Below, piece after piece: positions 1 through 64,000 of a DNA stretch of 64,000 nt; position 1 is the stretch's first letter; each line of letters opens with the position of its first letter. Source of the DNA: Thiobacter sp. AK1 (lineage in GTDB: Bacteria; Pseudomonadota; Gammaproteobacteria; Burkholderiales; Thiobacteraceae); assembly GCF_039822265.1 (NCBI RefSeq), contig NZ_JBAJEX010000002.1, positions 248,001 through 312,000 of the forward strand, read 5' to 3'. The translations under genes and the position numbers were made by a program. The notes beneath the pieces were generated by a model. The model saw nothing but the letters and a program-made list of their open reading frames with translations. It did no database searches and was not told the origin of the DNA.

Positions 1-1365
1 CGCCAGCGCCGCATCGAATTCCCCGCGCCCGAGCTGAGTGGCGATGAGTAGGAGGTCAGTCTGGATCGGGCTGCCTTCCAGCTTGGCCGCCGCTTCCAGT
101 TCGGAAAGCCCCGCCTCGGTCTGGCCGCGCGCCAGCCGACTGATGGCCAGTTCCGTGCGCAATATCGGCTGGTCGGGCCTAGCCTGGGCAGCCTTTTCCA
201 GATAGTCCGCGGCCTGGACATAGTCCTTACGCTGCAAGTGGGCCTCCCCGACCAACGCCAGCACGGCGGGGTCCGGATCCTTCGCCAGGAGTGGCTCGAC
301 TAGCTTTAGCGCCTTGTCCGGCTGCCGCTGGCGCAAGTAGGTGATGGCAAGCAGTCGGCGCGCGTAGGCGTGCGCCGGAATCGCCGCCACGAAGGCGGAA
401 AGATAGGTCTGCGCCTGGCTGAGATTGTTGAGCCCCAGCTGGGCGGCCCCCATCATGAGGATCGCCAAGCCATTGTTGGGGGCGACCTTGAGGACTTCCT
501 GCAGCTCGTCGCGGGCCTTGTCGAAGCGCTGCTCAAGCAGCCAGAGCTGGGCCTGGGCCAGACGTACCGGCACGGCCCGGGGCTCGAGGCTGCGCGCCTG
601 GTCGATGTAGCGCTTAGCGCCAGCGAAATCTTTCTCGCCCATGCGGACCAGCGCGAGGGCGAGGTGGGCGCCGAGGTGCTTCGGATTGCGCCGGATGGCT
701 TCCTCATAGGCCAGGGCGGCCTCCCGGTTCTGCCCGCGGGCACGCATAAGATCCCCCTTCAGGACCCAGGGCTCGGCCTTGTCACCCGCGTCGCGGATGG
801 ATTCGTCAGCCAACTGGAGGGCTTGTTCTGCCTTGCCCTGCGCGAGCAGCAGGGCGGCCAGGCCCCGGTTGGCTTCCGGCAGCCCGGGCATCAGGGCGCG
901 GGCCGCTTCAAAGGCACGCCGCGCCTCGACCATGTCCTCGAGCGCCGCGTAAGCTTCGCCACGCAGGGCAAAGAGGACGGCGGCTTGGGAGCCCTTGGGC
1001 GCGGCCGGGATCTCCTCCAGCACTTTCTGGTATTCCCGCTCAAGCAGGAGCGCCCGCCCCAGCCACGGCAGCACCGCCTCCTGCTGCGCGCCGAGCTCGA
1101 GGGCACGGCGTAGCTCCTTCTCCGCGGCCACACCATCGCCCTGCTCCACGTAGATGCGACCAAGGAGCAGGCGCGCCTCGCGATGCGCCGGGGCCTTTTG
1201 CAGGACGTTCTTGAGCTCGATGACGGCGGCCTTGGAATCGCCCGCCTGGTGGTATTGCTGGGCGCGCCCGAAGAGGGTCTCCGGCTTCTCGCCGGAACAG
1301 CCGACGATCAGGCCGGCAGCGGTGAGGGCCAGGGCAAGACAGCGCAGCCTGGGACGATCCAGCAT
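1..1365 (-). CDS. prsT: PEP-CTERM system TPR-repeat lipoprotein PrsT (C-terminus cut by window edge)
   Basis: The frame opens with ATG at 1365 and is still open at base 1, giving 455 residues of a longer protein. The N-terminus is a lipoprotein signal (hydrophobic run ending LIVGC, Cys about residue 23), followed by back-to-back tetratricopeptide repeats (for example EAALAYEEAIRRNPKHLGAH). It is the last visible gene of a leftward run behind prsK and prsR. PrsT-type TPR lipoproteins of that context (TIGR02917) usually exceed 800 residues, so about half is missing. The presumed role is a periplasmic or outer-membrane scaffold for exopolysaccharide export. The family assignment comes from the TPRs plus the neighbours; the scaffold role is inference. 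Confidence 0.8.
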   Translation of the reverse strand, partial: MLDRPRLRCLALALTAAGLIVGCSGEKPETLFGRAQQYHQAGDSKAAVIELKNVLQKAPAHREARLLLGRIYVEQGDGVAAEKELRRALELGAQQEAVLPWLGRALLLEREYQKVLEEIPAAPKGSQAAVLFALRGEAYAALEDMVEARRAFEAARALMPGLPEANRGLAALLLAQGKAEQALQLADESIRDAGDKAEPWVLKGDLMRARGQNREAALAYEEAIRRNPKHLGAHLALALVRMGEKDFAGAKRYIDQARSLEPRAVPVRLAQAQLWLLEQRFDKARDELQEVLKVAPNNGLAILMMGAAQLGLNNLSQAQTYLSAFVAAIPAHAYARRLLAITYLRQRQPDKALKLVEPLLAKDPDPAVLALVGEAHLQRKDYVQAADYLEKAAQARPDQPILRTELAISRLARGQTEAGLSELEAAAKLEGSPIQTDLLLIATQLGRGEFDAALA

Positions 1366-1411
1366 GGGACTCTCCTTTGGGTGGTCATGTCTGGTCTGCG
1401 CCGGGTCCCGG

Positions 1412-2797
1412 TCATGGTGCCGGGTTGTTTTCCGTCTTGGCCACGAGGCCATAGCGGTTGATGAGATCGTACAACGTGGGCCGGGAAACGCCCAGCAGTT
1501 CCGCTGCTCGCGCAACGTTGCCGGCGGCACGCGCCAAAGCCCGGGTCACCGCTCGGCGCTCGGCTTCTTCCCGCACCTGGCGCAGGTTGAGCGGTTCGGC
1601 GGCAAAAGCCGCCAGACCCAGGTCGGCCGCCCCAATGCGGCCGTCTTCGCTCATGATGACCGCACGCTTGATGCAGTTTTCCAGCTCCCGCACGTTGCCG
1701 GGCCAGGTGTGAGCTTCCAAGGCCGCCACCGCTTCCGGCGTGAACCCTTTCACCGGCTTCTTGAACTGCTCGGCAAAGCGTTCCAGGAAGGCCTGGGCAA
1801 GTAGCGCCGCATCCCCGGCCCGCTCCCTCAGGGGCGGGATGGCCACCGTGATCTCGCTGATGCGGTAATAGAGGTCCTCGCGGAACCGCCCCTCGGCGAT
1901 GAGGCCGGAAAGATCCCGATGCGTGGCGCATACCACGCGCACGTCCACCGGAATCTCCTCACGCCCGCCCAAGCGCTCCACCACACGCTCCTGCAGGAAA
2001 CGCAGCAGCTTGGCCTGCAGGGCCATCGGCAGATCGCCCACCTCGTCCAGGAAGAAGGTGCCACCATCGGCATATTCGATCTTGCCCTTGGTCTGTTTGC
2101 TGGCGCCGGTGAACGCGCCCTTCTCGTAGCCGAATAGCTCGCTCTCTAGCAGGGTTTCGGGAATGGCGGCGCAGTTGATGGCCACGAAGCGCTTGCCCGC
2201 GCGTGGCGAGAGCTCGTGCAGGGCACGGGCCAAAAGCTCCTTGCCCGTGCCGGACTCGCCCAAAAGCAGCACGGTCGCATCCACCGGCGCCACCTTTTCG
2301 ATGGTGCGGCAAACCTTGAGCATGGGCTCGGCGGCGGTGAGGATGCCAGTAAGGGCAAAGCTGGAAGACAGGCGCTGCAGCTTGCGGTTCTCTGCCTCCA
2401 GTTGCGCCACGTGGAAGGCCCGCTTGATGATGAGTTGGAGGACCTCGAGATCGAAGGGCTTCTGGTAGAAGTCGTAAGCCCCCATGCCCACCGCCTTCAC
2501 TGCATTGGCGCGATCCTGGTTGCCAGAGACGACGATCACCTTGGTGGCCGGGGCGAGCGCCAGCATCTCGTGCAGCGTGGCCAGGCCCTCAGAGACGCCA
2601 TCCGCATCCGGTGGCAGACCCAGGTCCAGGGTGACCACGGCCGGCTCGTGGCGACGCAGGGCAGCCAACGCCTCCTGACGGTCCCCGGCGATCACCACCT
2701 CGAGGTCGTCGAAGCTCCACTTGAGCTGCTTCTGCAGACCGGGGTCGTCCTCGACCACCAACAGTACGGGCTTAGCGCGGTCGGGATTCTCAGCCAC
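1412..2797 (-). CDS. prsR: Sigma-54-dependent response regulator PrsR of the PEP-CTERM/XrtA system
   Basis: This 461-residue protein has three domains. The receiver has its phosphoacceptor at Asp58 (VVTLDLGLP). The AAA+ sigma-54 activation domain has Walker A GESGTGKE at 180-187, an intact GAFTGA loop at 227-232 and Walker B GGTFFLDE at 245-252. A Fis-type helix-turn-helix lies at the C-terminus (AAELLGVSRPTLYDL). I chose the GTG at 2797 because it overlaps the prsK stop (GTGGCTGA) and has a GAGGGAG ribosome-binding site. An upstream ATG at 2983 would add 62 residues of prsK shadow. The intact GAFTGA loop means it can contact sigma-54. It probably activates exopolysaccharide and PEP-CTERM genes in response to PrsK. 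Confidence 0.92.
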   Translation of the reverse strand: MAENPDRAKPVLLVVEDDPGLQKQLKWSFDDLEVVIAGDRQEALAALRRHEPAVVTLDLGLPPDADGVSEGLATLHEMLALAPATKVIVVSGNQDRANAVKAVGMGAYDFYQKPFDLEVLQLIIKRAFHVAQLEAENRKLQRLSSSFALTGILTAAEPMLKVCRTIEKVAPVDATVLLLGESGTGKELLARALHELSPRAGKRFVAINCAAIPETLLESELFGYEKGAFTGASKQTKGKIEYADGGTFFLDEVGDLPMALQAKLLRFLQERVVERLGGREEIPVDVRVVCATHRDLSGLIAEGRFREDLYYRISEITVAIPPLRERAGDAALLAQAFLERFAEQFKKPVKGFTPEAVAALEAHTWPGNVRELENCIKRAVIMSEDGRIGAADLGLAAFAAEPLNLRQVREEAERRAVTRALARAAGNVARAAELLGVSRPTLYDLINRYGLVAKTENNPAP

Positions 2798-4910
2798 TGC
2801 TCGCTCCCTCAAGGGGCCACGCCCCCTCCCTCTGGTTATCGCGGCGGGTGAGGGGCAGAGTGAGGGTGAAGGTGGTCCCTTTCCCCAGCCGACTTTCCAC
2901 GCGAATGTCGCCTTTGAGCTCGCGCACGTATTCCCGGCACTCGTAGGCACCGATGCCCATGCCCGCGCGCTTGGTGCTGGCAAAGGGCCGGAACAGTTGG
3001 GTGTGCAGGAAGGTCTCGTCCATGCCCCGTCCGGTGTCCCGCACCTGGATCACGGCTTGGCCATCGACGGCATCCAAGGTCACCTCCACGCGGCCGGTGT
3101 CCGGAGTGGCCTCAATGGCATTTTGCACCAGATGACCCAACACCCGGGCAAGCCGCTCCCGCTCCGCCACCACCCAGGCCTCCTCTACCGCCGTCTCGAA
3201 GCGCGGCTGCGGGCGGTAGGCCGCTTTCTCCGCCACGACACTGGCCAGCACGTCACGCAAGTTCAAAAGCCCCACGCCCTGGGCGCTCTGATAGCCGGCG
3301 CGCAGCTGGGACAAAAGTCGTGACATTTTCTGCACCGCGTGATCCACGGTGGCCAGCATGTCTTCCTGGAATTCTGGATTGTGCTTGTGTCTTTCGGCAT
3401 TCTTCAACATCAGGGACAGCTGGGCGACGACGTTTTTCACATCGTGCACCACGAAGGCAGAAAAACGGTTGAAGGATTCGAACTGGCGGGCCTGGGCCAG
3501 GGCCTCCAGTGCACTGGCCTGGGCAAGGTGGGCGGCAGCCTGTCGCCCCGCAGTCTTGAGCAAATCGGAATCCTCCCAGTTGAATCCCCGCCGGCTGCGC
3601 GGATGTGCGAGGACCATGAAGCCGATCAGGTCCTCATGCACCATGAGGGGGACGACGAGCCAGGCATCCCGCCGCGCCTCCAGCCAGGCCGGCAGTACGA
3701 GATCGCCGTAGAGATCGGGCGAGTCGGCATACTCCTCCAGATTCACCACCCACTGGCGGCTGCGCAGGAACCGCACCAGGGACGCCGCCTGAGCCACCGG
3801 CTCCGGGCTGACGGGAAAATTCCAGTGGGCGGCAAAGGTGAACGAGCCGTCCTCCTGGGCAAGCCAGAGAGCGGCACCCGGGCTGTCAACCAGGCCGGCC
3901 ACCGCCTGCAGCGCCCGTTCCCGCACCGCGGTGGGCTCGCCCGTGGACAGGGTACGGGTGAAACGCAACCATTCCTCGCGGTAGTCGTATTTGTAACTAA
4001 AAAAATGCTTGCTCAGGAAGACCTTGAGACGCGCGCGCATGGCGCCCGAGAACACCACCACGGCGAGGACCACCAGCGCTCCAAACAGGAACACGGACTG
4101 CAGCACCGCGCCCCAACTGCCGCCGAAATAACGGATGTAATAACCCGCCGCCGCCATCAGCAGCAGATACACGCCGGCGCCCATCAAGGTGGCGGTGTGG
4201 AACACCATGCGCCGCGACACATGCAGATTCACCGACCATTGGGGGTTGCGCGCCGCGGAGACCGCCAACAGCGGCACCACCAGCGCGTTGGCCAAGCCGC
4301 GCGCACTCCACACGTCCTCGTCCAGATGCTTAAGTAGCAGGCCTTCGGAATAGAGGTAAAAGTCGTAAGCGAACAGGGCGCCCAAGCCCAGGCAAAAGTA
4401 CTTGATGGCCCAGCGCTCGGTCTCCGCCGCATTGCGGTAGAGCTGCTCTATCAGGGCCATGCCCGTGAGGGAAGCCAACAGCAGGCCCAGGCCACCGAGG
4501 CTACGCAGCCAGCCAGGCAGCGCCAGATGGGGTAAGCCGCTGGCCGCGATGCTGGCAAGGGCCAACAGGGCGAGGACGACAAGCCCCACCAGGAAGCGGC
4601 GACGCAGGCGTGTGGGCGCCTTTCCCGCGACCCGGACGCGCGATTCCAGGAGCTGGTAGAGAAAGGCGAGCCAGAGGCCATCGCGCGCATATTCCAGCGC
4701 CATCACGGCGCCCGGCCAGGCGCTGGACACGATCAAGCTATAGGTCAGCGTGCCCGCCCAGATGGCGGTGCTAGCGGCAGCCGCGGCAAGCAAGGCACCC
4801 TGTAGCCGGCCGCGCCAATTCAAGAGTAAAAGGAGCGCGAAAAGAAAGAAGGCAAGGGCCGCCAGTCCGTAACTCAAGACCCCGATGTGCACGCCTAAAG
4901 TCTCCTTCAT
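2790..4910 (-). CDS. prsK: PEP-CTERM system sensor histidine kinase PrsK
   Basis: This 706-residue membrane kinase has an N-terminal half of about ten hydrophobic segments (roughly residues 10-290). A GAF-like region follows (about 325-470), then the phosphoacceptor histidine His489 (VVHDVKN) and an ATPase domain with N box (LVQNAIEA), G1 (DTGRGMD) and G2 (GMGIGAY). That architecture, with a long polytopic sensor and an HDxKN-type H box, matches PrsK (TIGR02916). The start overlaps the stop of the upstream sugar transferase (ATGA) and the stop overlaps the prsR start by 8 bp, so the three genes are translationally coupled. The signal sensed is unknown. Confidence 0.92.
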   Translation of the reverse strand: MKETLGVHIGVLSYGLAALAFFLFALLLLLNWRGRLQGALLAAAAASTAIWAGTLTYSLIVSSAWPGAVMALEYARDGLWLAFLYQLLESRVRVAGKAPTRLRRRFLVGLVVLALLALASIAASGLPHLALPGWLRSLGGLGLLLASLTGMALIEQLYRNAAETERWAIKYFCLGLGALFAYDFYLYSEGLLLKHLDEDVWSARGLANALVVPLLAVSAARNPQWSVNLHVSRRMVFHTATLMGAGVYLLLMAAAGYYIRYFGGSWGAVLQSVFLFGALVVLAVVVFSGAMRARLKVFLSKHFFSYKYDYREEWLRFTRTLSTGEPTAVRERALQAVAGLVDSPGAALWLAQEDGSFTFAAHWNFPVSPEPVAQAASLVRFLRSRQWVVNLEEYADSPDLYGDLVLPAWLEARRDAWLVVPLMVHEDLIGFMVLAHPRSRRGFNWEDSDLLKTAGRQAAAHLAQASALEALAQARQFESFNRFSAFVVHDVKNVVAQLSLMLKNAERHKHNPEFQEDMLATVDHAVQKMSRLLSQLRAGYQSAQGVGLLNLRDVLASVVAEKAAYRPQPRFETAVEEAWVVAERERLARVLGHLVQNAIEATPDTGRVEVTLDAVDGQAVIQVRDTGRGMDETFLHTQLFRPFASTKRAGMGIGAYECREYVRELKGDIRVESRLGKGTTFTLTLPLTRRDNQREGAWPLEGASSG

Positions 4911-6283
4911 CGCGCGCCCTTGCCCAGCAGCACCACGAGGGCGGTTTCGAACAGGATCATGAGATCCAGGAAGAAACTGTGGTTCTTCACATAGTAGAGG
5001 TCATATTGCAGCTTTTCGATGGCGTCCTCAAGGGAGGCGCCGTAGCTGTAGCGCACCTGCGCCCAGCCGGTGACGCCCGGTTTGATGCTATGGCGCGCAC
5101 CATAGTAGGGGATCTGCTCCATGAGCTGGTTGACGAAGAAGGGGCGTTCCGGACGCGGGCCGACGAAGCTCATATCGCCTTTGAACACGTTGATGAGCTG
5201 GGGCAGCTCGTCGATCCGGGTCTTGCGGATGAAGCGGCCGACGCGGGTGATGCGCGCATCGCCTGCCTGGGCCCAGCGCGGTTGTCCGTCGGCCTCCGCG
5301 TTCTGGGTCATGCTGCGGAACTTGTAGATGGTGAACACACGCCCGCCCTGCCCCACCCGCTCCTGCCGATAAAGTATGGGAAAGCCGCTTTCGGCGACAA
5401 TGGCAAGCGCCGCAAGCAGCATGACCGGGAGCGTCACGACCAGGATGGCCGCGCTCACCGTGAGGTCGAAAGTACGTTTAACTACGTCGCGCAACAGCCC
5501 CTGGCGGAAGCCCTCGGACAGCACCATCCAGCTCGCGTTGAGGGAATCGAGCTGCACGTGGCCGCGCTCGCGCTCGAAGAAGCTGGACAATTCCACCACC
5601 CGGATTCCCTTGAGCTTGCAGTCCAGCAGCTCGTGCACCGGCAGGTTCCCGCCGCGCCGCTCACGGATGGCGATCACGATCTCGTCGATCTGGTATTTGT
5701 CCACGATCTCCGACAAGGGCGCCTCGTCGGGCAGGATCAGGCTGTGGTTGACGAAATGATGAATGCCGCCCAGCGGCAGGAAGCCCACGATGTGCAGCCG
5801 GTGTCGGCTCTCCGGCTGGCGCAAAAGTTCCAGGACGCGGGCCGCGCGGGTACCCGTGCCCAGCACCAGCACACGCGTCTTGAGCACCTCCCAATCCGCC
5901 CAGCGGAAAAAGGCGAAACGCAATAACAAAATGGCAACACCCGCCGAAACGGTGGCCCAGGCCAGCGCCGCCGTGGGCATGCTCAGACGCGGCACCAGCC
6001 AGCCGGCAAACCACACCAGCAAGAAGGCCAGGCCGAGGGCAGTGAGCACGCGCAACACCATGCTGCCCAGTCCCTCGTCGAAATCCCGTCGATACAACCC
6101 GAACAATGCCATCCACCCGAAGCACACCAGGGTGAAGCCCAGATTGGCCACCCCCAAGAGCGCCGGCACTGGATACTGCCCCAGGGTGGAGACGACTGGC
6201 AGGGCCGCCAGCAACACCCCCAGCTCGGCCAGCATCAAAAGCAGCAGGCCCTTGGAGAGGTAATGGCTGAAGACTCGGATCAC
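4907..6283 (-). CDS. PEP-CTERM/XrtA system polyprenyl-phosphate sugar transferase
   Basis: This 458-residue initiating glycosyltransferase probably transfers a sugar-1-phosphate from a nucleotide sugar to undecaprenyl phosphate, the first step of repeat-unit assembly at the inner membrane. Four hydrophobic segments fill residues 10-125. A Rossmann-like nucleotide-binding segment follows (VLVLGTGTRAARVLEL, about 138-153). The C-terminal bacterial sugar-transferase domain starts near residue 265 with a membrane hairpin (KRTFDLTVSAAIL) and carries the conserved KFRSM, GPRPERP and GVTGWAQV segments. It heads the run that continues into prsK, prsR and prsT, which supports the family TIGR03013 found beside exosortase XrtA. 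The sugar used cannot be read from the sequence. Confidence 0.9.
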   Translation of the reverse strand: MIRVFSHYLSKGLLLLMLAELGVLLAALPVVSTLGQYPVPALLGVANLGFTLVCFGWMALFGLYRRDFDEGLGSMVLRVLTALGLAFLLVWFAGWLVPRLSMPTAALAWATVSAGVAILLLRFAFFRWADWEVLKTRVLVLGTGTRAARVLELLRQPESRHRLHIVGFLPLGGIHHFVNHSLILPDEAPLSEIVDKYQIDEIVIAIRERRGGNLPVHELLDCKLKGIRVVELSSFFERERGHVQLDSLNASWMVLSEGFRQGLLRDVVKRTFDLTVSAAILVVTLPVMLLAALAIVAESGFPILYRQERVGQGGRVFTIYKFRSMTQNAEADGQPRWAQAGDARITRVGRFIRKTRIDELPQLINVFKGDMSFVGPRPERPFFVNQLMEQIPYYGARHSIKPGVTGWAQVRYSYGASLEDAIEKLQYDLYYVKNHSFFLDLMILFETALVVLLGKGAR

Positions 6284-6452
6284 GGAGTGGTTCTGTCGTC
6301 AGGCAAAGGATGGCCGCAACGCCAGCGGCGGGCCCGACAGTGTAAGCAGTTTCCATGCCACGTGCATGGGCGTGTCTGGAGGCAGGCCGCGCGGGCCAAA
6401 GGACGCGGAAAGCGTCGCGCGGCCGACTGGGGCGACGAGTTTTTGCCGACGG

Positions 6453-7058
6453 TCAGGACAGAAGGGCTTCCACTTCGGCCAGCCGCGCGCGTGGTAAGGC
6501 CCGCCCATCTACCGGGCTGCGCGGGGGCTCGCGAATGGCATCGGTGGGGAACACCGCCAGGTTGACGTCTGCCGGCCCCCCGTGTTGCAGCCTGAATACG
6601 GGCACGAGCCGCACGCTATCGCCGAAGCGGTAACGCTTCTCGCCCCGCTGGTAGGCAAGCTTCGCATTGAGGAGGAATAACTCCACGTCCTTGTCGCTGT
6701 CGGTGAAGAGCAGGAGATTGATGTCGGCGTGACGAGCCGCGGTGCCCGCCAGCACCGAGCCGGTGAGATGGGGATTGAAGCGCTCCAATAGCCGCATCAT
6801 CGCACAAGCCTGAAGCCGCAACACGCGCAGCCGCTTAGCCTGCTCGTCCCCCTGATAGAGGGCCTGGTAGGCGCGCAGCGCCTCTTCGATCTCCACATTG
6901 GTGGGCAGGCTATGGGTGTCCTCGGCCCCCAGCTGGCGGGCGGCCTTGCGTTTGGCCAGGGCATAGTCCTGGATGCCGTCCTCGGCCATCAGGCGTGCCG
7001 CGGCCTGAGCGATGCGGATGCGCATCTGCTGGCGCAGGTGGGGGTTGGCGCGGGCCAT
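6453..7058 (-). CDS. Conserved protein with a nucleotidyltransferase-like fold signature
   Basis: This 201-residue protein starts 2 bp after the PBP1A stop, so it is almost certainly co-transcribed with it. The N-terminal 90 residues are helical (RIAQAAARLMAEDG). After Gly100-Ser101 comes ADINLLLF (112-118) and later DVNLAVF (164-170). This spacing resembles a polymerase-beta-type nucleotidyltransferase (hG[GS], then [DE]h[DE], then a third acid). Here the second acid of both pairs is Asn, so a catalytic role is doubtful. I recognise it only as a conserved betaproteobacterial hypothetical. It may be a binding or regulatory relative rather than an enzyme. Confidence 0.7.
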   Translation of the reverse strand: MARANPHLRQQMRIRIAQAAARLMAEDGIQDYALAKRKAARQLGAEDTHSLPTNVEIEEALRAYQALYQGDEQAKRLRVLRLQACAMMRLLERFNPHLTGSVLAGTAARHADINLLLFTDSDKDVELFLLNAKLAYQRGEKRYRFGDSVRLVPVFRLQHGGPADVNLAVFPTDAIREPPRSPVDGRALPRARLAEVEALLS

Positions 7059-7060
7059 GG

Positions 7061-9364
7061 TCAGAAGATCTGGTCTTTCACCAGGTCGGAAGTGCCGTCC
7101 TCACCCCAGCTGCTGGCTTCGGGCGGCAGGTTTTCCTGGTAGAACCATTCGGGAATGCCGCCTTCCCGCACCCGTCGGCCGGTAGCGGGATCGATGTGCA
7201 CGCTCACCACACCTGCCGGGGGCGTCCACTGTTCTTCGGGCACGCCTTTCAAGGCTTTGCCCATGTAGGCCATCCAGATTGGCAGCGCCGCTTGAGCGCC
7301 GGTCTCCGCAGCGCCGAGGCTTCTGGGTTGATCGAAGCCGATCCAGGCCACCGCCACCAGGCTGCGGTTAAAGCCACAGAACCATGCATCCACCTGGTCG
7401 TTCGTGGTACCGGTCTTACCTGCCAGATCATTGCGTTTGAGCTGCATGGCGCGGGCGGCGGTGCCACGCCGCACCACGTCTTGCATCATCGAGGTCATGA
7501 TAAAGGCATTGCGCGGGTCGATCACCTGCTCCGCATTTTCGCCGGCCCGCACCGGGCTGGCCTGGGCCAGCACCGTGCCGCGGGCATCCACCACCCGCTG
7601 CACGTAATAGGGCTTCACCCGGTAGCCACCATTGGCAAACACGGCGTAAGCCGTGGCCATCTGGAAGGGCGTGACGGACCCTGCCCCCAGTGCCATGGTG
7701 AGATAGGGCGGATGCTGTTCCGGGTTGAATCCGAAGCGGGTGATGTAGTCCTGGGCATAGCGGGTGCCAATGGCCTGCAGGATCCGGATGGATACCAGGT
7801 TCTTGGATTTCACCAGCGCCTCGCGCATGCGCGTGGGCCCCCCATAGGTGCCGTCGAAGTTCTTGGGCTCCCACAGCTTGCCACCGGTGACCGCGGGATC
7901 GAGGGCGATGGGCGCATCGTTGATGAGGGTCGCGGGCGTGAAACCCTTCTCCAGTGCAGCCGAATAGATGAAGGGCTTGAAACTGGAGCCGGGCTGGCGC
8001 CAGGCCTGGACCACGTGATTGAACTTAGTGCGGAAGTAATCGAAGCCCCCCACCAGGGCGTGGATAGCGCCATCCTGCGGTGTGAGGGAAACCAGGGCCG
8101 CCTCCGCCTGCGGTAGCTGAAGGATCTGCCAATGTCCTTTGGCGTCTTGCGCCACCCGCACCAGCGAGCCACGCACGATGGGTTTGGCCGCCTTCTCCGA
8201 CAGGGCTTTCTGCACGAAGGCCAGGGCATCGCCCGTGAGCTCGGCCATTCCCTGGCCCTTGATGAACACGCGCACCGCCTTGGGGTGGGCAGCCAGCACC
8301 ACGGCGGGGAGCAGGCCATTGCTTTCCTCCACGTCTTGGAGCAAATCCTCCAGCTGTTCGTCCGGATTGCTCAGTTTGTCCGGGAGCTCCAGGTGTCCCT
8401 CTGGCCCACGGTAGCCATGACGCCGGTCGTAGTCCAAAAGCCCCTGACGCACCGCGGCATTGGCCGCCTCCTGATCCGCGCGGCGCAGCGTGGTGATCAC
8501 GCTCAAGCCGTTGGTGTAGGCCGCTTCCTGATAGCGCTCGAACATCATCTGGCGCGCCATTTCCGCGACATAGTCCGCCTTCACCTCGTACACCGTGGGT
8601 TCGTGGCGAATCGAGAGTTTTTGCGCCAGCGCCGTCTGATAGGTCGCCTCGTCGATGTAGCCCAGCTCGCGCATGCGCCGCAGGACGTAGTGCTGGCGCT
8701 GGGCCGCCCGCGCTGGGTTGGTCACCGGATTGTAGCGGGAAGGCGCCTTGGGCAGGCCGGCCAGCATGGCCATTTCCGCCACCGTCAATTTTTCCAGGGG
8801 CTTGCCGAAATAGGTCTGGGCGGCGGCGCTAAAGCCGTAGGCGCGCTGCCCCAGGTAGATCTGATTGATGTAGAGCTCTAGGATCTTATCCTTGCTGAGA
8901 TTGCGCTCGATCTTGAAAGCCATCAGGGCCTCGTTGAACTTGCGGCTCAAGGTCTTCTCGGGGGTGAGGAAGAAATTGCGCGCCACCTGCATGGTGATGG
9001 TGCTCGCGCCTTCACGCACGCCGCGCTTGAGCAGATTGGCCAGCGCCGCGCGCGCCACGCCCAGATAGTCCACGCCGCCGTGCTCGTAGAAGCGCTCGTC
9101 CTCGGCGGCCAGGATGGCTTGGATCATGGTCTTGGGCACGGCTGCAATCTTCACCACGGTGCGCCGTTCCTCGCCAAACTCGCCCAGCAGGGCGCCGTCT
9201 GCGGTGTAGACACGCAGCGGCACCTTGGGTCGGTAATCCGTGAGCACGGTGAGATCCGGCAGGCTGGGATAGACCAGCACCGCTGCAAGAATCACGGCCA
9301 AGCCAGCGAGAAGAACGGCGATCGCGACGAGCTTGACGGGCAAAAGCCACCAGCGAGAGGACAT
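7061..9364 (-). CDS. mrcA: Penicillin-binding protein 1A (bifunctional transglycosylase/transpeptidase)
   Basis: This 767-residue class A PBP polymerises and cross-links peptidoglycan at the inner membrane. A single N-terminal membrane anchor lies at residues 10-32. The glycosyltransferase domain carries the catalytic motif EDERFYEHGG (Glu88) and the later motifs GASTITMQ and NQIYLG. An OB-like insert separates it from the transpeptidase domain, which has the active-site SSFK (Ser460), the SKN triad and KTGTTND near residue 670. The length and the region between the two enzymatic domains fit Gram-negative PBP1A rather than PBP1B. It diverges from pilM, the order commonly seen in beta- and gammaproteobacteria. 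The ribosome-binding site is weak. Confidence 0.95.
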   Translation of the reverse strand: MSSRWWLLPVKLVAIAVLLAGLAVILAAVLVYPSLPDLTVLTDYRPKVPLRVYTADGALLGEFGEERRTVVKIAAVPKTMIQAILAAEDERFYEHGGVDYLGVARAALANLLKRGVREGASTITMQVARNFFLTPEKTLSRKFNEALMAFKIERNLSKDKILELYINQIYLGQRAYGFSAAAQTYFGKPLEKLTVAEMAMLAGLPKAPSRYNPVTNPARAAQRQHYVLRRMRELGYIDEATYQTALAQKLSIRHEPTVYEVKADYVAEMARQMMFERYQEAAYTNGLSVITTLRRADQEAANAAVRQGLLDYDRRHGYRGPEGHLELPDKLSNPDEQLEDLLQDVEESNGLLPAVVLAAHPKAVRVFIKGQGMAELTGDALAFVQKALSEKAAKPIVRGSLVRVAQDAKGHWQILQLPQAEAALVSLTPQDGAIHALVGGFDYFRTKFNHVVQAWRQPGSSFKPFIYSAALEKGFTPATLINDAPIALDPAVTGGKLWEPKNFDGTYGGPTRMREALVKSKNLVSIRILQAIGTRYAQDYITRFGFNPEQHPPYLTMALGAGSVTPFQMATAYAVFANGGYRVKPYYVQRVVDARGTVLAQASPVRAGENAEQVIDPRNAFIMTSMMQDVVRRGTAARAMQLKRNDLAGKTGTTNDQVDAWFCGFNRSLVAVAWIGFDQPRSLGAAETGAQAALPIWMAYMGKALKGVPEEQWTPPAGVVSVHIDPATGRRVREGGIPEWFYQENLPPEASSWGEDGTSDLVKDQIF

Positions 9365-9553
9365 GCAGACGAATTGGGTCGATGGGCGGGAGATTTTGCG
9401 ACCATTCTACCTGACGCGGAGGGACCGCGGACCTCGGCCCGCGGCCGCCACGCTCCGGCAGGCGCATGAATTTTTCTTCAGGAAACGTGCCCGGCCCTCA
9501 AGAGGGACTCGTGACGGCCGTTATTCAAATGGGATGAATCAGAAAAATTTTGC

Positions 9554-9582
9554 TTTACACCCTAAATGCTTGTTGCTAGGAT
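9554..9582 (+). promoter_or_regulatory. Sigma-70-type promoter for pilMNOPQ
   Basis: TTTACA (9554-9559) is separated by exactly 17 bp from TAGGAT (9577-9582), inside an AT-rich island between the divergent mrcA and pilM genes. The expected start of transcription is near 9589, about 50 nt ahead of the pilM start. This is read from the consensus only. Confidence 0.6.
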
Positions 9583-9641
9583 TTAAACCAAAACTTTATA
9601 AATGCCCCTAACCAGGGGCAACAGTCAAAGGGGTTTCCGCC

Positions 9642-10715
9642 TTGTTATCGAACCTCCTTCAAGCCAAGTCGCCTCCCCTCATCGGCGTGGACATCAGCTC
9701 CTCGGCGGTGAAGATGGTGGAGATCGAGGAGGCTGGAAAAAATCTATACCGCGTGGAGCGCTATGCCATCGAGCCTCTGCCCAAGGACGCGGTTACCGAT
9801 GGCAACATCATGAACCTGGACGCCGTGGCGGAAACCCTGCGGCGCGCCTGGAAGCGCATGGGCACGCGGGTGAAGAACGTGGCGCTGGCGCTGCCATCGG
9901 CGGCGGTAATCACCAAGAAGATCATCGCCCCCGCCGGCCTGCGCGAGGAAGAAATGGAAGTGCAGGTGGAGGCGGAAGCCAACCAATACATCCCCTTCGC
10001 GCTGGACGAGGTAAACCTGGACTTCCAGGTGCTCGGCCCAGCCCCCAGCGGCCCGGAAGAAGTGGAAGTGCTGATCGCGGCCGCGCGCAAGGAAAAAGTC
10101 GAAGACCGCGTGGCGGCGGCGGAGAGCGCGGGCCTCAAAGCCGTCGTGATGGACGTGGATGCTTACGCCACGCTCACCGCCTATGAGTTGATCGCGCAAC
10201 AGCTGCCCAATGGTGGCCGCGGGCAAACGGTGGCCATCGTGGACATTGGCGCGGCCATGATGCACATCAATGTTGTGCACGACAGCCAGCCCATCTATTT
10301 GCGTGAGCAGACCTTCGGCGGCAACCAGCTCACCCAGGAGATTCAGCGCCGCTACAGCCTCTCCGCCGAGGAAGCGGAAATGGCCAAGCGTCAGGGCGGG
10401 CTGCCGGAAAGCTACGAGGCCGAGGTTTTGCAACCCTTCATGGATACCCTGGCGCTGGAAGTGGCGCGTGCCATGCAGTTTTTCTTTTCCTCCAGCCAGT
10501 TCAGCCACGTGGATCACATCCTGCTGGGCGGCGGCTGCGCCCTGCTGCCGGGCCTGGATGAGATCGTCGCCAACCGCACCCAGGTGAGCACCATGATCGC
10601 CAACCCCTTCGCGAACATGGCACTGTCCTCGCGCATCAAACCGCGCCAGCTCACCCTGGAGGCACCCGCCCTGCTGGTGGCCTGTGGGCTGGCCATGCGG
10701 AGGTTCGACCAATGA
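9642..10715 (+). CDS. pilM: Type IV pilus inner-membrane platform protein PilM
   Basis: This 357-residue actin-like (FtsA-fold) cytoplasmic protein binds the PilN tail and links the pilus motors to the alignment complex. The N-terminus carries the nucleotide-binding signature LIGVDISSSAVKMVEI, and further phosphate and adenosine segments appear as VAIVDIGAAMMHI and LLGGGCALLPGL. The start is TTG at 9642, placed by homology and by an AAAGGGG ribosome-binding site about 9 nt upstream; no ATG fits. It is the first gene of pilMNOPQ and overlaps pilN by 4 bp (ATGA). Confidence 0.95.
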   Translation: MLSNLLQAKSPPLIGVDISSSAVKMVEIEEAGKNLYRVERYAIEPLPKDAVTDGNIMNLDAVAETLRRAWKRMGTRVKNVALALPSAAVITKKIIAPAGLREEEMEVQVEAEANQYIPFALDEVNLDFQVLGPAPSGPEEVEVLIAAARKEKVEDRVAAAESAGLKAVVMDVDAYATLTAYELIAQQLPNGGRGQTVAIVDIGAAMMHINVVHDSQPIYLREQTFGGNQLTQEIQRRYSLSAEEAEMAKRQGGLPESYEAEVLQPFMDTLALEVARAMQFFFSSSQFSHVDHILLGGGCALLPGLDEIVANRTQVSTMIANPFANMALSSRIKPRQLTLEAPALLVACGLAMRRFDQ

Positions 10716-11308
10716 TCCGCATCAACCTCCTGCCCCACCGGGAAGCCAAGCGCAAGGCGCGCCAGCAGCAGATGATCGTCATCTCGGCCGGGGTGGCGAT
10801 CCTGGGCGTATTGAGCGTATTCGCCGGTTCCCTGGTGATCGGCACCCTGATCGACCGCCAGGAAGAAAACAATCGCTATCTCAAATCCGAGATCGCGAAG
10901 CTCGACAAGGACATCCAGGAAATCAGGAGCCTCAAAGAAAAGACCCAGCTTCTGCTGGACCGCAAGAAGGTGGTGGAGGAACTCCAGGCCGGGCGGGCCA
11001 CCGCCGTGCGCCTGTTGGACCAGATGGTGCGCCAGCTGCCACCCGGCATGTATCTCAAGGCCATCAAGCAGACCGGCCAGAAGGTCAACATCCAGGGCTA
11101 TACCCAATCCAATGCCCGCGTCTCCACCCTGATGCGCAACCTGGAAGCCTCACCCTGGCTAGAAAACCCGCAACTGGTGGAGATCAAGGCGGTCACGGTG
11201 AACAACGTCCGGGCCAACGAGTTCTCCCTCGATGTCACCCTGTCCGCGCCGCAGCCTGCCGGTGGCGAGCCAAACAAGGACACCCAAGCCAAGGATAAGC
11301 GGTCATGA
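10712..11308 (+). CDS. pilN: Type IV pilus alignment protein PilN
   Basis: This 198-residue bitopic inner-membrane protein has a short cytoplasmic N-terminus with the PilM-binding motif INLLPHR at residues 3-9. A single transmembrane segment follows (about residues 22-45), then a coiled coil and a small periplasmic ferredoxin-like domain that pairs with PilO. It overlaps pilM and pilO by 4 bp each, which points to coupled translation of a stoichiometric complex. The length is typical. Confidence 0.94.
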   Translation: MIRINLLPHREAKRKARQQQMIVISAGVAILGVLSVFAGSLVIGTLIDRQEENNRYLKSEIAKLDKDIQEIRSLKEKTQLLLDRKKVVEELQAGRATAVRLLDQMVRQLPPGMYLKAIKQTGQKVNIQGYTQSNARVSTLMRNLEASPWLENPQLVEIKAVTVNNVRANEFSLDVTLSAPQPAGGEPNKDTQAKDKRS

Positions 11309-11943
11309 GCCTGGTCGACGACATCAACAAGCTCAACCTGAAGGAAATCGGTATCTGGCCGGTGCCCTTCAAGATCGCCGCCATGGTGATCCTATATGCA
11401 CTGATCGTGACTGGCGGCTATTTCCTGGTGTGGAGCGATGAACTCGCCAACCTGGATCGGGCGCGCCAGGAGGAACAGAAGCTGCGCAGCGAATTCCTGG
11501 ACAAGAAAAAACAGGCGGTCAACTTGGACCTCTATCGGCAGCAGCTCGCGGAGGTCGAGCAGTCTTTCGGCGCCCTGGTGCGGCAGTTGCCCAATAAATC
11601 AGAAATGGACGCGCTGATCACCGACATCAACCAGGCGGGGCTAGGGCGGGGGCTGGAATTCGAATTGTTCAAGCCCGGGCAGGAGACCATCAAGGGGGAG
11701 ATCGCCGAGCTGCCCATCGCCATCAAGGTCACCGGCGATTATCACGACCTGGGGCGCTTCGCCAGTGACCTCGCCCAGCTGCCGCGCATCGTCAACCTGC
11801 GTGACATCTCCATTTATCCCAACAAGGACGGCAAGCTGGTGATGGAAGCCACCGCCGTCACCTACCGCTATCTGGACGAAGAGGAGCTTGCCGCCCAGCG
11901 CAAGGCCCAGCGCGAGGCCAAGCAGAAAGGGGGCCGCAAATGA
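11305..11943 (+). CDS. pilO: Type IV pilus alignment protein PilO
   Basis: This 212-residue partner of PilN has one transmembrane helix near residues 24-44 and a coiled-coil stretch rich in Glu, Lys and Gln (about 50-95). The periplasmic domain ends in a basic tail (RKAQREAKQKGGRK). PilN and PilO form heterodimers that connect PilM in the cytoplasm to PilP and the PilQ secretin. It overlaps both pilN and pilP by 4 bp. Size and order match pilO of other type IVa systems. Confidence 0.94.
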   Translation: MSLVDDINKLNLKEIGIWPVPFKIAAMVILYALIVTGGYFLVWSDELANLDRARQEEQKLRSEFLDKKKQAVNLDLYRQQLAEVEQSFGALVRQLPNKSEMDALITDINQAGLGRGLEFELFKPGQETIKGEIAELPIAIKVTGDYHDLGRFASDLAQLPRIVNLRDISIYPNKDGKLVMEATAVTYRYLDEEELAAQRKAQREAKQKGGRK

Positions 11944-12464
11944 GGCGCCTGGTCATGCTCTTTCTGCCGCTCATGTTGGCCGCCTGCGGCGGCGGCGCGG
12001 ACGACCCGCGCGAATTCGTGAAGAATGCTGGCAAGGACCTGCGTGGCAGAGTCGCGCCCCTGCCCGAAGTGAAGCCCTATGAGCCCTTCACCTACGAGGC
12101 GATGGATTTGCCAGACCCCTTCAAGCCGCGCAAGCTGGAACCGCCCAAGGGGAGCGGCGGCGGGCTGGCCCCCGACTTCAACCGGCCCAAGGAAGCCCTG
12201 GAGAACTATCCCCTGGAAAGCCTCAAGATGGTGGGCACGCTCAGCCAAGGCAAGATCACCTACGCCATCATCAAGACGCCGGACAACAGCCTCTACCGCG
12301 TCAAACCCGGCAATCACTTGGGCCAGAACTTCGGCATCATCACCCAGGTGACGGAAAGCGAAGTCAAGCTCACGGAAATCGTACAGGACAGCGGCGGCGA
12401 CTGGGTCGAGCGTCCCGCATCGCTCACCTTGAGCGAAGAGCCCGCGGCGCCGGCCAAGAAATAG
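11940..12464 (+). CDS. pilP: Type IV pilus lipoprotein PilP
   Basis: This 174-residue inner-membrane lipoprotein docks the PilN/PilO complex onto the periplasmic domains of PilQ. The signal peptide ends in the lipobox LAAC (Cys near residue 16) followed by a Gly-rich linker. A flexible Pro-rich stretch precedes the conserved beta domain (LKMVGTLSQGKITYAIIKT, then YRVKPGNHLGQNFG). It is fourth in pilMNOPQ and overlaps pilO by 4 bp. A 38-bp gap separates it from pilQ. Confidence 0.94.
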   Translation: MRRLVMLFLPLMLAACGGGADDPREFVKNAGKDLRGRVAPLPEVKPYEPFTYEAMDLPDPFKPRKLEPPKGSGGGLAPDFNRPKEALENYPLESLKMVGTLSQGKITYAIIKTPDNSLYRVKPGNHLGQNFGIITQVTESEVKLTEIVQDSGGDWVERPASLTLSEEPAAPAKK

Positions 12465-12502
12465 CCCGCAACCAACCCGAGATAAAACCTCAGAGGTGCA
12501 CT

Positions 12503-14656
12503 ATGAGCATACGGACCCTTCTCTCCCTCAAGCGCGTCGCGGACCTGTGCCCCCACGTGGTGGTCGCCCTCGCGTTCAGCCTGCTTTGCGCGCCATTTGT
12601 GGCGGCACAGGAAACCGAGGAAGCGGCCAGCAACAGCATCACCGCCATCGATTACACCGTGCTTCAGGGCGGCAAGCTGTTGCTCAAGGTCGGTCTGAAG
12701 CAGCCGCTCGCCAACCCGCCCGCCGGCTTCACCATCAACAACCCACCCCGCATCGCCCTCGATTTTCCGGACACCGCCAACGCCCTGGGCAAGAGCACCA
12801 TCAACGTGGGCGAAGGCGCGCTACGCAGCGTGAACGTGGTGCAATCCGGCAAGAAGACGCGGCTCGTGCTCAATCTCGCTCGCAACACGCCCTATGACAC
12901 CACCATCGAGGGCAACACCCTGGTGATCACCCTGCAAGGTGGTGCGCCCTCCGCCACGGTCGCGACGCGCACCACCCACTTCGCGGAAGACCGCGGCGGC
13001 AGCAGCCACAGCATCCGCGATGTGGACTTCCGCCGCGGCCGCAGCGGCGAGGGCCGCGTGGTGGTGGATCTGTCGGATCCCAACGTGGGGATTGACATCC
13101 GCCAGCAGGGCAAGAATCTCGTCATCGACCTGCTCAACACCACGGTGCCGAAGAACCTGGAGCGACGCATGGACGTGACCGATTTCGGCACGCCGGTCCT
13201 CACCGTCGATACCTTCCAGCAGGGCAGCACCGCGCGCATCGTGGTGGAACCCAAGGGCGAGTGGGAGCATTCCGCTTACCAGGCTGACCGCCAGTTCATC
13301 GTGGACATCAAACCGGTGCAGGAAGATCCCACGCGCCTTGGGCGCGGCAAGCGCTACACCGGCGAGAAACTCTCCCTCAACTTCCAGAACGTGGAAGTGC
13401 GGGCGGTGCTGCAAGTGATCGCCGACTTCACCGGGCTTAACATCATCACCAGCGACACCGTCACGGGCAACCTCACCCTGCGCCTGAAGGACGTGCCCTG
13501 GGACCAGGCGCTGGACATCATTCTGCAAAGCCGCGGGCTGTCCATGCGCAAAAATGGCAACGTGATCTGGATCGCCCCCACGGACGAGCTCGCCACCAAG
13601 GAGAAGCTGGAACTGGAAGCCAAGCAGCAGATTCTGGACCTCGAGCCCCTACACACCGAGACCTTCCATCTGCGCTTCCAGCGCGCGGAAAACTTCGTCA
13701 AGGTGCTCACCGACGAGAAGCAGCGCATCCTGTCCAAGCGGGGCAGCGCTGTCATCGATCCACGCACCAACACCCTGTTCATCCAGGACACGCCCTCCAA
13801 GATGGAGGAAATCCGCCGCCTGATCGATCAGGTGGATGTGCCGGTGAAGCAGGTGATGATCGAGTCGCGCATCGTCGAAGCCCAGGACAGCTTCGCCAAG
13901 AATCTGGGCGCGCGGCTGGGCGTCTATGACAAGACGGGCAATGGTTGGCCGGTCTCCAGTGGGGGCCAGACCCGCCTCACCCCCGGTGGCAGCATCGACG
14001 CCACCGGCAGTGCCACGGGCCAGTTCACGACGACACCCCAGGTCCCGGACACCCTCAATGTCAACATGGCGGCGGCCAAAGTCGCCGGCTTCAACCCGGG
14101 GAGCATCGCCATCACGCTGTTCCGCTCCGGGGTCGCGCGCTTCCTCAACCTGGAGCTCACGGCACTACAGTCCGATGGTCGGGGCAAGATCATTTCCAAT
14201 CCCCGGGTGGTGACGGCGGATCAGGTGGAGGCCACCATCGAGCAGGGCACGGAAATCGCCTACCAGCAGGCCACCAGCAGCGGTGCCACGGCGGTGCAGT
14301 TCAAGAAGGCGGTGCTCTCCCTGAAGGTGAAGCCCCAAATCACGCCGGACGACAACGTCATCATGGACATCAAGGTGAACAAGGATTCGCCCAATTTTGA
14401 TCGGATCGTGGCCGGCGTGCCCCCGATCGACACCAAGCAGATCAGCACCCAGGTGCTGGTGGAAAACGGCGGCACCGTGGCCATTGGTGGGATCTACACC
14501 CAGGATGAGTCAGAACGCATCACCAAGGTGCCCCTGTTCGGCGACATTCCGGTGCTGGGCCATCTGTTCCGCAACACGAGCAAGCAGGACAACAAGACGG
14601 AGCTTTTGATCTTCGTCACCCCGCGCATCCTCAAGGACAGCTTGAACCTGCGCTGA
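12503..14656 (+). CDS. pilQ: Type IV pilus secretin PilQ
   Basis: This 717-residue protein forms the outer-membrane channel through which the pilus passes. A signal peptide ends near residue 35 (FVAAQ). Two AMIN peptidoglycan-binding domains follow (about 45-140 and 160-255), then a secretin short N-terminal domain (LSLNFQNVEVRAVLQVIADF), an N1 domain (ETFHLRFQRAENFVKVL) and the C-terminal secretin pore (VATIEQGTEIAYQ, ending VTPRILKD). All parts expected of PilQ are present and the length is normal. A stem-loop follows the stop codon. Confidence 0.95.
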   Translation: MSIRTLLSLKRVADLCPHVVVALAFSLLCAPFVAAQETEEAASNSITAIDYTVLQGGKLLLKVGLKQPLANPPAGFTINNPPRIALDFPDTANALGKSTINVGEGALRSVNVVQSGKKTRLVLNLARNTPYDTTIEGNTLVITLQGGAPSATVATRTTHFAEDRGGSSHSIRDVDFRRGRSGEGRVVVDLSDPNVGIDIRQQGKNLVIDLLNTTVPKNLERRMDVTDFGTPVLTVDTFQQGSTARIVVEPKGEWEHSAYQADRQFIVDIKPVQEDPTRLGRGKRYTGEKLSLNFQNVEVRAVLQVIADFTGLNIITSDTVTGNLTLRLKDVPWDQALDIILQSRGLSMRKNGNVIWIAPTDELATKEKLELEAKQQILDLEPLHTETFHLRFQRAENFVKVLTDEKQRILSKRGSAVIDPRTNTLFIQDTPSKMEEIRRLIDQVDVPVKQVMIESRIVEAQDSFAKNLGARLGVYDKTGNGWPVSSGGQTRLTPGGSIDATGSATGQFTTTPQVPDTLNVNMAAAKVAGFNPGSIAITLFRSGVARFLNLELTALQSDGRGKIISNPRVVTADQVEATIEQGTEIAYQQATSSGATAVQFKKAVLSLKVKPQITPDDNVIMDIKVNKDSPNFDRIVAGVPPIDTKQISTQVLVENGGTVAIGGIYTQDESERITKVPLFGDIPVLGHLFRNTSKQDNKTELLIFVTPRILKDSLNLR

Positions 14657-14662
14657 TTGCCG

Positions 14663-14692
14663 CCCGCCTTTCCTTTGGAGGGCGGGGCTTTT
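14663..14692 (+). terminator. Stem-loop terminator after pilQ
   Basis: Bases 14663-14672 can pair with 14677-14686 (10 pairs, two of them G-U) around a 4-base loop, followed by GCTTTT. It begins 7 bases after the pilQ stop. With only four Ts it may be partial, letting some transcription reach aroK. Confidence 0.55.
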
Positions 14693-14699
14693 CCGCTAG

Positions 14700-14741
14700 A
14701 ATTGCCCGTCATGCGTGCTGCCAAACACATGACGGGCAATT
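14700..14741. repeat. Perfect 14-bp inverted repeat spanning the aroK start region
   Basis: Bases 14700-14713 and 14728-14741 are exact reverse complements (arm AATTGCCCGTCATG) around a 14-base loop. Each arm carries one of the two possible aroK ATG codons (14711 and 14729). It can act as a DNA operator or as an RNA hairpin that hides the start codon. Confidence 0.75.
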
Positions 14742-15277
14742 TGTTTCTGGTTGGCCCGATGGGTGCGGGCAAGACCACCGTGGGCCGTGCGCTCGCCCGT
14801 CATCTCCAGAAAACCTTCATCGATGCCGACCAGGAGTTGGAGCGCCACACCGGCGTGCGCATCCCCGTCATCTTCGAGTTGGAGGGCGAAGAAGGCTTCC
14901 GGCGGCGCGAAGCCGACCTGCTCCGGGAGCTGGTCAGTCGGCGCGACATCGTGCTGGCCACCGGCGGCGGCGCGGTGTTGCGGGAGGAAAACCGGGCGGC
15001 GCTCGCGGCAAACGGCATCGTCATCTACCTGAAGGCGAGTGTGGACGATTTGTGGGCACGCACACGCCACGATCGCAACCGGCCCCTGCTGCAGACCGCC
15101 GACCCGCGCGCCAAACTCGCCGAACTTTTGCAACAGCGCGACCCTCTGTATCGCGAGATCGCCGACATCGTCGTCACCTCCGGCCAGCAAAGCGTGCACC
15201 AGGTGGTGCGTGAAATCGAACAGAAACTGGCGGCCCTCGCGGCCGCGCCCACCGCCCATGCAAACACTCACGGTTGA
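14711..15277 (+). CDS. aroK: Shikimate kinase
   Basis: The enzyme phosphorylates shikimate with ATP in the chorismate pathway. The P-loop is GPMGAGKTT, the shikimate-binding segment [11 protein letters not shown] follows it, and [16 protein letters not shown] and RNRPLL complete the family set. ATG 14711 gives 188 residues; ATG 14729 gives 182 and matches the usual N-terminus (MTGNLFLVG) equally well. A TTG immediately after the pilQ stop is also in frame but would read through the terminator hairpin. Neither ATG has a clear ribosome-binding site, and both lie in the arms of a 14-bp inverted repeat. It overlaps aroB by 20 bp. Confidence 0.92.
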
Positions 15278-16346
15278 CCTCGGGGCGCGCAGCTATCCCA
15301 TCCACGTGGGCGCAGGCCTGATCGGGCGTGCCGAGCTGATCCTGCCCCATCTGCCCATGCCGCGGGTCGCCATCGTGACCAACAGCACGGTGGGGCCCCT
15401 CTATCTGGACACCCTGCGCGCGGCCCTGGAAGACGCCGGCGTGAGCGTGTTGCCCATCGTCGTTCCGGATGGCGAACAATACAAAAATGCCGAGACACTG
15501 GGGCACATCTATGACGCGCTGCTTGCGGCGCGCATGGAACGCAAAGGCACCCTGATCGCCCTGGGGGGCGGGGTCATCGGCGATCTCACGGGCTTCGCCG
15601 CCGCCACCTATCTGCGCGGCGTGCCCTTCATCCAGGTGCCCACGACCTTACTTGCCCAGGTGGACTCCTCCGTGGGGGGCAAGACCGGCATCAATCACCC
15701 CCTGGGCAAGAATATGATCGGCGCCTTCTACCAGCCGCGTCTGGTGCTGGCCGATACCGACACCCTCGACACCCTGCCCGACCGGGAGCTCTCCGCAGGC
15801 CTGGCGGAAGTGATCAAATACGGTCTGATTCGCGATGCGGCATTTTTTGCCTGGCTGGAAGAGAACATGGAACGCTTGTTGGCACGCGATGGCGAGGCTC
15901 TCACTTTCGCCATCCTGCGATCCTGCCGCAACAAGGCGGAGGTGGTGGCGGCAGACGAACGGGAAGGCGGCCTGCGCGCCATCCTCAACCTGGGCCACAC
16001 CTTCGGTCACGCCATCGAGGCGGGGCTGGGCTATGGCGTCTGGCTGCACGGGGAGGCCGTGGCGGCAGGCATGGTGCTGGCGGCGGATCTCTCCAGGCGC
16101 CTGGGCTGGCTCACGGTCGCCGAAGTCGAGCGGGTTCGCCGCTTGGTACGCCGCGCGCGCCTGCCCGATCGCGCCCCCGATCTGGGGCTTCCCCGCTACC
16201 AGGCCTTGATGGGGCTGGACAAGAAAGTCGAAGGTGGGCGGGTGCGCTTCGTGCTGCTCAAGCGCCTCGGGGAGGCAGTGGTCACGGCAGACGTGCCCGA
16301 GGCGTTAGCTGCCGCGACCATCGAGGAAAATGTCGCGTCCGTCTGA
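15258..16346 (+). CDS. aroB: 3-dehydroquinate synthase
   Basis: This 362-residue cytoplasmic enzyme turns 3-deoxy-D-arabino-heptulosonate 7-phosphate into 3-dehydroquinate using NAD+ and a divalent metal. The NAD-binding glycine-rich segment [11 protein letters not shown], the substrate loop [13 protein letters not shown] and the metal-binding region (GLAEVIKYG, then [11 protein letters not shown]) are present. The ATG at 15258 lies inside the end of aroK and gives a normal length. A longer frame from 15039 is shadow of aroK. The pair aroK-aroB next to the pil operon is a common proteobacterial arrangement. The 3' end overlaps the dgt-like gene by 17 bp. Confidence 0.96.
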
Positions 16347-17475
16347 TTTCCCAGGGGGGGAGCGGGCCCCCTATGCCGCGCATCCGGCGCAGAGCCGGGG
16401 TCGTCGGTATCCGGAGATGCCGCCAGCGGGGCGCACCGAGTTCCAGCGCGACCGGGATCGCATCATTCATTCCACCGCCTTTCGCCGCTTGGAATACAAA
16501 ACCCAGGTGTTCGTGAACCACGAGGGCGACCTGTTCCGCACTCGCTTGACCCACAGCCTGGAGGTGGCGCAAATCGGTCGAGCCATCGCCCGTAGCCTGC
16601 GGCTGGATCAGGATCTGGTGGAAGCCATCGCCCTCGCCCACGACCTGGGCCACACCCCTTTCGGCCACACCGGGCAGGACGCGCTCAATGCCTGCATGCG
16701 CGACTATGGTGGCTTCGAGCACAACCTGCAGTCTTTGCGCGTGGTGGACGTGCTGGAGGAACGCTACGCCGAATTCGATGGCTTAAACCTCACCTTCGAG
16801 ACGCGCGAAGGCATTCTCAAGCACTGCTCGCCGATGAAGGCGCAGGAACTGGGAGAAATCGGCGAGCGCTTCCTCACACGTCGCCAACCCTCGCTGGAAG
16901 CTCAGGTAGCGAATCTCGCCGACGAGATCGCCTACAACAACCACGATGTGGACGATGGCCTGCGCTCCGGACTCATCACTCTAGAGGAACTGTCAGAGGT
17001 GACGGTGTTCGCGCGCCACCTGGACGAAGTGAAGCGGCGCTATCCCAATCTCACCGGCCGGCGCGTCATCCACGAGACGGTGCGGCGCATGATCAATACC
17101 CTGATCCTCGATCTGGTGGAACACAGTAGCCGCAACCTGGCCGAGCTGGCGCCGGCGTCCATCGAGGAGGTGCGCGCCGCGCCGCCACTCATTGGCTTCA
17201 GTCCTGCCATTCGGGCCGAGCAGCAAGAACTCAAACAATTTTTGCGCACTCGGCTCTACCAGCACTACCGCGTCAACCGCATGAGCCGCAAGGCGCGGCG
17301 CATCATCACCGCGCTGTTCGAAGCCTTCATGGACGATCCGCGCCTGCTGCCGCCCGAGCACCAGGAAAAGGCCCGGCGCGACAAAGCACGCGCCATCGCC
17401 GACTACATCGCCGGCATGACCGACCGTTACGCCATGAAGGAATACCATCGCCTGTTCTCGGTCGAGGCCATATGA
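16330..17475 (+). CDS. Deoxyguanosinetriphosphate triphosphohydrolase-like protein (HD domain)
   Basis: This 381-residue HD-superfamily protein probably hydrolyses dNTPs to deoxynucleosides and triphosphate. The metal-binding HD residues lie in [13 protein letters not shown] and [15 protein letters not shown], and [16 protein letters not shown] supplies the later Asp. It matches the shorter dGTPase-like group (about 380 residues), not the 505-residue E. coli Dgt. It overlaps aroB upstream and, by 4 bp, the DamX-like gene downstream, so it belongs to the aro transcript. Substrate preference cannot be read from the sequence. Confidence 0.9.
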
Positions 17476-18221
17476 GCGCGACCACAGTCGATCCCGCACA
17501 GCCTTTGTCCACCCACGCCTATCAGCGGGACATTCCACCTTCCGTGGCCGATGGCGTGGTGGCGCTGCTCGGTGAAGGCCGGCAGATCATCGTGGTGACC
17601 GGCAAGACGGATGGCCGCATGAGCGGCTTTCTCGCCGATCTTTGCCATGGCATTTCACGCCGAGGCACGCTTTTGCGCATCAAGGCGCCGCTGCCACCGG
17701 AGGCGTTCCATGCCGCGCTGGCGGCCCAGCTCAAGCTACCGGCGAGCGCAGTGCGCCTGCCGCTGCCGGCGCGTGTCGGTCGCCGACTGAGTGAGCCCGC
17801 GCCGCGCGGCCGCTTCGTGCTCCTGTGTGAAGGGGCGGACCGGTATGAAGACGCGACACTGGAAGCCATCCGCCAACTCAGCAATTATCCGCTGAGCATC
17901 GTCCTTACCGGCAGTCATCGTCTGCTGCGTCGCCTCGCCGACAGACGTCTTGCCCCCCTGCGTCAGCGCATCACCCACCGGCTGGCCCTCAACCGGAGCG
18001 GACCGCGGGTCAACCCCTTCTGGCTTACGCTGCTAATGTTGCTGGGAGGCGGCGGTGCGCTCATCTACAGCCTATGGACACCGCCACCGACAGGGGATGC
18101 GCCAGTCCACCCCATTTCCGCGCCTCAGGTCAGCAAGCCTGCACGCACACCGCAATCCGACATCGAGCATGGGCACGGACTGAAGCTGCGGTTGGAACGG
18201 GAACTATCCACCGGGACGTGA
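17472..18221 (+). CDS. DamX/ExeA-like single-pass membrane protein with a degenerate ATPase-like domain
   Basis: This 249-residue protein starts by a 4-bp overlap with dgt. Residues 30-175 resemble an ExeA/DamX AAA domain: [14 protein letters not shown] (41-54) sits where a P-loop is expected but lacks a proper GxxxxGK[ST], and [10 protein letters not shown] (114-123) resembles Walker B. One transmembrane helix lies at 183-202, followed by a short Pro-rich periplasmic tail. In E. coli damX follows aroB in the same way, but DamX has a C-terminal SPOR domain; none is visible here. A cell-division or envelope role is inferred from position only. Confidence 0.6.
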
Positions 18222-18275
18222 GTGCGTGTTCCCTTCGCCCGTCCCCGCGCGAAGAGAGCCCCAGCGAAATGTCGA

Positions 18276-19658
18276 TCATTCGTTCCACTCTGAACTGTCC
18301 AGTCCTTCGCTCGTTGGAAGGATGACGCTCACTTTGAGGCCGGCCTGCCGCGCTGCGTCGGCGAAATCGAAACGGATTGCCGCCCCCATGCGCCGGGCAA
18401 TCGTTTGCACGATGGCAAGTCCCAGCCCTGAGCCGATGGCTTCGCTTCCCGGCGCACGGTAGAAAGGATCGAAAACCCGCTCCCGTTCGGCCAAGGGAAT
18501 GCCGGGCCCCGTGTCCTGGATACCGAGTATGGCCTTGTTTGCGGCGACGTCCACGGAAAGATCGACACGCCCGTGCGGCGGCGTGTAGCGGATGGCGTTG
18601 TCCACCAGGTTCTTGACCAGGGTGACCAAGTCCATCTCGTCGGCCAGGATGCTCAGGTCCTGTGCGCCTTCGACGCCGATGTCGATCTGCTTGGCCTCAG
18701 CCAGCGGCAGGAGGTCCTCCAGCACGCGCCGGTAGACATGCGCCACGGAAACCCGCGACTTGGGCCGATCCGTGGCCGACTGCGCCTTCGCCAGGGCCAA
18801 CAATTGCTCCAGCAGGTTTTGGCCGCGCTCGATCCCCTGGCGCAAAGCCGTCAGTCGTTGGCGCGCCGCGGCGGACATTTCTGCATCGGCCAGCCGTTCC
18901 GCCTGCAGCGAAAGGGCGGTCAGCGGCGAACGCAGCTCGTGCGCGGCATCGGCCACGAAGCGACGTTGCGCTTCCATCGACTGGTGCACGCGGGCGAGTA
19001 GACGATTGATGGCCACGGCGAAGGGACGCACCTCGATCGGAAGATGACTTTCCTCGATGGGACGCAAGTCCTGCTCTGCCCGCTGATCGATTTGCTGGGA
19101 CAGCGCCGCAATGGGCTGGAACATCTTGCGCACCAGATCGGCAACGATCAGAACCAGCACCGGCACGAGAATCATGAAAGGCATCACCGTGCGCAGCGCC
19201 CCATCGCGGGCCATTTCATTGCGAAAGCCGGCTTCCTGGGCCACGGCGATGCGTTCGCCGGATTGCGTGGTCTTGACCAGCACGCGAAATGTCTCGCCGC
19301 CCACCTCGACCGTATGCAGACCGTCAGGCAGTGTCGGCGGCAGCGCAAGCCTGCCGCCTGCATCCACACCGGCCGCCGCGGGATTGGCCGCGCCCAGGGG
19401 CTGAACGATCACGCGCGATTCGTCGTCCACGTCCTTGGCCTGGTTTTCGTGCACCGGCGCTCGCGGTGACAGACGCTGATGGTCTACGAGCTGCGCCACC
19501 TGGCGCAATATTTCGTCCTGGAGTTCGTGGGCCTCGTCGAAGGCCGTTACGAACGAGAAGATGGCTGCGACGACGGCCACCACGAGGATGGCCAGCGACA
19601 GGGTGAAAGACAGCTTGAGCTGGACCGATTCGTTCAGGCGCGTTTTGAGACCATCCAT
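18276..19658 (-). CDS. Two-component sensor histidine kinase, QseC/PmrB type
   Basis: This 460-residue kinase has two transmembrane helices (about residues 18-38 and 158-176) flanking a periplasmic 2CSK-N-like domain that opens with DEAHELQDEILRQ. Linker, DHp and ATPase domains follow. The phosphoacceptor is His240 (AAHELRSPLTAL), and LVDNAIRYTP, DTGPGIP and GSGLGLAIV are the N, G1 and G2 boxes. Its start overlaps the response regulator by 25 bp. The upstream PepSY and four-repeat membrane genes suggest a metal or cation signal, but no metal-binding motif stands out. That part is inference. Confidence 0.88.
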   Translation of the reverse strand: MDGLKTRLNESVQLKLSFTLSLAILVVAVVAAIFSFVTAFDEAHELQDEILRQVAQLVDHQRLSPRAPVHENQAKDVDDESRVIVQPLGAANPAAAGVDAGGRLALPPTLPDGLHTVEVGGETFRVLVKTTQSGERIAVAQEAGFRNEMARDGALRTVMPFMILVPVLVLIVADLVRKMFQPIAALSQQIDQRAEQDLRPIEESHLPIEVRPFAVAINRLLARVHQSMEAQRRFVADAAHELRSPLTALSLQAERLADAEMSAAARQRLTALRQGIERGQNLLEQLLALAKAQSATDRPKSRVSVAHVYRRVLEDLLPLAEAKQIDIGVEGAQDLSILADEMDLVTLVKNLVDNAIRYTPPHGRVDLSVDVAANKAILGIQDTGPGIPLAERERVFDPFYRAPGSEAIGSGLGLAIVQTIARRMGAAIRFDFADAARQAGLKVSVILPTSEGLDSSEWNE

Positions 19659-20299
19659 CCCACTCCCCTGACGTTCTTGATGATGTCACTGCCCAGCTTG
19701 CGCCGGAGTGCGTGGATCAGATATTCGACTGCATTGCTTTCCACCTCTTCCCCCCAGCCGTAGATGCGGTCTTCCAATTCACTCCGGGAGAGAATGGCGC
19801 CAGGGCGCAGCAAAAGGGCTTGCAACAGGGCGAACTCGCGGTTCGACAGTTGCACGGGCGGACCGCCACGGACGCAGGCTTCTTTGGTCACCGGGTCGAG
19901 GGTCACCACGCCGTTCGTCAGAACGGGTCCCGCCGCACCCCCTTTGCGCCGCAGCACCGCGCGCATCCTGGCCAGCAGCTCCGCCATCTGGAACGGTTTG
20001 GACACATAGTCGTCGGCCCCGCCGTCCAGACCGCGCAGACGGTCATCGAGCCCATCGCGCGCGGTAATGATGACCAGGGGAACGGCGTTGCCCTGGGCGC
20101 GGATGCCGGACAGCACCGCCAGCCCATCCTTGCCCGGCAGCCCCAGGTCGAGCAGCACCAGGTCGTAGTGCTGGGACGCAAGCGTCCTGAGGGCGGTCGG
20201 ACCATCCTTCACCCAGTCCACGGCATAAGACGCATCTTTCAATGCGCCCTGAATCGCATCGCCGATCATGGCATCGTCTTCGACCAGCAATACCCGCAT
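19634..20299 (-). CDS. OmpR-family response regulator, QseB/PmrA type
   Basis: This 221-residue regulator has a receiver with acidic pocket Glu7-Asp8-Asp9, phosphoacceptor Asp51 (VLLDLGLPG) and conserved Lys101 (SKPF). The C-terminal winged helix reads LSNREFALLQALL, then NAVEYLIHALRRKLG and VRGVGWMV. It is encoded immediately ahead of its cognate kinase, overlapping it by 25 bp. The gene lies downstream of the four-repeat membrane protein with a 149-bp gap, so it may have its own promoter. Confidence 0.92.
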   Translation of the reverse strand: MRVLLVEDDAMIGDAIQGALKDASYAVDWVKDGPTALRTLASQHYDLVLLDLGLPGKDGLAVLSGIRAQGNAVPLVIITARDGLDDRLRGLDGGADDYVSKPFQMAELLARMRAVLRRKGGAAGPVLTNGVVTLDPVTKEACVRGGPPVQLSNREFALLQALLLRPGAILSRSELEDRIYGWGEEVESNAVEYLIHALRRKLGSDIIKNVRGVGWMVSKRA

Positions 20300-20448
20300 C
20301 TCGCCCCCTTCATCCCTTCAATGTGCCGTGCCGGCGGCCCGCTGCCGGAATAGCAGGATCGCGGTCAGCATGAAGGCCAGCCGGCGACTGCGCCAGAGAA
20401 GGAATACGGTTTGAGCATGTCTTTACGCCTTGTGCAGGACCAAGACTT

Positions 20449-21231
20449 TCATTCGGCCAGCCGGGGCGCGCGCCGCCCATTCAGTGCGACCTGGTCGGCC
20501 CCCACCAACAGCACGATGACCGTGAGGAACAAGGCGCTCGTCCACAGCGTCCCCAAGCCGAGACCACCATAGGTCTTGGCCTGTGTGAGCCAATCGCCAA
20601 GTGCCGCACCGAAGGGGCGGGTCAGGATGTAGCCGATCCAGAAGGTCAGCACGGCATTGCCGCCCATACGCCAGGCTACATACGTGACGCCGATCAGCGC
20701 ACCGAAGGCAGCTGCGCCGCGGATGAATCCCAAGCCCAAGGCTTCCGTCGCCAAATCACCCGCAGCCGTGCCCAGGGCGAAGGTGCAGAGGATCGCAGCC
20801 CAGTAGAACAGCTCGCGGCGGCGTGTCACGATGTGGTGGATGGACAGCGTGCCCTCGACCCGGTGCCAGACGTAGAAGATCGCCGCGAGGCCTGCCGCGA
20901 AGACCGGCGTGCTGATATATAGACTCACGCCCAAACCGTCGGTGAGCAGATCGGTGATCTGGGTGCCGACCACGCTGACCAGTACCACCGTGAGCCAATA
21001 AATCCAAGGAGTGTAACGACGGGTGCGCAGTTGCGCAAATAAAGCCACGGCGAGCAAAGCGACCATCATGGTGCGCGTCAGTCCTTGGCCCAAACCTGCG
21101 TTCAGCGCCAGGAAATCGGCTCCGGTCTCGCCCACCGTCGTGGACAGGATCTTGATGATCCAGAACGCCAATGTGATTTCCGGAACCTTGTTGAGCCAGA
21201 TGTTGCTAGCGCGCGCGGGGAATGTGTCCAT
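20449..21231 (-). CDS. Polytopic membrane protein of the COG4705 type with four internal repeats
   Basis: This 260-residue inner-membrane protein has about seven or eight hydrophobic segments. Four repeats share Gly, Asp and a following Gly-Leu-Gly: TTVGETGADFLA (31-42), VVGTQITDLLTD (87-98), ALGTAAGDLATE (152-163) and PFGAALGDWLTQ (206-217). Such fourfold symmetry with buried Asp suggests a cation-binding or transport role. That is inference; the family is uncharacterised. ATG 21231 is preferred over an in-frame TTG at 21246 because an AAAGGA ribosome-binding site lies just upstream. It sits between a PepSY gene and a two-component system on one strand. Confidence 0.75.
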   Translation of the reverse strand: MDTFPARASNIWLNKVPEITLAFWIIKILSTTVGETGADFLALNAGLGQGLTRTMMVALLAVALFAQLRTRRYTPWIYWLTVVLVSVVGTQITDLLTDGLGVSLYISTPVFAAGLAAIFYVWHRVEGTLSIHHIVTRRRELFYWAAILCTFALGTAAGDLATEALGLGFIRGAAAFGALIGVTYVAWRMGGNAVLTFWIGYILTRPFGAALGDWLTQAKTYGGLGLGTLWTSALFLTVIVLLVGADQVALNGRRAPRLAE

Positions 21232-21394
21232 GGGTTGTCCTTTCAATTGGAGCGGGTGGATCTATAAGCGAGACGGGTTGACGCAAGCAGCGCCTCGAGG
21301 GCAAGGCGACCGGCCTCACTGGGTCGGCCTGGCAGCGGGCGCTGCGCGGGCGTCAAGCCCAAAAAGCTCGGGTGGAGGGCTTGCCAGACATGAA

Positions 21395-21427
21395 GGCCGG
21401 ATCGCCCCAGGAAAGAACGATCCGGCC
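21395..21427 (-). terminator. Stem-loop between the PepSY gene and the four-repeat membrane gene
   Basis: GGCCGGATCG (21395-21404) and CGATCCGGCC (21418-21427) pair perfectly around a 13-base loop, 14 bases past the PepSY stop on the minus strand. Only a short T-poor tail follows, so it may attenuate or protect the 3' end rather than fully terminate. Confidence 0.5.
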
Positions 21428-21441
21428 CGCCTGTCGCAGGA

Positions 21442-21777
21442 TCAGTCCTGCGCGTCGTGCTCATCATCGTGGTCCGCCTTGTCCTCGGCGGACGCGATGA
21501 CGGTTCCCTTGTCGGCATCGACCCGGACATCGAAGACCTTGGCGCCGCTGACGACTTCCACGTCGTAGATCCAGCCCTGTTTCGAGTTCTCGTACTCGGC
21601 GCGGGAAGCCTTGCCGTTGACGTGTCGCTCGGCTGCAGTCACGGCCTGGGTCAGGGAAATTTTGGCCTTGCCGATGGCCAAGGCGTCGTTTTCCACGCCG
21701 CCGTTGGTGGCGTAGGCCACGGCACCCGTGCCCGCAAGGGCGACAACCAGAAGGGAAAGTGTGGTGTAGCGGTTCAT
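21442..21777 (-). CDS. Small secreted PepSY-domain protein
   Basis: This 111-residue protein has a signal peptide (hydrophobic run to about residue 23, ending AVAYA) and one PepSY domain: ISLTQAVTAAERHVNG, then WIYDVEVVSGAKVFDVRVDADKGTVI. The C-terminal tail is rich in Asp, Glu and His (DKADHDDEHDAQD) and could bind metal ions. The TTTTGGAGATACATC leader supplies a good GGAG ribosome-binding site. Small PepSY proteins of this kind often sit beside membrane proteins and QseBC/PmrAB-like regulators, as here. They are thought to modulate periplasmic sensing, and the role in this strain is unknown. Confidence 0.85.
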   Translation of the reverse strand: MNRYTTLSLLVVALAGTGAVAYATNGGVENDALAIGKAKISLTQAVTAAERHVNGKASRAEYENSKQGWIYDVEVVSGAKVFDVRVDADKGTVIASAEDKADHDDEHDAQD

Positions 21778-22165
21778 GATGTATCTCCAAAAAAGCGTGC
21801 AGGGATTTGCACGACGCAGACACTACGCGGCTTGACTTAGCTGATACTGAGCCGGATCGGCCGGAGATGCTGAGCAGGCGCGACAGACACCGTCACGTGG
21901 CTCGGCAATGGCGCGCGGGCGGGAACGCGGGTTATTCGCTGGCAGCGATGCCCCAAGGCGCCCGGGGGACGGTGAACGACGCGGTGGGGTACGGGTCGCT
22001 TTTTGGCGGCGATCAGCCGCCACCTAGGCCAGGCAAAACGGTTAGCCCAGGTCGCGCCGTATTGGGACGATTTCAGCGCCTGTCGTGAGCCGTTTATAGT
22101 CCGCCGGAGGCTTAATCATCCACATGCCCCCGGATGCAAGCGGATCGTCGTGGATGATAGCGGAA
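21778..22165. other. Stretch without a recognisable gene
   Basis: No frame here has convincing codon use or similarity; a 93-codon plus-strand frame from 21807 looks spurious. It must carry the promoter of the PepSY gene (minus strand). Two structures are visible: a 7-bp hairpin TGGCGGC/GCCGCCA near 22003-22021, and a perfect 9-bp inverted repeat ATCATCCAC (22115-22123) / GTGGATGAT (22150-22158) separated by 26 bp. Confidence 0.5.
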
Positions 22166-22211
22166 CAAAAAAGGCCGCAAAGCGTTGATTTCTCATTGCT
22201 TCACGGCCTTT
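22166..22211 (-). terminator. Rho-independent terminator of the tRNA-Ala gene
   Basis: On the minus strand AAAGGCCG pairs with CGGCCTTT (22170-22177 with 22204-22211), with extra pairing inside, and a run of Ts follows (complement of 22167-22172). It lies 24 bases past the tRNA 3' end. Confidence 0.75.
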
Positions 22212-22235
22212 GGTGGACGACTGCGGAAGGGTTTT

Positions 22236-22311
<76 letters not shown>

Positions 22312-22324
22312 ACGCGAAGCTGCC

Positions 22325-22353
22325 ATTTTATGGGCAAAGGAGGCGCGCGTAAA
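22325..22353 (-). promoter_or_regulatory. Sigma-70-type promoter of tRNA-Ala
   Basis: On the minus strand TTTACG (22348-22353) is followed after 17 bp by TAAAAT (22325-22330), placing the transcription start a few bases ahead of the mature tRNA. Spacing and position are ideal; the match is by consensus only. Confidence 0.6.
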
Positions 22354-22428
22354 TGCCGGCTCGGGATCTGTTATGATGACGGCACGCCCGCACGGGCGGC
22401 AGTTCAAACCACCAAAAGGAGACAGCAC

Positions 22429-22875
22429 ATGCACAAGCATCACGTTTGGACCAGGGCGTTTTTACGTTCGGTATTTGTGGGACTGGCGCTTCTGGCCTTC
22501 GCCGGTTGCGCCCAGCAGGCGCCGAAGCCGGAAAAGCCGGGCTTCGTCATCCAGGTCAGCGACAACGATCCGGCGAAATGGAATCTCGCCCTCAATAACG
22601 CCAAGAACGTGCAGAAGGATCTTGGGGCGGACAAGGCCGAGGTGGAAATCGTGGCATACGGGCCGGGCCTGAACATGCTCAAAGCGGAGTCGGAAGTAGC
22701 CAACCGCATCCAAGATGCGCTGAAGGATGGAGTCAAGGTCGTTGCCTGCGGCAACACCATGAAGGGCATGAAGCTTGAGAAGGCAGACTTGGTACCGGGG
22801 GTGGCGGTCGTGAAGGCGGGTGTGCTGGAGATCGGCGAGAAGCAGCGGGCTGGTTGGACTTACATTCGTCCCTGA
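22429..22875 (+). CDS. DsrE-family lipoprotein
   Basis: This 148-residue exported protein has a signal peptide ending in lipobox FAGC (Cys about residue 27), then a DsrE/DsrF-like domain (FVIQVSDNDPAKWNLALNN, VEIVAYGPGLNML, VKVVACGNTMKG). The single Cys in VACGNT is at the position conserved in many family members. Cytoplasmic DsrE proteins carry sulfur, but periplasmic lipid-anchored relatives are of unknown function. ATG 22429 follows an AAAAGGAGA ribosome-binding site. The gene stands alone, converging on lgt with a shared terminator. Confidence 0.85.
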   Translation: MHKHHVWTRAFLRSVFVGLALLAFAGCAQQAPKPEKPGFVIQVSDNDPAKWNLALNNAKNVQKDLGADKAEVEIVAYGPGLNMLKAESEVANRIQDALKDGVKVVACGNTMKGMKLEKADLVPGVAVVKAGVLEIGEKQRAGWTYIRP

Positions 22876-22891
22876 TGCAGCCAGCCCACGG

Positions 22892-22919
22892 AAAAAGCCA
22901 GCCTCGTGCTGGCTTTTTT
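22892..22919. terminator. Bidirectional terminator between the DsrE-like gene and lgt
   Basis: AAAAAGCCAGC (22892-22902) pairs with GCTGGCTTTTT (22908-22918) around a 5-base loop. The A and T runs on the two sides let it work for both converging genes; it abuts the lgt stop. Confidence 0.85.
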
Positions 22920-23695
22920 CATGGGCGACGCGCCCAGACCAGCAGCAGCACGCCGGCGATAATCATGGGCAGGGACAGCCACTGGCCCATGGACAGGCCC
23001 AAGGCCAGCGTGCCCAGGAAGCGATCCGGTTCACGGGTGAATTCCACGAGAAACCGGACGGTGCCGTAGCCGATGAGGAACGCCGCGGAGAGCGTCCCTT
23101 TCGGCTGTGGCTTGCGTGCAAGCCACCACAAGATGAGGAACAGGACAAGCCCCTCCAGGGCGAATTCATAGAGTTGGGAGGGATGCCGTGGGGTGCCGTC
23201 CACTTGGGGGAAGATCATGGCCCAGGGCACATCCGTGGGACGGCCCCACAGCTCGCCGTTGATGAAGTTGCCGATGCGTCCCGCGCCCAACCCCAAGGGC
23301 ACGAGCGGTGCGATGAAGTCCGTGACCGCCAGCCACGACAAGCCATGCCGCCGGGCGAAGATCAGCATGGCTGCCGCCACCCCGAGTAAGCCGCCGTGGA
23401 AGCTCATGCCCCCCTCCCACACCCGCAAAATGGCCAAGGGATCGGCCAGATAGTCCCCCGGCTTGTAAAAGAACACATACCCCAGCCGGCCTCCCAGCAC
23501 CACGCCCAGCACGCCGTAGAACAGCACGTCGTCGAGCATCTTCTCGTTCCAGCCGGTCCAGGGCTGGTGCCGGATGCGCCAGCGTCCCAGCAGCAAGACG
23601 AATGCGAAGGCAAGCAAATACATGAGGCCATACCAGCGAATGGCCAGGGGACCGAGATGGATGGCAACGGGATCGAACTGGGGATGGACCAACAT
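22919..23695 (-). CDS. lgt: Prolipoprotein diacylglyceryl transferase
   Basis: This 258-residue inner-membrane enzyme moves the diacylglyceryl group of phosphatidylglycerol onto the lipobox Cys of prolipoproteins. Seven hydrophobic segments are visible. The family signature appears as [10 protein letters not shown], then MSFHGGLLG and [14 protein letters not shown] with the essential Arg, and HPSQLYE near the C-terminus. The length is standard. It diverges from ilvD across a 99-bp gap that holds both promoters. The window encodes several lipoproteins (PrsT, PilP, the DsrE-like protein, the substrate-binding protein) that would be its substrates. Confidence 0.95.
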
Positions 23696-23729
23696 GCGAG
23701 GGCACCGGGTTTTGTTTAGAATCGGCGAT

Positions 23730-23773
23730 TATACTGAAGCCTCTTTTCTTGCCGACGCCCGCTCGTGCGGGCG
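23730..23773 (+). promoter_or_regulatory. Possible ilvD promoter -10 and leader hairpin
   Basis: TATACT (23730-23735) is a good -10 but no strong -35 lies at the right distance. Downstream, CGCCCGC (23756-23762) and GCGGGCG (23767-23773) form a perfect 7-bp stem with a TCGT tetraloop, ending 21 bases before the ilvD start and ahead of its GGAG site. Confidence 0.35.
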
Positions 23774-23794
23774 CCGCCGTCTTTGGAGAAGACC

Positions 23795-25648
23795 ATGCCC
23801 CGCTACCGTTCCTGGACCACGACCCACGGCCGCAACATGGCCGGCGCCCGCGCCCTGTGGCGCGCCACCGGCATGAAGGAGACCGACTGGGACAAACCCA
23901 TCATCGCCATCGCCAATTCCTTCACCCAGTTCGTGCCGGGCCACGTGCACCTGAAGGATCTGGGTCAACTCGTAGCCGCCGAGATCGAGAAGGCGGGTGG
24001 CGTAGCCAAGGAGTTCAACACCATCGCTGTCGATGACGGCATCGCCATGGGTCATGGCGGCATGCTCTATTCGCTGCCTTCGCGGGAGCTGATCGCCGAT
24101 TCGGTGGAATACATGGTGAACGCCCATTGCGCCGATGCGCTGGTGTGCATTTCCAATTGCGACAAAATCACCCCGGGCATGCTCATGGCGGCGATGCGCC
24201 TTAACATTCCCACGGTGTTTGTCTCCGGTGGTCCGATGGAGGCAGGCAAGGCGGTGCTGCACGGCAAGATGGTGAAGCTGGATCTGGTGGATGCCATGGT
24301 GGCCGCAGCCAATCCAGCGGAAAGCGACGAGGACGTGCAGATCACGGAACGGTCCGCCTGCCCCACCTGTGGCTCCTGTTCCGGCATGTTCACCGCCAAC
24401 TCCATGAACTGCCTGACCGAGGCGCTTGGTCTTGCTCTGCCGGGCAATGGCTCGCTTGTGGCCACCCATGCCGACCGCAAGCGCCTGTTCATCGAGGCTG
24501 GGCGCCTGATCGTGGCGCTTGCCCGCGCCTGGTACGAACGCGACGATGCCAGCGTGTTGCCTCGTTCCATCGCCACCTTCGAGGCCTTCGAGAACGCCAT
24601 CGCCCTGGACATCGCCATGGGTGGTTCCACCAATACCGTGCTGCACCTGCTGGCGGCGGCGCGGGAAGGCGGCGTCGATTTCAGCATGAAGGACATCGAT
24701 CGCCTATCGCGCAAGGTGCCCCATCTGGCCAAGGTGGCGCCCGCCACACAGCAGTATCACATGGAGGATGTACATCGTGCTGGGGGCGTGATGCGCATCC
24801 TGGGCGAGCTCGACCGTGCCGGACTCATCCACCGCGACGTCCCCACGGTGCACAGCCCCACCCTGGGCGATGCCCTGGAACACTGGGACATTCGCCGCAC
24901 CCGCGACGAGAAGGTGTTGGAGTTCTACCGCGCCGCGCCCGGCAACGTGCCCACCACCGTCGCCTTCTCCCAGAACAAGCGCTACGAAAGCCTCGACACC
25001 GACGTGATCAACGGCTGTGTGCGCGATGTGGCCCACGCCTATTCCCGGGACGGCGGGCTGGCCGTGCTCTACGGCAATCTGGCGCAAGAGGGCTGCATCG
25101 TCAAGACCGCGGGCGTGGATGCGAGCATTCTCACGTTCTCCGGGCCGGCGCGCATCTTCGAAAGCCAGGAAGATGCGGTGGACGCCATCCTGGGCGACCG
25201 CATCAAGCCGGGCGAGGTGGTGATTATCCGCTACGAAGGCCCACGCGGGGGACCCGGCATGCAGGAGATGCTCTACCCCACCTCCTATCTCAAATCCAAG
25301 GGGCTGGGCAAGCTCTGTGCCCTCATCACGGACGGTCGCTTCTCCGGCGGCACCTCGGGCCTATCCATCGGCCATGTCTCCCCGGAGGCCGCGGAAGGTG
25401 GTAACCTCGGCCTGGTGGAAGAAGGCGACATCATCGACATCGACATTCCCCAGCGCAGCATCCATCTCCGTGTAAGCGAGGAGGAACTCCATCGCCGGCG
25501 TGTGGCGATGGAGGCGCGCGGCGCCAAGGCCTGGCAGCCGGTGGCGCGTAATCGCATCGTGTCGGCGGCCCTTCAGGCCTATGCGGCGCTCACCACCTCG
25601 GCCGCGAAGGGGGCGGTGCGCGATGTGGAACAACTCAAGCGCAGGTGA
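23795..25648 (+). CDS. ilvD: Dihydroxy-acid dehydratase
   Basis: This 617-residue iron-sulfur enzyme makes the 2-keto acids that lead to valine, leucine and isoleucine. It is nearly colinear with E. coli IlvD over its whole length. It starts [21 protein letters not shown] and carries CDKITPGM and [18 protein letters not shown] with the cluster cysteines, then [20 protein letters not shown] near the C-terminus. ATG 23795 has GGAG 7 nt upstream; an in-frame GTG/ATG further upstream is not needed. It is first in a run of four genes ending at 28245. Confidence 0.97.
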
Positions 25649-25653
25649 GGCGC

Positions 25654-26208
25654 ATGCGTTCGCTTTTGACTGTCACCCTACTCACCTTGTGCGGGTGGGC
25701 GCTGGCCGCGCAACAGGTGGAAATCATCAACCCGGAGACGGGACTCAAGAGCTGGAAGAAGCTGGACCGGGGCTTCAGCATCGAGCTGGTGCAGATCTTG
25801 CCGGAGTTCGTCGAAGCGACCTACGCCTCGCGCGACCTGCCGCGCGCCCTTTATGCCAGCATGAAGGGCTATTGCATCTTTGGCACGGTAGTGCGCAACG
25901 AATCGGATGCGCCCCTGTCCTACCGCGTGGCCGAGTGGCGCTACGTCACCCGTGACGGCAAGCGCCACCGGCTGCGCACCAAATCGGAGTGGATCGCGGT
26001 GTGGAGGAAGCTGGGCGCGGACTTCAGCTACTCCATCCTGCCGGATGACATCGAATTCGACGTGGGCGACTGGGCCCAGGGCTTCACAACCCCGAAGATT
26101 GCGCCGGGCACGCGGTTCGATCTCATCTACACATGGAGGCAACATGGCAAGATCCTTACCGGAAAGCTGGAAAATCTCGAATGTCCGCAAGGCTCTGGCC
26201 TGCGCTAG
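25654..26208 (+). CDS. Unknown secreted protein
   Basis: This 184-residue protein has a signal peptide (MRSLLTVTLLTLCGWALA) and a mature part dominated by beta-type sequence (CIFGTVVRNES, then FSYSILPDDIEFDVGDWAQGF). I do not recognise the family. ATG 25654 is chosen; a GTG at 25645 overlapping the ilvD stop (GTGA) is an equal alternative adding three residues. The next gene starts 65 bp before this one ends, so translation of the two is probably linked. Confidence 0.7.
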   Translation: MRSLLTVTLLTLCGWALAAQQVEIINPETGLKSWKKLDRGFSIELVQILPEFVEATYASRDLPRALYASMKGYCIFGTVVRNESDAPLSYRVAEWRYVTRDGKRHRLRTKSEWIAVWRKLGADFSYSILPDDIEFDVGDWAQGFTTPKIAPGTRFDLIYTWRQHGKILTGKLENLECPQGSGLR

Positions 26209-26722
26209 TCTGGCGCTGGCTGCCCTGCTCACTGGGGCCGCCCAGGCTCAGACCCAGCTCCCTGAACTCACCCATCGGCTCACGCCACTCAATCCGCGTC
26301 CGGCAGCGCCGGACTTCGCCTTCAAGGATTTGGACGGCAGACTGCAACGGCTGTCGGATTATCGGGGCAAGGTGGTCCTGGTCAACTTCTGGGCCACCTG
26401 GTGTCCGCCGTGCCGGCGTGAAATGCCTTCGCTGGAACGCCTACACCAGCGGCTCAAGGATGCGCCTTTCACCGTTCTCGCGGTGGACCAGATGGAAAAT
26501 TTCGATCTGGTGTTCGCCTTTACCGGCCAGCTCGATCCCGCGCCCAGCTTCCCCATCCTCCTCGACAGCGACGGCAAGAGCGCTCAAGCCTGGGGCGTGA
26601 AGGGCCTGCCCGCAAGCTTCCTGGTGGACAAGCATGGGCGCATCGCCTACCGCGCCATGGGTGGACGCGAGTTCGACCATCCGGAGATCGAGAAGCGAGT
26701 GCGAGAGCTAATCGCAGAATGA
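26144..26722 (+). CDS. TlpA/ResA-like periplasmic thioredoxin-fold protein
   Basis: This 192-residue protein has a signal peptide to about residue 35 (LLTGAAQAQ). The redox domain reads AAPDFAFKDLDG, then WATWCPPC with Cys87 and Cys90, and the cis-Pro loop GLPASFLVD. TlpA-like proteins reduce periplasmic disulfides, often for cytochrome c or oxidase maturation. ATG 26144 has a TGGAGG ribosome-binding site and lies inside the previous gene. The end overlaps the methyltransferase gene by 4 bp (ATGA). Confidence 0.85.
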   Translation: MARSLPESWKISNVRKALACASLALAALLTGAAQAQTQLPELTHRLTPLNPRPAAPDFAFKDLDGRLQRLSDYRGKVVLVNFWATWCPPCRREMPSLERLHQRLKDAPFTVLAVDQMENFDLVFAFTGQLDPAPSFPILLDSDGKSAQAWGVKGLPASFLVDKHGRIAYRAMGGREFDHPEIEKRVRELIAE

Positions 26723-28245
26723 GCGACGGCGCGACCCCCACCCTGGAAAGCTACGACCTCGTCCCCTACGAAAGCATTCCCATCCCCGCCACGCATCCGG
26801 ACGCCCTGGCGGCCGTGGCGCGACTCGCGGGCCTGAGCCCGCCACCAATCAACGGTTGCCGCGTGCTGGAACTGGGGGCGGCAAGTGGCGGCAACCTCAT
26901 CCCGATGGCCTTCTACCGCCCCGGCAACGAATACGTGGGGGTGGACTTGTCGCTGCGTCAGGTCGAGGAAGGCCAAGCGCTGATCGCCGCTTTAGGGCTT
27001 GACCACGTGCACCTATTGCACCGGGACGTGGCGGCGGGCCTTGAGGATCTGGGACGGTTCGACTACGTGATCGCCCACGGGCTCTATTCCTGGGTGCCCG
27101 CGCCCCTGCGCGAGCGGTTGCTGGAGCTCATCGCCAAGGTGCTCGCCCCAAGGGGCATCGCCTATGTGAGCTACAACACACTTCCCGGCTGGCGCGCCCG
27201 GGCCATGGTGCGCGACATGTTGCTTGCCCACGTGGGGACGGCACGCCATCCCCGCGCGCGGCTGGCCCTGGCCCAGGAATTCCTGGCGCGCATGGCGCCC
27301 GCCTTCGCCGCCCTGGAAACGCCAGAGGCGGGCCTTATGGCCCAGGAGTTGGCGTATCTGCGGACTGCCCCGGCGGGCTATCTCTATCACGAGTACCTGG
27401 AGGCCGAGAACGAGCCCGTGCTGTTTTCCACCTTCCTCGCGCAGGCGCAGGCGGCGGGGCTCGCTTATGTGGGGGACGCCGAACCGGCCACGGACCTGGG
27501 CCAGGGGCTCGATGCCGCCGCGCGTGCGGCCGTGGCCGACTATCCGCTGCCCCGGCGGCTGCAGTATTACGACTTTCTTGCCCTGCGCCCCTTCCGGCGC
27601 AGCCTGCTCACGCCCCTTTCAGCCGGGGAGCCGGTCCTCGATTGCGCCCGCATCGCCGAGCTCGCCCTGTTCGCGGACTTAAGCTCCGACGAAGAAATCG
27701 ACCTTAGCCGGGATACGCCCCAGGCCTTCCGCAGCGCCACGCGCACGGCTTTCCAGGCCAGCCATCCCCTGACCAAGGCGGCCCTCGTTGTGCTTGCGGA
27801 GCGCTTCCCTTCCGCCGTCGCCTATGGAGAACTGGCCGCCGCCGCGCAGGCGGTGGTGCGTGCCCATGGGGACGCAAGGCTGGCCCAGGAAGATCAGCGA
27901 CTCGCCACCGAGCTGGCCGCCTTGGCCGGCCATCGCTTGGTGGGCCTTGCGCCCGACCCCCAAGAATGGGCGGTCCAACCCGCGCCGCGGCCGCGCCTGC
28001 ATACCATGGCGCGGCATCAAGTGAGCCAAGGCCTTGCGCCCGCCGGCATCCGCCACAGTGCGCTGGAGCTGGACGAGGCCGCGCGCGCCCTCGCCCTGTT
28101 GTGCGACGGGGAACACGATCTGCCCGCATTGGCCAGCGCCATGCGCAACCGGTGGCCCGACTTCAGTCCCGAGGAGACCCTGGTGGGCTGCGCGCGTCTT
28201 CTGTGGACCTTCGCCCGCAACGGCCTGCTGGAGCCAATCCCCTAG
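26719..28245 (+). CDS. SAM-dependent methyltransferase with a methyltransferase-regulatory domain
   Basis: This 508-residue protein opens with a class I SAM-binding fold (VLELGAASGGNLIPMA at about 48-63, YVGVDLSLRQVEEG, then YVIAHGLYSWVP). The middle contains the 'methyltransferase regulatory' region seen in this family (TLPGWRARAMVRDML, YLYHEYLEAEN..VLFSTF). The C-terminal 120 residues (LCDGEHDLPALASAM) look like a winged-helix cap. The substrate is unknown; family members are often annotated only as methyltransferases. It closes the ilvD run and overlaps the TlpA-like gene by 4 bp. Confidence 0.82.
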   Translation: MSDGATPTLESYDLVPYESIPIPATHPDALAAVARLAGLSPPPINGCRVLELGAASGGNLIPMAFYRPGNEYVGVDLSLRQVEEGQALIAALGLDHVHLLHRDVAAGLEDLGRFDYVIAHGLYSWVPAPLRERLLELIAKVLAPRGIAYVSYNTLPGWRARAMVRDMLLAHVGTARHPRARLALAQEFLARMAPAFAALETPEAGLMAQELAYLRTAPAGYLYHEYLEAENEPVLFSTFLAQAQAAGLAYVGDAEPATDLGQGLDAAARAAVADYPLPRRLQYYDFLALRPFRRSLLTPLSAGEPVLDCARIAELALFADLSSDEEIDLSRDTPQAFRSATRTAFQASHPLTKAALVVLAERFPSAVAYGELAAAAQAVVRAHGDARLAQEDQRLATELAALAGHRLVGLAPDPQEWAVQPAPRPRLHTMARHQVSQGLAPAGIRHSALELDEAARALALLCDGEHDLPALASAMRNRWPDFSPEETLVGCARLLWTFARNGLLEPIP

Positions 28246-28324
28246 CCAAACATCCGCGTCATCGGCTGCCGGGGCTCATGGATCTGCTGCCGCGGCTGGC
28301 GGGAAAGATCCCGCGTGGGCCTGG

Positions 28325-28485
28325 GCGTTTCCCCTGCCCGACGCCGCCGAGGGATTGCCGCCGTCGCTGGCGCACCCGTGTCCGCCCATGTCAACGCCTG
28401 GCTGTGCCGGGACGTTGAATGCCTGCCACCGCAGGTTGACTTCGAGCAAGTTCTGCGGCTTTGCAAACCGGCATCGGTTGGCTAA
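28325..28485 (+). pseudogene. Possible C-terminal remnant of a YyaL/DUF255 thioredoxin-domain protein
   Basis: Two short pieces in different frames resemble the end of YyaL-type proteins: AFPLPDAAEGLPPSLA from 28325, then, one frame over, VNAWLCRDVECLPPQV from 28390 to a TAA at 28483. Nothing convincing extends upstream beyond the methyltransferase stop. The gap 28246-28525 otherwise holds only the cytochrome promoter. This rests on remembered family features and could be chance. Confidence 0.35.
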
Positions 28486-28488
28486 CAT
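28461..28488 (+). promoter_or_regulatory. Possible promoter of the cytochrome c gene
   Basis: TTGCAA (28461-28466) and TAACAT (28483-28488) are 16 bp apart, 38 bases ahead of the cytochrome start codon. Each matches four of six consensus bases. Confidence 0.4.
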
Positions 28489-28525
28489 TGGCAAACCTTT
28501 TCCCGAGTCGTGACAAGGAGACATC

Positions 28526-28840
28526 ATGAAATACCGCCTCATCGCCCTCGCCACTGCCGGCGTAGTCGCCGGCGCGCCCGCCCTGGCCGCCGACGGTCCG
28601 GCCCTGGCCCAGAAATACGCCTGCATGAGCTGCCACCAGGTGGACAAGAAAGTCGTCGGCCCTGCCTACAAAGACGTGGCCGCCAAGTACAAAGGGGACA
28701 AAACCGCCGAAGCGCACCTCATCGACAAGGTAAAGAAAGGGGGCTCCGGCGTGTGGGGCACGGTGCCCATGCCGCCCAGTCCGCAGGTGCCCGATGCCGA
28801 CCTCAAAGCCATCGTGCAGTGGATCTTGTCGCTCAAGTAA
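28526..28840 (+). CDS. Small periplasmic class I cytochrome c (c551/c552 type)
   Basis: This 104-residue protein has a signal peptide to about residue 21 (GAPALA) and a mature domain near 83 residues. The heme site is CMSCH (Cys33, Cys36, His37), and the Met of VPMPPSPQVPD is the likely second axial ligand. It is a soluble electron carrier, plausibly serving terminal oxidases or other periplasmic redox enzymes. An AAGGAG ribosome-binding site precedes it, and it stands alone between a promoter and a strong terminator. Confidence 0.93.
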   Translation: MKYRLIALATAGVVAGAPALAADGPALAQKYACMSCHQVDKKVVGPAYKDVAAKYKGDKTAEAHLIDKVKKGGSGVWGTVPMPPSPQVPDADLKAIVQWILSLK

Positions 28841-28858
28841 GCCCTCGGCAGACACGGC

Positions 28859-28886
28859 AAAAAGCCGGCCTTGCGCCGGCTTTTTT
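28859..28886 (+). terminator. Rho-independent terminator after cytochrome c
   Basis: AAAAAGCCGGC (28859-28869) pairs with GCCGGCTTTTT (28875-28885) around a 5-base loop, followed by a T run. It starts 18 bases past the stop codon. Confidence 0.88.
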
Positions 28887-29256
28887 ATGTAGGCCGGTGG
28901 GATGGGCGACCCTGCCGCGTGGGGGATCGATACGCCCTGCGCAAGGATTTGGCGGGATCTGACGCGGCCAATGGGAGTGGGGCACCTCGACGGCCTTCTT
29001 ACGGGGAAAGCCACGTATCGCCCCGCGCGCATCCCCTTGCACCAGGCGCCAGTTTGCGGGGCTAGGCGCGCGCCCCCGCCGGGACTACCATCAAGGAAGG
29101 CGTCCTGGTCGAGTGCTGCCCCCAAGATGAAGCGGCGCTTCGCCTCGTCCCTTGCCCGCCTGGCGATAGAGCAAGAAACGGGGATTGGCCCGAGGCTTTG
29201 CGGTGGCGCACGCGCCCCTTGACCCTTGGCCCATCTGGTACCAAAGAAAACTGCTG
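28887..29256. other. Stretch of 370 bases without a recognisable gene
   Basis: Open frames here (for example a 106-codon frame from 28902) have no recognisable similarity. No riboswitch consensus or clear promoter was seen. It should contain the promoter for the substrate-binding protein/GGDEF-EAL pair downstream. Confidence 0.5.
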
Positions 29257-30216
29257 ATGCTCCTGAACCGCAGGCGCTTTCTAACTGCAAGCCTGGCCCT
29301 GCCTCTACTCACCGCCTGTGGGCCGCCGCAGCCCCTCATCCGTGTGGCAGGCATCGTCTGGGTGGGCTATGAGCCGCTGTTTCTTGCCCGGGAGCTGGGC
29401 CTGCTGGACGAAGAATCCATCCGCCTGGTGGAAATGCCTTCCAACACCGCCAGCCTGATGGCATTGGCGAGCGGGGAAGTGGAGGCCGCCACCCTTACCC
29501 TGGACGAATGCCTCCTGGCACGGGAAGGGGGACTCGACGTGCGGGCAATCCTGGTGTTCGACGATTCCGCCGGTGCCGACGTGATCATGGCGCGTCCAAC
29601 CATCCGCCACCCCGCCGAGCTCGCTGGCAAGCGCATCGGCTTGGAGGAAACCGCCGCCGGCGCACTCATGCTCAGCAAAACGCTGGAGATCGCTGGGCTT
29701 AAGCCCGAAGACGTAATCAAGGTGCCCCTCACCGCCGATCGTCAGCTCGCCGCGTGGCAGGAAAACGAAGTGGACGCCCTGGTGAGCTACGAGCCCCATG
29801 CCACTCAGCTCGAGGCGCTGGGGGCGCGGCGCCTGCTGGACAGCCGGGCCTTTCCCGGCCTGATCGTGGACGTGCTGGTGGCCCGGCGCAGTGCCCTCGA
29901 GGCCACACCCGCGACCTTTCGCGCATTGCTCGCCGGCCATTTCGCGGCCTTGCGTCACTTGCGACAGCAACCCTGGGATGCCGCCACGCGCATGGCGCCC
30001 CGCATGGGCATCGCGCCGGACGCCGTGCTCGCAGCCCTGCGTGGTGTGCGCCTGATGGACGTGGCCGCCAATCGGGCTTGGCTCGCCGCCGATCCGCCGC
30101 GGCTGGTCGCGGCCGCCGACCGGGTGGTGGAAATCATGCGCGCCAACGGGCTCATCAAGGGGCCGGTGCACACCGGCGACTTGGCCGATCCGCGCTTTTT
30201 GCCAAGGGCCACATGA
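29257..30216 (+). CDS. NMT1/SsuA-like periplasmic substrate-binding lipoprotein
   Basis: This 319-residue protein begins NRRRFLTASLALPLLTAC, a lipoprotein signal with Cys21. The body follows the SsuA/ThiY/NMT1 two-lobed pattern: GIVWVGYEPLFLARELGLL, then ALASGEVEAATLTLDE, AGKRIGLEET and ALVSYEPHATQLE. Such proteins normally deliver sulfonates, pyrimidines or similar small ligands to an ABC importer. No permease or ATPase is nearby. Instead its stop overlaps the start of a PAS-GGDEF-EAL gene (ATGA), so it more likely acts as a ligand sensor for that enzyme. The ATG at 29257 sits at the signal peptide; longer frames are unsupported. Confidence 0.85.
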   Translation: MLLNRRRFLTASLALPLLTACGPPQPLIRVAGIVWVGYEPLFLARELGLLDEESIRLVEMPSNTASLMALASGEVEAATLTLDECLLAREGGLDVRAILVFDDSAGADVIMARPTIRHPAELAGKRIGLEETAAGALMLSKTLEIAGLKPEDVIKVPLTADRQLAAWQENEVDALVSYEPHATQLEALGARRLLDSRAFPGLIVDVLVARRSALEATPATFRALLAGHFAALRHLRQQPWDAATRMAPRMGIAPDAVLAALRGVRLMDVAANRAWLAADPPRLVAAADRVVEIMRANGLIKGPVHTGDLADPRFLPRAT

Positions 30217-33044
30217 TGCGCGCGCCACTGCGAGTAGTCCTCCCCCTGGGCCTGGCCTTGGCCTTGCTCCTGATTGGTGGGATCTCTTTCTTCGGCACCC
30301 TGCAACGGGAGCAGGCACGCATTCTCGAACAAGGCCGCGCCGATTGCCTAAGCGCCGCCGCCCATCTCGCGCGCATGGCGGAACAGGGTCTTGGGAGTGC
30401 GCGCGGCTTGGTGGAAGCTGATCTGGCTCATACCGTCACCGATCGCCGCGCTCGGGTGGTGTTGGTGCTCGATGACGCCGGACGCGTGGTGAGTGCCCAC
30501 CGTTACGCCTGGCGAGGGCAGCCGGTCGCACAGGCTTTGCCAGGATTTCCCTGGGAGCGCGCCCGTGAGTTCACCCGCCAGCGCCTGCCGGTGCTCCAAG
30601 TCCACGCGGATGGCAACCGGCTCGAAGCATTCCATCCCTTTGAGCTGCCTGCCACGCCCACCGAGCTGCGTAGCTCGCGCCGCGGGCTGGTCTATGTAGA
30701 GTTCGATCTCGCGCAGGTGCGCGCTCAGGCGCGCCTGCTCGCCTTCCGGGACCGCGCGCCGGACCTGGTAGGCCTGGCGCTGCTGCTCGTGCTGCTCGGC
30801 CTGTTCCTGTTACGCCAGGTGAGCCAGCCACTGCAGCGGCTCGCCACGGCGGCGCAGCGGTTTGGCGCCGGCGAGCACGAAATACGCGTGCCTGAGGCGG
30901 GCGTGGAGGAGATCAGACAACTCGCCCACCACTTCAACCAAATGGCCGAGGCCGTGGCGCAGGCCCAGGCGCGGCTGGCACAGAGCGAGCAGCGCCTGGC
31001 CATCACCCTGCAGTCCATTGGCGATGCCCTCATCGCCACCGATGCCAAGCAACGCATCGCCCTCATGAATCCGGTAGCGGAGACACTCACTGGCTGGTCC
31101 TTGGAAGAAGCACGGGGTCGCCCCATAGGCGAGATTTTCGTGATCGAAAATGCTCTCACCGGCCGTCCCCAGGAAAGCCCTGTGGAGCGTGTGCTGGCGG
31201 AAGGCACAGTGGTGGGCCTTGCCAACCACACCGTGCTCATCGATCGCAACGGGAATCGCTGCCACATCGCCGATTCCGCCGCCCCGATTCGTGGCCCCGA
31301 GGGGCGCGTCGAGGGCGTGGTGCTGGTGTTCCGCGACGTGTCCGAGGAATACCGGTTGCGCCGCCAGCTCGCCGACAGCGAGAAGCACTTCCGCACCTTG
31401 GCCGATGCCGGTCAGGCGCTGATCTGGACATCCGGGGTGGATGGCCAGTGCGACTATTTCAACCGCGTCTGGCTGGAATTCACGGGCCGTAGCCTCAAGC
31501 AGGAACGGGGCATGGGCTGGACCGCGGGTGTGCATCCGGACGACCTGCCGCGGGTGCTGGAAATTTACCGACGCGCCTTCGATGCGCGTCAACCCTTCCG
31601 CACGGAGTACCGTCTGCGTCACCACTCGGGGGAATACCGCTGGATCGTGAACCAGGGCAGCCCCCGTTACGACAGCGAAGGCGTTTTCCTGGGCTACGTG
31701 GGGCACTGCCTGGACATCACCGACAGCAAGCGGGCGGAAGCGGAAATCGAGCGCCTCGCCTATCACGATGCGCTCACCGGGCTGCCCAACCGCGCCTTGC
31801 TGCGCGACCGCCTCACCCAGGCCCTGGCCAGCGCGCGCCGCACCGGACGGGCCGGTGCCCTGCTGTTCGTGGATCTGGACCAGTTCAAGCGCATCAACGA
31901 CGTCTATGGCCACGAATTGGGCGATGCCCTGTTGCAGGAAGTGGCGCGGCGTCTGGTGCTACACGTGCGCCAAGAGGACACGGTGGCGCGGCTTGGGGGC
32001 GATGAGTTCGTGATCCTGCTTCCGAATCTCGCCGTCAACGTCCAGGATGCTGCGGCCCTGGCCTTGTCGGTGGCGGACAAGGTGCGCGTCGCCCTCGAGC
32101 AGCCGATCCCCATCGGCGAAAACCACTACGTCTCCAACGCCAGCATCGGCATTACCCTGTTCCCCAAGAATCACGAGAGTATCGACGATCTCATGCGTGA
32201 AGCGGACATCGCCATGTACCGCGCCAAAGAGAGCGGACGCAATGCCGTGGCCTACTTCGAAACCACCATGCAGGAGGCGGTGAGCCGGCGCTATGCCCTG
32301 GAGCAGGCGCTGCGCGAGGCGGTGAACCACCAGGCCTTCGAACTCTTTCTACAGTCCCAGGTGGATGCGCAGGGCCGCCCCATCGCCGCCGAGGCCTTGG
32401 TGCGTTGGCGCCACCCCCAAGAGGGGCTCATCCCGCCTGCAAGCTTCATCCCGGTGGCCGAGGAGTCGGGCCTCATCGTGCCCATCGGTGAATGGGTGCT
32501 CGCCGAAGCCTGCCGCCTCATCGCGCGGCTCAACGCCGCAGGACGAAGCCTGCGCATTGCGGTGAACATGAGTCCGCGCCAGTTCCATCAGCCCAATCTG
32601 GTGAGAAAGGTGCAGGATATCCTCGCCGCCAGCGGCGCCGACCCCGCTTACCTGGTGCTGGAGATCACGGAAAACCTGCTGGTGGAGCACACGTCCGAGG
32701 CGGTGGCACGCATGACTGAGCTCGCCACCCTGGGCCTGCGGTTTTCCATCGATGACTTTGGTACCGGCTACTCTTCCCTCGCCTATCTGAAGCGTCTTCC
32801 AGTGTCCGAGCTCAAGATCGACAAGAGCTTCGTCAAGGACTTGCCCCAGGATCTCAACGACGTCGCCTTGGTGGAGACCATCCTGGCCATGGCCAGCCAC
32901 CTGGGCTTCGAGGTGGTGGCGGAGGGCGTGGAGACCGCCGCCCAGTTTGAGTTCCTGCGCCATCTGGGCTGCGAGCGCTTCCAGGGTTACCACTTCCACC
33001 GGCCGGAGCCACTCACCACCTGGTTGGCGCGCCTAGCGCCGTGA
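30213..33044 (+). CDS. Membrane c-di-GMP enzyme: HAMP-PAS-PAS-GGDEF-EAL
   Basis: This 943-residue protein has a transmembrane helix at about 7-26, a periplasmic domain to 183 and a second helix at 185-201. HAMP (203-255) and two PAS domains follow (about 260-380 and 390-505). The diguanylate cyclase domain has intact GGDEF at 595-599 and an inhibitory RxxD site at 586-589. The phosphodiesterase domain has intact EAL at 727-729 plus NMSPRQF and DDFGTGYSSL. Both activities are possible; the balance cannot be read. It overlaps the substrate-binding lipoprotein gene (ATGA), suggesting that ligand binding outside sets c-di-GMP inside. It converges on pgsA with a 12-bp overlap. Confidence 0.93.
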   Translation: MMRAPLRVVLPLGLALALLLIGGISFFGTLQREQARILEQGRADCLSAAAHLARMAEQGLGSARGLVEADLAHTVTDRRARVVLVLDDAGRVVSAHRYAWRGQPVAQALPGFPWERAREFTRQRLPVLQVHADGNRLEAFHPFELPATPTELRSSRRGLVYVEFDLAQVRAQARLLAFRDRAPDLVGLALLLVLLGLFLLRQVSQPLQRLATAAQRFGAGEHEIRVPEAGVEEIRQLAHHFNQMAEAVAQAQARLAQSEQRLAITLQSIGDALIATDAKQRIALMNPVAETLTGWSLEEARGRPIGEIFVIENALTGRPQESPVERVLAEGTVVGLANHTVLIDRNGNRCHIADSAAPIRGPEGRVEGVVLVFRDVSEEYRLRRQLADSEKHFRTLADAGQALIWTSGVDGQCDYFNRVWLEFTGRSLKQERGMGWTAGVHPDDLPRVLEIYRRAFDARQPFRTEYRLRHHSGEYRWIVNQGSPRYDSEGVFLGYVGHCLDITDSKRAEAEIERLAYHDALTGLPNRALLRDRLTQALASARRTGRAGALLFVDLDQFKRINDVYGHELGDALLQEVARRLVLHVRQEDTVARLGGDEFVILLPNLAVNVQDAAALALSVADKVRVALEQPIPIGENHYVSNASIGITLFPKNHESIDDLMREADIAMYRAKESGRNAVAYFETTMQEAVSRRYALEQALREAVNHQAFELFLQSQVDAQGRPIAAEALVRWRHPQEGLIPPASFIPVAEESGLIVPIGEWVLAEACRLIARLNAAGRSLRIAVNMSPRQFHQPNLVRKVQDILAASGADPAYLVLEITENLLVEHTSEAVARMTELATLGLRFSIDDFGTGYSSLAYLKRLPVSELKIDKSFVKDLPQDLNDVALVETILAMASHLGFEVVAEGVETAAQFEFLRHLGCERFQGYHFHRPEPLTTWLARLAP

Positions 33045-33584
33045 AGCCTGGGCCGCCTTGCGCCCCCACAGCACCACGTATTGCACGCCGCTTGCCAGGG
33101 TGAAGGCGAACACCATCCAGAACAGTGCTTGCCGCCAGGGCGTAAGATCCAGATAATCCGCCCCCTCGGCCAGGACCATGGCGAACAGGGCGAAGGCCAC
33201 CGAGGTGTGCAGCTTGCCCAGCCGCGTGGGTTGGATGTGCACCTCACCGAAGGCGCGCTGGTAGGCAAACGCGCCGCCGACGATCACCGTGTCACGCACC
33301 ACCAGCGCCAGGGTGAGCCACAGGGGCACTACCTCAAGCCAGGTGAGGAGCACCACGCACACCAGCGTGACCAACTTGTCGGCCAGGGGATCCATCACCG
33401 CGCCATAGGGGGTGAGCAGACCAAATCGGCGCGCTATCCAGCCATCCAGCGCATCGGTGAGGGCCGCCGCGACGAACACCCAGAAGGCCAGCTCCAATTG
33501 CCGAGTGAGGAGTGCCCAAGCCAAAAGCGGCGCGGCGGTCACGCGCAGGGTCGTGAGGACATTGGGCAGGTTGACGGCCGTCAT
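33033..33584 (-). CDS. CDP-alcohol phosphatidyltransferase (PgsA-like)
   Basis: This 183-residue integral membrane enzyme carries the full CDP-alcohol phosphatidyltransferase motif from Asp44 (DALDGWIARR, then YGAVMDPLAD). It probably joins CDP-diacylglycerol to glycerol-3-phosphate or another alcohol in phospholipid synthesis. Size and sequence fit PgsA-like proteins, but a cardiolipin synthase-like role is possible. It is the last gene of the dusB-to-pgsA run, 26 bp after hemF. Confidence 0.85.
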   Translation of the reverse strand: MTAVNLPNVLTTLRVTAAPLLAWALLTRQLELAFWVFVAAALTDALDGWIARRFGLLTPYGAVMDPLADKLVTLVCVVLLTWLEVVPLWLTLALVVRDTVIVGGAFAYQRAFGEVHIQPTRLGKLHTSVAFALFAMVLAEGADYLDLTPWRQALFWMVFAFTLASGVQYVVLWGRKAAQASRR

Positions 33585-33610
33585 GCCCTCTAGAGTATAG
33601 GCCTGCCGCG

Positions 33611-34507
33611 TCAGATCCAGTCGCGGGGGACCAGGAAATCGCTGTAGAGGCGCGCCTCCGGCGTGCCGGGCTCGGGTCTCCAGTCGTAGCGCCAGCGCAC
33701 GATGGGCGGCAGGGACATGAGGATGGATTCGGTGCGACCGCCGCTTTGCAGGCCGAACAGCGTCCCGCGGTCATAGACCAGATTGAATTCCACGTAGCGC
33801 CCGCGCCGGTAGGACTGGAAATCCCGCTCGCGCTCGCCATAAGCCATGTCCATGCGGCGTTCCAGGATGGGCATGTAGGCCGGGAGGAAATGATCGCCCA
33901 CGCTTTCGGTGAGACTAAAGGCGTGTTCAAATCCCTGTTCGCTGAAGTCGTCGTAGAAAATGCCTCCCACCCCGCGCGGCTCGCCCCGGTGCTTGAGATA
34001 GAAATACTCGTCGCACCATTTCTTGAAGCGCGGATAGTACTGTTCGCCGAAGGGCGTCAGGCTATTACGGCAAATCGTGTGGAAGTGCACCGCGTCTTCC
34101 TCGAAACCATAGTAGGGCGTGAGATCCATGCCGCCGCCAAACCACCACACGGGATCGGCGCCCGCCTTCTCCGCCACGAAGAAGCGCACGTTCATGTGTA
34201 CCGTGGGGGCGTAGGGATTGCGCGGATGCAGCACCAGGGACACGCCCATGGCCTCGAAGCGACGGCCCGCGAGCTGCGGCCGGCTGGCGCTCGCTGAGGC
34301 GGGAAGGGCTGCGCCGCACACGTGGGAGAAGTTGACCCCACCCCGTTCCAGCACGTGGCCTTCCTCCAGCACGCAGCTCAAACCGCCCCCGCCTTCAGGA
34401 CGCGTCCAGGCATCGCGGCGGAAAGTCTTACCGTCTACCTGTTCCAGGCGTTCGACGATCAGTTCCTGCAATTCGGTGAGAAATTCCCGCACGCGGGTGA
34501 TATCCAT
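33611..34507 (-). CDS. hemF: Oxygen-dependent coproporphyrinogen III oxidase
   Basis: This 298-residue enzyme decarboxylates coproporphyrinogen III to protoporphyrinogen IX with O2 in heme synthesis. Conserved blocks include [43 protein letters not shown] and [19 protein letters not shown] 34507 has a GGGAG ribosome-binding site; a longer frame upstream is shadow of purD. Having the oxygen-dependent enzyme implies heme synthesis in the presence of air. It lies 20 bp after purD. Confidence 0.96.
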
Positions 34508-34527
34508 TGCTATCTCCCGGCGCAGGC

Positions 34528-35796
34528 TCAGCGCAGCAAGGCGCGGTGGCCGATGTCGTGGCGCATCTGCATGCCCTCGAAGTGGATCTGGCTGGCGATC
34601 TGGTAGGCGCGGCGCTGCGCCATCTTGACCGTGTCCCCCAACGCGGTGACACACAGCACGCGCCCACCATTGGTCACCACCTGGCCATCCCGCAAGGCCG
34701 TGCCGGCGTGGAACACCATGTAGTCTTCGCCAGGCGGCGGCAGGCCGGTGATGACATCCCCCTTGCGCGGCGTGTCCGGATAGCCGGCGGCGGCGAGCAC
34801 CACACCGAGGGCGGTGCGCCGGTCCCATTCCGCCTCGACGCGGTCGAGACGGCCGCTCACAGCGTGTTCCAGCAGGGTGAGGAAATCACTCTTCAAGCGC
34901 ATCATGATCGGCTGGGTCTCGGGGTCGCCCATGCGACAGTTGTATTCCAGCACCTTGGCATGGCCTTGGGCATCGATCATGAGCCCTGCATAGAGGAAAC
35001 CCGTGTAGGGAATGCCCTCTAACCGCATCCCCGCCACCGTGGGCAGGATGATCTCGCGTAGGATGCGCGCATGCCGTTCCGGGGTCACCACCGGTGCCGG
35101 CGAGTAGGCGCCCATGCCACCCGTGTTGGGCCCCTCATCGCCGTCGAGAAGCCGCTTGTGGTCCTGGCTGGTGGCAAGCGGCAGGACGTGTTCCCCGTCC
35201 ACCATGACGATGAAGCTCGCCTCCTCCCCCGTGAGGAATTCTTCGATCACCACGCGCGCGCCGGCTTCGCCCAGGGCGTTCCCGGCCAGCATCCTGTCCA
35301 CCGCGGCGTGGGCTTCCTCTAGGGTCATGGCGACCACCACGCCCTTGCCGGCGGCGAGCCCATCGGCCTTGACCACGATGGGCGCACCCTGGGCCTCAAT
35401 GTAGGCGTGGGCCGCGGCGGCCTCGCTGAAGCTGGCGTAAGCGGCAGTGGGAATGCCATGGCGTGTCATGAATGCCTTGGCGTAATCCTTGGAGGCCTCC
35501 AGTTGCGCCGCTTGCCGCGTGGGACCGAAGATTCTGAGGCCCGCCGCGCGAAACGCATCGACAATGCCCGCCGCCAGGGGCGCTTCCGGTCCCACCACGG
35601 TGAGGTGGATGCCCTCCCGCCGCGCGAAGTCCGTGAGCGCCGAGATGTCCGTGAGGGGAACGTTTTCCAGGTTTGGGTCGAGCGCGGTGCCAGCATTGCC
35701 CGGGGCGACGAACACCTTCTGCATGCGCGGCGAGCGGGAAAGCCGCCACGCAAGGGCGTGCTCGCGTCCGCCAGATCCGATGACCAATGTCTTCAT
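34528..35796 (-). CDS. purD: Phosphoribosylamine-glycine ligase
   Basis: This 422-residue ATP-grasp enzyme performs the second step of purine synthesis. The start [17 protein letters not shown] is typical. The ATP-grasp core reads [15 protein letters not shown], then [11 protein letters not shown] and [16 protein letters not shown] 35796 was chosen by homology, excluding 38 upstream residues in an otherwise unsupported frame. It is separated from purH by a pagP homologue, instead of the usual purH-purD adjacency, and all lie within one transcript. Confidence 0.96.
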
Positions 35797-35803
35797 GCCT
35801 GCC

Positions 35804-36355
35804 TCATTGTCTGTCCAATTCGATGCGCGCCCAGAAGAACAGCAGGTTGCCAGCGCCGCGCGCGCCGGGTACGTAGGCCGCTTCCACCGAGAGCTGGCGA
35901 TAGCCGACACTCGCCATCGGCAGAATGCCTGGGAACGGCGTGTAATGGCCGATGTCGGCGCGAGTCATGAGGAAGGTGGTGAAGCCCCCGCCCACGCGCC
36001 ACTCCGGCATCGGCTGCCATAGCCATTGCTGGCCATAGCCCACCATGTAGCTGGGTTTGAAGTGGGAGTCCTGGAAACCCATGGCGTACAGGCCGCGCCA
36101 CACCCCATCCTCGTATAGGCTGCGACCGTAGCCGAAACCAACAGGGTTTTCCTGATAGCTGTCGATCTTCTCGCGGCTGTAGGCGAAGCGCAGGTGGTGA
36201 GTGTGAAAGGGCAGGTAGAAGTCATTGCTGCCTTCGTTCCAAATGGTGGCCAAGCGCTCGCGCGCCCGAGCCCACGCCGAGACGTCCTCCGCGTGCGCCG
36301 CTGACAGCGCCGCCAGTCCCGCCAAAACCGCTGTCAGGCCCACCCGAGCAACCAT
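35804..36355 (-). CDS. pagP: PagP-like lipid A palmitoyltransferase
   Basis: This 183-residue protein has a signal peptide to about residue 22 (SAAHA) and an outer-membrane beta-barrel pattern. It aligns with E. coli PagP in key places: His54 (THHLRFAY) for His33, and Asp96-Ser97 (GFQDSHFKP) for Asp76-Ser77. It also shares [18 protein letters not shown] and [10 protein letters not shown]. PagP moves a palmitate from phospholipid to lipid A in the outer membrane, altering envelope permeability. It sits between purH (20 bp) and purD (7 bp), an unusual place. The catalytic triad supports activity. Confidence 0.85.
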
Positions 36356-36375
36356 GACCTCGACTCGTCGCGACC

Positions 36376-37944
36376 TCAGTGGCGGAAATGGCGCATGCCC
36401 GTGAACACCATGGCCATGCCGTGTTCGTCGGCAGCGGCGATCACATCCTCGTCGCGTAGCGAGCCACCGGGCTGGATCACGGCGGTAATGCCGGCCTGCG
36501 CCGCCTGGTCGATGCCATCCCGGAAAGGAAAAAAGGCGTCCGACGCCATCACCGCGCCGGCGACGGCAAGGCCCGCATGCTCGGCCTTGATGGCGGCGAT
36601 GCGTGCGGAATTCACCCGGCTCATCTGTCCTGCCCCCACGCCGATGGTCATGTGATCGCGCGCGTAGACGATGGCATTGGACTTCACGAACTTGGCCACC
36701 TGCCAGGCGAACAGCAAGTCGGCCATTTCCCGTTCGCTGGGGGCGCGTCGCGTGACCACCTTGAGCTCGCCATGCAAGGCGAGATCGGCCTCCTGCACCA
36801 ACACGCCGCCGGTCACTTTCTTGAAGTCTAGCCGTGGCGAGGGGGCGGCGGGCCATTCCCCACATTCCAGCACGCGCACGTTCTTCTTGGCGCCGGCGGC
36901 CTCGAGCGCTGCGGCGGAAATCTTGGGGGCAATGATCACCTCCACGAACTGGCGCTCGATGATGGTCTTCATGGTTTGCCCATCCAGCTCGCGGTTGAAG
37001 GCGATGATGCCGCCGAAGGCCGATTCTGGATCGGTCTGGTAAGCGCGCTCGTAGGCTTCACGGAGGCTTGCACCCAGCGCAACTCCACACGGGTTGGCGT
37101 GTTTGACGATGACGCAAGCGGGCGCGTCGCGAAACTGCTTCACGCATTCCAGCGCCGCATCGGCATCGGCGATGTTGTTGTAGGAGAGTTCCTTACCCTG
37201 GAGCTGACGCGCGGTGGTGACCGAAGCATCTTTCTCGCCCGGGTAGGCGTAGAACGCGGCCTGCTGGTGAGGATTCTCGCCATAGCGCAAGGATTGCAGA
37301 CGCACCAGGTTGAGGTTGAGGCGCTCCGGAAAACCTTCGCGCCGTCCCTGAGAATCGATGGCAGTCAAGTAATTGGAGATGGTGGAATCGTATTCGGCGG
37401 TGTGGGAGAAGGCCTTGCGCGCGAGGTTGAAATGGGTCTCGGCCGCGAGAATGCCGCCGGTCATGGTTAGCTCCGACAACAGGGCCTGGTAGTCGCGCGG
37501 ATCCACCACCACCGCCACGTGCTGGTAGTTCTTGGCCGCGGCGCGCACCATCGCCGGGCCACCGATGTCGATGTTTTCGATCGCCTCCGCCAGGGTGCAA
37601 TTGGGCCGCGCGATGGTGGAGCCGAAGGGGTACAAGTTCACCACCACCATGTCGATCGGCGCAATGCCCGCCGCCTCCATGGCCCTGACGTGCTCAGGCA
37701 GATCGCGCCGACCAAGGATGCCGGCGTGAATCTTGGGATGCAGGGTCTTGACCCGCCCATCCAACATTTCCGGAAAGCCCGTATAGTCGCCCACTTCGAT
37801 GACGCTTAGGCCACGCTCGGCAAGCAGCTTGGCGGTGCCGCCGGTGGAGAGGATCTCCACCCCGAGCCGCTTGAGTCCGGTGGCGAATTCGACGATGCCC
37901 GCCTTGTCCGAGACACTGATGAGGGCGCGCTGGATTCGACTCAT
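36376..37944 (-). CDS. purH: Bifunctional AICAR formyltransferase/IMP cyclohydrolase
   Basis: This 522-residue enzyme catalyses the last two steps to IMP. The N-terminal cyclohydrolase half has [24 protein letters not shown] and [15 protein letters not shown]. The C-terminal formyltransferase half has [21 protein letters not shown] and [13 protein letters not shown] 37944 is set by homology. It follows fis by 16 bp in the dusB-fis-purH run. The order fis-purH-purD is frequent in proteobacteria. Confidence 0.97.
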
Positions 37945-37960
37945 GGCAGAAACGGGAAAT

Positions 37961-38200
37961 TCACTTGATTTTGTAGGCCTGCATCTTCTTGCGCAGGGTG
38001 TTGCGGTTGATACCAAGCAGCTCCGCTGCGCGCGTCTGGTTCCCCTGGGCATAGACCAGCACGGTTTCGATGAGGGGTTTTTCCACGCAGCCAATCACCA
38101 TGTCGTAGATGCCGCCGGGCTGCTCGCCGTCCAGATGCTTGAAATAATCGTGAACGGCCTTGCGCACGCAGGCGGAAAGCTCGGTTTCCTTGGATGCCAT
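37961..38200 (-). CDS. fis: Fis-family nucleoid-associated DNA-binding protein
   Basis: This 79-residue protein is a short Fis. The N-terminal dimerisation helices ([16 protein letters not shown]) lead into a C-terminal helix-turn-helix, [18 protein letters not shown]. Fis bends DNA and tunes growth-rate-dependent transcription, including its own dusB-fis operon in enteric bacteria. It lies 28 bp after dusB and 16 bp before purH. The gene is shorter than E. coli fis (98 residues), as usual in betaproteobacteria. Confidence 0.93.
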
Positions 38201-38228
38201 CCCTGTTCCTTTCCGGCCCGATCACCGC

Positions 38229-39254
38229 TTACGCGGCTTCGAGCTCTGCTTTGGAGTCGTCTGCCGCGTAAACCAGGCGCGCGCTGCGCGCGGCGAGTTC
38301 CGCGAAGAAAGCATCGACGGCCGCCATCTGCTCCCGGCTCGATTCCAGCTGGTTCATGCGGTGACGGAAGGCCGCCGAACCGGCCAGCCCGCGCGTATAC
38401 CAGGCGATATGCTTGCGTGCCATGCGCACCCCCGTGTACTCGCCATAGAACGCGTAGAGCGCGTCCAGATGATCCAGTAGCACCGCGTGGATTTCCGTCA
38501 CCTCCGGCTCGGGCAATTTCTCGCCGGTGGCGAGGTAGTGTTCGATTTCGCGGAAAATCCATGGCCGCCCCTGGGCCGCGCGTCCGATCATGACGGCGTC
38601 GGCCTTGGTGTATTCGAGGACGTATTTGGCCTTCTCGGGCGAGGTGATGTCACCATTGGCGATGATGGGAATATGCGCTTGCGCTTTGACCGCGGCGATG
38701 GTGTCGTACTCGGCCTCACCGGAATAGCCACAAGCGCGCGTACGACCGTGGATGGCCAGAGCCTGGACACCGGCATTTTCCGCGATTTTCAGGATGTTGA
38801 GAGCATTCCGGTGTTCCCGGTCCCAGCCGGTGCGAATCTTCAACGTCACCGGCACCTCCACCGCGTTCACCACGGCTTCCAGGATGCGGGCCACCAGGGG
38901 CTCGTTTTGCAGCAGCGCGGAGCCGGCGGACACGTTGCACACCTTTTTCGCCGGACAGCCCATGTTGATGTCGATGATCTGGGCGCCGCGGTCCACGTTG
39001 TAGCGCGCGGCCTGTGCCATCATCTGCGGATCGGCGCCAGCGATCTGCACGGAGATGGGTGGCGGCTCGCCATCATGATTGGCGCGGCGCTGGGTCTTCG
39101 CCGAACCGTAGAGCAGAGAGTTGGACGTCACCATCTCCGACACCGCCATGCCCGCGCCCATTTGCTTACACAGCTGCCGGAATGGCCGGTCGGTGACCCC
39201 CGCCATGGGAGCGACGATCAGGTTGTTGCGCAGGCGATGGGGACCGATTTGCAT
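38229..39254 (-). CDS. dusB: tRNA-dihydrouridine synthase B
   Basis: This 341-residue flavoenzyme reduces uridines to dihydrouridine in the tRNA D-loop. APMAGVTDRPFR binds FMN, and DINMGCPAKKVCN contains the catalytic Cys. IHGRTRACGYSG and MIGRAAQGRPW complete the pattern. The C-terminal helical domain (HIAWYTRGLAGSAAFRHRMN) is specific to the DusB group. It is the first gene of the dusB-fis-purH-pagP-purD-hemF-pgsA run, behind a good promoter. Confidence 0.96.
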   Translation of the reverse strand: MQIGPHRLRNNLIVAPMAGVTDRPFRQLCKQMGAGMAVSEMVTSNSLLYGSAKTQRRANHDGEPPPISVQIAGADPQMMAQAARYNVDRGAQIIDINMGCPAKKVCNVSAGSALLQNEPLVARILEAVVNAVEVPVTLKIRTGWDREHRNALNILKIAENAGVQALAIHGRTRACGYSGEAEYDTIAAVKAQAHIPIIANGDITSPEKAKYVLEYTKADAVMIGRAAQGRPWIFREIEHYLATGEKLPEPEVTEIHAVLLDHLDALYAFYGEYTGVRMARKHIAWYTRGLAGSAAFRHRMNQLESSREQMAAVDAFFAELAARSARLVYAADDSKAELEAA

Positions 39255-39281
39255 GAGGCAACGACGATAGAAAGGGCGGTC

Positions 39282-39310
39282 ATTCTATACGCAGCGCCTG
39301 GCTTTCTCAA
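39282..39310 (-). promoter_or_regulatory. Sigma-70-type promoter of the dusB-fis-purH run
   Basis: On the minus strand TTGAGA (39305-39310) is followed after 17 bp by TAGAAT (39282-39287). The transcription start would be near 39275, about 20 nt ahead of dusB. Just upstream of the -35 lies a repeat array (39311-39342). Confidence 0.65.
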
Positions 39311-39342
39311 CTTATGCACTTATGCACTTCTGCAGTGCATAA
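39311..39342. repeat. Direct and inverted 8-bp repeats next to the dusB promoter -35
   Basis: CTTATGCA occurs twice in tandem (39311-39318, 39319-39326), then CTTCTGCA (39327-39334). TTATGCAC (39320-39327) also forms a perfect inverted repeat with GTGCATAA (39335-39342). The array abuts the -35 box, a typical place for an activator or repressor. The binding protein is unknown. Confidence 0.6.
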
Positions 39343-39462
39343 CGGCATTTTCGTGACAAGGCGGCGGGAGCAGCATGCGAGCGCAAGCACGGAGCCTGGC
39401 AGGGCAAGCGCGTCGCAATCGACGTGGGCGGCTTGCCGTGAGGGCGTCATCTTGGACTTTCA

Positions 39463-42162
39463 TCAATGGGCCTGTTCCCAGTTGGGACCCACGCCCAGTT
39501 CGGTCTCCAGCGGCACGGAAAGTTCAGCCACACTGCACATGAGGCGTGGCAGCTCCGTCATCAATTCCTCCCGTTCGGCCTCGGGCACTTCCAGCACCAG
39601 TTCGTCGTGCACCTGCAGAATCAGACGGCTTTGCATGCGCCGCTTCTTGAGCCAGCCATGCACGGCGATCATGGCGAGCTTGATCAGATCGGCGGCCGTG
39701 CCCTGCATGGGCCCGTTGATCGCGGCGCGCTCCGCCGCTTGACGCCGCGCCGGGCTTGCGCTGTTGATCTCCGGCAACCACAAGCGGCGACCGAACACCG
39801 TTTCCACGTAGCCTTGCTCCCGCGCCGTCTGACGGGTGCGCTCCATATAGGCGGCAACACCGGGATAGCGCGCGAAGTAGCGCTCGATCCAGGCCTGCGC
39901 GGCGCTGCGCTCGATGCCCAGTTGCGCGGCCAGCCCATAGGCGGACATGCCATAGATGAGGCCGAAGTTGATCACCTTGGCGTAACGGCGCTGTTCGGCG
40001 GTGACGGCTTCGGGTGCGACACCAAACACTTCCGCGGCGGTGACACGATGGATGTCCTGGCCTTCGGCGAAGGCTTTCATCAGCCCTGGATCCTGGGAGA
40101 GATGGGCCATGATGCGCAGCTCGATCTGGGAATAGTCCGCGGACATGAGCTGGAAGCCCGGGGGCGCGATGAAGGCTTCCCGGATACGCCGCCCCTCTGG
40201 CGTGCGCACCGGGATGTTCTGCAAATTGGGATCGCTGCTGGCGAGCCGGCCGGTGACGGCCACCGCCTGGTTATAGCTGGTATGCACGCGACCCGTGGCA
40301 GGGTCCACCATGCGCGGCAGCTTGTCGGTGTAGGTGGATTTGAGTTTGGCGAGCGCCCGGTATTCCAGAAGCAGCTTCGGCAGCGGGTAGTCCAGGGCCA
40401 GTTCGGCGAGCACGTCCTCGTCGGTGGACGGCGCGCCGCCCGGCGTCTTTTTCTTGACCGGCAGCCCCAGGCGGCTAAACAGGATGTCCTGGATCTGGCG
40501 GGGCGAGTTGAGGTTGAAGGGCTGGCCCGCCAGCGCATGGGCCTGGTTTTCCAGCTCGAGAAGCTTGCGCCCGATCTCTTCGCTCTGCTTAGCCAGCTTC
40601 GCGCAATCGAGCAGCACACCCGTGCGTTCCATGTCCCACAGGACTTCCAGCGTGGGGAGCTCGATCTCCTCATACACCCGCCTGAGCTTGGCATCGCCAG
40701 CGAGCTTGGGATACAGCGCTTGGTGTAGGCGAAAGGTGATGTCGGCATCTTCCGCGGCGTAACGGGTGGCCATCTCGATGGCCACCTGATCAAACCCGAT
40801 GTGCGTGGCCCCTTTGCCGGCCACCTCCGCGTAGGTGAGCGTCTTGTAGCCGAGATGGCGCTGGGCGAGGGCGTCCATGTCGTGGGACTTGTGCGCCTCC
40901 AGGACATAGGACTGAAGCAAGGTGTCGTGGGCGATACCTTCCAGCCGAATCCCGTGGTTGGCGAACACGTGCTTGTCGTATTTGAGATTCTGGCCGAGCT
41001 TCCGTTTCGCCGGATTTTCCAGCCAGGGCTTGAGGCGGGCGAGTACCTGGTCGAGGTCGAGCTGGGCCGGCGCGCCCGGATAGCGGTGCGTAAGAGGCAG
41101 ATAGGCGGCGGCATGCGGCCCGGTGGAGAAAGCGATGCCCACCAGGCGCGCGCGCATGGGATCGAGGCAAGTGGTTTCGGTGTCCACCGCCACCAGCTCC
41201 GCCGTGTCCAGACGCGCCAACCAGGCATCGAGCTGGGCTTGGGTGAGCAGCGTTTCATACTCGCCCTCGGACGCCGTGCCGGCAGACTCGACGCCTTCTT
41301 CGTCGGGGGTGGCGTCGCTCGCATTGAGCTCCCTAAGCCAGCCCTTGAAGCCAAACCGGGTAAAGAGCCGGCGTAAGCCCTCCCGATCCGGTTCGCGCGG
41401 CGCGAGATCGGTGACATGCACCGGCAAGGCGATATCGCGCCGAATGGTGAGTAGCTCGCGCGCGCGCGGCAACCAGGGCCGCGCGCGGCGCAGGTTTTCC
41501 CCCACCACGCCCCCGATTTCGTCAGCATGAGCGATGAGATTGTCTAGGCTGCCGTACTGGGTGAGCCACTTCACCGCGGTCTTGGGGCCCACCTTGTCCA
41601 CACCCGGCACGTTGTCCACGCTGTCGCCGATGAGGGCCAGGTAGTCCACGATGCGCTCCGGCGGCACGCCGAATTTCGCGAGCACGCCTGCCTCGTCCAA
41701 GGTTTCGTTGGTCATGGTATTGACCAGGGTGACATGGGGATCGACGAGCTGCGCCATGTCCTTGTCACTTGTAGAAATCACCGTGCGCATGCCGTTTTCT
41801 TCCGCTTCCCGCGCCAGCGTGCCGATCACGTCGTCGGCCTCCACGCCTTCGATCACCAGAAGCGGCCAGCCCATGGCGACGATGGTCTCCTGGAGGGACG
41901 GAACCTGCGCCGCGAGATCGTCCGGCATGGGCGGACGATGGGCCTTGTATTCGGGATAGAGTGCGTCGCGAAAGGTCTTTCCTTTTGCGTCGAATACGCA
42001 GGCTATATAATCGGCCGGCACTTCCTTACGCAGACGGCGCAGCATGTTGAGCACGCCATAGATCGCGCCGGTGGGTTCGTTTTCCGCATTGCGCAGATCG
42101 GGCAAGGCGTGGAAGGCGCGGTAGAGATAGGAAGAGCCGTCAACCAACAGCAGTGTTTTCAT
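39463..42162 (-). CDS. polA: DNA polymerase I
   Basis: This 899-residue repair and replication polymerase has all three activities. The 5'-3' exonuclease starts LLLVDGSSYLYRAFHAL. The 3'-5' proofreading domain keeps the catalytic acids (AVDTETTCLD). The polymerase domain has SADYSQIELRIMAHLS, RRYAKVINFGLIYGMSAYGL and the catalytic HDELVLEV. ATG 42162 is set by homology (MKTLLLVDGSS). The gene diverges from the LOG-family gene across only 19 bp, so the promoter must lie inside that neighbour. Confidence 0.97.
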   Translation of the reverse strand: MKTLLLVDGSSYLYRAFHALPDLRNAENEPTGAIYGVLNMLRRLRKEVPADYIACVFDAKGKTFRDALYPEYKAHRPPMPDDLAAQVPSLQETIVAMGWPLLVIEGVEADDVIGTLAREAEENGMRTVISTSDKDMAQLVDPHVTLVNTMTNETLDEAGVLAKFGVPPERIVDYLALIGDSVDNVPGVDKVGPKTAVKWLTQYGSLDNLIAHADEIGGVVGENLRRARPWLPRARELLTIRRDIALPVHVTDLAPREPDREGLRRLFTRFGFKGWLRELNASDATPDEEGVESAGTASEGEYETLLTQAQLDAWLARLDTAELVAVDTETTCLDPMRARLVGIAFSTGPHAAAYLPLTHRYPGAPAQLDLDQVLARLKPWLENPAKRKLGQNLKYDKHVFANHGIRLEGIAHDTLLQSYVLEAHKSHDMDALAQRHLGYKTLTYAEVAGKGATHIGFDQVAIEMATRYAAEDADITFRLHQALYPKLAGDAKLRRVYEEIELPTLEVLWDMERTGVLLDCAKLAKQSEEIGRKLLELENQAHALAGQPFNLNSPRQIQDILFSRLGLPVKKKTPGGAPSTDEDVLAELALDYPLPKLLLEYRALAKLKSTYTDKLPRMVDPATGRVHTSYNQAVAVTGRLASSDPNLQNIPVRTPEGRRIREAFIAPPGFQLMSADYSQIELRIMAHLSQDPGLMKAFAEGQDIHRVTAAEVFGVAPEAVTAEQRRYAKVINFGLIYGMSAYGLAAQLGIERSAAQAWIERYFARYPGVAAYMERTRQTAREQGYVETVFGRRLWLPEINSASPARRQAAERAAINGPMQGTAADLIKLAMIAVHGWLKKRRMQSRLILQVHDELVLEVPEAEREELMTELPRLMCSVAELSVPLETELGVGPNWEQAH

Positions 42163-42181
42163 TCTCGCGGGGCCGCATTCG

Positions 42182-42904
42182 ATGAAAGAAAAACTTCCGA
42201 AGATCCTGGATCCCGACATTCACGCGCGCGCCTTCTCGCCGCGGGAATCCTGGCGGGTGTTCGAGATTATGGCAGAGTTCGTCGAGGCCACCGAACGTCT
42301 GGCCGCCATCCGGCCTGCGGTATCCATCTTCGGCAGCGCCCGCACGCCACCGGATCATCCCTACTACCTGCTCACCGAGCAGATTGCCCGTCAGCTTTCG
42401 GATGCGGGCTTCGCAGTTATCTCCGGCGGCGGCCCAGGGATCATGGAAGCGGCGAACAAGGGCGCCTATTTTGGTCGGTCCCCCAGTGTCGGCCTGAACA
42501 TCCAGCTTCCCCACGAGCAGCACGCGAATCCCTTCCAGGACATCTCCCAGACTTTCCGCCACTTCTTCGCGCGCAAGGTGATGTTCGTGCGCTTCGCCTC
42601 GGCCTATGTGGTGATGCCTGGTGGCTTCGGCACCCTGGATGAGCTATTCGAGGCCCTCACCCTGGTGCAAACTGGCAAGACGCGCAAGATGCCCATCATC
42701 CTAGTACATTCGCCGTTCTGGGCGCCGGTGCTGGACTGGTTTCGCAAGACGCTGGTGACGGAAGGGATGATCGACGCCGCCGACGTGGACTTGATCCAGC
42801 TTATCGACGAACCCAAGGCCGTGGTGGAAGCGATCTTCAAGCACTACGAGCTACGCGGTTTCGAGCCCACCGCCGCCGAGCGCGAGATCCAGCTGCATCT
42901 GTAG
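42182..42904 (+). CDS. LOG-family (TIGR00730) nucleotide 5'-monophosphate phosphoribohydrolase-like protein
   Basis: This 240-residue Rossmann-type protein has the LOG signatures SGGGPGIMEAANKGA and MPGGFGTLDE. LOG enzymes release the base from nucleoside monophosphates, and some activate cytokinins. In bacteria without that hormone the role is probably nucleotide turnover. Residues around SIFGSARTPPDHPYY are typical of the longer proteobacterial type. It diverges from polA. Confidence 0.88.
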   Translation: MKEKLPKILDPDIHARAFSPRESWRVFEIMAEFVEATERLAAIRPAVSIFGSARTPPDHPYYLLTEQIARQLSDAGFAVISGGGPGIMEAANKGAYFGRSPSVGLNIQLPHEQHANPFQDISQTFRHFFARKVMFVRFASAYVVMPGGFGTLDELFEALTLVQTGKTRKMPIILVHSPFWAPVLDWFRKTLVTEGMIDAADVDLIQLIDEPKAVVEAIFKHYELRGFEPTAAEREIQLHL

Positions 42905-42933
42905 TAGAGCCGCGAAGCTTTCAGCGCGCAGGG

Positions 42934-42939
42934 TATAAT
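42934..42939 (+). promoter_or_regulatory. Probable -10 box for the DUF2782-thrB genes
   Basis: A perfect TATAAT lies 30 bases ahead of the DUF2782 start codon. No good -35 is present at 16-18 bp, so activity may depend on an activator or extended contacts. Confidence 0.45.
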
Positions 42940-42969
42940 CCGCAGCTACGCCCCTTGCGAGGACATTTT

Positions 42970-43311
42970 ATGCGCCGTGCCGTGCCGCTCCTGTTTTGTT
43001 TCGCCAGCGCCGCCTTCGCCCAGGAGCGCGCGCCTCTGCCTCGGGATCTACAACCCGTTCCTGAACCACCGCCGCCCCCGCCCGGCTACGAACTCAACCC
43101 CCAGCTGGAGCCGGAGGTGACCATTCGCCAGCGGGGTGAGGACGTGGTGGAAGAATTCCGCATCGGCGGCAAGCTCTACATGATGAAAATCACGCCTAAG
43201 TACGGCAAGCCCTACTACCTGGTGGACGACAAGGGTGATGGCAGCTTCGTCCGGATGGACAACCTCGATTCCGGCACGCGCGTGCCGCGCTGGGTGATCC
43301 ACCAGTTCTGA
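42970..43311 (+). CDS. Small secreted DUF2782 protein
   Basis: This 113-residue protein has a signal peptide to about residue 17 (SAAFA), a Pro-rich linker (PVPEPPPPPPGY) and a compact domain (VTIRQRGEDVVEEFRIGG, then LYMMKITPKYGKPYYLVDD). This matches DUF2782, found beside polA and thrB in betaproteobacteria; its function is unknown. ATG 42970 has a GAGGA ribosome-binding site. thrB follows after 5 bp. Confidence 0.82.
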   Translation: MRRAVPLLFCFASAAFAQERAPLPRDLQPVPEPPPPPPGYELNPQLEPEVTIRQRGEDVVEEFRIGGKLYMMKITPKYGKPYYLVDDKGDGSFVRMDNLDSGTRVPRWVIHQF

Positions 43312-43316
43312 CGCCC

Positions 43317-44270
43317 ATGTCCGTCTATACCACCGTTACGCCGGAGGAGCTCAAGGCGTGGCTCACCCAATATTCGCTCGGCACGCTGATCGAGTTCCAG
43401 GGCATTGCCGCCGGCATCGAAAACACCAATTATTTCGTCACCACCAGCCACGGCCGCTACGTGCTCACCCTGTTCGAGCGGATGGCGGAGGCAAGCCTCC
43501 CTTTCTACATCCATCTCATGGCTCACCTGGCCAGCCACGGCATTCCTTGCCCGCAGCCCATCGCCAGTCTGGACAACCGCTATCTGAATCCCCTCAAGGG
43601 TAAGCCTGCCTGCATCGTCACCCGCCTCGATGGCGCGCCGGACATGCAGCCGGGTCCCGATCACTGCGCCCAGGTCGGCGAGATGCTGGCCGATCTACAT
43701 CTGGCCGGGAAGAGCTATGGCATAAGCCTTGCCAATCCGCGCGGCCCCCACTGGTGGCGCAAGACGGCGCGCGCGGTGATGCCCAAGCTCGATTCCGCAG
43801 CCCAGGCATTGCTCACAGAGGAGTTGCGCTTCCAGGCGCTCTACCGCTTCGAGGATCTGCCGCGCGGGGTGATCCACGCCGACCTATTTCGCGACAACGT
43901 GCTATTCGAGGGCGCGCGGCTGTCGGGCGTGATCGATTTCTACTTCGCCTGCAACGATGCCTGGCTTTACGATCTGGCCATCACCGTCAACGACTGGTGC
44001 CTGACCGAGGATTGCACCGTGGATGCCGCGCGCGTGCAGGCCATGCTGGGAAGCTATTCAGCGCGTCGTCCGCTCACCGCGATTGAGAAGGGTGCCTGGC
44101 CGGTGATGCTGCGCGCCGCGGCGCTGCGGTTCTGGCTGTCGCGGCTTTATGACCTGCATTTCCCGCGACCGGGCGAGGTCACCCATGCCAAGGACCCGCG
44201 GCACTTCCAGCGCGTGCTGGAAAACCACATCCGGCAGGAAGCCGAACTGCGCAGGCATTGGGTCGTATGA
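43317..44270 (+). CDS. thrB: Homoserine kinase (APH-fold type)
   Basis: This 317-residue enzyme phosphorylates homoserine for threonine synthesis. It belongs to the aminoglycoside-phosphotransferase-like type used by many alpha- and betaproteobacteria, not the GHMP type of E. coli. The start SVYTTVTPEELKAWL, the nucleotide-binding GIENTNYFV and the catalytic segment VIHADLFRDNVLF followed by GVIDFYFAC are all present. It overlaps the next membrane gene by 4 bp (ATGA). Confidence 0.94.
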   Translation: MSVYTTVTPEELKAWLTQYSLGTLIEFQGIAAGIENTNYFVTTSHGRYVLTLFERMAEASLPFYIHLMAHLASHGIPCPQPIASLDNRYLNPLKGKPACIVTRLDGAPDMQPGPDHCAQVGEMLADLHLAGKSYGISLANPRGPHWWRKTARAVMPKLDSAAQALLTEELRFQALYRFEDLPRGVIHADLFRDNVLFEGARLSGVIDFYFACNDAWLYDLAITVNDWCLTEDCTVDAARVQAMLGSYSARRPLTAIEKGAWPVMLRAAALRFWLSRLYDLHFPRPGEVTHAKDPRHFQRVLENHIRQEAELRRHWVV

Positions 44271-45073
44271 ACATCCGCCGCTGTAATCCCCTCTATGGCT
44301 ACGGCTGGCTGCGCGCCGGCCTCGCGCTATTTTTCGCTCAGCCCTGGCCCTGGCTGGCGCTGACCAGCGCAGGCTTCGTGTTAACCCTGGTTGTGGGGAC
44401 CTTGCCGATTCTGGGCCTGTTGGCGGTGTTTCTCCTTAGCCCGGCGCTTACCGCCGGCTACATGGCGGCAGCGCGGGCGGTGGCAGGCGAAAAGCCCCTG
44501 AGCTTTACCTATCTGACGGCGGGACTACGCGCGGCGGCGCGTCCGCTGATCGGTGTCGGCGGCGTGAACCTCTTCGTCGTACTCACGGCCCTGCTCATAT
44601 TTGTGCTGGGCTGGCGCCAGGAGGTGACGCGTCTGCTGGAGCTCATGGGGAGCGCCAAGCCGGACCAGGCGGTGCTCGAGGAGGCCCTCACCCAGCTCAC
44701 TCTGCCGACCCTGCTCATGGCGGCGCTATTCCTGCCTTTGGCCATGGCCAACTGGTTCGCACCAGCGCTGGTGCTGTTCCGTGGCCTGTCAACCGGGGCG
44801 GCCCTGCGCCTGTCGCTGAAGGCAAGCCTACGCAATGTCTGGCCCTTTCTGGTCTATGGCGTACTCCTTTTCCTGTTGGACGCTATTGCATCGCTCGTGC
44901 TGCAAGGTATCGTGGCGCTCACGCTGCGCATCGCTGGGCAGGCCGTCGCCGAGATCTTGGGACTCGTGCTCGCGTTTCCGGTGTTCTGCGCCTTCGCTGC
45001 GGTGATCTTCGCTTCCATGTATGCCTCCTACATGGACGTGTTCGAGCGCCCCGCGCAGGCCGCGCAGAGCTAA
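44267..45073 (+). CDS. BPSS1780-family membrane protein
   Basis: This 268-residue protein has about six hydrophobic segments: two between residues 20 and 65, then pairs near 95-115, 150-170, 190-215 and 225-255. The N-terminus (CNPLYGYGWLRAGLALFFAQPW) matches the uncharacterised BPSS1780 family often found after thrB. ATG 44267 is chosen for its ATGA overlap with thrB; an in-frame TTG lies 9 bp upstream. Function unknown. Confidence 0.78.
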   Translation: MNIRRCNPLYGYGWLRAGLALFFAQPWPWLALTSAGFVLTLVVGTLPILGLLAVFLLSPALTAGYMAAARAVAGEKPLSFTYLTAGLRAAARPLIGVGGVNLFVVLTALLIFVLGWRQEVTRLLELMGSAKPDQAVLEEALTQLTLPTLLMAALFLPLAMANWFAPALVLFRGLSTGAALRLSLKASLRNVWPFLVYGVLLFLLDAIASLVLQGIVALTLRIAGQAVAEILGLVLAFPVFCAFAAVIFASMYASYMDVFERPAQAAQS

Positions 45074-45161
45074 ACCAAGGATGCGATCCCGCCACGACGT
45101 CCATCGCCTCCATCACGGGTCCCGCGCGCGCAAGACCCCACCCCTCGCAAGCCGCAATGCC

Positions 45162-47285
45162 TCATGCGGGGCTGAGCTTGGCGTATTCCAGCGCCAGCCA
45201 TTTGAGGCCAGCCTCCCGGAAATTCACCTGCACGCGCGCGTCGGCGCCACGACCTTCGCAATCGACGATCACACCGACACCAAACTTGGCGTGTACCACG
45301 CTCTGGCCGACGCGAAAGCCTCGCCCAGCAACGGGCGCCACCGGCGCCGGCGGCAGGGTCGCTACTCCCACCGGCTGCAACAGGTGGCGCGGGATCTCGT
45401 CGAGGAAGCGGGAAGGCAGGCCGTAGCGCAGCTGCCCGTGCAGCATGCGAGTTTCGGCGTGACTGAGATAGAGCAGCCGGCGCGCGCGGGTGATGGCCAC
45501 ATACATGAGGCGCCGTTCCTCTTCCAGGCCCGCGTGCTCAAACAGGCTGTTTTCGTGGGGAAACAGACCTTCTTCCAGCCCGGTGATGAATACCGCGTCG
45601 AATTCGAGACCCTTGGCCGCGTGCACCGTCATGAGCTGCAGCGCATCCTGCCCTGCCGCAGCCTGATGCTCGCCCGCTTCCAGGGCCGCATGGGTGAGGA
45701 AGGCCGTGAGCAGGTCCGGCATGTCTGGCTCCGACTCGCCGTCGAACTCCGCCTCGAAGGCCGCCGCGGCGTGGATGAGCTCTTCTAAGTTTTCCACGCG
45801 GTCTGCCTCGCTGCGCCTGGCGTGATAATGGGCAAGCAAGCCGCTGGCATGCAGCATGTGCTCCACTTTCTCGGCAAGGCTCATGCCCGCCGTCTCCCGG
45901 CGTAGGGCTTCGATCAGCAGCACGAAGGCCGGCACGCCGCGGGCGCTGTCCGTGCCGCCGCGGCGGCAAGCGGCAGCCCATAGGGAGAGGCCCTGCATGC
46001 GAGCGGCTGCCTGGATCTGCTCGATGGTGCGCGCACCGATGCCACGGGCGGGAAAGTTGATCACCCGCAACAGGGCATTGTCATCCTCGGGATTGGCCAT
46101 TAAGCGCAGGTAGGCGAGCGCATGCTTCACTTCCTGGCGCTCGAAGAAACGTAAGCCCCCATAGACGCGGTAGGGCAGCCCTGCGCTGAACAGGGCGTGT
46201 TCCAACACACGCGACTGGGCGTTGGAACGATACAGCAAGGCGATCTCGGCAAGGGGCAGGCCCTCATCGCGCAACGCCCGCACTTGCTCCACCACGAACT
46301 GCGCCTCCTCCTGGTCGGTGGAGGCGGCGAACACGCGGATGGGCGCGCCTGGTTGCTGCGCAGTCCACAGGTTTTTGCCCAGGCGTCCGGCGTTGTGAGC
46401 GATGAGGGCGTTCGCGGCATCCAAGATGTTGCCTTGGGAACGATAGTTCTGTTCCAGCTTGATGATCCGGCGCACGCGGAAGTCGCGCAGAAAGTCCTGC
46501 ATGTTGCCGGCATGGGCCCCGCGGAAGGCGTAGATGGACTGATCATCGTCACCCACCGCGAACACCGCGTTGTCTTGTCCGGCGAATAGCCGCAGCCACT
46601 CATACTGGAAGCGGCTAGTGTCCTGGAACTCATCCACCAGGATGTAGCGAAAACGCGCCTGGTAATGGGCACGCAGCGGCTCATTGCGAGTCAAGAGCTC
46701 GTAGCTAAGCAGGAGGAGCTCTGCGAAATCCACCACCCCCTCCCGCTGGCACTGCTGCTCATAGGCCTGATAGAGCTCGCGATAGACCCTGCTTGCCTCA
46801 TCCAGCGCCTCCACCTGGGTGGCACGCAGGCCTTGCTCCTTGGCATCGTTGATGAAGTATTGCACTTGCTTGGGCGGATATTTTTCGTCGTCCACCTGCT
46901 GCGCTTTGAGCAGGCGCTTGATGGCGGCGAGCTGGTCCTGGGCGTCCAGGATCTGAAAAAGCTGGGGCAGGCCCGCCTCTCGATGATGGGCACGCAGCAG
47001 GCGGTTGGCCAGTCCATGGAAGGTGCCTACCCACATGCCTCGCGTGTTGATGGGCAGCATCGCCGCGATGCGGGTGAGCATCTCCTTCGCCGCCTTGTTG
47101 GTGAAAGTGACGGCCAGCACATGAGCGGGACTCGCCTGGCCAGTCTGGATCAGCCAGGCGATGCGCGTGGTGAGCACCCGTGTCTTGCCCGACCCGGCCC
47201 CCGCCAGGATCAGCGCGGATTCGCGGGGCAGGGTGACGGCAGCGAACTGCTCCGGGTTCAGGTGGGTGAGGAAAGCGGGCGTCAC
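45162..47285 (-). CDS. uvrD: UvrD/Rep-type superfamily 1 DNA helicase
   Basis: This 707-residue ATP-driven 3'-5' helicase functions in nucleotide excision and mismatch repair. Walker A is AGAGSGKT (residues 28-35), and VTFTNKAAKEM, VDEFQDTS (motif II), GDDDQSIYAFRGA (III), EQNYRSQ (IV) and VHAAKGLEFDAVF with MYVAITRARR (V, VI) are all intact. The C-terminal Tudor-like domain (GQSVVHAKFGVGVI) is typical of UvrD and PcrA and helps RNA polymerase contact. It lies tail to tail with the BPSS1780-family gene. Confidence 0.92.
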   Translation of the reverse strand: MTPAFLTHLNPEQFAAVTLPRESALILAGAGSGKTRVLTTRIAWLIQTGQASPAHVLAVTFTNKAAKEMLTRIAAMLPINTRGMWVGTFHGLANRLLRAHHREAGLPQLFQILDAQDQLAAIKRLLKAQQVDDEKYPPKQVQYFINDAKEQGLRATQVEALDEASRVYRELYQAYEQQCQREGVVDFAELLLLSYELLTRNEPLRAHYQARFRYILVDEFQDTSRFQYEWLRLFAGQDNAVFAVGDDDQSIYAFRGAHAGNMQDFLRDFRVRRIIKLEQNYRSQGNILDAANALIAHNAGRLGKNLWTAQQPGAPIRVFAASTDQEEAQFVVEQVRALRDEGLPLAEIALLYRSNAQSRVLEHALFSAGLPYRVYGGLRFFERQEVKHALAYLRLMANPEDDNALLRVINFPARGIGARTIEQIQAAARMQGLSLWAAACRRGGTDSARGVPAFVLLIEALRRETAGMSLAEKVEHMLHASGLLAHYHARRSEADRVENLEELIHAAAAFEAEFDGESEPDMPDLLTAFLTHAALEAGEHQAAAGQDALQLMTVHAAKGLEFDAVFITGLEEGLFPHENSLFEHAGLEEERRLMYVAITRARRLLYLSHAETRMLHGQLRYGLPSRFLDEIPRHLLQPVGVATLPPAPVAPVAGRGFRVGQSVVHAKFGVGVIVDCEGRGADARVQVNFREAGLKWLALEYAKLSPA

Positions 47286-47303
47286 GGCAGAAACAAAACC
47301 CCA

Positions 47304-47675
47304 TTATACGCGCCGGCGCCAGAGCCCCCGCCAGAGCCAAAGGTAGATGGGGACATTGACGGCGAGCACCAGTCCGCCCAACAGCCATTGCCGCGCCGGT
47401 GTCAGGGCCGCGGGATAGATCAGCGCCAACAGATAGTGTTCGATAAAACCGCCCGCATACCCCGCTTCGCCAGCCGCTCGGCGCGGGGTGTTCTCCAAGG
47501 GCGTCAAGGGGCAGACGCCGGCCGTGAATTCGATGGCTGCGCCCCACAGCACGGCCGGCACATGCAGCCACGCCAGAGGCGGCCGGCGCAGTACCCAAAA
47601 GCCGCCGAGCGCCACCCACAGGATGAAGGCGAGGTGCAGCATAAGCACCCCGTCTGCCAACAGCCGGAGCATCAT
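47304..47675 (-). CDS. Small membrane protein, DUF2784 family
   Basis: This 123-residue protein has four hydrophobic helices and the family pattern: LHLAFILWVALGGFWVL, then CPLTPLEN and GFIEHYLLALIYP. This matches DUF2784, of unknown function. The start is the first of two adjacent ATGs at 47675; longer upstream frames lack a ribosome-binding site. It precedes the helicase by 18 bp on the same strand. Confidence 0.8.
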   Translation of the reverse strand: MMLRLLADGVLMLHLAFILWVALGGFWVLRRPPLAWLHVPAVLWGAAIEFTAGVCPLTPLENTPRRAAGEAGYAGGFIEHYLLALIYPAALTPARQWLLGGLVLAVNVPIYLWLWRGLWRRRV

Positions 47676-47752
47676 GGCGGAACTATATACCCGCGCGCGG
47701 CTGCCGGGTATTTCGCCAGCACATGTCGTGCCGAACATTGGACCATGAAAAT

Positions 47753-47771
47753 AGGCCGCACGTGGCGGCCT
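47753..47771 (-). terminator. Stem-loop after the phosphoribulokinase gene
   Basis: AGGCCGC (47753-47759) pairs with GCGGCCT (47765-47771) around a 5-base loop, 22 bases past the stop, with a short T tract (ATTTTC) on the minus strand. It is a modest terminator. Confidence 0.55.
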
Positions 47772-47793
47772 TCGTTCCCCCGCGAAAGAGGTC

Positions 47794-48699
47794 TTACTTG
47801 CGCGTGCTGGCCTTGGCGGCAGCAGCTTTCTTCTTGCGCGCGATAAGGTCGTGGATCATGGGCGTGAGGATGAGCTCCATGGCGAAACCCATCTTGCCGC
47901 CTGGCACCACGATGGTGTTGGGGCGCGACATGAAGGAATGGGGAATCATGTTGAGCAGGTAGGGGAAGTCCACGGTCGGCGCGATCTCCCGCCGGAAGCG
48001 GATCACCACGAAGCTTTCGTCGGGCGTGGGGATGTCGCGCGCGATGAAGGGGTTGGACGTGTCCACCGTGGGCACCCGCTGGAAGTTGATGTGCGTGCGC
48101 GAGAATTGCGGCGTGATGTAGTGCACGTAGTCGTGCATGCGACGCAGGATGGTGTCCACGATCACGTCCGCCGAATAGCCCCGCTCCGCAGCGTCGCGAT
48201 GGATTTTCTGGATCCATTCCAGGTTGACGATGGGCACCACGCCCACCAGCAGGTCCACGTACTGGGCAGCATTCACCTTGTCGGTGACCACACCCCCGTG
48301 CAGACCCTCGTAGAACAGCAAATCGGTGCCCTTGGGAATGCGCTCCCATGGGGTGAAGGTGCCGGGCTCCTGGCCCCAGGGCTTGCCTTCCTCTTCGCTG
48401 TGGATGTAGTAACGGCGCATGCAAGTGCCCTTCTCGCCGTACTCCTTGAAGGTCTTCTCGATCAGGTCGAAGTGGTTGGCCTCGGGGCCGAAATGGCTAG
48501 GAGGCCGCCGCCCTTCCTTCTCCGCCTTCGCCACGGCTTCCTTGAAGGCCTTGCGGTCCAGGCTATGCAGGCTGTCGCCCTCGATGATGGCAGCGGTGAT
48601 GTTCTCGCGGCGGAAGATATGCTCGAAGGCGCGCTTCACCGTAGTGGTGCCGGCGCCAGAGGAACCCGTGACCGCAACGACGGGGTGCTTGACGGACAT
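47794..48699 (-). CDS. Phosphoribulokinase
   Basis: This 301-residue enzyme phosphorylates ribulose-5-phosphate to the Rubisco substrate in the Calvin cycle. The P-loop is GSSGAGTTT (residues 12-20), and IIEGDSLHSLDR, PSHFGPEANHFDL and LLFYEGLHGGV follow. The size and sequence fit the octameric proteobacterial type (cbbP/prkB). No Rubisco or other cbb gene is in the window. Its presence makes an autotrophic or mixotrophic lifestyle likely. It is transcribed alone from a strong promoter. Confidence 0.95.
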   Translation of the reverse strand: MSVKHPVVAVTGSSGAGTTTVKRAFEHIFRRENITAAIIEGDSLHSLDRKAFKEAVAKAEKEGRRPPSHFGPEANHFDLIEKTFKEYGEKGTCMRRYYIHSEEEGKPWGQEPGTFTPWERIPKGTDLLFYEGLHGGVVTDKVNAAQYVDLLVGVVPIVNLEWIQKIHRDAAERGYSADVIVDTILRRMHDYVHYITPQFSRTHINFQRVPTVDTSNPFIARDIPTPDESFVVIRFRREIAPTVDFPYLLNMIPHSFMSRPNTIVVPGGKMGFAMELILTPMIHDLIARKKKAAAAKASTRK

Positions 48700-48739
48700 G
48701 ATGACTCCCTGGATGGACCAAAGCTTTGCGAAACCAGCG

Positions 48740-48769
48740 ATTATAGAAGCGGCCTGGGGCCGGTGTCAC
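48740..48769 (-). promoter_or_regulatory. Sigma-70-type promoter of phosphoribulokinase
   Basis: On the minus strand GTGACA (48764-48769) is followed after 18 bp by a perfect TATAAT (48740-48745). The transcript would have a leader near 34 nt. Confidence 0.65.
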
Positions 48770-48803
48770 TAGCGGGCCCGGCCGGCCGCCTCGCCTTCCT
48801 CCT

Positions 48804-49430
48804 TCACCAGTAGGCAAAGAGCCGCCCGCCTTCCACCTTGGTCTCGAAGCGCTTCAAGGGCTCTTTGCCCACGGCGATACATTCGCCGGTGGTGATGTCG
48901 AACTTCCAGTGATGCTTGGGACAGGTGAGAGTCGTCCCCTCCAGCGCCAGGTGGGGGATGTTGGTCACCTGGTGGGGACAGCGGCTATCATAGACGCGCA
49001 ATTCCTCTCCCTTGCGATAGACGAACAGCTCGCGGCCATCGCAGGGCACGCGCGCGGTCTCGCCGTCTTGGAAGCGCTCCACCGGCCCCACGTCATGCCA
49101 GGTGGCTTCGCGCGTGAGGTTTTCCGGGCGGAATTCGGGCATGTCCATCTCCAAGATGATTTCCGCCGCCCACACGATCTTGGCCAGCCCCAAGGCCGGG
49201 AAGGCCATGAGCAGCGCATCGATCACCTCGATGGGTTTCACGCCGTCGCGCAGCGCCCGTGTCAGATACTGCTTGAAACCCGCCTCGGTTTGGGCATGAA
49301 CCTTGGTGATCACTGAAATGAGATCGCGCGTCTTCGGGTCTAGGTATTTGCCCGCGTCCTTGAGAAACTTGAAATAGTGACCGAGGGCATCGCCGCGGGC
49401 GGCGACGAGATAGTTGAGAGCGTCGCTCAT
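48804..49430 (-). CDS. Carboxymuconolactone decarboxylase-like/Rieske [2Fe-2S] fusion protein
   Basis: This 208-residue protein joins two domains. Residues 1-100 are an all-helical carboxymuconolactone decarboxylase/AhpD-like domain (LDPKTRDLISVITKVHAQTEAGFKQYL). It has no Cys, so the AhpD redox pair is absent. Residues 112-208 are a Rieske ferredoxin domain with ligands Cys151-x-His153 and Cys170-x-x-His173. The likely role is electron transfer linked to an unknown substrate. ATG 49430 has an AGGAAC leader; a longer frame is not supported. It lies upstream of phosphoribulokinase on the same strand, but that gene has its own promoter. Confidence 0.82.
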   Translation of the reverse strand: MSDALNYLVAARGDALGHYFKFLKDAGKYLDPKTRDLISVITKVHAQTEAGFKQYLTRALRDGVKPIEVIDALLMAFPALGLAKIVWAAEIILEMDMPEFRPENLTREATWHDVGPVERFQDGETARVPCDGRELFVYRKGEELRVYDSRCPHQVTNIPHLALEGTTLTCPKHHWKFDITTGECIAVGKEPLKRFETKVEGGRLFAYW

Positions 49431-49601
49431 TGAGGTTCCTTTCTCTAGGTCGTTGACGAAAAAATCGGCTGGCATTATCAGCCCCTGGGCTCCGGCCTTG
49501 CCAGATTCAGGGTTTTTCTACGCGGCAATGGCGCGCTTCGTCCCCGGCGCGCGCGGCAAGAACCGGCATGCAAGAAGGCGGCGATGACGAACGCAAGCTT
49601 T

Positions 49602-49752
49602 TATTGAGCGTTACGTAAGTCGTTGACAGGCTGCGTAAGTCAAGCGTCATTCCCGCGAAAGCGGGAATCCAGGGTATTCCTCGCCATGTTCCTGGGTCCC
49701 CGCTTGCGCGGGGACGACACAAAGGTGTCACCTACTTACGTAATGCTCAATA
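49602..49752. mobile_element. 151-bp MITE-like element with two opposed REP-type hairpins
   Basis: The ends are 19-bp inverted repeats with one mismatch (49602-49620 and 49734-49752, TATTGAGC(G/A)TTACGTAAGT). Each begins or ends in TA, which could be a duplicated TA target. Inside are two oppositely oriented hairpins, ATTCCCGCGAAAGCGGGAAT and GTCCCCGCTTGCGCGGGGAC, each with a CCAGG side motif. No coding capacity is present. The gap 49431-49806 holds nothing else recognisable. Confidence 0.7.
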
Positions 49753-49806
49753 GTTCCGCCGGGGCGGGCCGGTCCTTAAATGGCGTGTTGGGAAGCCCGT
49801 CCGGCT

Positions 49807-51057
49807 TCACTCGTTCCGGCGGCCGACGCGCACATCCAATTGCTTGAGCTTGCGGTAAAGATGGGTGCGCTCCAGTCCGACCGCGTCCGCCACACGGCTC
49901 ATGTTGCCCCCTGCCTTGGCGATGTGGTGCTCGAAATAGAGTTTCTCGAACGCATCGCGCGCTTCCCGCAGGGGCAGATCCAGGTCCAGTGGCAAGACCC
50001 GCCCCGCGGCAGCGGCCGACGCCAACAGCGGCACCACGTCTTCCAGGCCGATTTCCTCCGTCAAAGCCGCCAGGGCCGCGCTGCGCACCACGTTTTCCAG
50101 CTCATGCAGGTTGCCCGGCCAGTCGTGCTGGCGCAGGGCGTTGAGAGCCGCCGTGCTGAAACGGCGAACGGGCACGCTGCGCGCCTCCACCAGGCGTTCC
50201 AGCGACGCGCGGGCAATGTCCGGAATGTCCTCGCGATGGCTGCGTAAAGGGGGCACCGCAACGGTGACGGCCGAGAGCGCATGGTAGAGGTCCGCATCGA
50301 AGCCGCCGCCCTCGGCAAGCTGTTTGAGCGCGGCGGTGGCACTGGTCACCAGGCGTGTCTCGGTGCGCGCCAGCTTGGGCAACACGAGCGCGAGGCCCTT
50401 TTGCTCCAGCCGGTTGAGGCGGGCCACGTCATGCAGGTAGATGAGTCCACCCTTGGCCTGCTGCAGAACCTCCAAGGGATTGTCCAGCAGCCACGTGGTG
50501 TCCTCCGGCGCAAGCCACGGGGTGCCGGGTGTGTGCAAAACCCGCGCGCAATGCTCGAAGCCGCAGCCGGACTCGCCCAGCAGGAGCACCGGCTCTCGCT
50601 GGGCCGCCACCTGCGCCAGCCGGTTGCGCAGCGCCGTCACCACCGGTCCGCTACCCAGCGCCGCCAACCCCTCCCGTGGGCGCGCCAGCGCCTCGGCGCG
50701 CTTGAGCGCGCGGCTCACCGTGTGTAGCAGCTTCTGCAGCGCTATGGGTTTCTCCAGGAAATCATAAGCGCCGATGCGGGTGGCCTCCACGGCGGTGTCG
50801 ATGGTGCCGTGACCCGACATCATCACCACGGGCATGGTGAGCTGGCCGTTGGCGGCCCATTCTTTGAGCAGGGTGATGCCATCGGTATCCGGCATCCAAA
50901 TGTCCAGCAGCACCAGGTCGGGCGGGTTGGCATCGCGCAGGCTGCGCGCCTGTTGGGCGCTTTCCGCCAGCCATACCTGGTGGCCCTCGTCATGCAGGAT
51001 TTCCTGCAGGAGCTCGCGGATGCCTGCTTCGTCGTCGACAACGAGAATGTTGCTCAT
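49807..51057 (-). CDS. ntrX: NtrX-like response regulator with degenerate AAA+ domain
   Basis: This 416-residue regulator has a normal receiver (Asp52, VLLDIWMPD; Lys103, EKP) and a Fis-type DNA-binding tail (NMSRVADAVGLERTHLYRKL). The central domain keeps the overall AAA+ layout but Walker A reads GESGCGFE (161-168, Lys replaced by Phe) and Walker B reads GGLIYLHD. The GAFTGA loop is missing. It should therefore bind DNA without ATP-driven sigma-54 activation. It follows ntrY by 7 bp and was probably named NtrX in related betaproteobacteria. Confidence 0.88.
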   Translation of the reverse strand: MSNILVVDDEAGIRELLQEILHDEGHQVWLAESAQQARSLRDANPPDLVLLDIWMPDTDGITLLKEWAANGQLTMPVVMMSGHGTIDTAVEATRIGAYDFLEKPIALQKLLHTVSRALKRAEALARPREGLAALGSGPVVTALRNRLAQVAAQREPVLLLGESGCGFEHCARVLHTPGTPWLAPEDTTWLLDNPLEVLQQAKGGLIYLHDVARLNRLEQKGLALVLPKLARTETRLVTSATAALKQLAEGGGFDADLYHALSAVTVAVPPLRSHREDIPDIARASLERLVEARSVPVRRFSTAALNALRQHDWPGNLHELENVVRSAALAALTEEIGLEDVVPLLASAAAAGRVLPLDLDLPLREARDAFEKLYFEHHIAKAGGNMSRVADAVGLERTHLYRKLKQLDVRVGRRNE

Positions 51058-51064
51058 GGCGTGA

Positions 51065-53203
51065 TTATGCGGCTTGGTCGCGGGCCTGGGCGAGCGTCAA
51101 GGGCAGGTGTACGCACACGCAGGCGCCCAGGGGCTCCAGGTTGCGGATCTCCACCCGGCCGTGATGCTCGTCGACAATCTTCTTGACAATGGCAAGCCCT
51201 AGACCCGTGCCCTTGGCTTTGGTGGTGACGTAGGGCTCGAAGGCGCGGGCCAGGATCTCCGGCGGAAAACCGGGACCATTGTCCATCACCTTGAGCTGGG
51301 CCCAGGCACCGCTCGCCTCGGTGCGCACCGTGATACGCCCGTTCGGCGTCTGGGCCACCGCGTCTTGGGCGTTGCGTAGCAGGTTGTGAATCACCTGGCG
51401 CAGCAGTTTGGCATCCCCCTCGATGGCCAGGCCTGAGCCAAACTCGGTGCTCACCGGCACCTCGGCGTGCTCGTAGAGGGCGAGTACTTCGCCCACCAGA
51501 GCATTGAGGTCCAACGGCCGCGCCTGAAGCACTGGCGCACGGGCGTATTCGCTGAAGTCGTTGACCATGCTCTTCAAGGCCGCCACCTGGTTGACGATGG
51601 TCTGGGTGGAGCGCGCCAGCATGGCGGCATCCTCGGGCGTGAGCTTAGGAGTAAGCTTGTGCTCCAGGCGCTCGGCGGAGAGCTGGATGGGCGTGAGCGG
51701 GTTCTTGATCTCGTGGGCCAGGCGCCGAGCCACTTCTCCCCAGGCGGCGGCGCGCTGCGCCTGGATCAGGTGGGTGATGTCGTCGAACACCACCACATAG
51801 CCGCCTTCGGCTTGTGCCGGTAGGCGGGTGCCCCGTACCAGCAGGACCTGGCTGCCCGTCTCTGCCGTAAGCTCAATCTGCTCCTGCCAATCCTTCTCGC
51901 CGCCGTCGCGGAAGTGACGGGCAAGCGCAGCGGAAAACGGCGTAAGCCCGGGCTTACGCTCGCCCCACGCGAAAGCCTCGAGTCCCTTTAGCGCAGCGAA
52001 GTCCACGCCCAAGATTTGCGCGGCCGTGGGATTGACGGTACGCAAGTGGAAGCTCTCGTCGAAGGCCAGCACGCCACTGGAGAGATGGGCGAGGATGCTT
52101 TCCAAATAACCCTTGGCCGCCTCTAGTTGACGCTGCTTGGATTCCACCTGCGCCCGCGTCTCTGCGAGCTGGCGCGTCATCGCATTGAAGGAATTAATGA
52201 GCATGCCGAGTTCGTCGCGCGCCTTGACAGGCTGCACCGGCGTGAAGTCGCCCTTGCCCACGGCGCGGGTGCCTTCGGCCAACAACCCCAGTGGCGCACT
52301 CAAACGCTGGGAGACGAGGAAAGCCGCGGCCACGGCGGAAAGCAGCGCGAGCAGCAGGGTCATCGTGAGAGATAGGGTGAACAGGCGCGACAAGCTGCGA
52401 CGGGAAAAGGAAAGCTCCTGGTAGTCCCGATACACCTCCTGCACCGCTTCCGCGTCCTCGGCGAGCTTGCGGGGCACGGGTTGCATGAGCTGCAGGATGC
52501 GGATGTCTTCGGTCAGGGACAGTACGTTCACCGGCACCACGGCACGCAGATAAAGCCCCCGCTCACCCAGCACCTCCAGTGACCGGTACGGTTGCTGCTG
52601 ACGCACCTGGCGCAGGATGGCCGGCCCCGGCAGCTTCGGGGTGAGCGCCCGGGGATCGGCGCTGGAAAAGGCGATCACCGCCCCCCTTGCGGAGAACAAG
52701 GTGGCCTCCGCCACGCCCGCCTGTTCCCGCAGACGATTGAGCGTCGTGATGTGGCCGCTGGCGGGCTCATCGGCGAGGGTCAGGGCCATGGCTTCCGCCT
52801 TGCGGGTCAATTCGGCAAGCTGGGCATCCAGGGCACTGCGCCCCAGGTTGAGGCCCCCTTCCAGAGCGCTATCCACGCGCACGTCGAACCAGGATTCGAT
52901 GGAACGGGTGAGAAACTGCACCGAGACGCCGTAGATCACCGTGCCCGGCACGATGGCCATCAGCGCGAAAACCAGGATCAGGCGCTTGGTGAGGCGCGCA
53001 CCAAACTGCTGGGCGCGAATGCGCCGGCGCACCAGCCAGATCTGGTAGCCAATCAGCCCCAAAAGGAGCGTCGCAACCACGGCATTGAGCACGATGAGCA
53101 GCGTGTAGTGCTCCGCAAACAGCGCGGTGTTGCTGCTCGCCCGCCACAAGAGATAGAGGAGCACGGTGCCCAGGGCGATGGAAAAGCCGACGATGTGGCG
53201 CAT
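51065..53203 (-). CDS. ntrY: NtrY-like membrane sensor histidine kinase
   Basis: This 712-residue kinase has three N-terminal membrane helices (about 5-20, 35-55, 72-95) and a periplasmic domain. A fourth helix (about 275-300), HAMP, and a PAS domain (ESILAHLSSGVLAFDESF) follow. The kinase core has phosphoacceptor His in RLAHEIKNPLTPI, N box LLRNAQDAV, G1 DNGPGFP and G2 GTGLGLAIV. The set-up is that of NtrY, linked to nitrogen or redox signalling in other proteobacteria. The gene sits between DUF4390 and ntrX with gaps of 3 and 7 bp. Confidence 0.93.
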   Translation of the reverse strand: MRHIVGFSIALGTVLLYLLWRASSNTALFAEHYTLLIVLNAVVATLLLGLIGYQIWLVRRRIRAQQFGARLTKRLILVFALMAIVPGTVIYGVSVQFLTRSIESWFDVRVDSALEGGLNLGRSALDAQLAELTRKAEAMALTLADEPASGHITTLNRLREQAGVAEATLFSARGAVIAFSSADPRALTPKLPGPAILRQVRQQQPYRSLEVLGERGLYLRAVVPVNVLSLTEDIRILQLMQPVPRKLAEDAEAVQEVYRDYQELSFSRRSLSRLFTLSLTMTLLLALLSAVAAAFLVSQRLSAPLGLLAEGTRAVGKGDFTPVQPVKARDELGMLINSFNAMTRQLAETRAQVESKQRQLEAAKGYLESILAHLSSGVLAFDESFHLRTVNPTAAQILGVDFAALKGLEAFAWGERKPGLTPFSAALARHFRDGGEKDWQEQIELTAETGSQVLLVRGTRLPAQAEGGYVVVFDDITHLIQAQRAAAWGEVARRLAHEIKNPLTPIQLSAERLEHKLTPKLTPEDAAMLARSTQTIVNQVAALKSMVNDFSEYARAPVLQARPLDLNALVGEVLALYEHAEVPVSTEFGSGLAIEGDAKLLRQVIHNLLRNAQDAVAQTPNGRITVRTEASGAWAQLKVMDNGPGFPPEILARAFEPYVTTKAKGTGLGLAIVKKIVDEHHGRVEIRNLEPLGACVCVHLPLTLAQARDQAA

Positions 53204-53206
53204 GGC

Positions 53207-53815
53207 TCAAGGGGTGACGGTGAAGCGGTACCAATCGGAATTGAAGCTCCAATCCTTGGAGCTTAGCGCTTCCACCTGCAAGGGCTTCGGCAGCTGGTTG
53301 ACGTCTAGGCGCAGACGCAGTGCGCCTTGATAGGTGACGCCTTTCTTGAGCTGGCTGCGGTCGAGCACCTTCCACTCGGTGATGTGCTTGAGTTCCTCCC
53401 GGGCCTCCGCCAGACTGGCATAGGAACGGTTACCTTGATTGCTGGAGAACTGATACTGCCGGGTCAGCGCGTGATAGCTCAGGCGCAGGTTCTGGCGCAC
53501 GCTGGCGACGGTCTCGTCCAGCCAGTACCAGCGCGGACGAGTGAGCTCGAACTCCAACATGAAGTTCAGGCTCACCCCTTTGTTGAGGGCCTCTTCCAAC
53601 GCCTTGGGGAAGGTGACGTCGATGTCGGCGTAGAGGTAAACCCACTCCTCGCCGGGAATGAGCTCCGCCGACTTGATGGTCGCGCCCTCGCCCGCCCAAG
53701 CCGGCATCAGCCAGAGGGTGCAGACGGCAATGAGCGCAGCCCGCAGCCGGCAGGAAAGCCGCTCAAGCCCCCGGCTTGGCGAGCAGCGCGTAGAAAAAGC
53801 CGTCATGATCCGCAT
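53207..53815 (-). CDS. DUF4390 secreted or membrane-anchored protein
   Basis: This 202-residue protein has a signal peptide near residues 22-41 (ALIAVCTLWLMPAWA). The body has alternating beta segments (SAELIPGEEWVYLYADIDVTFP, then LSYHALTRQYQFSS). This matches DUF4390, found between rsmB and ntrY in betaproteobacteria; its function is unknown. The start lies inside rsmB, at 53815 or the in-frame ATG at 53806. The strict neighbourhood suggests a link to the NtrYX signal chain. That link is inference. Confidence 0.8.
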   Translation of the reverse strand: MRIMTAFSTRCSPSRGLERLSCRLRAALIAVCTLWLMPAWAGEGATIKSAELIPGEEWVYLYADIDVTFPKALEEALNKGVSLNFMLEFELTRPRWYWLDETVASVRQNLRLSYHALTRQYQFSSNQGNRSYASLAEAREELKHITEWKVLDRSQLKKGVTYQGALRLRLDVNQLPKPLQVEALSSKDWSFNSDWYRFTVTP

Positions 53816-55040
53816 CTGGCAGGAGTTGGACGAAGCCTTCCGGGTGGCCCGGTAAGGGGTGAAGCCGCGCGTCCGGGCGGCGCGTCAGAAAGGCCTGGAC
53901 GACGCGTAGATTTTCCTCGGCAAACAAGGAGCAGGTGGCGTAGAGCAATTTACCACCTGGCGCAAGCAGCCGCCACAACGCATCCAGGATGCGCCCCTGT
54001 TGCGCCGCCAGGGCCGGAATGTCGGTGTCGCGGCGCAGCCATTTGCTGTCGGGATGACGGCGCACCACACCCGAGGCGGAGCAAGGCACGTCTGCCAGGA
54101 TGCGATGGAAAGGGCGGCCGTCCCACCAATCCTGAGGCGTGCCCGCATCGCCCGCGCGCACCTCAGCCATGAGTCCTAGCCGCGCCAGGTTGTCTTCTAC
54201 CCGTGCCAGGCGACTCGGATCCCGGTCCAGCGCCAAGAGCTCCACATCCGCCGTCTCCAGGATATGGGCGGTCTTGCCCCCCGGCGCGGCGCAGGCATCC
54301 AGCACGCGCAAGCCGGGCGCGAGATCCAGGAATTCGGCCGCAAGCTGCGCGCCCGCATCCTGCACCGACACCAGGCCTTCGGCAAACCCTGGCAGCGCCT
54401 TGACGCCCACCGGCTCGGCCAGCACCAGGGCCGCCAGCCCCAGGGGGCGACTCACGATACCCGCCGCAGCCAAGCGCTCCTGGTAGACCTGTCGATCGAT
54501 CCGGCGCAGGTTCACGCGCAGGGTCATGGGCGGATGCGTAAGTCCCGCTTCCAGGATCCTGCGGTAGGTGTCGGGGTATTGCCGCCGCAGGCGGTTGATC
54601 CACCAGCGCGGATAGCTGAAGCGGGCGGTATCGCGCCGCTTTGCACGCGCTTCGAGCGCCTGCTGCTGGCGCAGGTAGTTGCGCAACACGCCGTTGACGA
54701 AGGCTGCCGCCCACCCTCTGTCCAAGCTGCGTGTGGCCTCCACCGTCTGATGCACCACGGCATGCGCCGGCGCGCGCTGTTGGAGCAACTGAAACAGTCC
54801 CACCAAAACCAGGGCACGCACCAGCGGATCAGCCACCGGCCGCGGCGCCAGGGCCTCGAGATGGGCTTTGAGCCGGCCGTAATGGCGCAGGGTGCCATAG
54901 CTTAAATCCTGGGCCGCCGCCCGTAAGCGAGCAGGCAGCGCCTGCTCCAGTACTTGCGGTAGGGCATCGCTCAGGCTGCGCCCCGCCGCCACCTGAGCCA
55001 CGGCCCGGGCCGCCAAGGCCTGGGGTTCAGGCTGCGCCAC
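53763..55040 (-). CDS. rsmB: 16S rRNA (cytosine-967-C5)-methyltransferase
   Basis: This 425-residue enzyme methylates C967 of 16S rRNA. The N-terminal NusB-like helical domain (residues 8-135) precedes the methyltransferase core with SAM motif [16 protein letters not shown]. The catalytic Cys residues lie in [15 protein letters not shown] and [11 protein letters not shown]. The start is GTG at 55040, overlapping the htpX stop by 14 bp. Nothing is missing. Confidence 0.95.
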
Positions 55041-55881
55041 GCGCCATCGCCAGAAGTCGTGCCACCCGTGCTTCCACCGGTGGGTGGGTGGAGAACAAAC
55101 TCATCAGCCCACCGCCCGTGAGGGGATTGATGATCATCATCTGGGCGGTTTCCGGATGGGCTTGCGCGGTGGCCATGGGCAACTGATTCGCGTAGGCGTG
55201 GATCTTTTCCAGGGCCGCGGCCAGGGCCTCGGGATCGCCCGAGATCTCTGCGCCGCCCCGATCGGCTTCGAATTCCCGCGTGCGGGAGATCGCCATTTGG
55301 ATGATCAGCGCCGCAATGGGGGCCACGATCATCACCAAAAGCGCCACCAGCGGATGGACGCCTTCGCGCTCATCGCCACGTCCACCAAACAGCATGCCGA
55401 ACTGAGCCAGCGTGGAGATCGCCCCGGCGATGCTGGCCGACAACGTGGAAATCAGGGTATCGCGATGCTTGATGTGGGCGAGCTCGTGGGCCAGCACGCC
55501 CCTGAGTTCGCGGGGCGAGAGCAGGTGCAGAATGCCTGTGGTCGCGGCAACCGCCGCATGTTCAGGGTCACGGCCGGTGGCAAAGGCGTTGGGCTGATCC
55601 TCGTCGATGACATAGACGCGGGGCATGGGCAAGCCCGCGCGGCGGGCCAGCTCGGCGACGATGCCATAAAGCGCCGGGGCGCTGGCGGCGTCCACTTCTT
55701 CGGCCTGATACATGCGCAGCACCAGCTGATCCGAATTCCAGTAGGCCCAGAAATTGGTGACCGCAGCAAAGGCCAGCCCCAGCAGCATGCCGGTGGCCCC
55801 GCCCAGCGCCATGCCAATCATGCCGAACAGGGCGACGATGGTCGCCATGAGCAAAGCCGTCTTGATCCAGTTGCCGAACAT
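55027..55881 (-). CDS. htpX: HtpX-like membrane zinc metalloprotease
   Basis: This 284-residue inner-membrane protease degrades misfolded membrane proteins. Two N-terminal membrane helices (about 5-50) are followed by the zinc site [10 protein letters not shown], two further hydrophobic segments and the third ligand region [15 protein letters not shown]. The size is standard. It has a GGAGAG ribosome-binding site and leads a coupled run into rsmB. The upstream gap of 164 bp (55882-56045) shows no gene. Confidence 0.94.
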
Positions 55882-56045
55882 GGTTCTCTCCAGAAGCGAA
55901 ACTTCGACGCGCTTAGATGTAGGGATGAGGCGACAAATTCAACCCAGATTATCCATTAGGAAACGGGTGACAAAGCAAGACGACGGTGGATCTCACCGGC
56001 AGCGCAGTTTCTGGGGCGTGCGCCGGTCAAACGGATCAGCCGGGT

Positions 56046-56975
56046 TCAAGCCGGTGCGGGTTTGAGCCGCATGCCCGGCCGCAGCACGCCGCTGGCAGCG
56101 AAGGCGGCGGCGTTAAGCCGTTTGGCGCCTTCCCGCTGGAGCTCGGTGATGACGAGAAGCCCCGCGCCCGTGCCTACCCGCACGCCCTGGCGGTCGACGG
56201 CGACCACCTCGCCGGCTGGCGCCTGCCCGGGCTCGGCACGGGCAAACCAAATGCGCAGCCGCTCCCCATCGAGCCACGTGTAGGCGACAGGGAAAGGATT
56301 GTAGGCGCGCACGGCCCGTGCGATGGCCTCCGCGGGCTGGGTCCAGTCGATCAGGGCTTCTTCCTTGGTGAGCTTGGCGGCGTAGGTGGCCAGCCGCTCG
56401 TCTTGGGCAACGGGGGTGAGGCTATCGAGCCGGTCCAAGGCCTCGACGATGGCCGCCGCACCCAGGGCCGCGAGCCGGTCGTGAAGGCTGCCGGCGGTGT
56501 CCTCGGGCGCGATGGGGCATTTTTTTTGCAGCAGCATGGGCCCAGTATCCAGGCCCGCGTCCATCCGCATGATGGTGATGCCGGTCTCGACGTCTCCGGC
56601 AAGCAAGGCGCGTTGAATGGGGGCCGCACCCCGCCAGCGGGGTAGAAGGGACGCATGGATGTTGAGACACCCCCGCGCCGGAATGGACAGAACCGCCGGC
56701 GGCAAGATCAACCCGTAGGCCGCCACCACCATCACTTGCGGCTGAATTTTGCGTAACGTTGCCTGGACGGCGGCATCCTTGAGACTCGCCGGCTGCGCCA
56801 CGGGCAGTCCCTGCTTTAGCGCGAAGTCCTTGACCGGGCTAGGCTTTGGCTTTAAGCCGCGCCCCGCCGGGCGATCCGGTTGGGTGAGCACGAGGAGAAT
56901 GTCGTGCCCAGCGGCGGTTAAGGATTTTAGTGCGGCGGCCGCAAATTCCGGCGTGCCCGCGAACACGAGCTGCAT
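56046..56975 (-). CDS. fmt: Methionyl-tRNA formyltransferase
   Basis: This 309-residue enzyme formylates initiator Met-tRNA. The N-terminal domain has FAGTPEFAAAALKSL and the catalytic block LNIHASLLPRWRGAAPIQ with Asn, His and a later Asp (MDAGLDTGPML). The C-terminal OB-like domain binds tRNA (RAVRAYNPFPVAYTW). It follows def by 7 bp, the classical def-fmt pair. Confidence 0.97.
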   Translation of the reverse strand: MQLVFAGTPEFAAAALKSLTAAGHDILLVLTQPDRPAGRGLKPKPSPVKDFALKQGLPVAQPASLKDAAVQATLRKIQPQVMVVAAYGLILPPAVLSIPARGCLNIHASLLPRWRGAAPIQRALLAGDVETGITIMRMDAGLDTGPMLLQKKCPIAPEDTAGSLHDRLAALGAAAIVEALDRLDSLTPVAQDERLATYAAKLTKEEALIDWTQPAEAIARAVRAYNPFPVAYTWLDGERLRIWFARAEPGQAPAGEVVAVDRQGVRVGTGAGLLVITELQREGAKRLNAAAFAASGVLRPGMRLKPAPA

Positions 56976-56982
56976 GGGCGCC

Positions 56983-57486
56983 TCACATGGTCTCGCGTTC
57001 GCGCTTCTTGAGCTTCTGACGGATGCGGTTCTGTTTCAGGCGGGACAGATACTCGACGAACACCTTGCCCTGGAGATGATCCATCTCATGCTGGATACAC
57101 ACCGCGAGCAGGCCCTCGGCGTCGAGGGTGAAAGGCTGGCCGTTGCGGTCCAGGGCGCGCACGGTGACCCGCTCCGCACGGCTGACGCGGTCATAAATGC
57201 CTGGCACCGACAAACAGCCTTCCTCGTGTTCGGCCTGGCCTTCTGCGCGCAACAGTTCCGGGTTGATCAACACCAGCAGTCGGTCGCGTGTTTCAGACAC
57301 GTCGATGACGATGACCCGCTCGTGCACGTCCACCTGAGTGGCGGCCAAGCCGATGCCGGGCGCGGCATACATGGTCTCGGCCATGTCGTCCACCAGCTTG
57401 CGGATGCGGTCATCCACCACGGCAACGGGTGTGGCCACCTTGTGCAGGCGCTCGTCCGGGTAATGGAGTATTTTTAATATCGCCAT
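56983..57486 (-). CDS. def: Peptide deformylase
   Basis: This 167-residue iron enzyme removes the formyl group from new proteins. All three motifs are present: [16 protein letters not shown] with the metal-binding Cys, and QHEMDHLQG with the HExxH ligands. The length is normal. Divergent from the LysM gene, it starts the def-fmt transcript. Confidence 0.97.
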
Positions 57487-57613
57487 CGAAAAAACGCTTG
57501 CCGAGTGAAGCTTTTATATGCAGAATTTAAACCAAACTCCAGCATCCGGATTGCATAAGGCTCGACTTTTCGGCTGGAGTTCCCGCGTCATTGCACGTCG
57601 ATCGAGGGTGCCC

Positions 57614-58792
57614 ATGCGTAAAGTGATTATAACGTTGGTTGCCATAGCTGGTTTCCTGTCCGTGGGTGCCCGCGCCCAGGATGCGCAGGTAAAGGACGGC
57701 GCGCCCGAGCGCTACGTGGTGGTGAAGGGGGACACCCTATGGGGCATCGCCGGGAGGTTTCTCGACGAGCCCTGGCGCTGGCCGGAAATCTGGCAGATGA
57801 ACCGCGACCAAATCAAAAATCCTCACCGCATCTACCCAGGCGACGTGGTGGTGCTGGAGCGGCTAGCCGACGGTAAAGCGCGGCTGCGGCTGGTGAAGAA
57901 GCAGAAATACGACGGCCGCGAGAAGGTCACGCTCACGCCCTCCGTGCGCATCGAACCCCATCCGGACACGCCGGCTATTCCGGTAATCTCCCCCGCCGAC
58001 ATCGGCCCCTTTCTCTCCCAGCCCCTGGTCGTCGCCAAGGACGGGTTGGCGGATGCCCCCGAGATCGTAGCCGCGGAGGAGAACCGCGTGGTCATCGGTG
58101 CCGGCAACCGCGCCTACGCGACCGGCATCAAGTCCGGCGATCCCCAGCAGTGGCAAGTGTTCCGCCCGGGCCGACCCTTGGTGGATCCCGATACTCAAGA
58201 AGTGCTGGGTTACGAGGCGGTTTACTTGGGTGAAGCGCGGGTGAAGCGTTTCGGCGAGCCCGCCACCATCGAAATCGTGCGCGCCGTGGCGGAAATCAAC
58301 CGGGGCGACCGCCTCGTGCGCGTAGCCGAGGCGGAGCTTAGCAACTTCGTGCCCCACGCGCCGGATCGGGCGGTGCGGGGCCGTATTGTGTCGGTGTACT
58401 CGGGGGTGGCGGAAGCCGGGCCTAAGGCCATCGTTGCCCTCAACCGGGGCAGTCGGGACGGGTTGGCGCGGGGTCAGGTGCTGGCCATTTACCGCCATGG
58501 AATGACGGTCCCCGTACCCCAAGACCAGGGCGAACAGACGCGCCCGCTGCGCAACTGGCACCAGACGGAGTGCCTCAAGAAGGACGCCAAGATCAGCTTC
58601 GACGAGTTCTACGATCGCGCCCAAGCGTGGGGTCCCTGCCCGCCAGAAGACGCTCAGAAGCGCACCGTCACGCTGCCGGAAGAGCGCTACGGCCTGCTTC
58701 TGGTGTTCCGCACCTTCGACCGAGTGGCCTACGCTTTGGTAATGCAGGCAGCAGCCGCCGTACACCAGGGCGACGTGGTGACCAACCCTTAA
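57614..58792 (+). CDS. Secreted LysM-domain peptidoglycan-binding protein
   Basis: This 392-residue protein has a signal peptide to about residue 21 (SVGARAQ) and one LysM domain (YVVVKGDTLWGIAGRFLDEPWRWPE, then IYPGDVVVLE). A long C-terminal part of unknown fold follows. Homologues lie upstream of dprA in many betaproteobacteria. ATG 57614 has a GAGGGTG ribosome-binding site; earlier in-frame starts lack a signal peptide. It probably binds cell-wall glycan. An enzymatic function is not evident. Confidence 0.88.
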   Translation: MRKVIITLVAIAGFLSVGARAQDAQVKDGAPERYVVVKGDTLWGIAGRFLDEPWRWPEIWQMNRDQIKNPHRIYPGDVVVLERLADGKARLRLVKKQKYDGREKVTLTPSVRIEPHPDTPAIPVISPADIGPFLSQPLVVAKDGLADAPEIVAAEENRVVIGAGNRAYATGIKSGDPQQWQVFRPGRPLVDPDTQEVLGYEAVYLGEARVKRFGEPATIEIVRAVAEINRGDRLVRVAEAELSNFVPHAPDRAVRGRIVSVYSGVAEAGPKAIVALNRGSRDGLARGQVLAIYRHGMTVPVPQDQGEQTRPLRNWHQTECLKKDAKISFDEFYDRAQAWGPCPPEDAQKRTVTLPEERYGLLLVFRTFDRVAYALVMQAAAAVHQGDVVTNP

Positions 58793-58810
58793 GCCGCGCT
58801 GCTTGCGGTG

Positions 58811-59899
58811 ATGCACGCCGACGACCGCCTAGACTGGGTCGCCCTATCCCTCATTCCGGGTCTATCGTCTGAACGCCTGCGTCTGCTGCTGTCCCGGTTC
58901 GGCACCCCGGATCGCATCTTCGCCACGCCGCCCTCGGCCCTGGCCACCGTGGTGCAGGAGGCGCTTGCCCACGCCATCAGCGCACGCCGATTCGACGGGG
59001 CAGCCGTCGAAACGACGGCCCGTTGGTTGGAAGACCCCGTAAACCACATCATCACGCTCGCCGATCCAGCCTATCCCCGTTGTCTGCTGGAGATCGCCGA
59101 TCCGCCGCCGCTGCTTTATCTCAAGGGCGATCCCGCATGGCTTGGGCGCCCGGGCTTTGCCATCGTCGGCAGCCGCCATGCCACGGTGCAGGGCCGCCGG
59201 GACGCGATGGCCTTTGCCGAGGCCCTCTCGCGCGCAGGTTTGTGCATCGTGAGCGGGCTCGCCGTCGGGGTGGATGCCGCCGCCCACGAAGGGGGGCTCG
59301 CCGGTGGCGGGGGCAGCATCGCCGTGGTGGGCACGGGTCTGGACATCGTCTATCCCGCCGCCAACCGGGCTCTGGCGCACCGGCTGGCGCAGGAAGGCCT
59401 CCTGCTATCCGAGTTCCCCCTCGGCACGCCCCCGCGCGCCCAACACTTTCCCCGGCGGAACCGCCTCATCAGTGGGCTGTCCCGGGGCGTGCTGGTCGTG
59501 GAAGCCGCGCCCCGGAGCGGTTCCCTCATCACTGCGCGGCTCGCGGCTGAACAGGGGCGCGAGGTGTTCGCCGTGCCGGGTTCTATACACTCGCCCTTGA
59601 GCAAGGGATGCCATCGCCTCATCAAAGAGGGCGCGAAGTTGGTGGAAACCGCCCAGGACGTGGTAGACGAGCTGGGCGTTGGCGCGTCGGCCGCCTTTCC
59701 AGAAAGCGCCACGCAGCGAGCCGTTTCCCAGGAGGCGGAGCGGTGCCTACGCGCCCTGGGCCATGCGCCGCTGGGACTGGACGGTCTGGTCGCGCGCACA
59801 GGGTTGACGCCGGAAAGGCTTTCCTCCATTCTGCTGGAACTGGAGCTGGCCGGCCGCGTGGCCGTGCTTCCCGGTGGCTTGTACCAGGCAATTTTCTGA
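58811..59899 (+). CDS. dprA: DNA-processing protein DprA
   Basis: This 362-residue protein protects incoming single-stranded DNA and loads RecA during transformation. A SAM-like N-terminal domain leads into the Rossmann core: FAIVGSRHATVQGRRDA, VSGLAVGVDAAAHEGGL and VVGTGLDIVYPAANR. A winged-helix tail ends the protein. ATG 58811 is preferred; GTG 58808 is adjacent. With pilMNOPQ in the same window, natural competence is possible. Confidence 0.95.
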   Translation: MHADDRLDWVALSLIPGLSSERLRLLLSRFGTPDRIFATPPSALATVVQEALAHAISARRFDGAAVETTARWLEDPVNHIITLADPAYPRCLLEIADPPPLLYLKGDPAWLGRPGFAIVGSRHATVQGRRDAMAFAEALSRAGLCIVSGLAVGVDAAAHEGGLAGGGGSIAVVGTGLDIVYPAANRALAHRLAQEGLLLSEFPLGTPPRAQHFPRRNRLISGLSRGVLVVEAAPRSGSLITARLAAEQGREVFAVPGSIHSPLSKGCHRLIKEGAKLVETAQDVVDELGVGASAAFPESATQRAVSQEAERCLRALGHAPLGLDGLVARTGLTPERLSSILLELELAGRVAVLPGGLYQAIF

Positions 59900-59996
59900 C
59901 AACGTTGGGCGTCGCGAGCGGCTTGCCAAGCAGGATGCGCATTCTGCCACCCCTTGATTCTCATACCCTTGGCGCGCCCGTGTTCCACATCCTCTT

Positions 59997-60434
59997 GTGT
60001 CTCTTCGAGCATTGTTTGAAGCAGCGCACAACTCCGATCAGGGCAAGCTCGCCCGGGAATTGTCAGAGGCGGGCTGCGAGGAAGCGGAGATTTCCCAGGC
60101 CTTCGGCTGGTTCAAGGGGCTGAAGCGCTTGAGCCAAGCCGAGGGTGAGGCCGAGGCGCTTAGGAAAAGCGACGCCCTGCGGCTTTATGGCGCCCCGGAA
60201 CAGGTCCGGCTCGATGCGCAAAGCCGCGGCCTGCTCGCTTTCCTGGAAGGCTCGGGCGTGCTCACCCCCTTGGAGCGGGAGTGCGTCATCGACCGCGCGC
60301 TGGCCCTGGACGAGACAGAAGTCACCGTGGATCAGGTGAAATGGATCGTGCTCATGGTGCTCTGGAGCCGGGGCCGCGATTACGTTTTCATGGAAGATTT
60401 CCTCACCGGCCAGACGGATCCTCGCCTGCAATGA
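59997..60434 (+). CDS. smg: Smg family (DUF494) protein, probably frameshifted at its 5' end
   Basis: From GTG 59997 this frame gives 145 residues: KLARELSEAGCEEAEISQAFGWF, then LDAQSRGLLAFLEGSGVLTPLERECVIDRALALDE and VKWIVLMVLWSRG, the DUF494/Smg pattern. The expected N-terminus (MFDVLxYLFEN) is instead in another frame starting at GTG 59980 (VFHILLCLFEHCL). A one-base deletion near 60010-60025, or a sequencing error, would explain this. Smg has no known function and usually lies between dprA and topA, as here. Confidence 0.8.
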   Translation: MSLRALFEAAHNSDQGKLARELSEAGCEEAEISQAFGWFKGLKRLSQAEGEAEALRKSDALRLYGAPEQVRLDAQSRGLLAFLEGSGVLTPLERECVIDRALALDETEVTVDQVKWIVLMVLWSRGRDYVFMEDFLTGQTDPRLQ

Positions 60435-60509
60435 CTTGGGGCCTGGCTTGCCAGGCGCCACCGGCTGCCCTTAATATCCGGCGCCCGACTTTTCTCGGTT
60501 CCCTCCGAC

Positions 60510-62807
60510 ATGTCCCAGCATTTGCTCATCGTCGAATCGCCCTCCAAGGCCAAGACCCTCAAGAAATATCTGGGCAACGGCTTCGATGTCGTGGCCTCCT
60601 ACGGACACGTGCGGGATCTGGTGCCCAAGAGTGGCGCTGTGGATCCGGAGCACGGCTTTGCGATGAAGTATCAGCTCATCGAGCGCAATGCAAAGCACGT
60701 GGAAACCCTGGCCAAGGCCGTCAAACAGGCCCGAGAAGTCCTGGTCGCCACCGATCCGGACCGGGAAGGCGAGGCCATTGCCTGGCACATCGCGGAGATC
60801 CTGCGGGAAAAGAAGCTCCTCAAGGATAAGCCCCTGCGGCGCGTGGTGTTCTACGAAATCACCCAGAACGCGGTGAAAGAAGCCATTAGCCATCCCCGGG
60901 ACATCTCCATGCCCTTGGTCAACGCCCAGCAGGCGCGTCGCGCCTTGGATTACCTGGTGGGCTTCAATCTCTCGCCGTTGCTCTGGCGCAAGGTGCGGCG
61001 AGGACTCTCCGCCGGTCGGGTGCAGAGCCCGGCCCTGCGCCTGATCGTGGAACGGGAACAGGAAATCGAGGCTTTCGTCAGCCGCGAGTACTGGAGCATC
61101 CACTTGCGGTCCCACAAGGGACGCCAGGGGTTTGAGGCCAAACTGTTCCAGTTGCAAGGGCGCAAGCTAGAGCAATTCTCCTTGGGGGACGCGGCGAGTT
61201 CGGATGCGGTTCTGGCCACATTGCGTGCCGCGGGAACGGAAGCCATCGTCCGCAGCGTGGAGCGGCGCAAAAAGACGCGGGCCCCCGCCCCGCCCTTCAC
61301 CACCTCGACCCTGCAGCAGGAAGCGGTGCGCAAACTGGGCCTGTCGGCGGAGAAGACGATGCGCATCGCCCAGCAGCTCTACGAAGGGGTGGACATTGGA
61401 GGCGGGGCGGTGGGGCTGATCACCTACATGCGCACCGACTCGGTGAACTTGGCGCAGGAAGCGGTGGAGGAGATCCGCGCTTATATCGCGCGACAGTTCG
61501 AACCGGGCTATTTGCCAAAGCAGCCGGTCGCCTACAAGAACAAGTCCAAGAACGCCCAGGAGGCCCATGAGGCCATCCGTCCCACCTCCATTACGCGCAC
61601 GCCCCAGGAGATGCGCAAATACCTCACAGCGGAACAGGCCAAACTCTACGAAATGATCTGGAAGCGAGCGCTCGCTTCCCAGATGAGTCCTGCCAAGTTC
61701 GACACGGTGAGCCTCGATATCGAGCTGGGGGCAGGCAACCTGTTTCGCGCCAGCGGGCAGACCATGACATTCCCGGGTTTCATCGCGGTCTACCTGGAGG
61801 GAGAAGACGAAGCCCCCGGGGACGAAGAGGGGGAAGCCCGCCTGCCACCCTTGGAGGAAGGTGAAGCCATTCCCGTGGACGAACTATTCGGCGAACAGCA
61901 TTTCACCCAGCCACCGCCCCGCTATTCCGAAGCCAGCCTGGTCAAGGCGCTAGAGGAATACGGCATCGGTCGGCCATCCACCTATGCCAGCATCATTTCT
62001 ACCCTGCTCAAGCGCGAATACGTGGTGCTAGACAAGAAACGCTTCGTGCCCACCGACGTGGGCCGGGTCGTGAACAAGTTTCTGACCGAGCACTTCAGTC
62101 GCTACGTGGACTACGACTTCACCGCGCGGCTGGAGGATCAGCTAGATGATATTGCGACCGGAAAGGCGCAGTGGATACCGGTGTTGGAACGCTTCTGGCG
62201 GGATTTCTCCCAACAGCTTGCGGAGAAACAGGCCATCGCCCGCAAGGACGTCACCACGGAGCAGCTCAGCGAGGCCTGTCCCAAATGCGGCAAGCCCCTG
62301 ACGCTACGGCTGGGCAGGCGGGGGCGCTTCATCGGTTGTACCGGCTATCCGGATTGTGACTACACCCGCAATGCCAACGAAAGCGCCGCCGAGCAGGCCG
62401 CCGCAGCACCCCCCGAGACACTGGAAGGCCGCCATTGTCCCAAGTGTGGCAGTGGGTTAGTGATCAAGTCCGGGCCCTACGGGAAATTCATCGGCTGCTC
62501 GGCTTACCCCAAGTGTCGCTACATCGAGCCGCTAGAAAAACCCAAAGACACGGGGATCCCCTGCCCGGAGTGCGGGCAGGGGACGCTCATCGGGCGCAAG
62601 AGCCGCTACGGCAAGCTGTTTTATTCTTGTAGCACCTATCCCAGCTGCAAATACGCAGTCTGGAACGAACCCCTTGCCGAACCCTGTCCCAAGTGCGGAT
62701 GGCCCATCCTCACCCTCAAGACCACCAAGCGGCGGGGCACCGAGAAGGTCTGCCCGCGCAAGGAATGCGGCTATAGTGAAGCGATCGGGCCGCCGGCAGA
62801 AAGCTGA
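60510..62807 (+). CDS. topA: DNA topoisomerase I
   Basis: This 765-residue type IA topoisomerase relaxes negative supercoils. The TOPRIM domain holds VESPSKAKTLKKYLG and DPDREGEAIAWH; the active-site Tyr is in LITYMRTDSVN. At the C-terminus are four zinc-ribbon units: CPKCGKPLTL, CPKCGSGLVI, CPECGQGTLI and CPKCGWPILT, the last with spacing changed to CPRKEC. E. coli TopA has three to four ribbons, so this is normal. It lies 75 bp after smg and ends at a terminator. Confidence 0.97.
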   Translation: MSQHLLIVESPSKAKTLKKYLGNGFDVVASYGHVRDLVPKSGAVDPEHGFAMKYQLIERNAKHVETLAKAVKQAREVLVATDPDREGEAIAWHIAEILREKKLLKDKPLRRVVFYEITQNAVKEAISHPRDISMPLVNAQQARRALDYLVGFNLSPLLWRKVRRGLSAGRVQSPALRLIVEREQEIEAFVSREYWSIHLRSHKGRQGFEAKLFQLQGRKLEQFSLGDAASSDAVLATLRAAGTEAIVRSVERRKKTRAPAPPFTTSTLQQEAVRKLGLSAEKTMRIAQQLYEGVDIGGGAVGLITYMRTDSVNLAQEAVEEIRAYIARQFEPGYLPKQPVAYKNKSKNAQEAHEAIRPTSITRTPQEMRKYLTAEQAKLYEMIWKRALASQMSPAKFDTVSLDIELGAGNLFRASGQTMTFPGFIAVYLEGEDEAPGDEEGEARLPPLEEGEAIPVDELFGEQHFTQPPPRYSEASLVKALEEYGIGRPSTYASIISTLLKREYVVLDKKRFVPTDVGRVVNKFLTEHFSRYVDYDFTARLEDQLDDIATGKAQWIPVLERFWRDFSQQLAEKQAIARKDVTTEQLSEACPKCGKPLTLRLGRRGRFIGCTGYPDCDYTRNANESAAEQAAAAPPETLEGRHCPKCGSGLVIKSGPYGKFIGCSAYPKCRYIEPLEKPKDTGIPCPECGQGTLIGRKSRYGKLFYSCSTYPSCKYAVWNEPLAEPCPKCGWPILTLKTTKRRGTEKVCPRKECGYSEAIGPPAES

Positions 62808-62825
62808 CCCCACCGCAACACAAAC

Positions 62826-62849
62826 AAGGCCGCAGGTGCGGCCTTTTTT
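62826..62849. terminator. Terminator between topA and gyrB
   Basis: AAGGCCGC (62826-62833) pairs with GCGGCCTT (62838-62845) around a 4-base loop, followed by a run of six Ts on the plus strand. It serves topA and could also act on gyrB from the other side, where the tract is shorter. Confidence 0.85.
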
Positions 62850-62864
62850 ACTGGCACGCTGGGG

Positions 62865-64000
62865 CTAGACGTCGATGTTGCGGGCCACCAGGGCGTTGTT
62901 CTCGATGAAGGCCCGGCGCGGTTCCACCGCTTCGCCCATCAGGGTGCTGAAGATATCGTCGGCCGCGATGGCGTCCTCGATCTGGACTTTGAGCAGGCGG
63001 CGCACGGCGGGATTCATGGTGGTTTCCCACAGCTGCTCCGGATTCATCTCGCCTAGGCCTTTGTAGCGCTGGATCTGCAGGTTACGCTGGACATCCTCCA
63101 TGAGCCAGTCCAAGCCTTGCTTGAAGTCTGCAATGGCAAACTCCTTGTCCCCACGCCGGATCGTGGCGCCCTGGCCTAGCAACCCCTCCAGCAGGTCCGC
63201 AGTGGCCCGGATCTGGGCATAGTCGCCGCTTTCCACGAAATCGCGATCCAGGGCGGACAGCTGCAGGTTTCCATGGTAAGTGCGGGTGATGAGAATCCGG
63301 CAGCTTTCGCTCGCTTCGTTGTATTCAGCGCGCAGACTGACGGCCGGGTCAGCAAGCACCGCACCCAGGGCGGCAGCGGACCGTTCGGCAGCCGACAGAT
63401 CGGAAAGATCCAGGGGCGGAGCCTTGAGCAAAGCGTAAAGTGTTGCTTTGTCGAGAACTTTTGACAGCCGCTGGATGACCGCCTCAGACAGGAGATAAGA
63501 CTTCGCCAAGGCTTCTAGCGCCTCCCCCGACAGGGGCTGGGCGCCCGCGGCCGGCGTGAGCACCGTCTCAGAGAGGGCCAACTCCAGCAAGTACTGCTTG
63601 AGCTCGTGGTCGTCCTTTAGGTAGCGCTCCTGCTTGCCGTGCTTGACCCGGTAGAGGGGTGGCTGAGCGATATATACGTAGCCGCGCTCAATCAACTCCG
63701 GCATCTGGCGGTAGAAGAACGTCAGCAAGAGCGTACGAATATGGGAGCCGTCCACGTCGGCGTCCGTCATGATGATGATGCGGTGATAGCGCACCTTGTC
63801 GGGGGAATACTCATCCTTGCCAATGCCCGTGCCCAAGGCGGTGATCAAGGCGGCGATTTCCGCCGAGGACAGGAGCTTGTCGAAGCGTGCCCGCTCCACA
63901 TTGAGAATCTTGCCCTTGAGGGGCAGGATGGCCTGGAATTTGCGGTCCCGGCCCTGTTTGGCGGAGCCGCCTGCGGAATCCCCCTCCACGATGTAAAGCT
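62865..64000 (-). CDS. gyrB: DNA gyrase subunit B, C-terminal part (cut by window edge)
   Basis: About 378 residues of the C-terminal half are visible. The TOPRIM part carries [15 protein letters not shown] and [21 protein letters not shown]; the end has [21 protein letters not shown] and [10 protein letters not shown]. An insertion between these two parts (about residues 125-280 of the visible protein) resembles the gamma/betaproteobacterial GyrB insert, which separates it from ParE. The N-terminal ATPase domain lies beyond 64000. Confidence 0.93.

Follow-up and report, generated by a model that had tools for sequence, protein, structure and literature searches.

Our analysis indicates that the 151-bp element in the window (the whole 64,000-nucleotide stretch of Thiobacter sp. 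AK1 DNA that was analysed) is very probably a non-autonomous, TA-targeting MITE of the IS630-family group, which carries a dimer of CGTC-type REPs as its core. This reading draws on the dispersal of the element with differing flanks, the TA at its tips, an empty repeat unit with a single TA, ends of the IS630 type that include the TGACA box, and the same layout in a second genome. MITEs of the IS630 type are already known. MITEs and REPs in general are also known, as is a REP inside a MITE (QMITE2; PMC5896051), and what appears to be new are the carriers of CGTC REPs found here. Searches of open-access PMC text showed no paper joining CGTC REPs to IS630 or IS5 ends.

The sequence-only reading had described nearly perfect 19-bp TIRs around two opposed hairpins, a left hairpin of the Neisseria dRS3 pattern and a TA at each edge, all of which are present in the sequence (Table 1). 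The TIRs, TATTGAGCGTTACGTAAGT and TATTGAGCATTACGTAAGT, are identical at 18 of 19 bases, and both edges of the element are TA. Hairpin 1 (ATTCCCGC-GAAA-GCGGGAAT) matches ATTCCC-N8-GGGAAT, hairpin 2 (GTCCCCGC-TTGC-GCGGGGAC) lies in the opposite orientation, and each has CCAGG on its inner side; both are REPs of the dRS3 (CGTC) kind. Two further small hairpins are formed by 49623-49627/49639-49643 and 49716-49720/49725-49729. As single-stranded DNA, the element folds at -44.8 kcal/mol, compared with -19.9 +/- 2.8 kcal/mol in 200 shuffles (z -8.9; 0/200 as good). Its neighbours are those named previously, and both are on the minus strand. On the right, at a distance of 54 bp, is the end of a gene for an NtrX-like regulator (Response_reg and sigma-54 AAA), which adjoins an NtrY-like kinase gene; on the left, a CMD-Rieske fusion gene begins at a distance of 126 bp.

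Table 1. Parts of the element and their positions in the window.
Feature	Position	Strand	Description
Whole element including both target TAs	49602..49752	+	151 bp; 147-bp core between the TAs
Left IS630-type end	49602..49628	+	19-bp TIR and the stretch up to TGACA
Small left hairpin TTGAC..GTCAA	49623..49643	+	Weakest helix of the element
REP 1 (CGTC-1 / dRS3 type)	49645..49671	+	CGTC tag, 8-bp stem ATTCCCGC/GCGGGAAT, 4-base loop, CCA tail
REP 2, opposed, heterodimer partner of REP 1	49691..49719	-	TGTC tag, 8-bp stem GTCCCCGC/GCGGGGAC, inner-side CCAGG
REP dimer core	49645..49718	.	Element positions 44-117; the dimer or one REP is the part matched in other genomes of the order
Small right hairpin GACAC..GTGTC	49716..49729	+	Overlaps the REP 2 tag
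Right IS630-type end	49726..49752	-	Outer 29 bases compared with the Sulfuritalea IS end

The claim that the element is a MITE was supported; it is dispersed in many copies in the Thiobacter sp. AK1 genome (G000; 2.54 Mb, a draft in 32 contigs). Matches to the element amounted to 67 rows, both strands counted. End sequences with at most three mismatches were found 98 times, against 0 in the reversed control, and the REP hairpin with at most one mismatch 110 times, against 0 in the control, most hairpins being counted on both strands. A profile search yielded 80 matches, namely 47 full-length, 19 partial with an end and 14 without an end; this inventory covers the G000 stretches fetched from the element, REP-hairpin and end-sequence matches, and counts one copy with a duplicated REP as two partial matches. 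The copy in question (L109 562-745; G000:C1:156861-157044) has its first REP duplicated head to tail inside the element. With 151 bp, TIRs identical at 18/19 bases and 47 full copies, the element has the features by which bacterial MITEs are recognized (70-300 bp, noncoding, TIRs, multicopy). A genome search for copies had been proposed earlier, with a single copy conserved at the same locus in all relatives as the outcome that would speak against a MITE. That outcome was not obtained: the fetched stretches hold 47 full-length copies, and in G001, the one further genome of the genus examined, the single match is a 30-bp REP stretch.

The 47 full-length copies comprise a group of recent copies and a tail of older ones. 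Leaving gaps out, 34 are 0-6.6% from the consensus and 13 are 9-35% from it; three of the 34 have no substitution, although one of the three has lost a single base. The flanks vary among the 30 copies printed, with the exception of L028 and L030, whose matching flanks suggest that this copy was duplicated along with its surroundings. No interrupted gene could be verified at the junctions, judging from the junction ORFs of 30 copies. Copy L025 (L093 4406-4556) lies between two genes that resemble hpnC and hpnD. The upstream frame takes its stop codon from the edge of this copy, and the next start codon follows 9 bp after its end. The 14 of 80 matches that are REPs without MITE ends are partly clustered, and because of them another route of REP spread, or decay, must exist. 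One such bare cluster of CGTC REPs, at L095 5990-6800 (G000:C6:121.5-122.3 kb), contains stems of the types ATTCCCGC and ATTCCGGGCGCC interleaved.

These copy numbers contradict a fixed regulatory or terminator element kept at the locus by selection, to which the strong fold and the position between two codirectional genes would otherwise lend some support. Dozens of copies are seated in differing flanks, the match in G001 is a REP stretch only, and Rfam gave no match at E up to 1 in 49300-50000, so that we give this explanation hardly any weight. A secondary effect of the MITE on neighbouring transcripts is possible.

The TIRs had been suspected to belong to a transposase of the IS630 kind, and this was borne out by comparison with insertion sequences. 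Over about 27 bp, the MITE ends (TATTGAG..TTACGTAA..TGACA) are the ends of IS630-family insertion sequences of Burkholderiales. A TIR scan of the genome contig collection returned 14 stretches, with a chance expectation estimated at about as many; 9 of the 14 lay in one cyanobacterial sequence context, and only the end of a contig from a Sulfuritalea MAG was relevant. This contig (L148) stops 127 bases from the start of TATTGAGCGTTACGTAAGTAGATGACATC, and the 127-base stretch encodes a transposase C-terminus on the opposite strand. The left MITE end matches the Sulfuritalea IS end at 25/29 bases and the right one at 26/29, with the TGACA box kept, whereas the best of about 78,000 positions of G001 DNA reached 17/29. 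When 399 genomes of the order were searched with the Sulfuritalea end, six genomes besides G000 matched, and complete elements were read in two of them (L164, 1112 bp; L170, 1101 bp). Both have two overlapping frames, one with HTH_33 and one with DDE_3. The L170 protein scores above the NCBIfam IS630 (NF033545) cut-off (135.9 vs 100 bits) and the L164 protein just under it (98.6 vs 100 bits). With 57% over 28 aa (E 7.5e-4), the L170 protein also matches the Sulfuritalea C-terminus; the 32-aa piece of this C-terminus gave no match in Pfam, NCBIfam or the phage collection.

Further support comes from plasmid pBN2 of P. aromaticivorans, where an annotated IS630 family transposase (L255) lies between such ends (13/17 and 16/17, compared with 10 in each reversed control). 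In a copy from Caballeronia (L254), only the left end is seen (14/17; right 9/17). A Paraburkholderia plasmid fragment, the single match to the 32-aa C-terminus, was rejected, as it is without such ends. Plasmid searches returned no match with the Sulfuritalea end and, with the whole MITE, two records matched in the REP part only. The motif common to the IS and the MITE is TATTGAGnRTTACGTAA, about 5 bases and TGACA, with variations. L164, L170 and L255 have the same ends and the same TA tips as the MITE; the IS630 elements are about 1.1 kb long with HTH_33 and DDE_3 frames, whereas the MITE is without a gene and has a REP dimer.

With regard to the target site, the proposed preference for TA was supported. 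The alignment reaches both tips in 36 of the 47 full copies, and TA is found at both tips in all 36, while the remaining 11 have at least one tip altered or not reached. An empty site can be compared at copy L196 (G017:C5:159.7 kb) of a second genome, G017, which belongs to another family of the order. This copy has somewhat degenerate tips and interrupts a short tandem repeat. The repeat unit with the copy in it is ..GGTAGTTC-TA-element-TA-AACTAGCC.., and the empty unit beside it reads ..GGTAGTCC-TA-AATTAGCC.., with a single TA and the whole unit absent. In G000, the tandem copies L013 and L011 have one TA in common, and a paralogue (L230) of the insertion site L026 is empty. The basis for TA duplication is therefore one base-resolved comparison of repeat units, one tandem pair and one paralogue that fits a 2-bp duplication in length only, its dinucleotide being other than TA. 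No further clear empty site was found when the joined flanks of 38 copies (30 from G000 and 8 from G017) were compared with all fetched loci. An empty site in a related strain had been called for; G017 supplies a single-TA empty unit, while G001, aligned at two sites, lacks the element there and shows no clean empty site, the intergenic DNA being too diverged.

The empty unit also bears on the idea that REP dimers entered palindromes that were already in place, in which case the outer inverted repeat would be a target and not part of a mobile unit. The 14 bare REP matches in G000 fit this idea, and there is a published precedent: the CGTC-1 dimers of Halothiobacillus neapolitanus lie within 41-bp palindromes, which Di Nocera et al. 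treat as targets (PMC3733652). There, too, a REP dimer is nested in an outer inverted repeat, but the outer sequence is another one, it is called a target palindrome, and no transposase is assigned to it. For the element described here, a palindromic target is contradicted by the empty unit of G017, from which one TA is missing together with the whole unit. The outer repeats, moreover, equal IS630 ends along 27-29 bp, the TGACA box among them. In the G000 end list, inspected by eye, single degenerate ends occur, but no two ends were seen to face each other with no REP in the middle. We therefore regard insertion into a palindromic target as very improbable, and the MITE reading suggests that a palindrome enclosing a REP dimer can consist of transposon ends and need not be a target.

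A transposase with matching ends, which the sequence-only reading had proposed to look for, was found as the IS630 type in other genomes; none was found in the draft assembly of G000, where the ends of the RAYT-type genes differ. The single DDE_3 match in G000 is a decayed remnant of the IS630 family that shares 39% identity with the L170 protein. This remnant was rejected as a partner, since it is decayed and has no such ends beside it except for a MITE copy about 1 kb away. No IS630-group transposase was found in G017, which is also a draft, or in G001. The G049 genome gave five matches to the IS630 protein query, three of them over the whole query. A partner transposase in the same genome, which is usual for a MITE without defining it, is thus absent from what was found in G000, G017 and G001. 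Given that G000 has recent copies and no partner was found there, the partner may have been lost, be unassembled or have been transient. In the mechanism that we propose, an IS630 transposase acting in trans, whose source element was not found among the assembled contigs, would bind the ends of about 27 bp (TTACGTAA and the TGACA box). The bound unit would be excised and then pasted into a TA, and the REP dimer would multiply as passenger cargo of the MITE. The dimer may have entered by insertion into the MITE, or IS ends may have been captured on either side of it.

REP doublets had also been linked to RAYT transposases, and this link was not supported. Two RAYT-type genes are present in G000, near-identical tandem duplicates of 312 aa (Y1_Tnp, NF047646) at L094 2315-4575 (G000:C6:138.3-140.6 kb), and they are what speaks for a REPIN moved by a RAYT tyrosine transposase, with the outer TIRs incidental. 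Neither tips with TA nor ends of the IS630 type are known as features of RAYT elements. The RAYT gene of a REPIN is flanked by the same REP; here the pair is instead enclosed by inverted repeats AAAGTAAAGGCCTGACCCCA, and no CGTC REP was found in the 7 kb around the genes with at most one mismatch in CGTCATTCC[CG]. CGTC REPs are, in addition, reported not to flank RAYT genes (PMC3733652). The probability of a RAYT-moved REPIN is accordingly judged to be slight in the extreme. In locus L095, which is rich in REPs, the AAAGTAAAGGCCTGACCCCA repeat occurs five more times, close to REP clusters. The gene pair is therefore a tyrosine transposase that is flanked by TIRs and has a dispersed repeat of its own, and it resembles the TIR-flanked arrangement that PMC3733652 names TIRYT.

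The MITE has its own version in G017, which is 149 bp long and has the same layout as in G000: end, small hairpin, REP, spacer, REP, small hairpin, end. G017 gave nine matches at 84-100% identity over 133-152 bp, seven weaker long ones and 14 shorter ones at the REP level. The structure was examined on 20 chosen sequences (13 from the 47 copies of G000 and 7 from G017) and was drawn on one of them. In the drawn structure, 81.7% of cells are paired; sliding the structure gives 32-41%, and shuffling the partners gives 78.1%. The score for covariation is 0.124 vs 0.078 and the number of cells with changes on both sides is 37 vs 22.4, both above all 500 shuffles, which keep the relatedness of the sequences in. 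No excess was found in pairs with changes on both sides (9 vs 10.0 in shuffles) or in further pair types (30 vs 29.1). Among these sequences, the small left hairpin has 57% of cells paired, and the other helices 76-92%.

The core itself belongs to a known class. CGTC REPs are one of two REP superfamilies, and the CGTC-1 type, which includes the Neisseria dRS3, is defined by its tag, an 8-bp stem, a 4-base loop and a CCA tail (PMC3733652). Element positions 44-117 are a dimer of this type, with a CGTC/TGTC tag, and agree with the published CGTC-1 REPs in all of these features and in the opposed arrangement of the dimer; what differs is that the dimer is here enclosed by IS630-type ends and multiplies with them. 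The suggestion of a composite of two repeat families, now IS630-type ends and a CGTC REP dimer, was supported. A search of the order found matches in 111 of 399 genomes, G000 included, with the best two candidates per genome scored. Among the matches listed outside G000, only two, both of G017, reach an end of the element and the rest lie in or around the dimer, although MITE ends in other genomes may have been concealed by REP matches in this search. Correia/NEMIS elements of Neisseria, small TA-flanked palindromic MITEs, share a likeness with the element; they are not known to have a dRS3 core inside, and their end sequence is presumably another one. QMITE2 of Coxiella burnetii also has a REP inside a MITE with TIRs, and smaller REP-like versions, but its REP is of the GTAG type and its direct repeats are 7-11 nt, not a TA target as here (PMC5896051, a text in which the term IS630 does not occur).

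Finally, we identified a second shell around dimers of the same kind. Among 30 REP loci from other genomes (L113-L142), six (L119, L124, L128, L134, L135 and L138) match TAGGGAAACACTGATTAAT on both sides of the dimer at no fewer than 12 of 19 bases, against 0/30 in the reversed control, with spans of 114-118 bp. Single sides matching at 14/19 or better numbered 10/60, against 0/60 in the reversed control. TAGGGAAACACTGATTAAT corresponds to the TA-flanked ends of IS5-family elements on two Burkholderia plasmids, these being the two elements examined out of 4 plasmid records (E 0.02 to 0.3). The transposase of L223 is far above the IS5 cut-off (355 vs 140 bits), and that of L222 is IS5 by annotation. 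An IS5-family shell around the same kind of REP dimer as the IS630 shell points to separate acquisition. CGTC REP dimers would thus be carried by MITEs that belong to two or more families of DDE transposases, and inside such shells the REPs could do without a dedicated transposase. CGTC REPs, including dRS3, were described in 2013 as apparently without a dedicated transposase (PMC3733652), and the question left open at that time, whether other transposases move them, is now directly testable with two matching families. Going further, CGTC dimers might spread wholly or largely as repeatedly captured cores of DDE MITEs (IS630, IS5 and further shells), hence without a transposase, and many bare dimers might be remnants of decayed shells; we regard this generalization as doubtful, if conceivable.

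Outer inverted repeats were also assessed at 29 loci, which overlap the 30 above; 20 were kept and nine were dropped, as they showed no dimer by pattern. In seven of the 20, the outer inverted repeats of the dimer reach or exceed the 95th percentile of mismatched flanks, compared with an expectation of about one, and 13 have none above the control. Three of the seven are IS5-shell loci and four (L116, L120, L126 and L139) have other repeats. The outer repeat of L122 is not above the control. No IS was matched to the outer repeats of L116/L120/L122, L126 or L139, and plasmid searches with three such repeats were empty or gave matches resembling chance or coding sequence. CGTC dimers in other genomes are seen near further, differing inverted repeats, such as CAATGCCGTTCAGTTA in L116 and CTGATTATGTCTCTGCTTCAGAAGC in L139.
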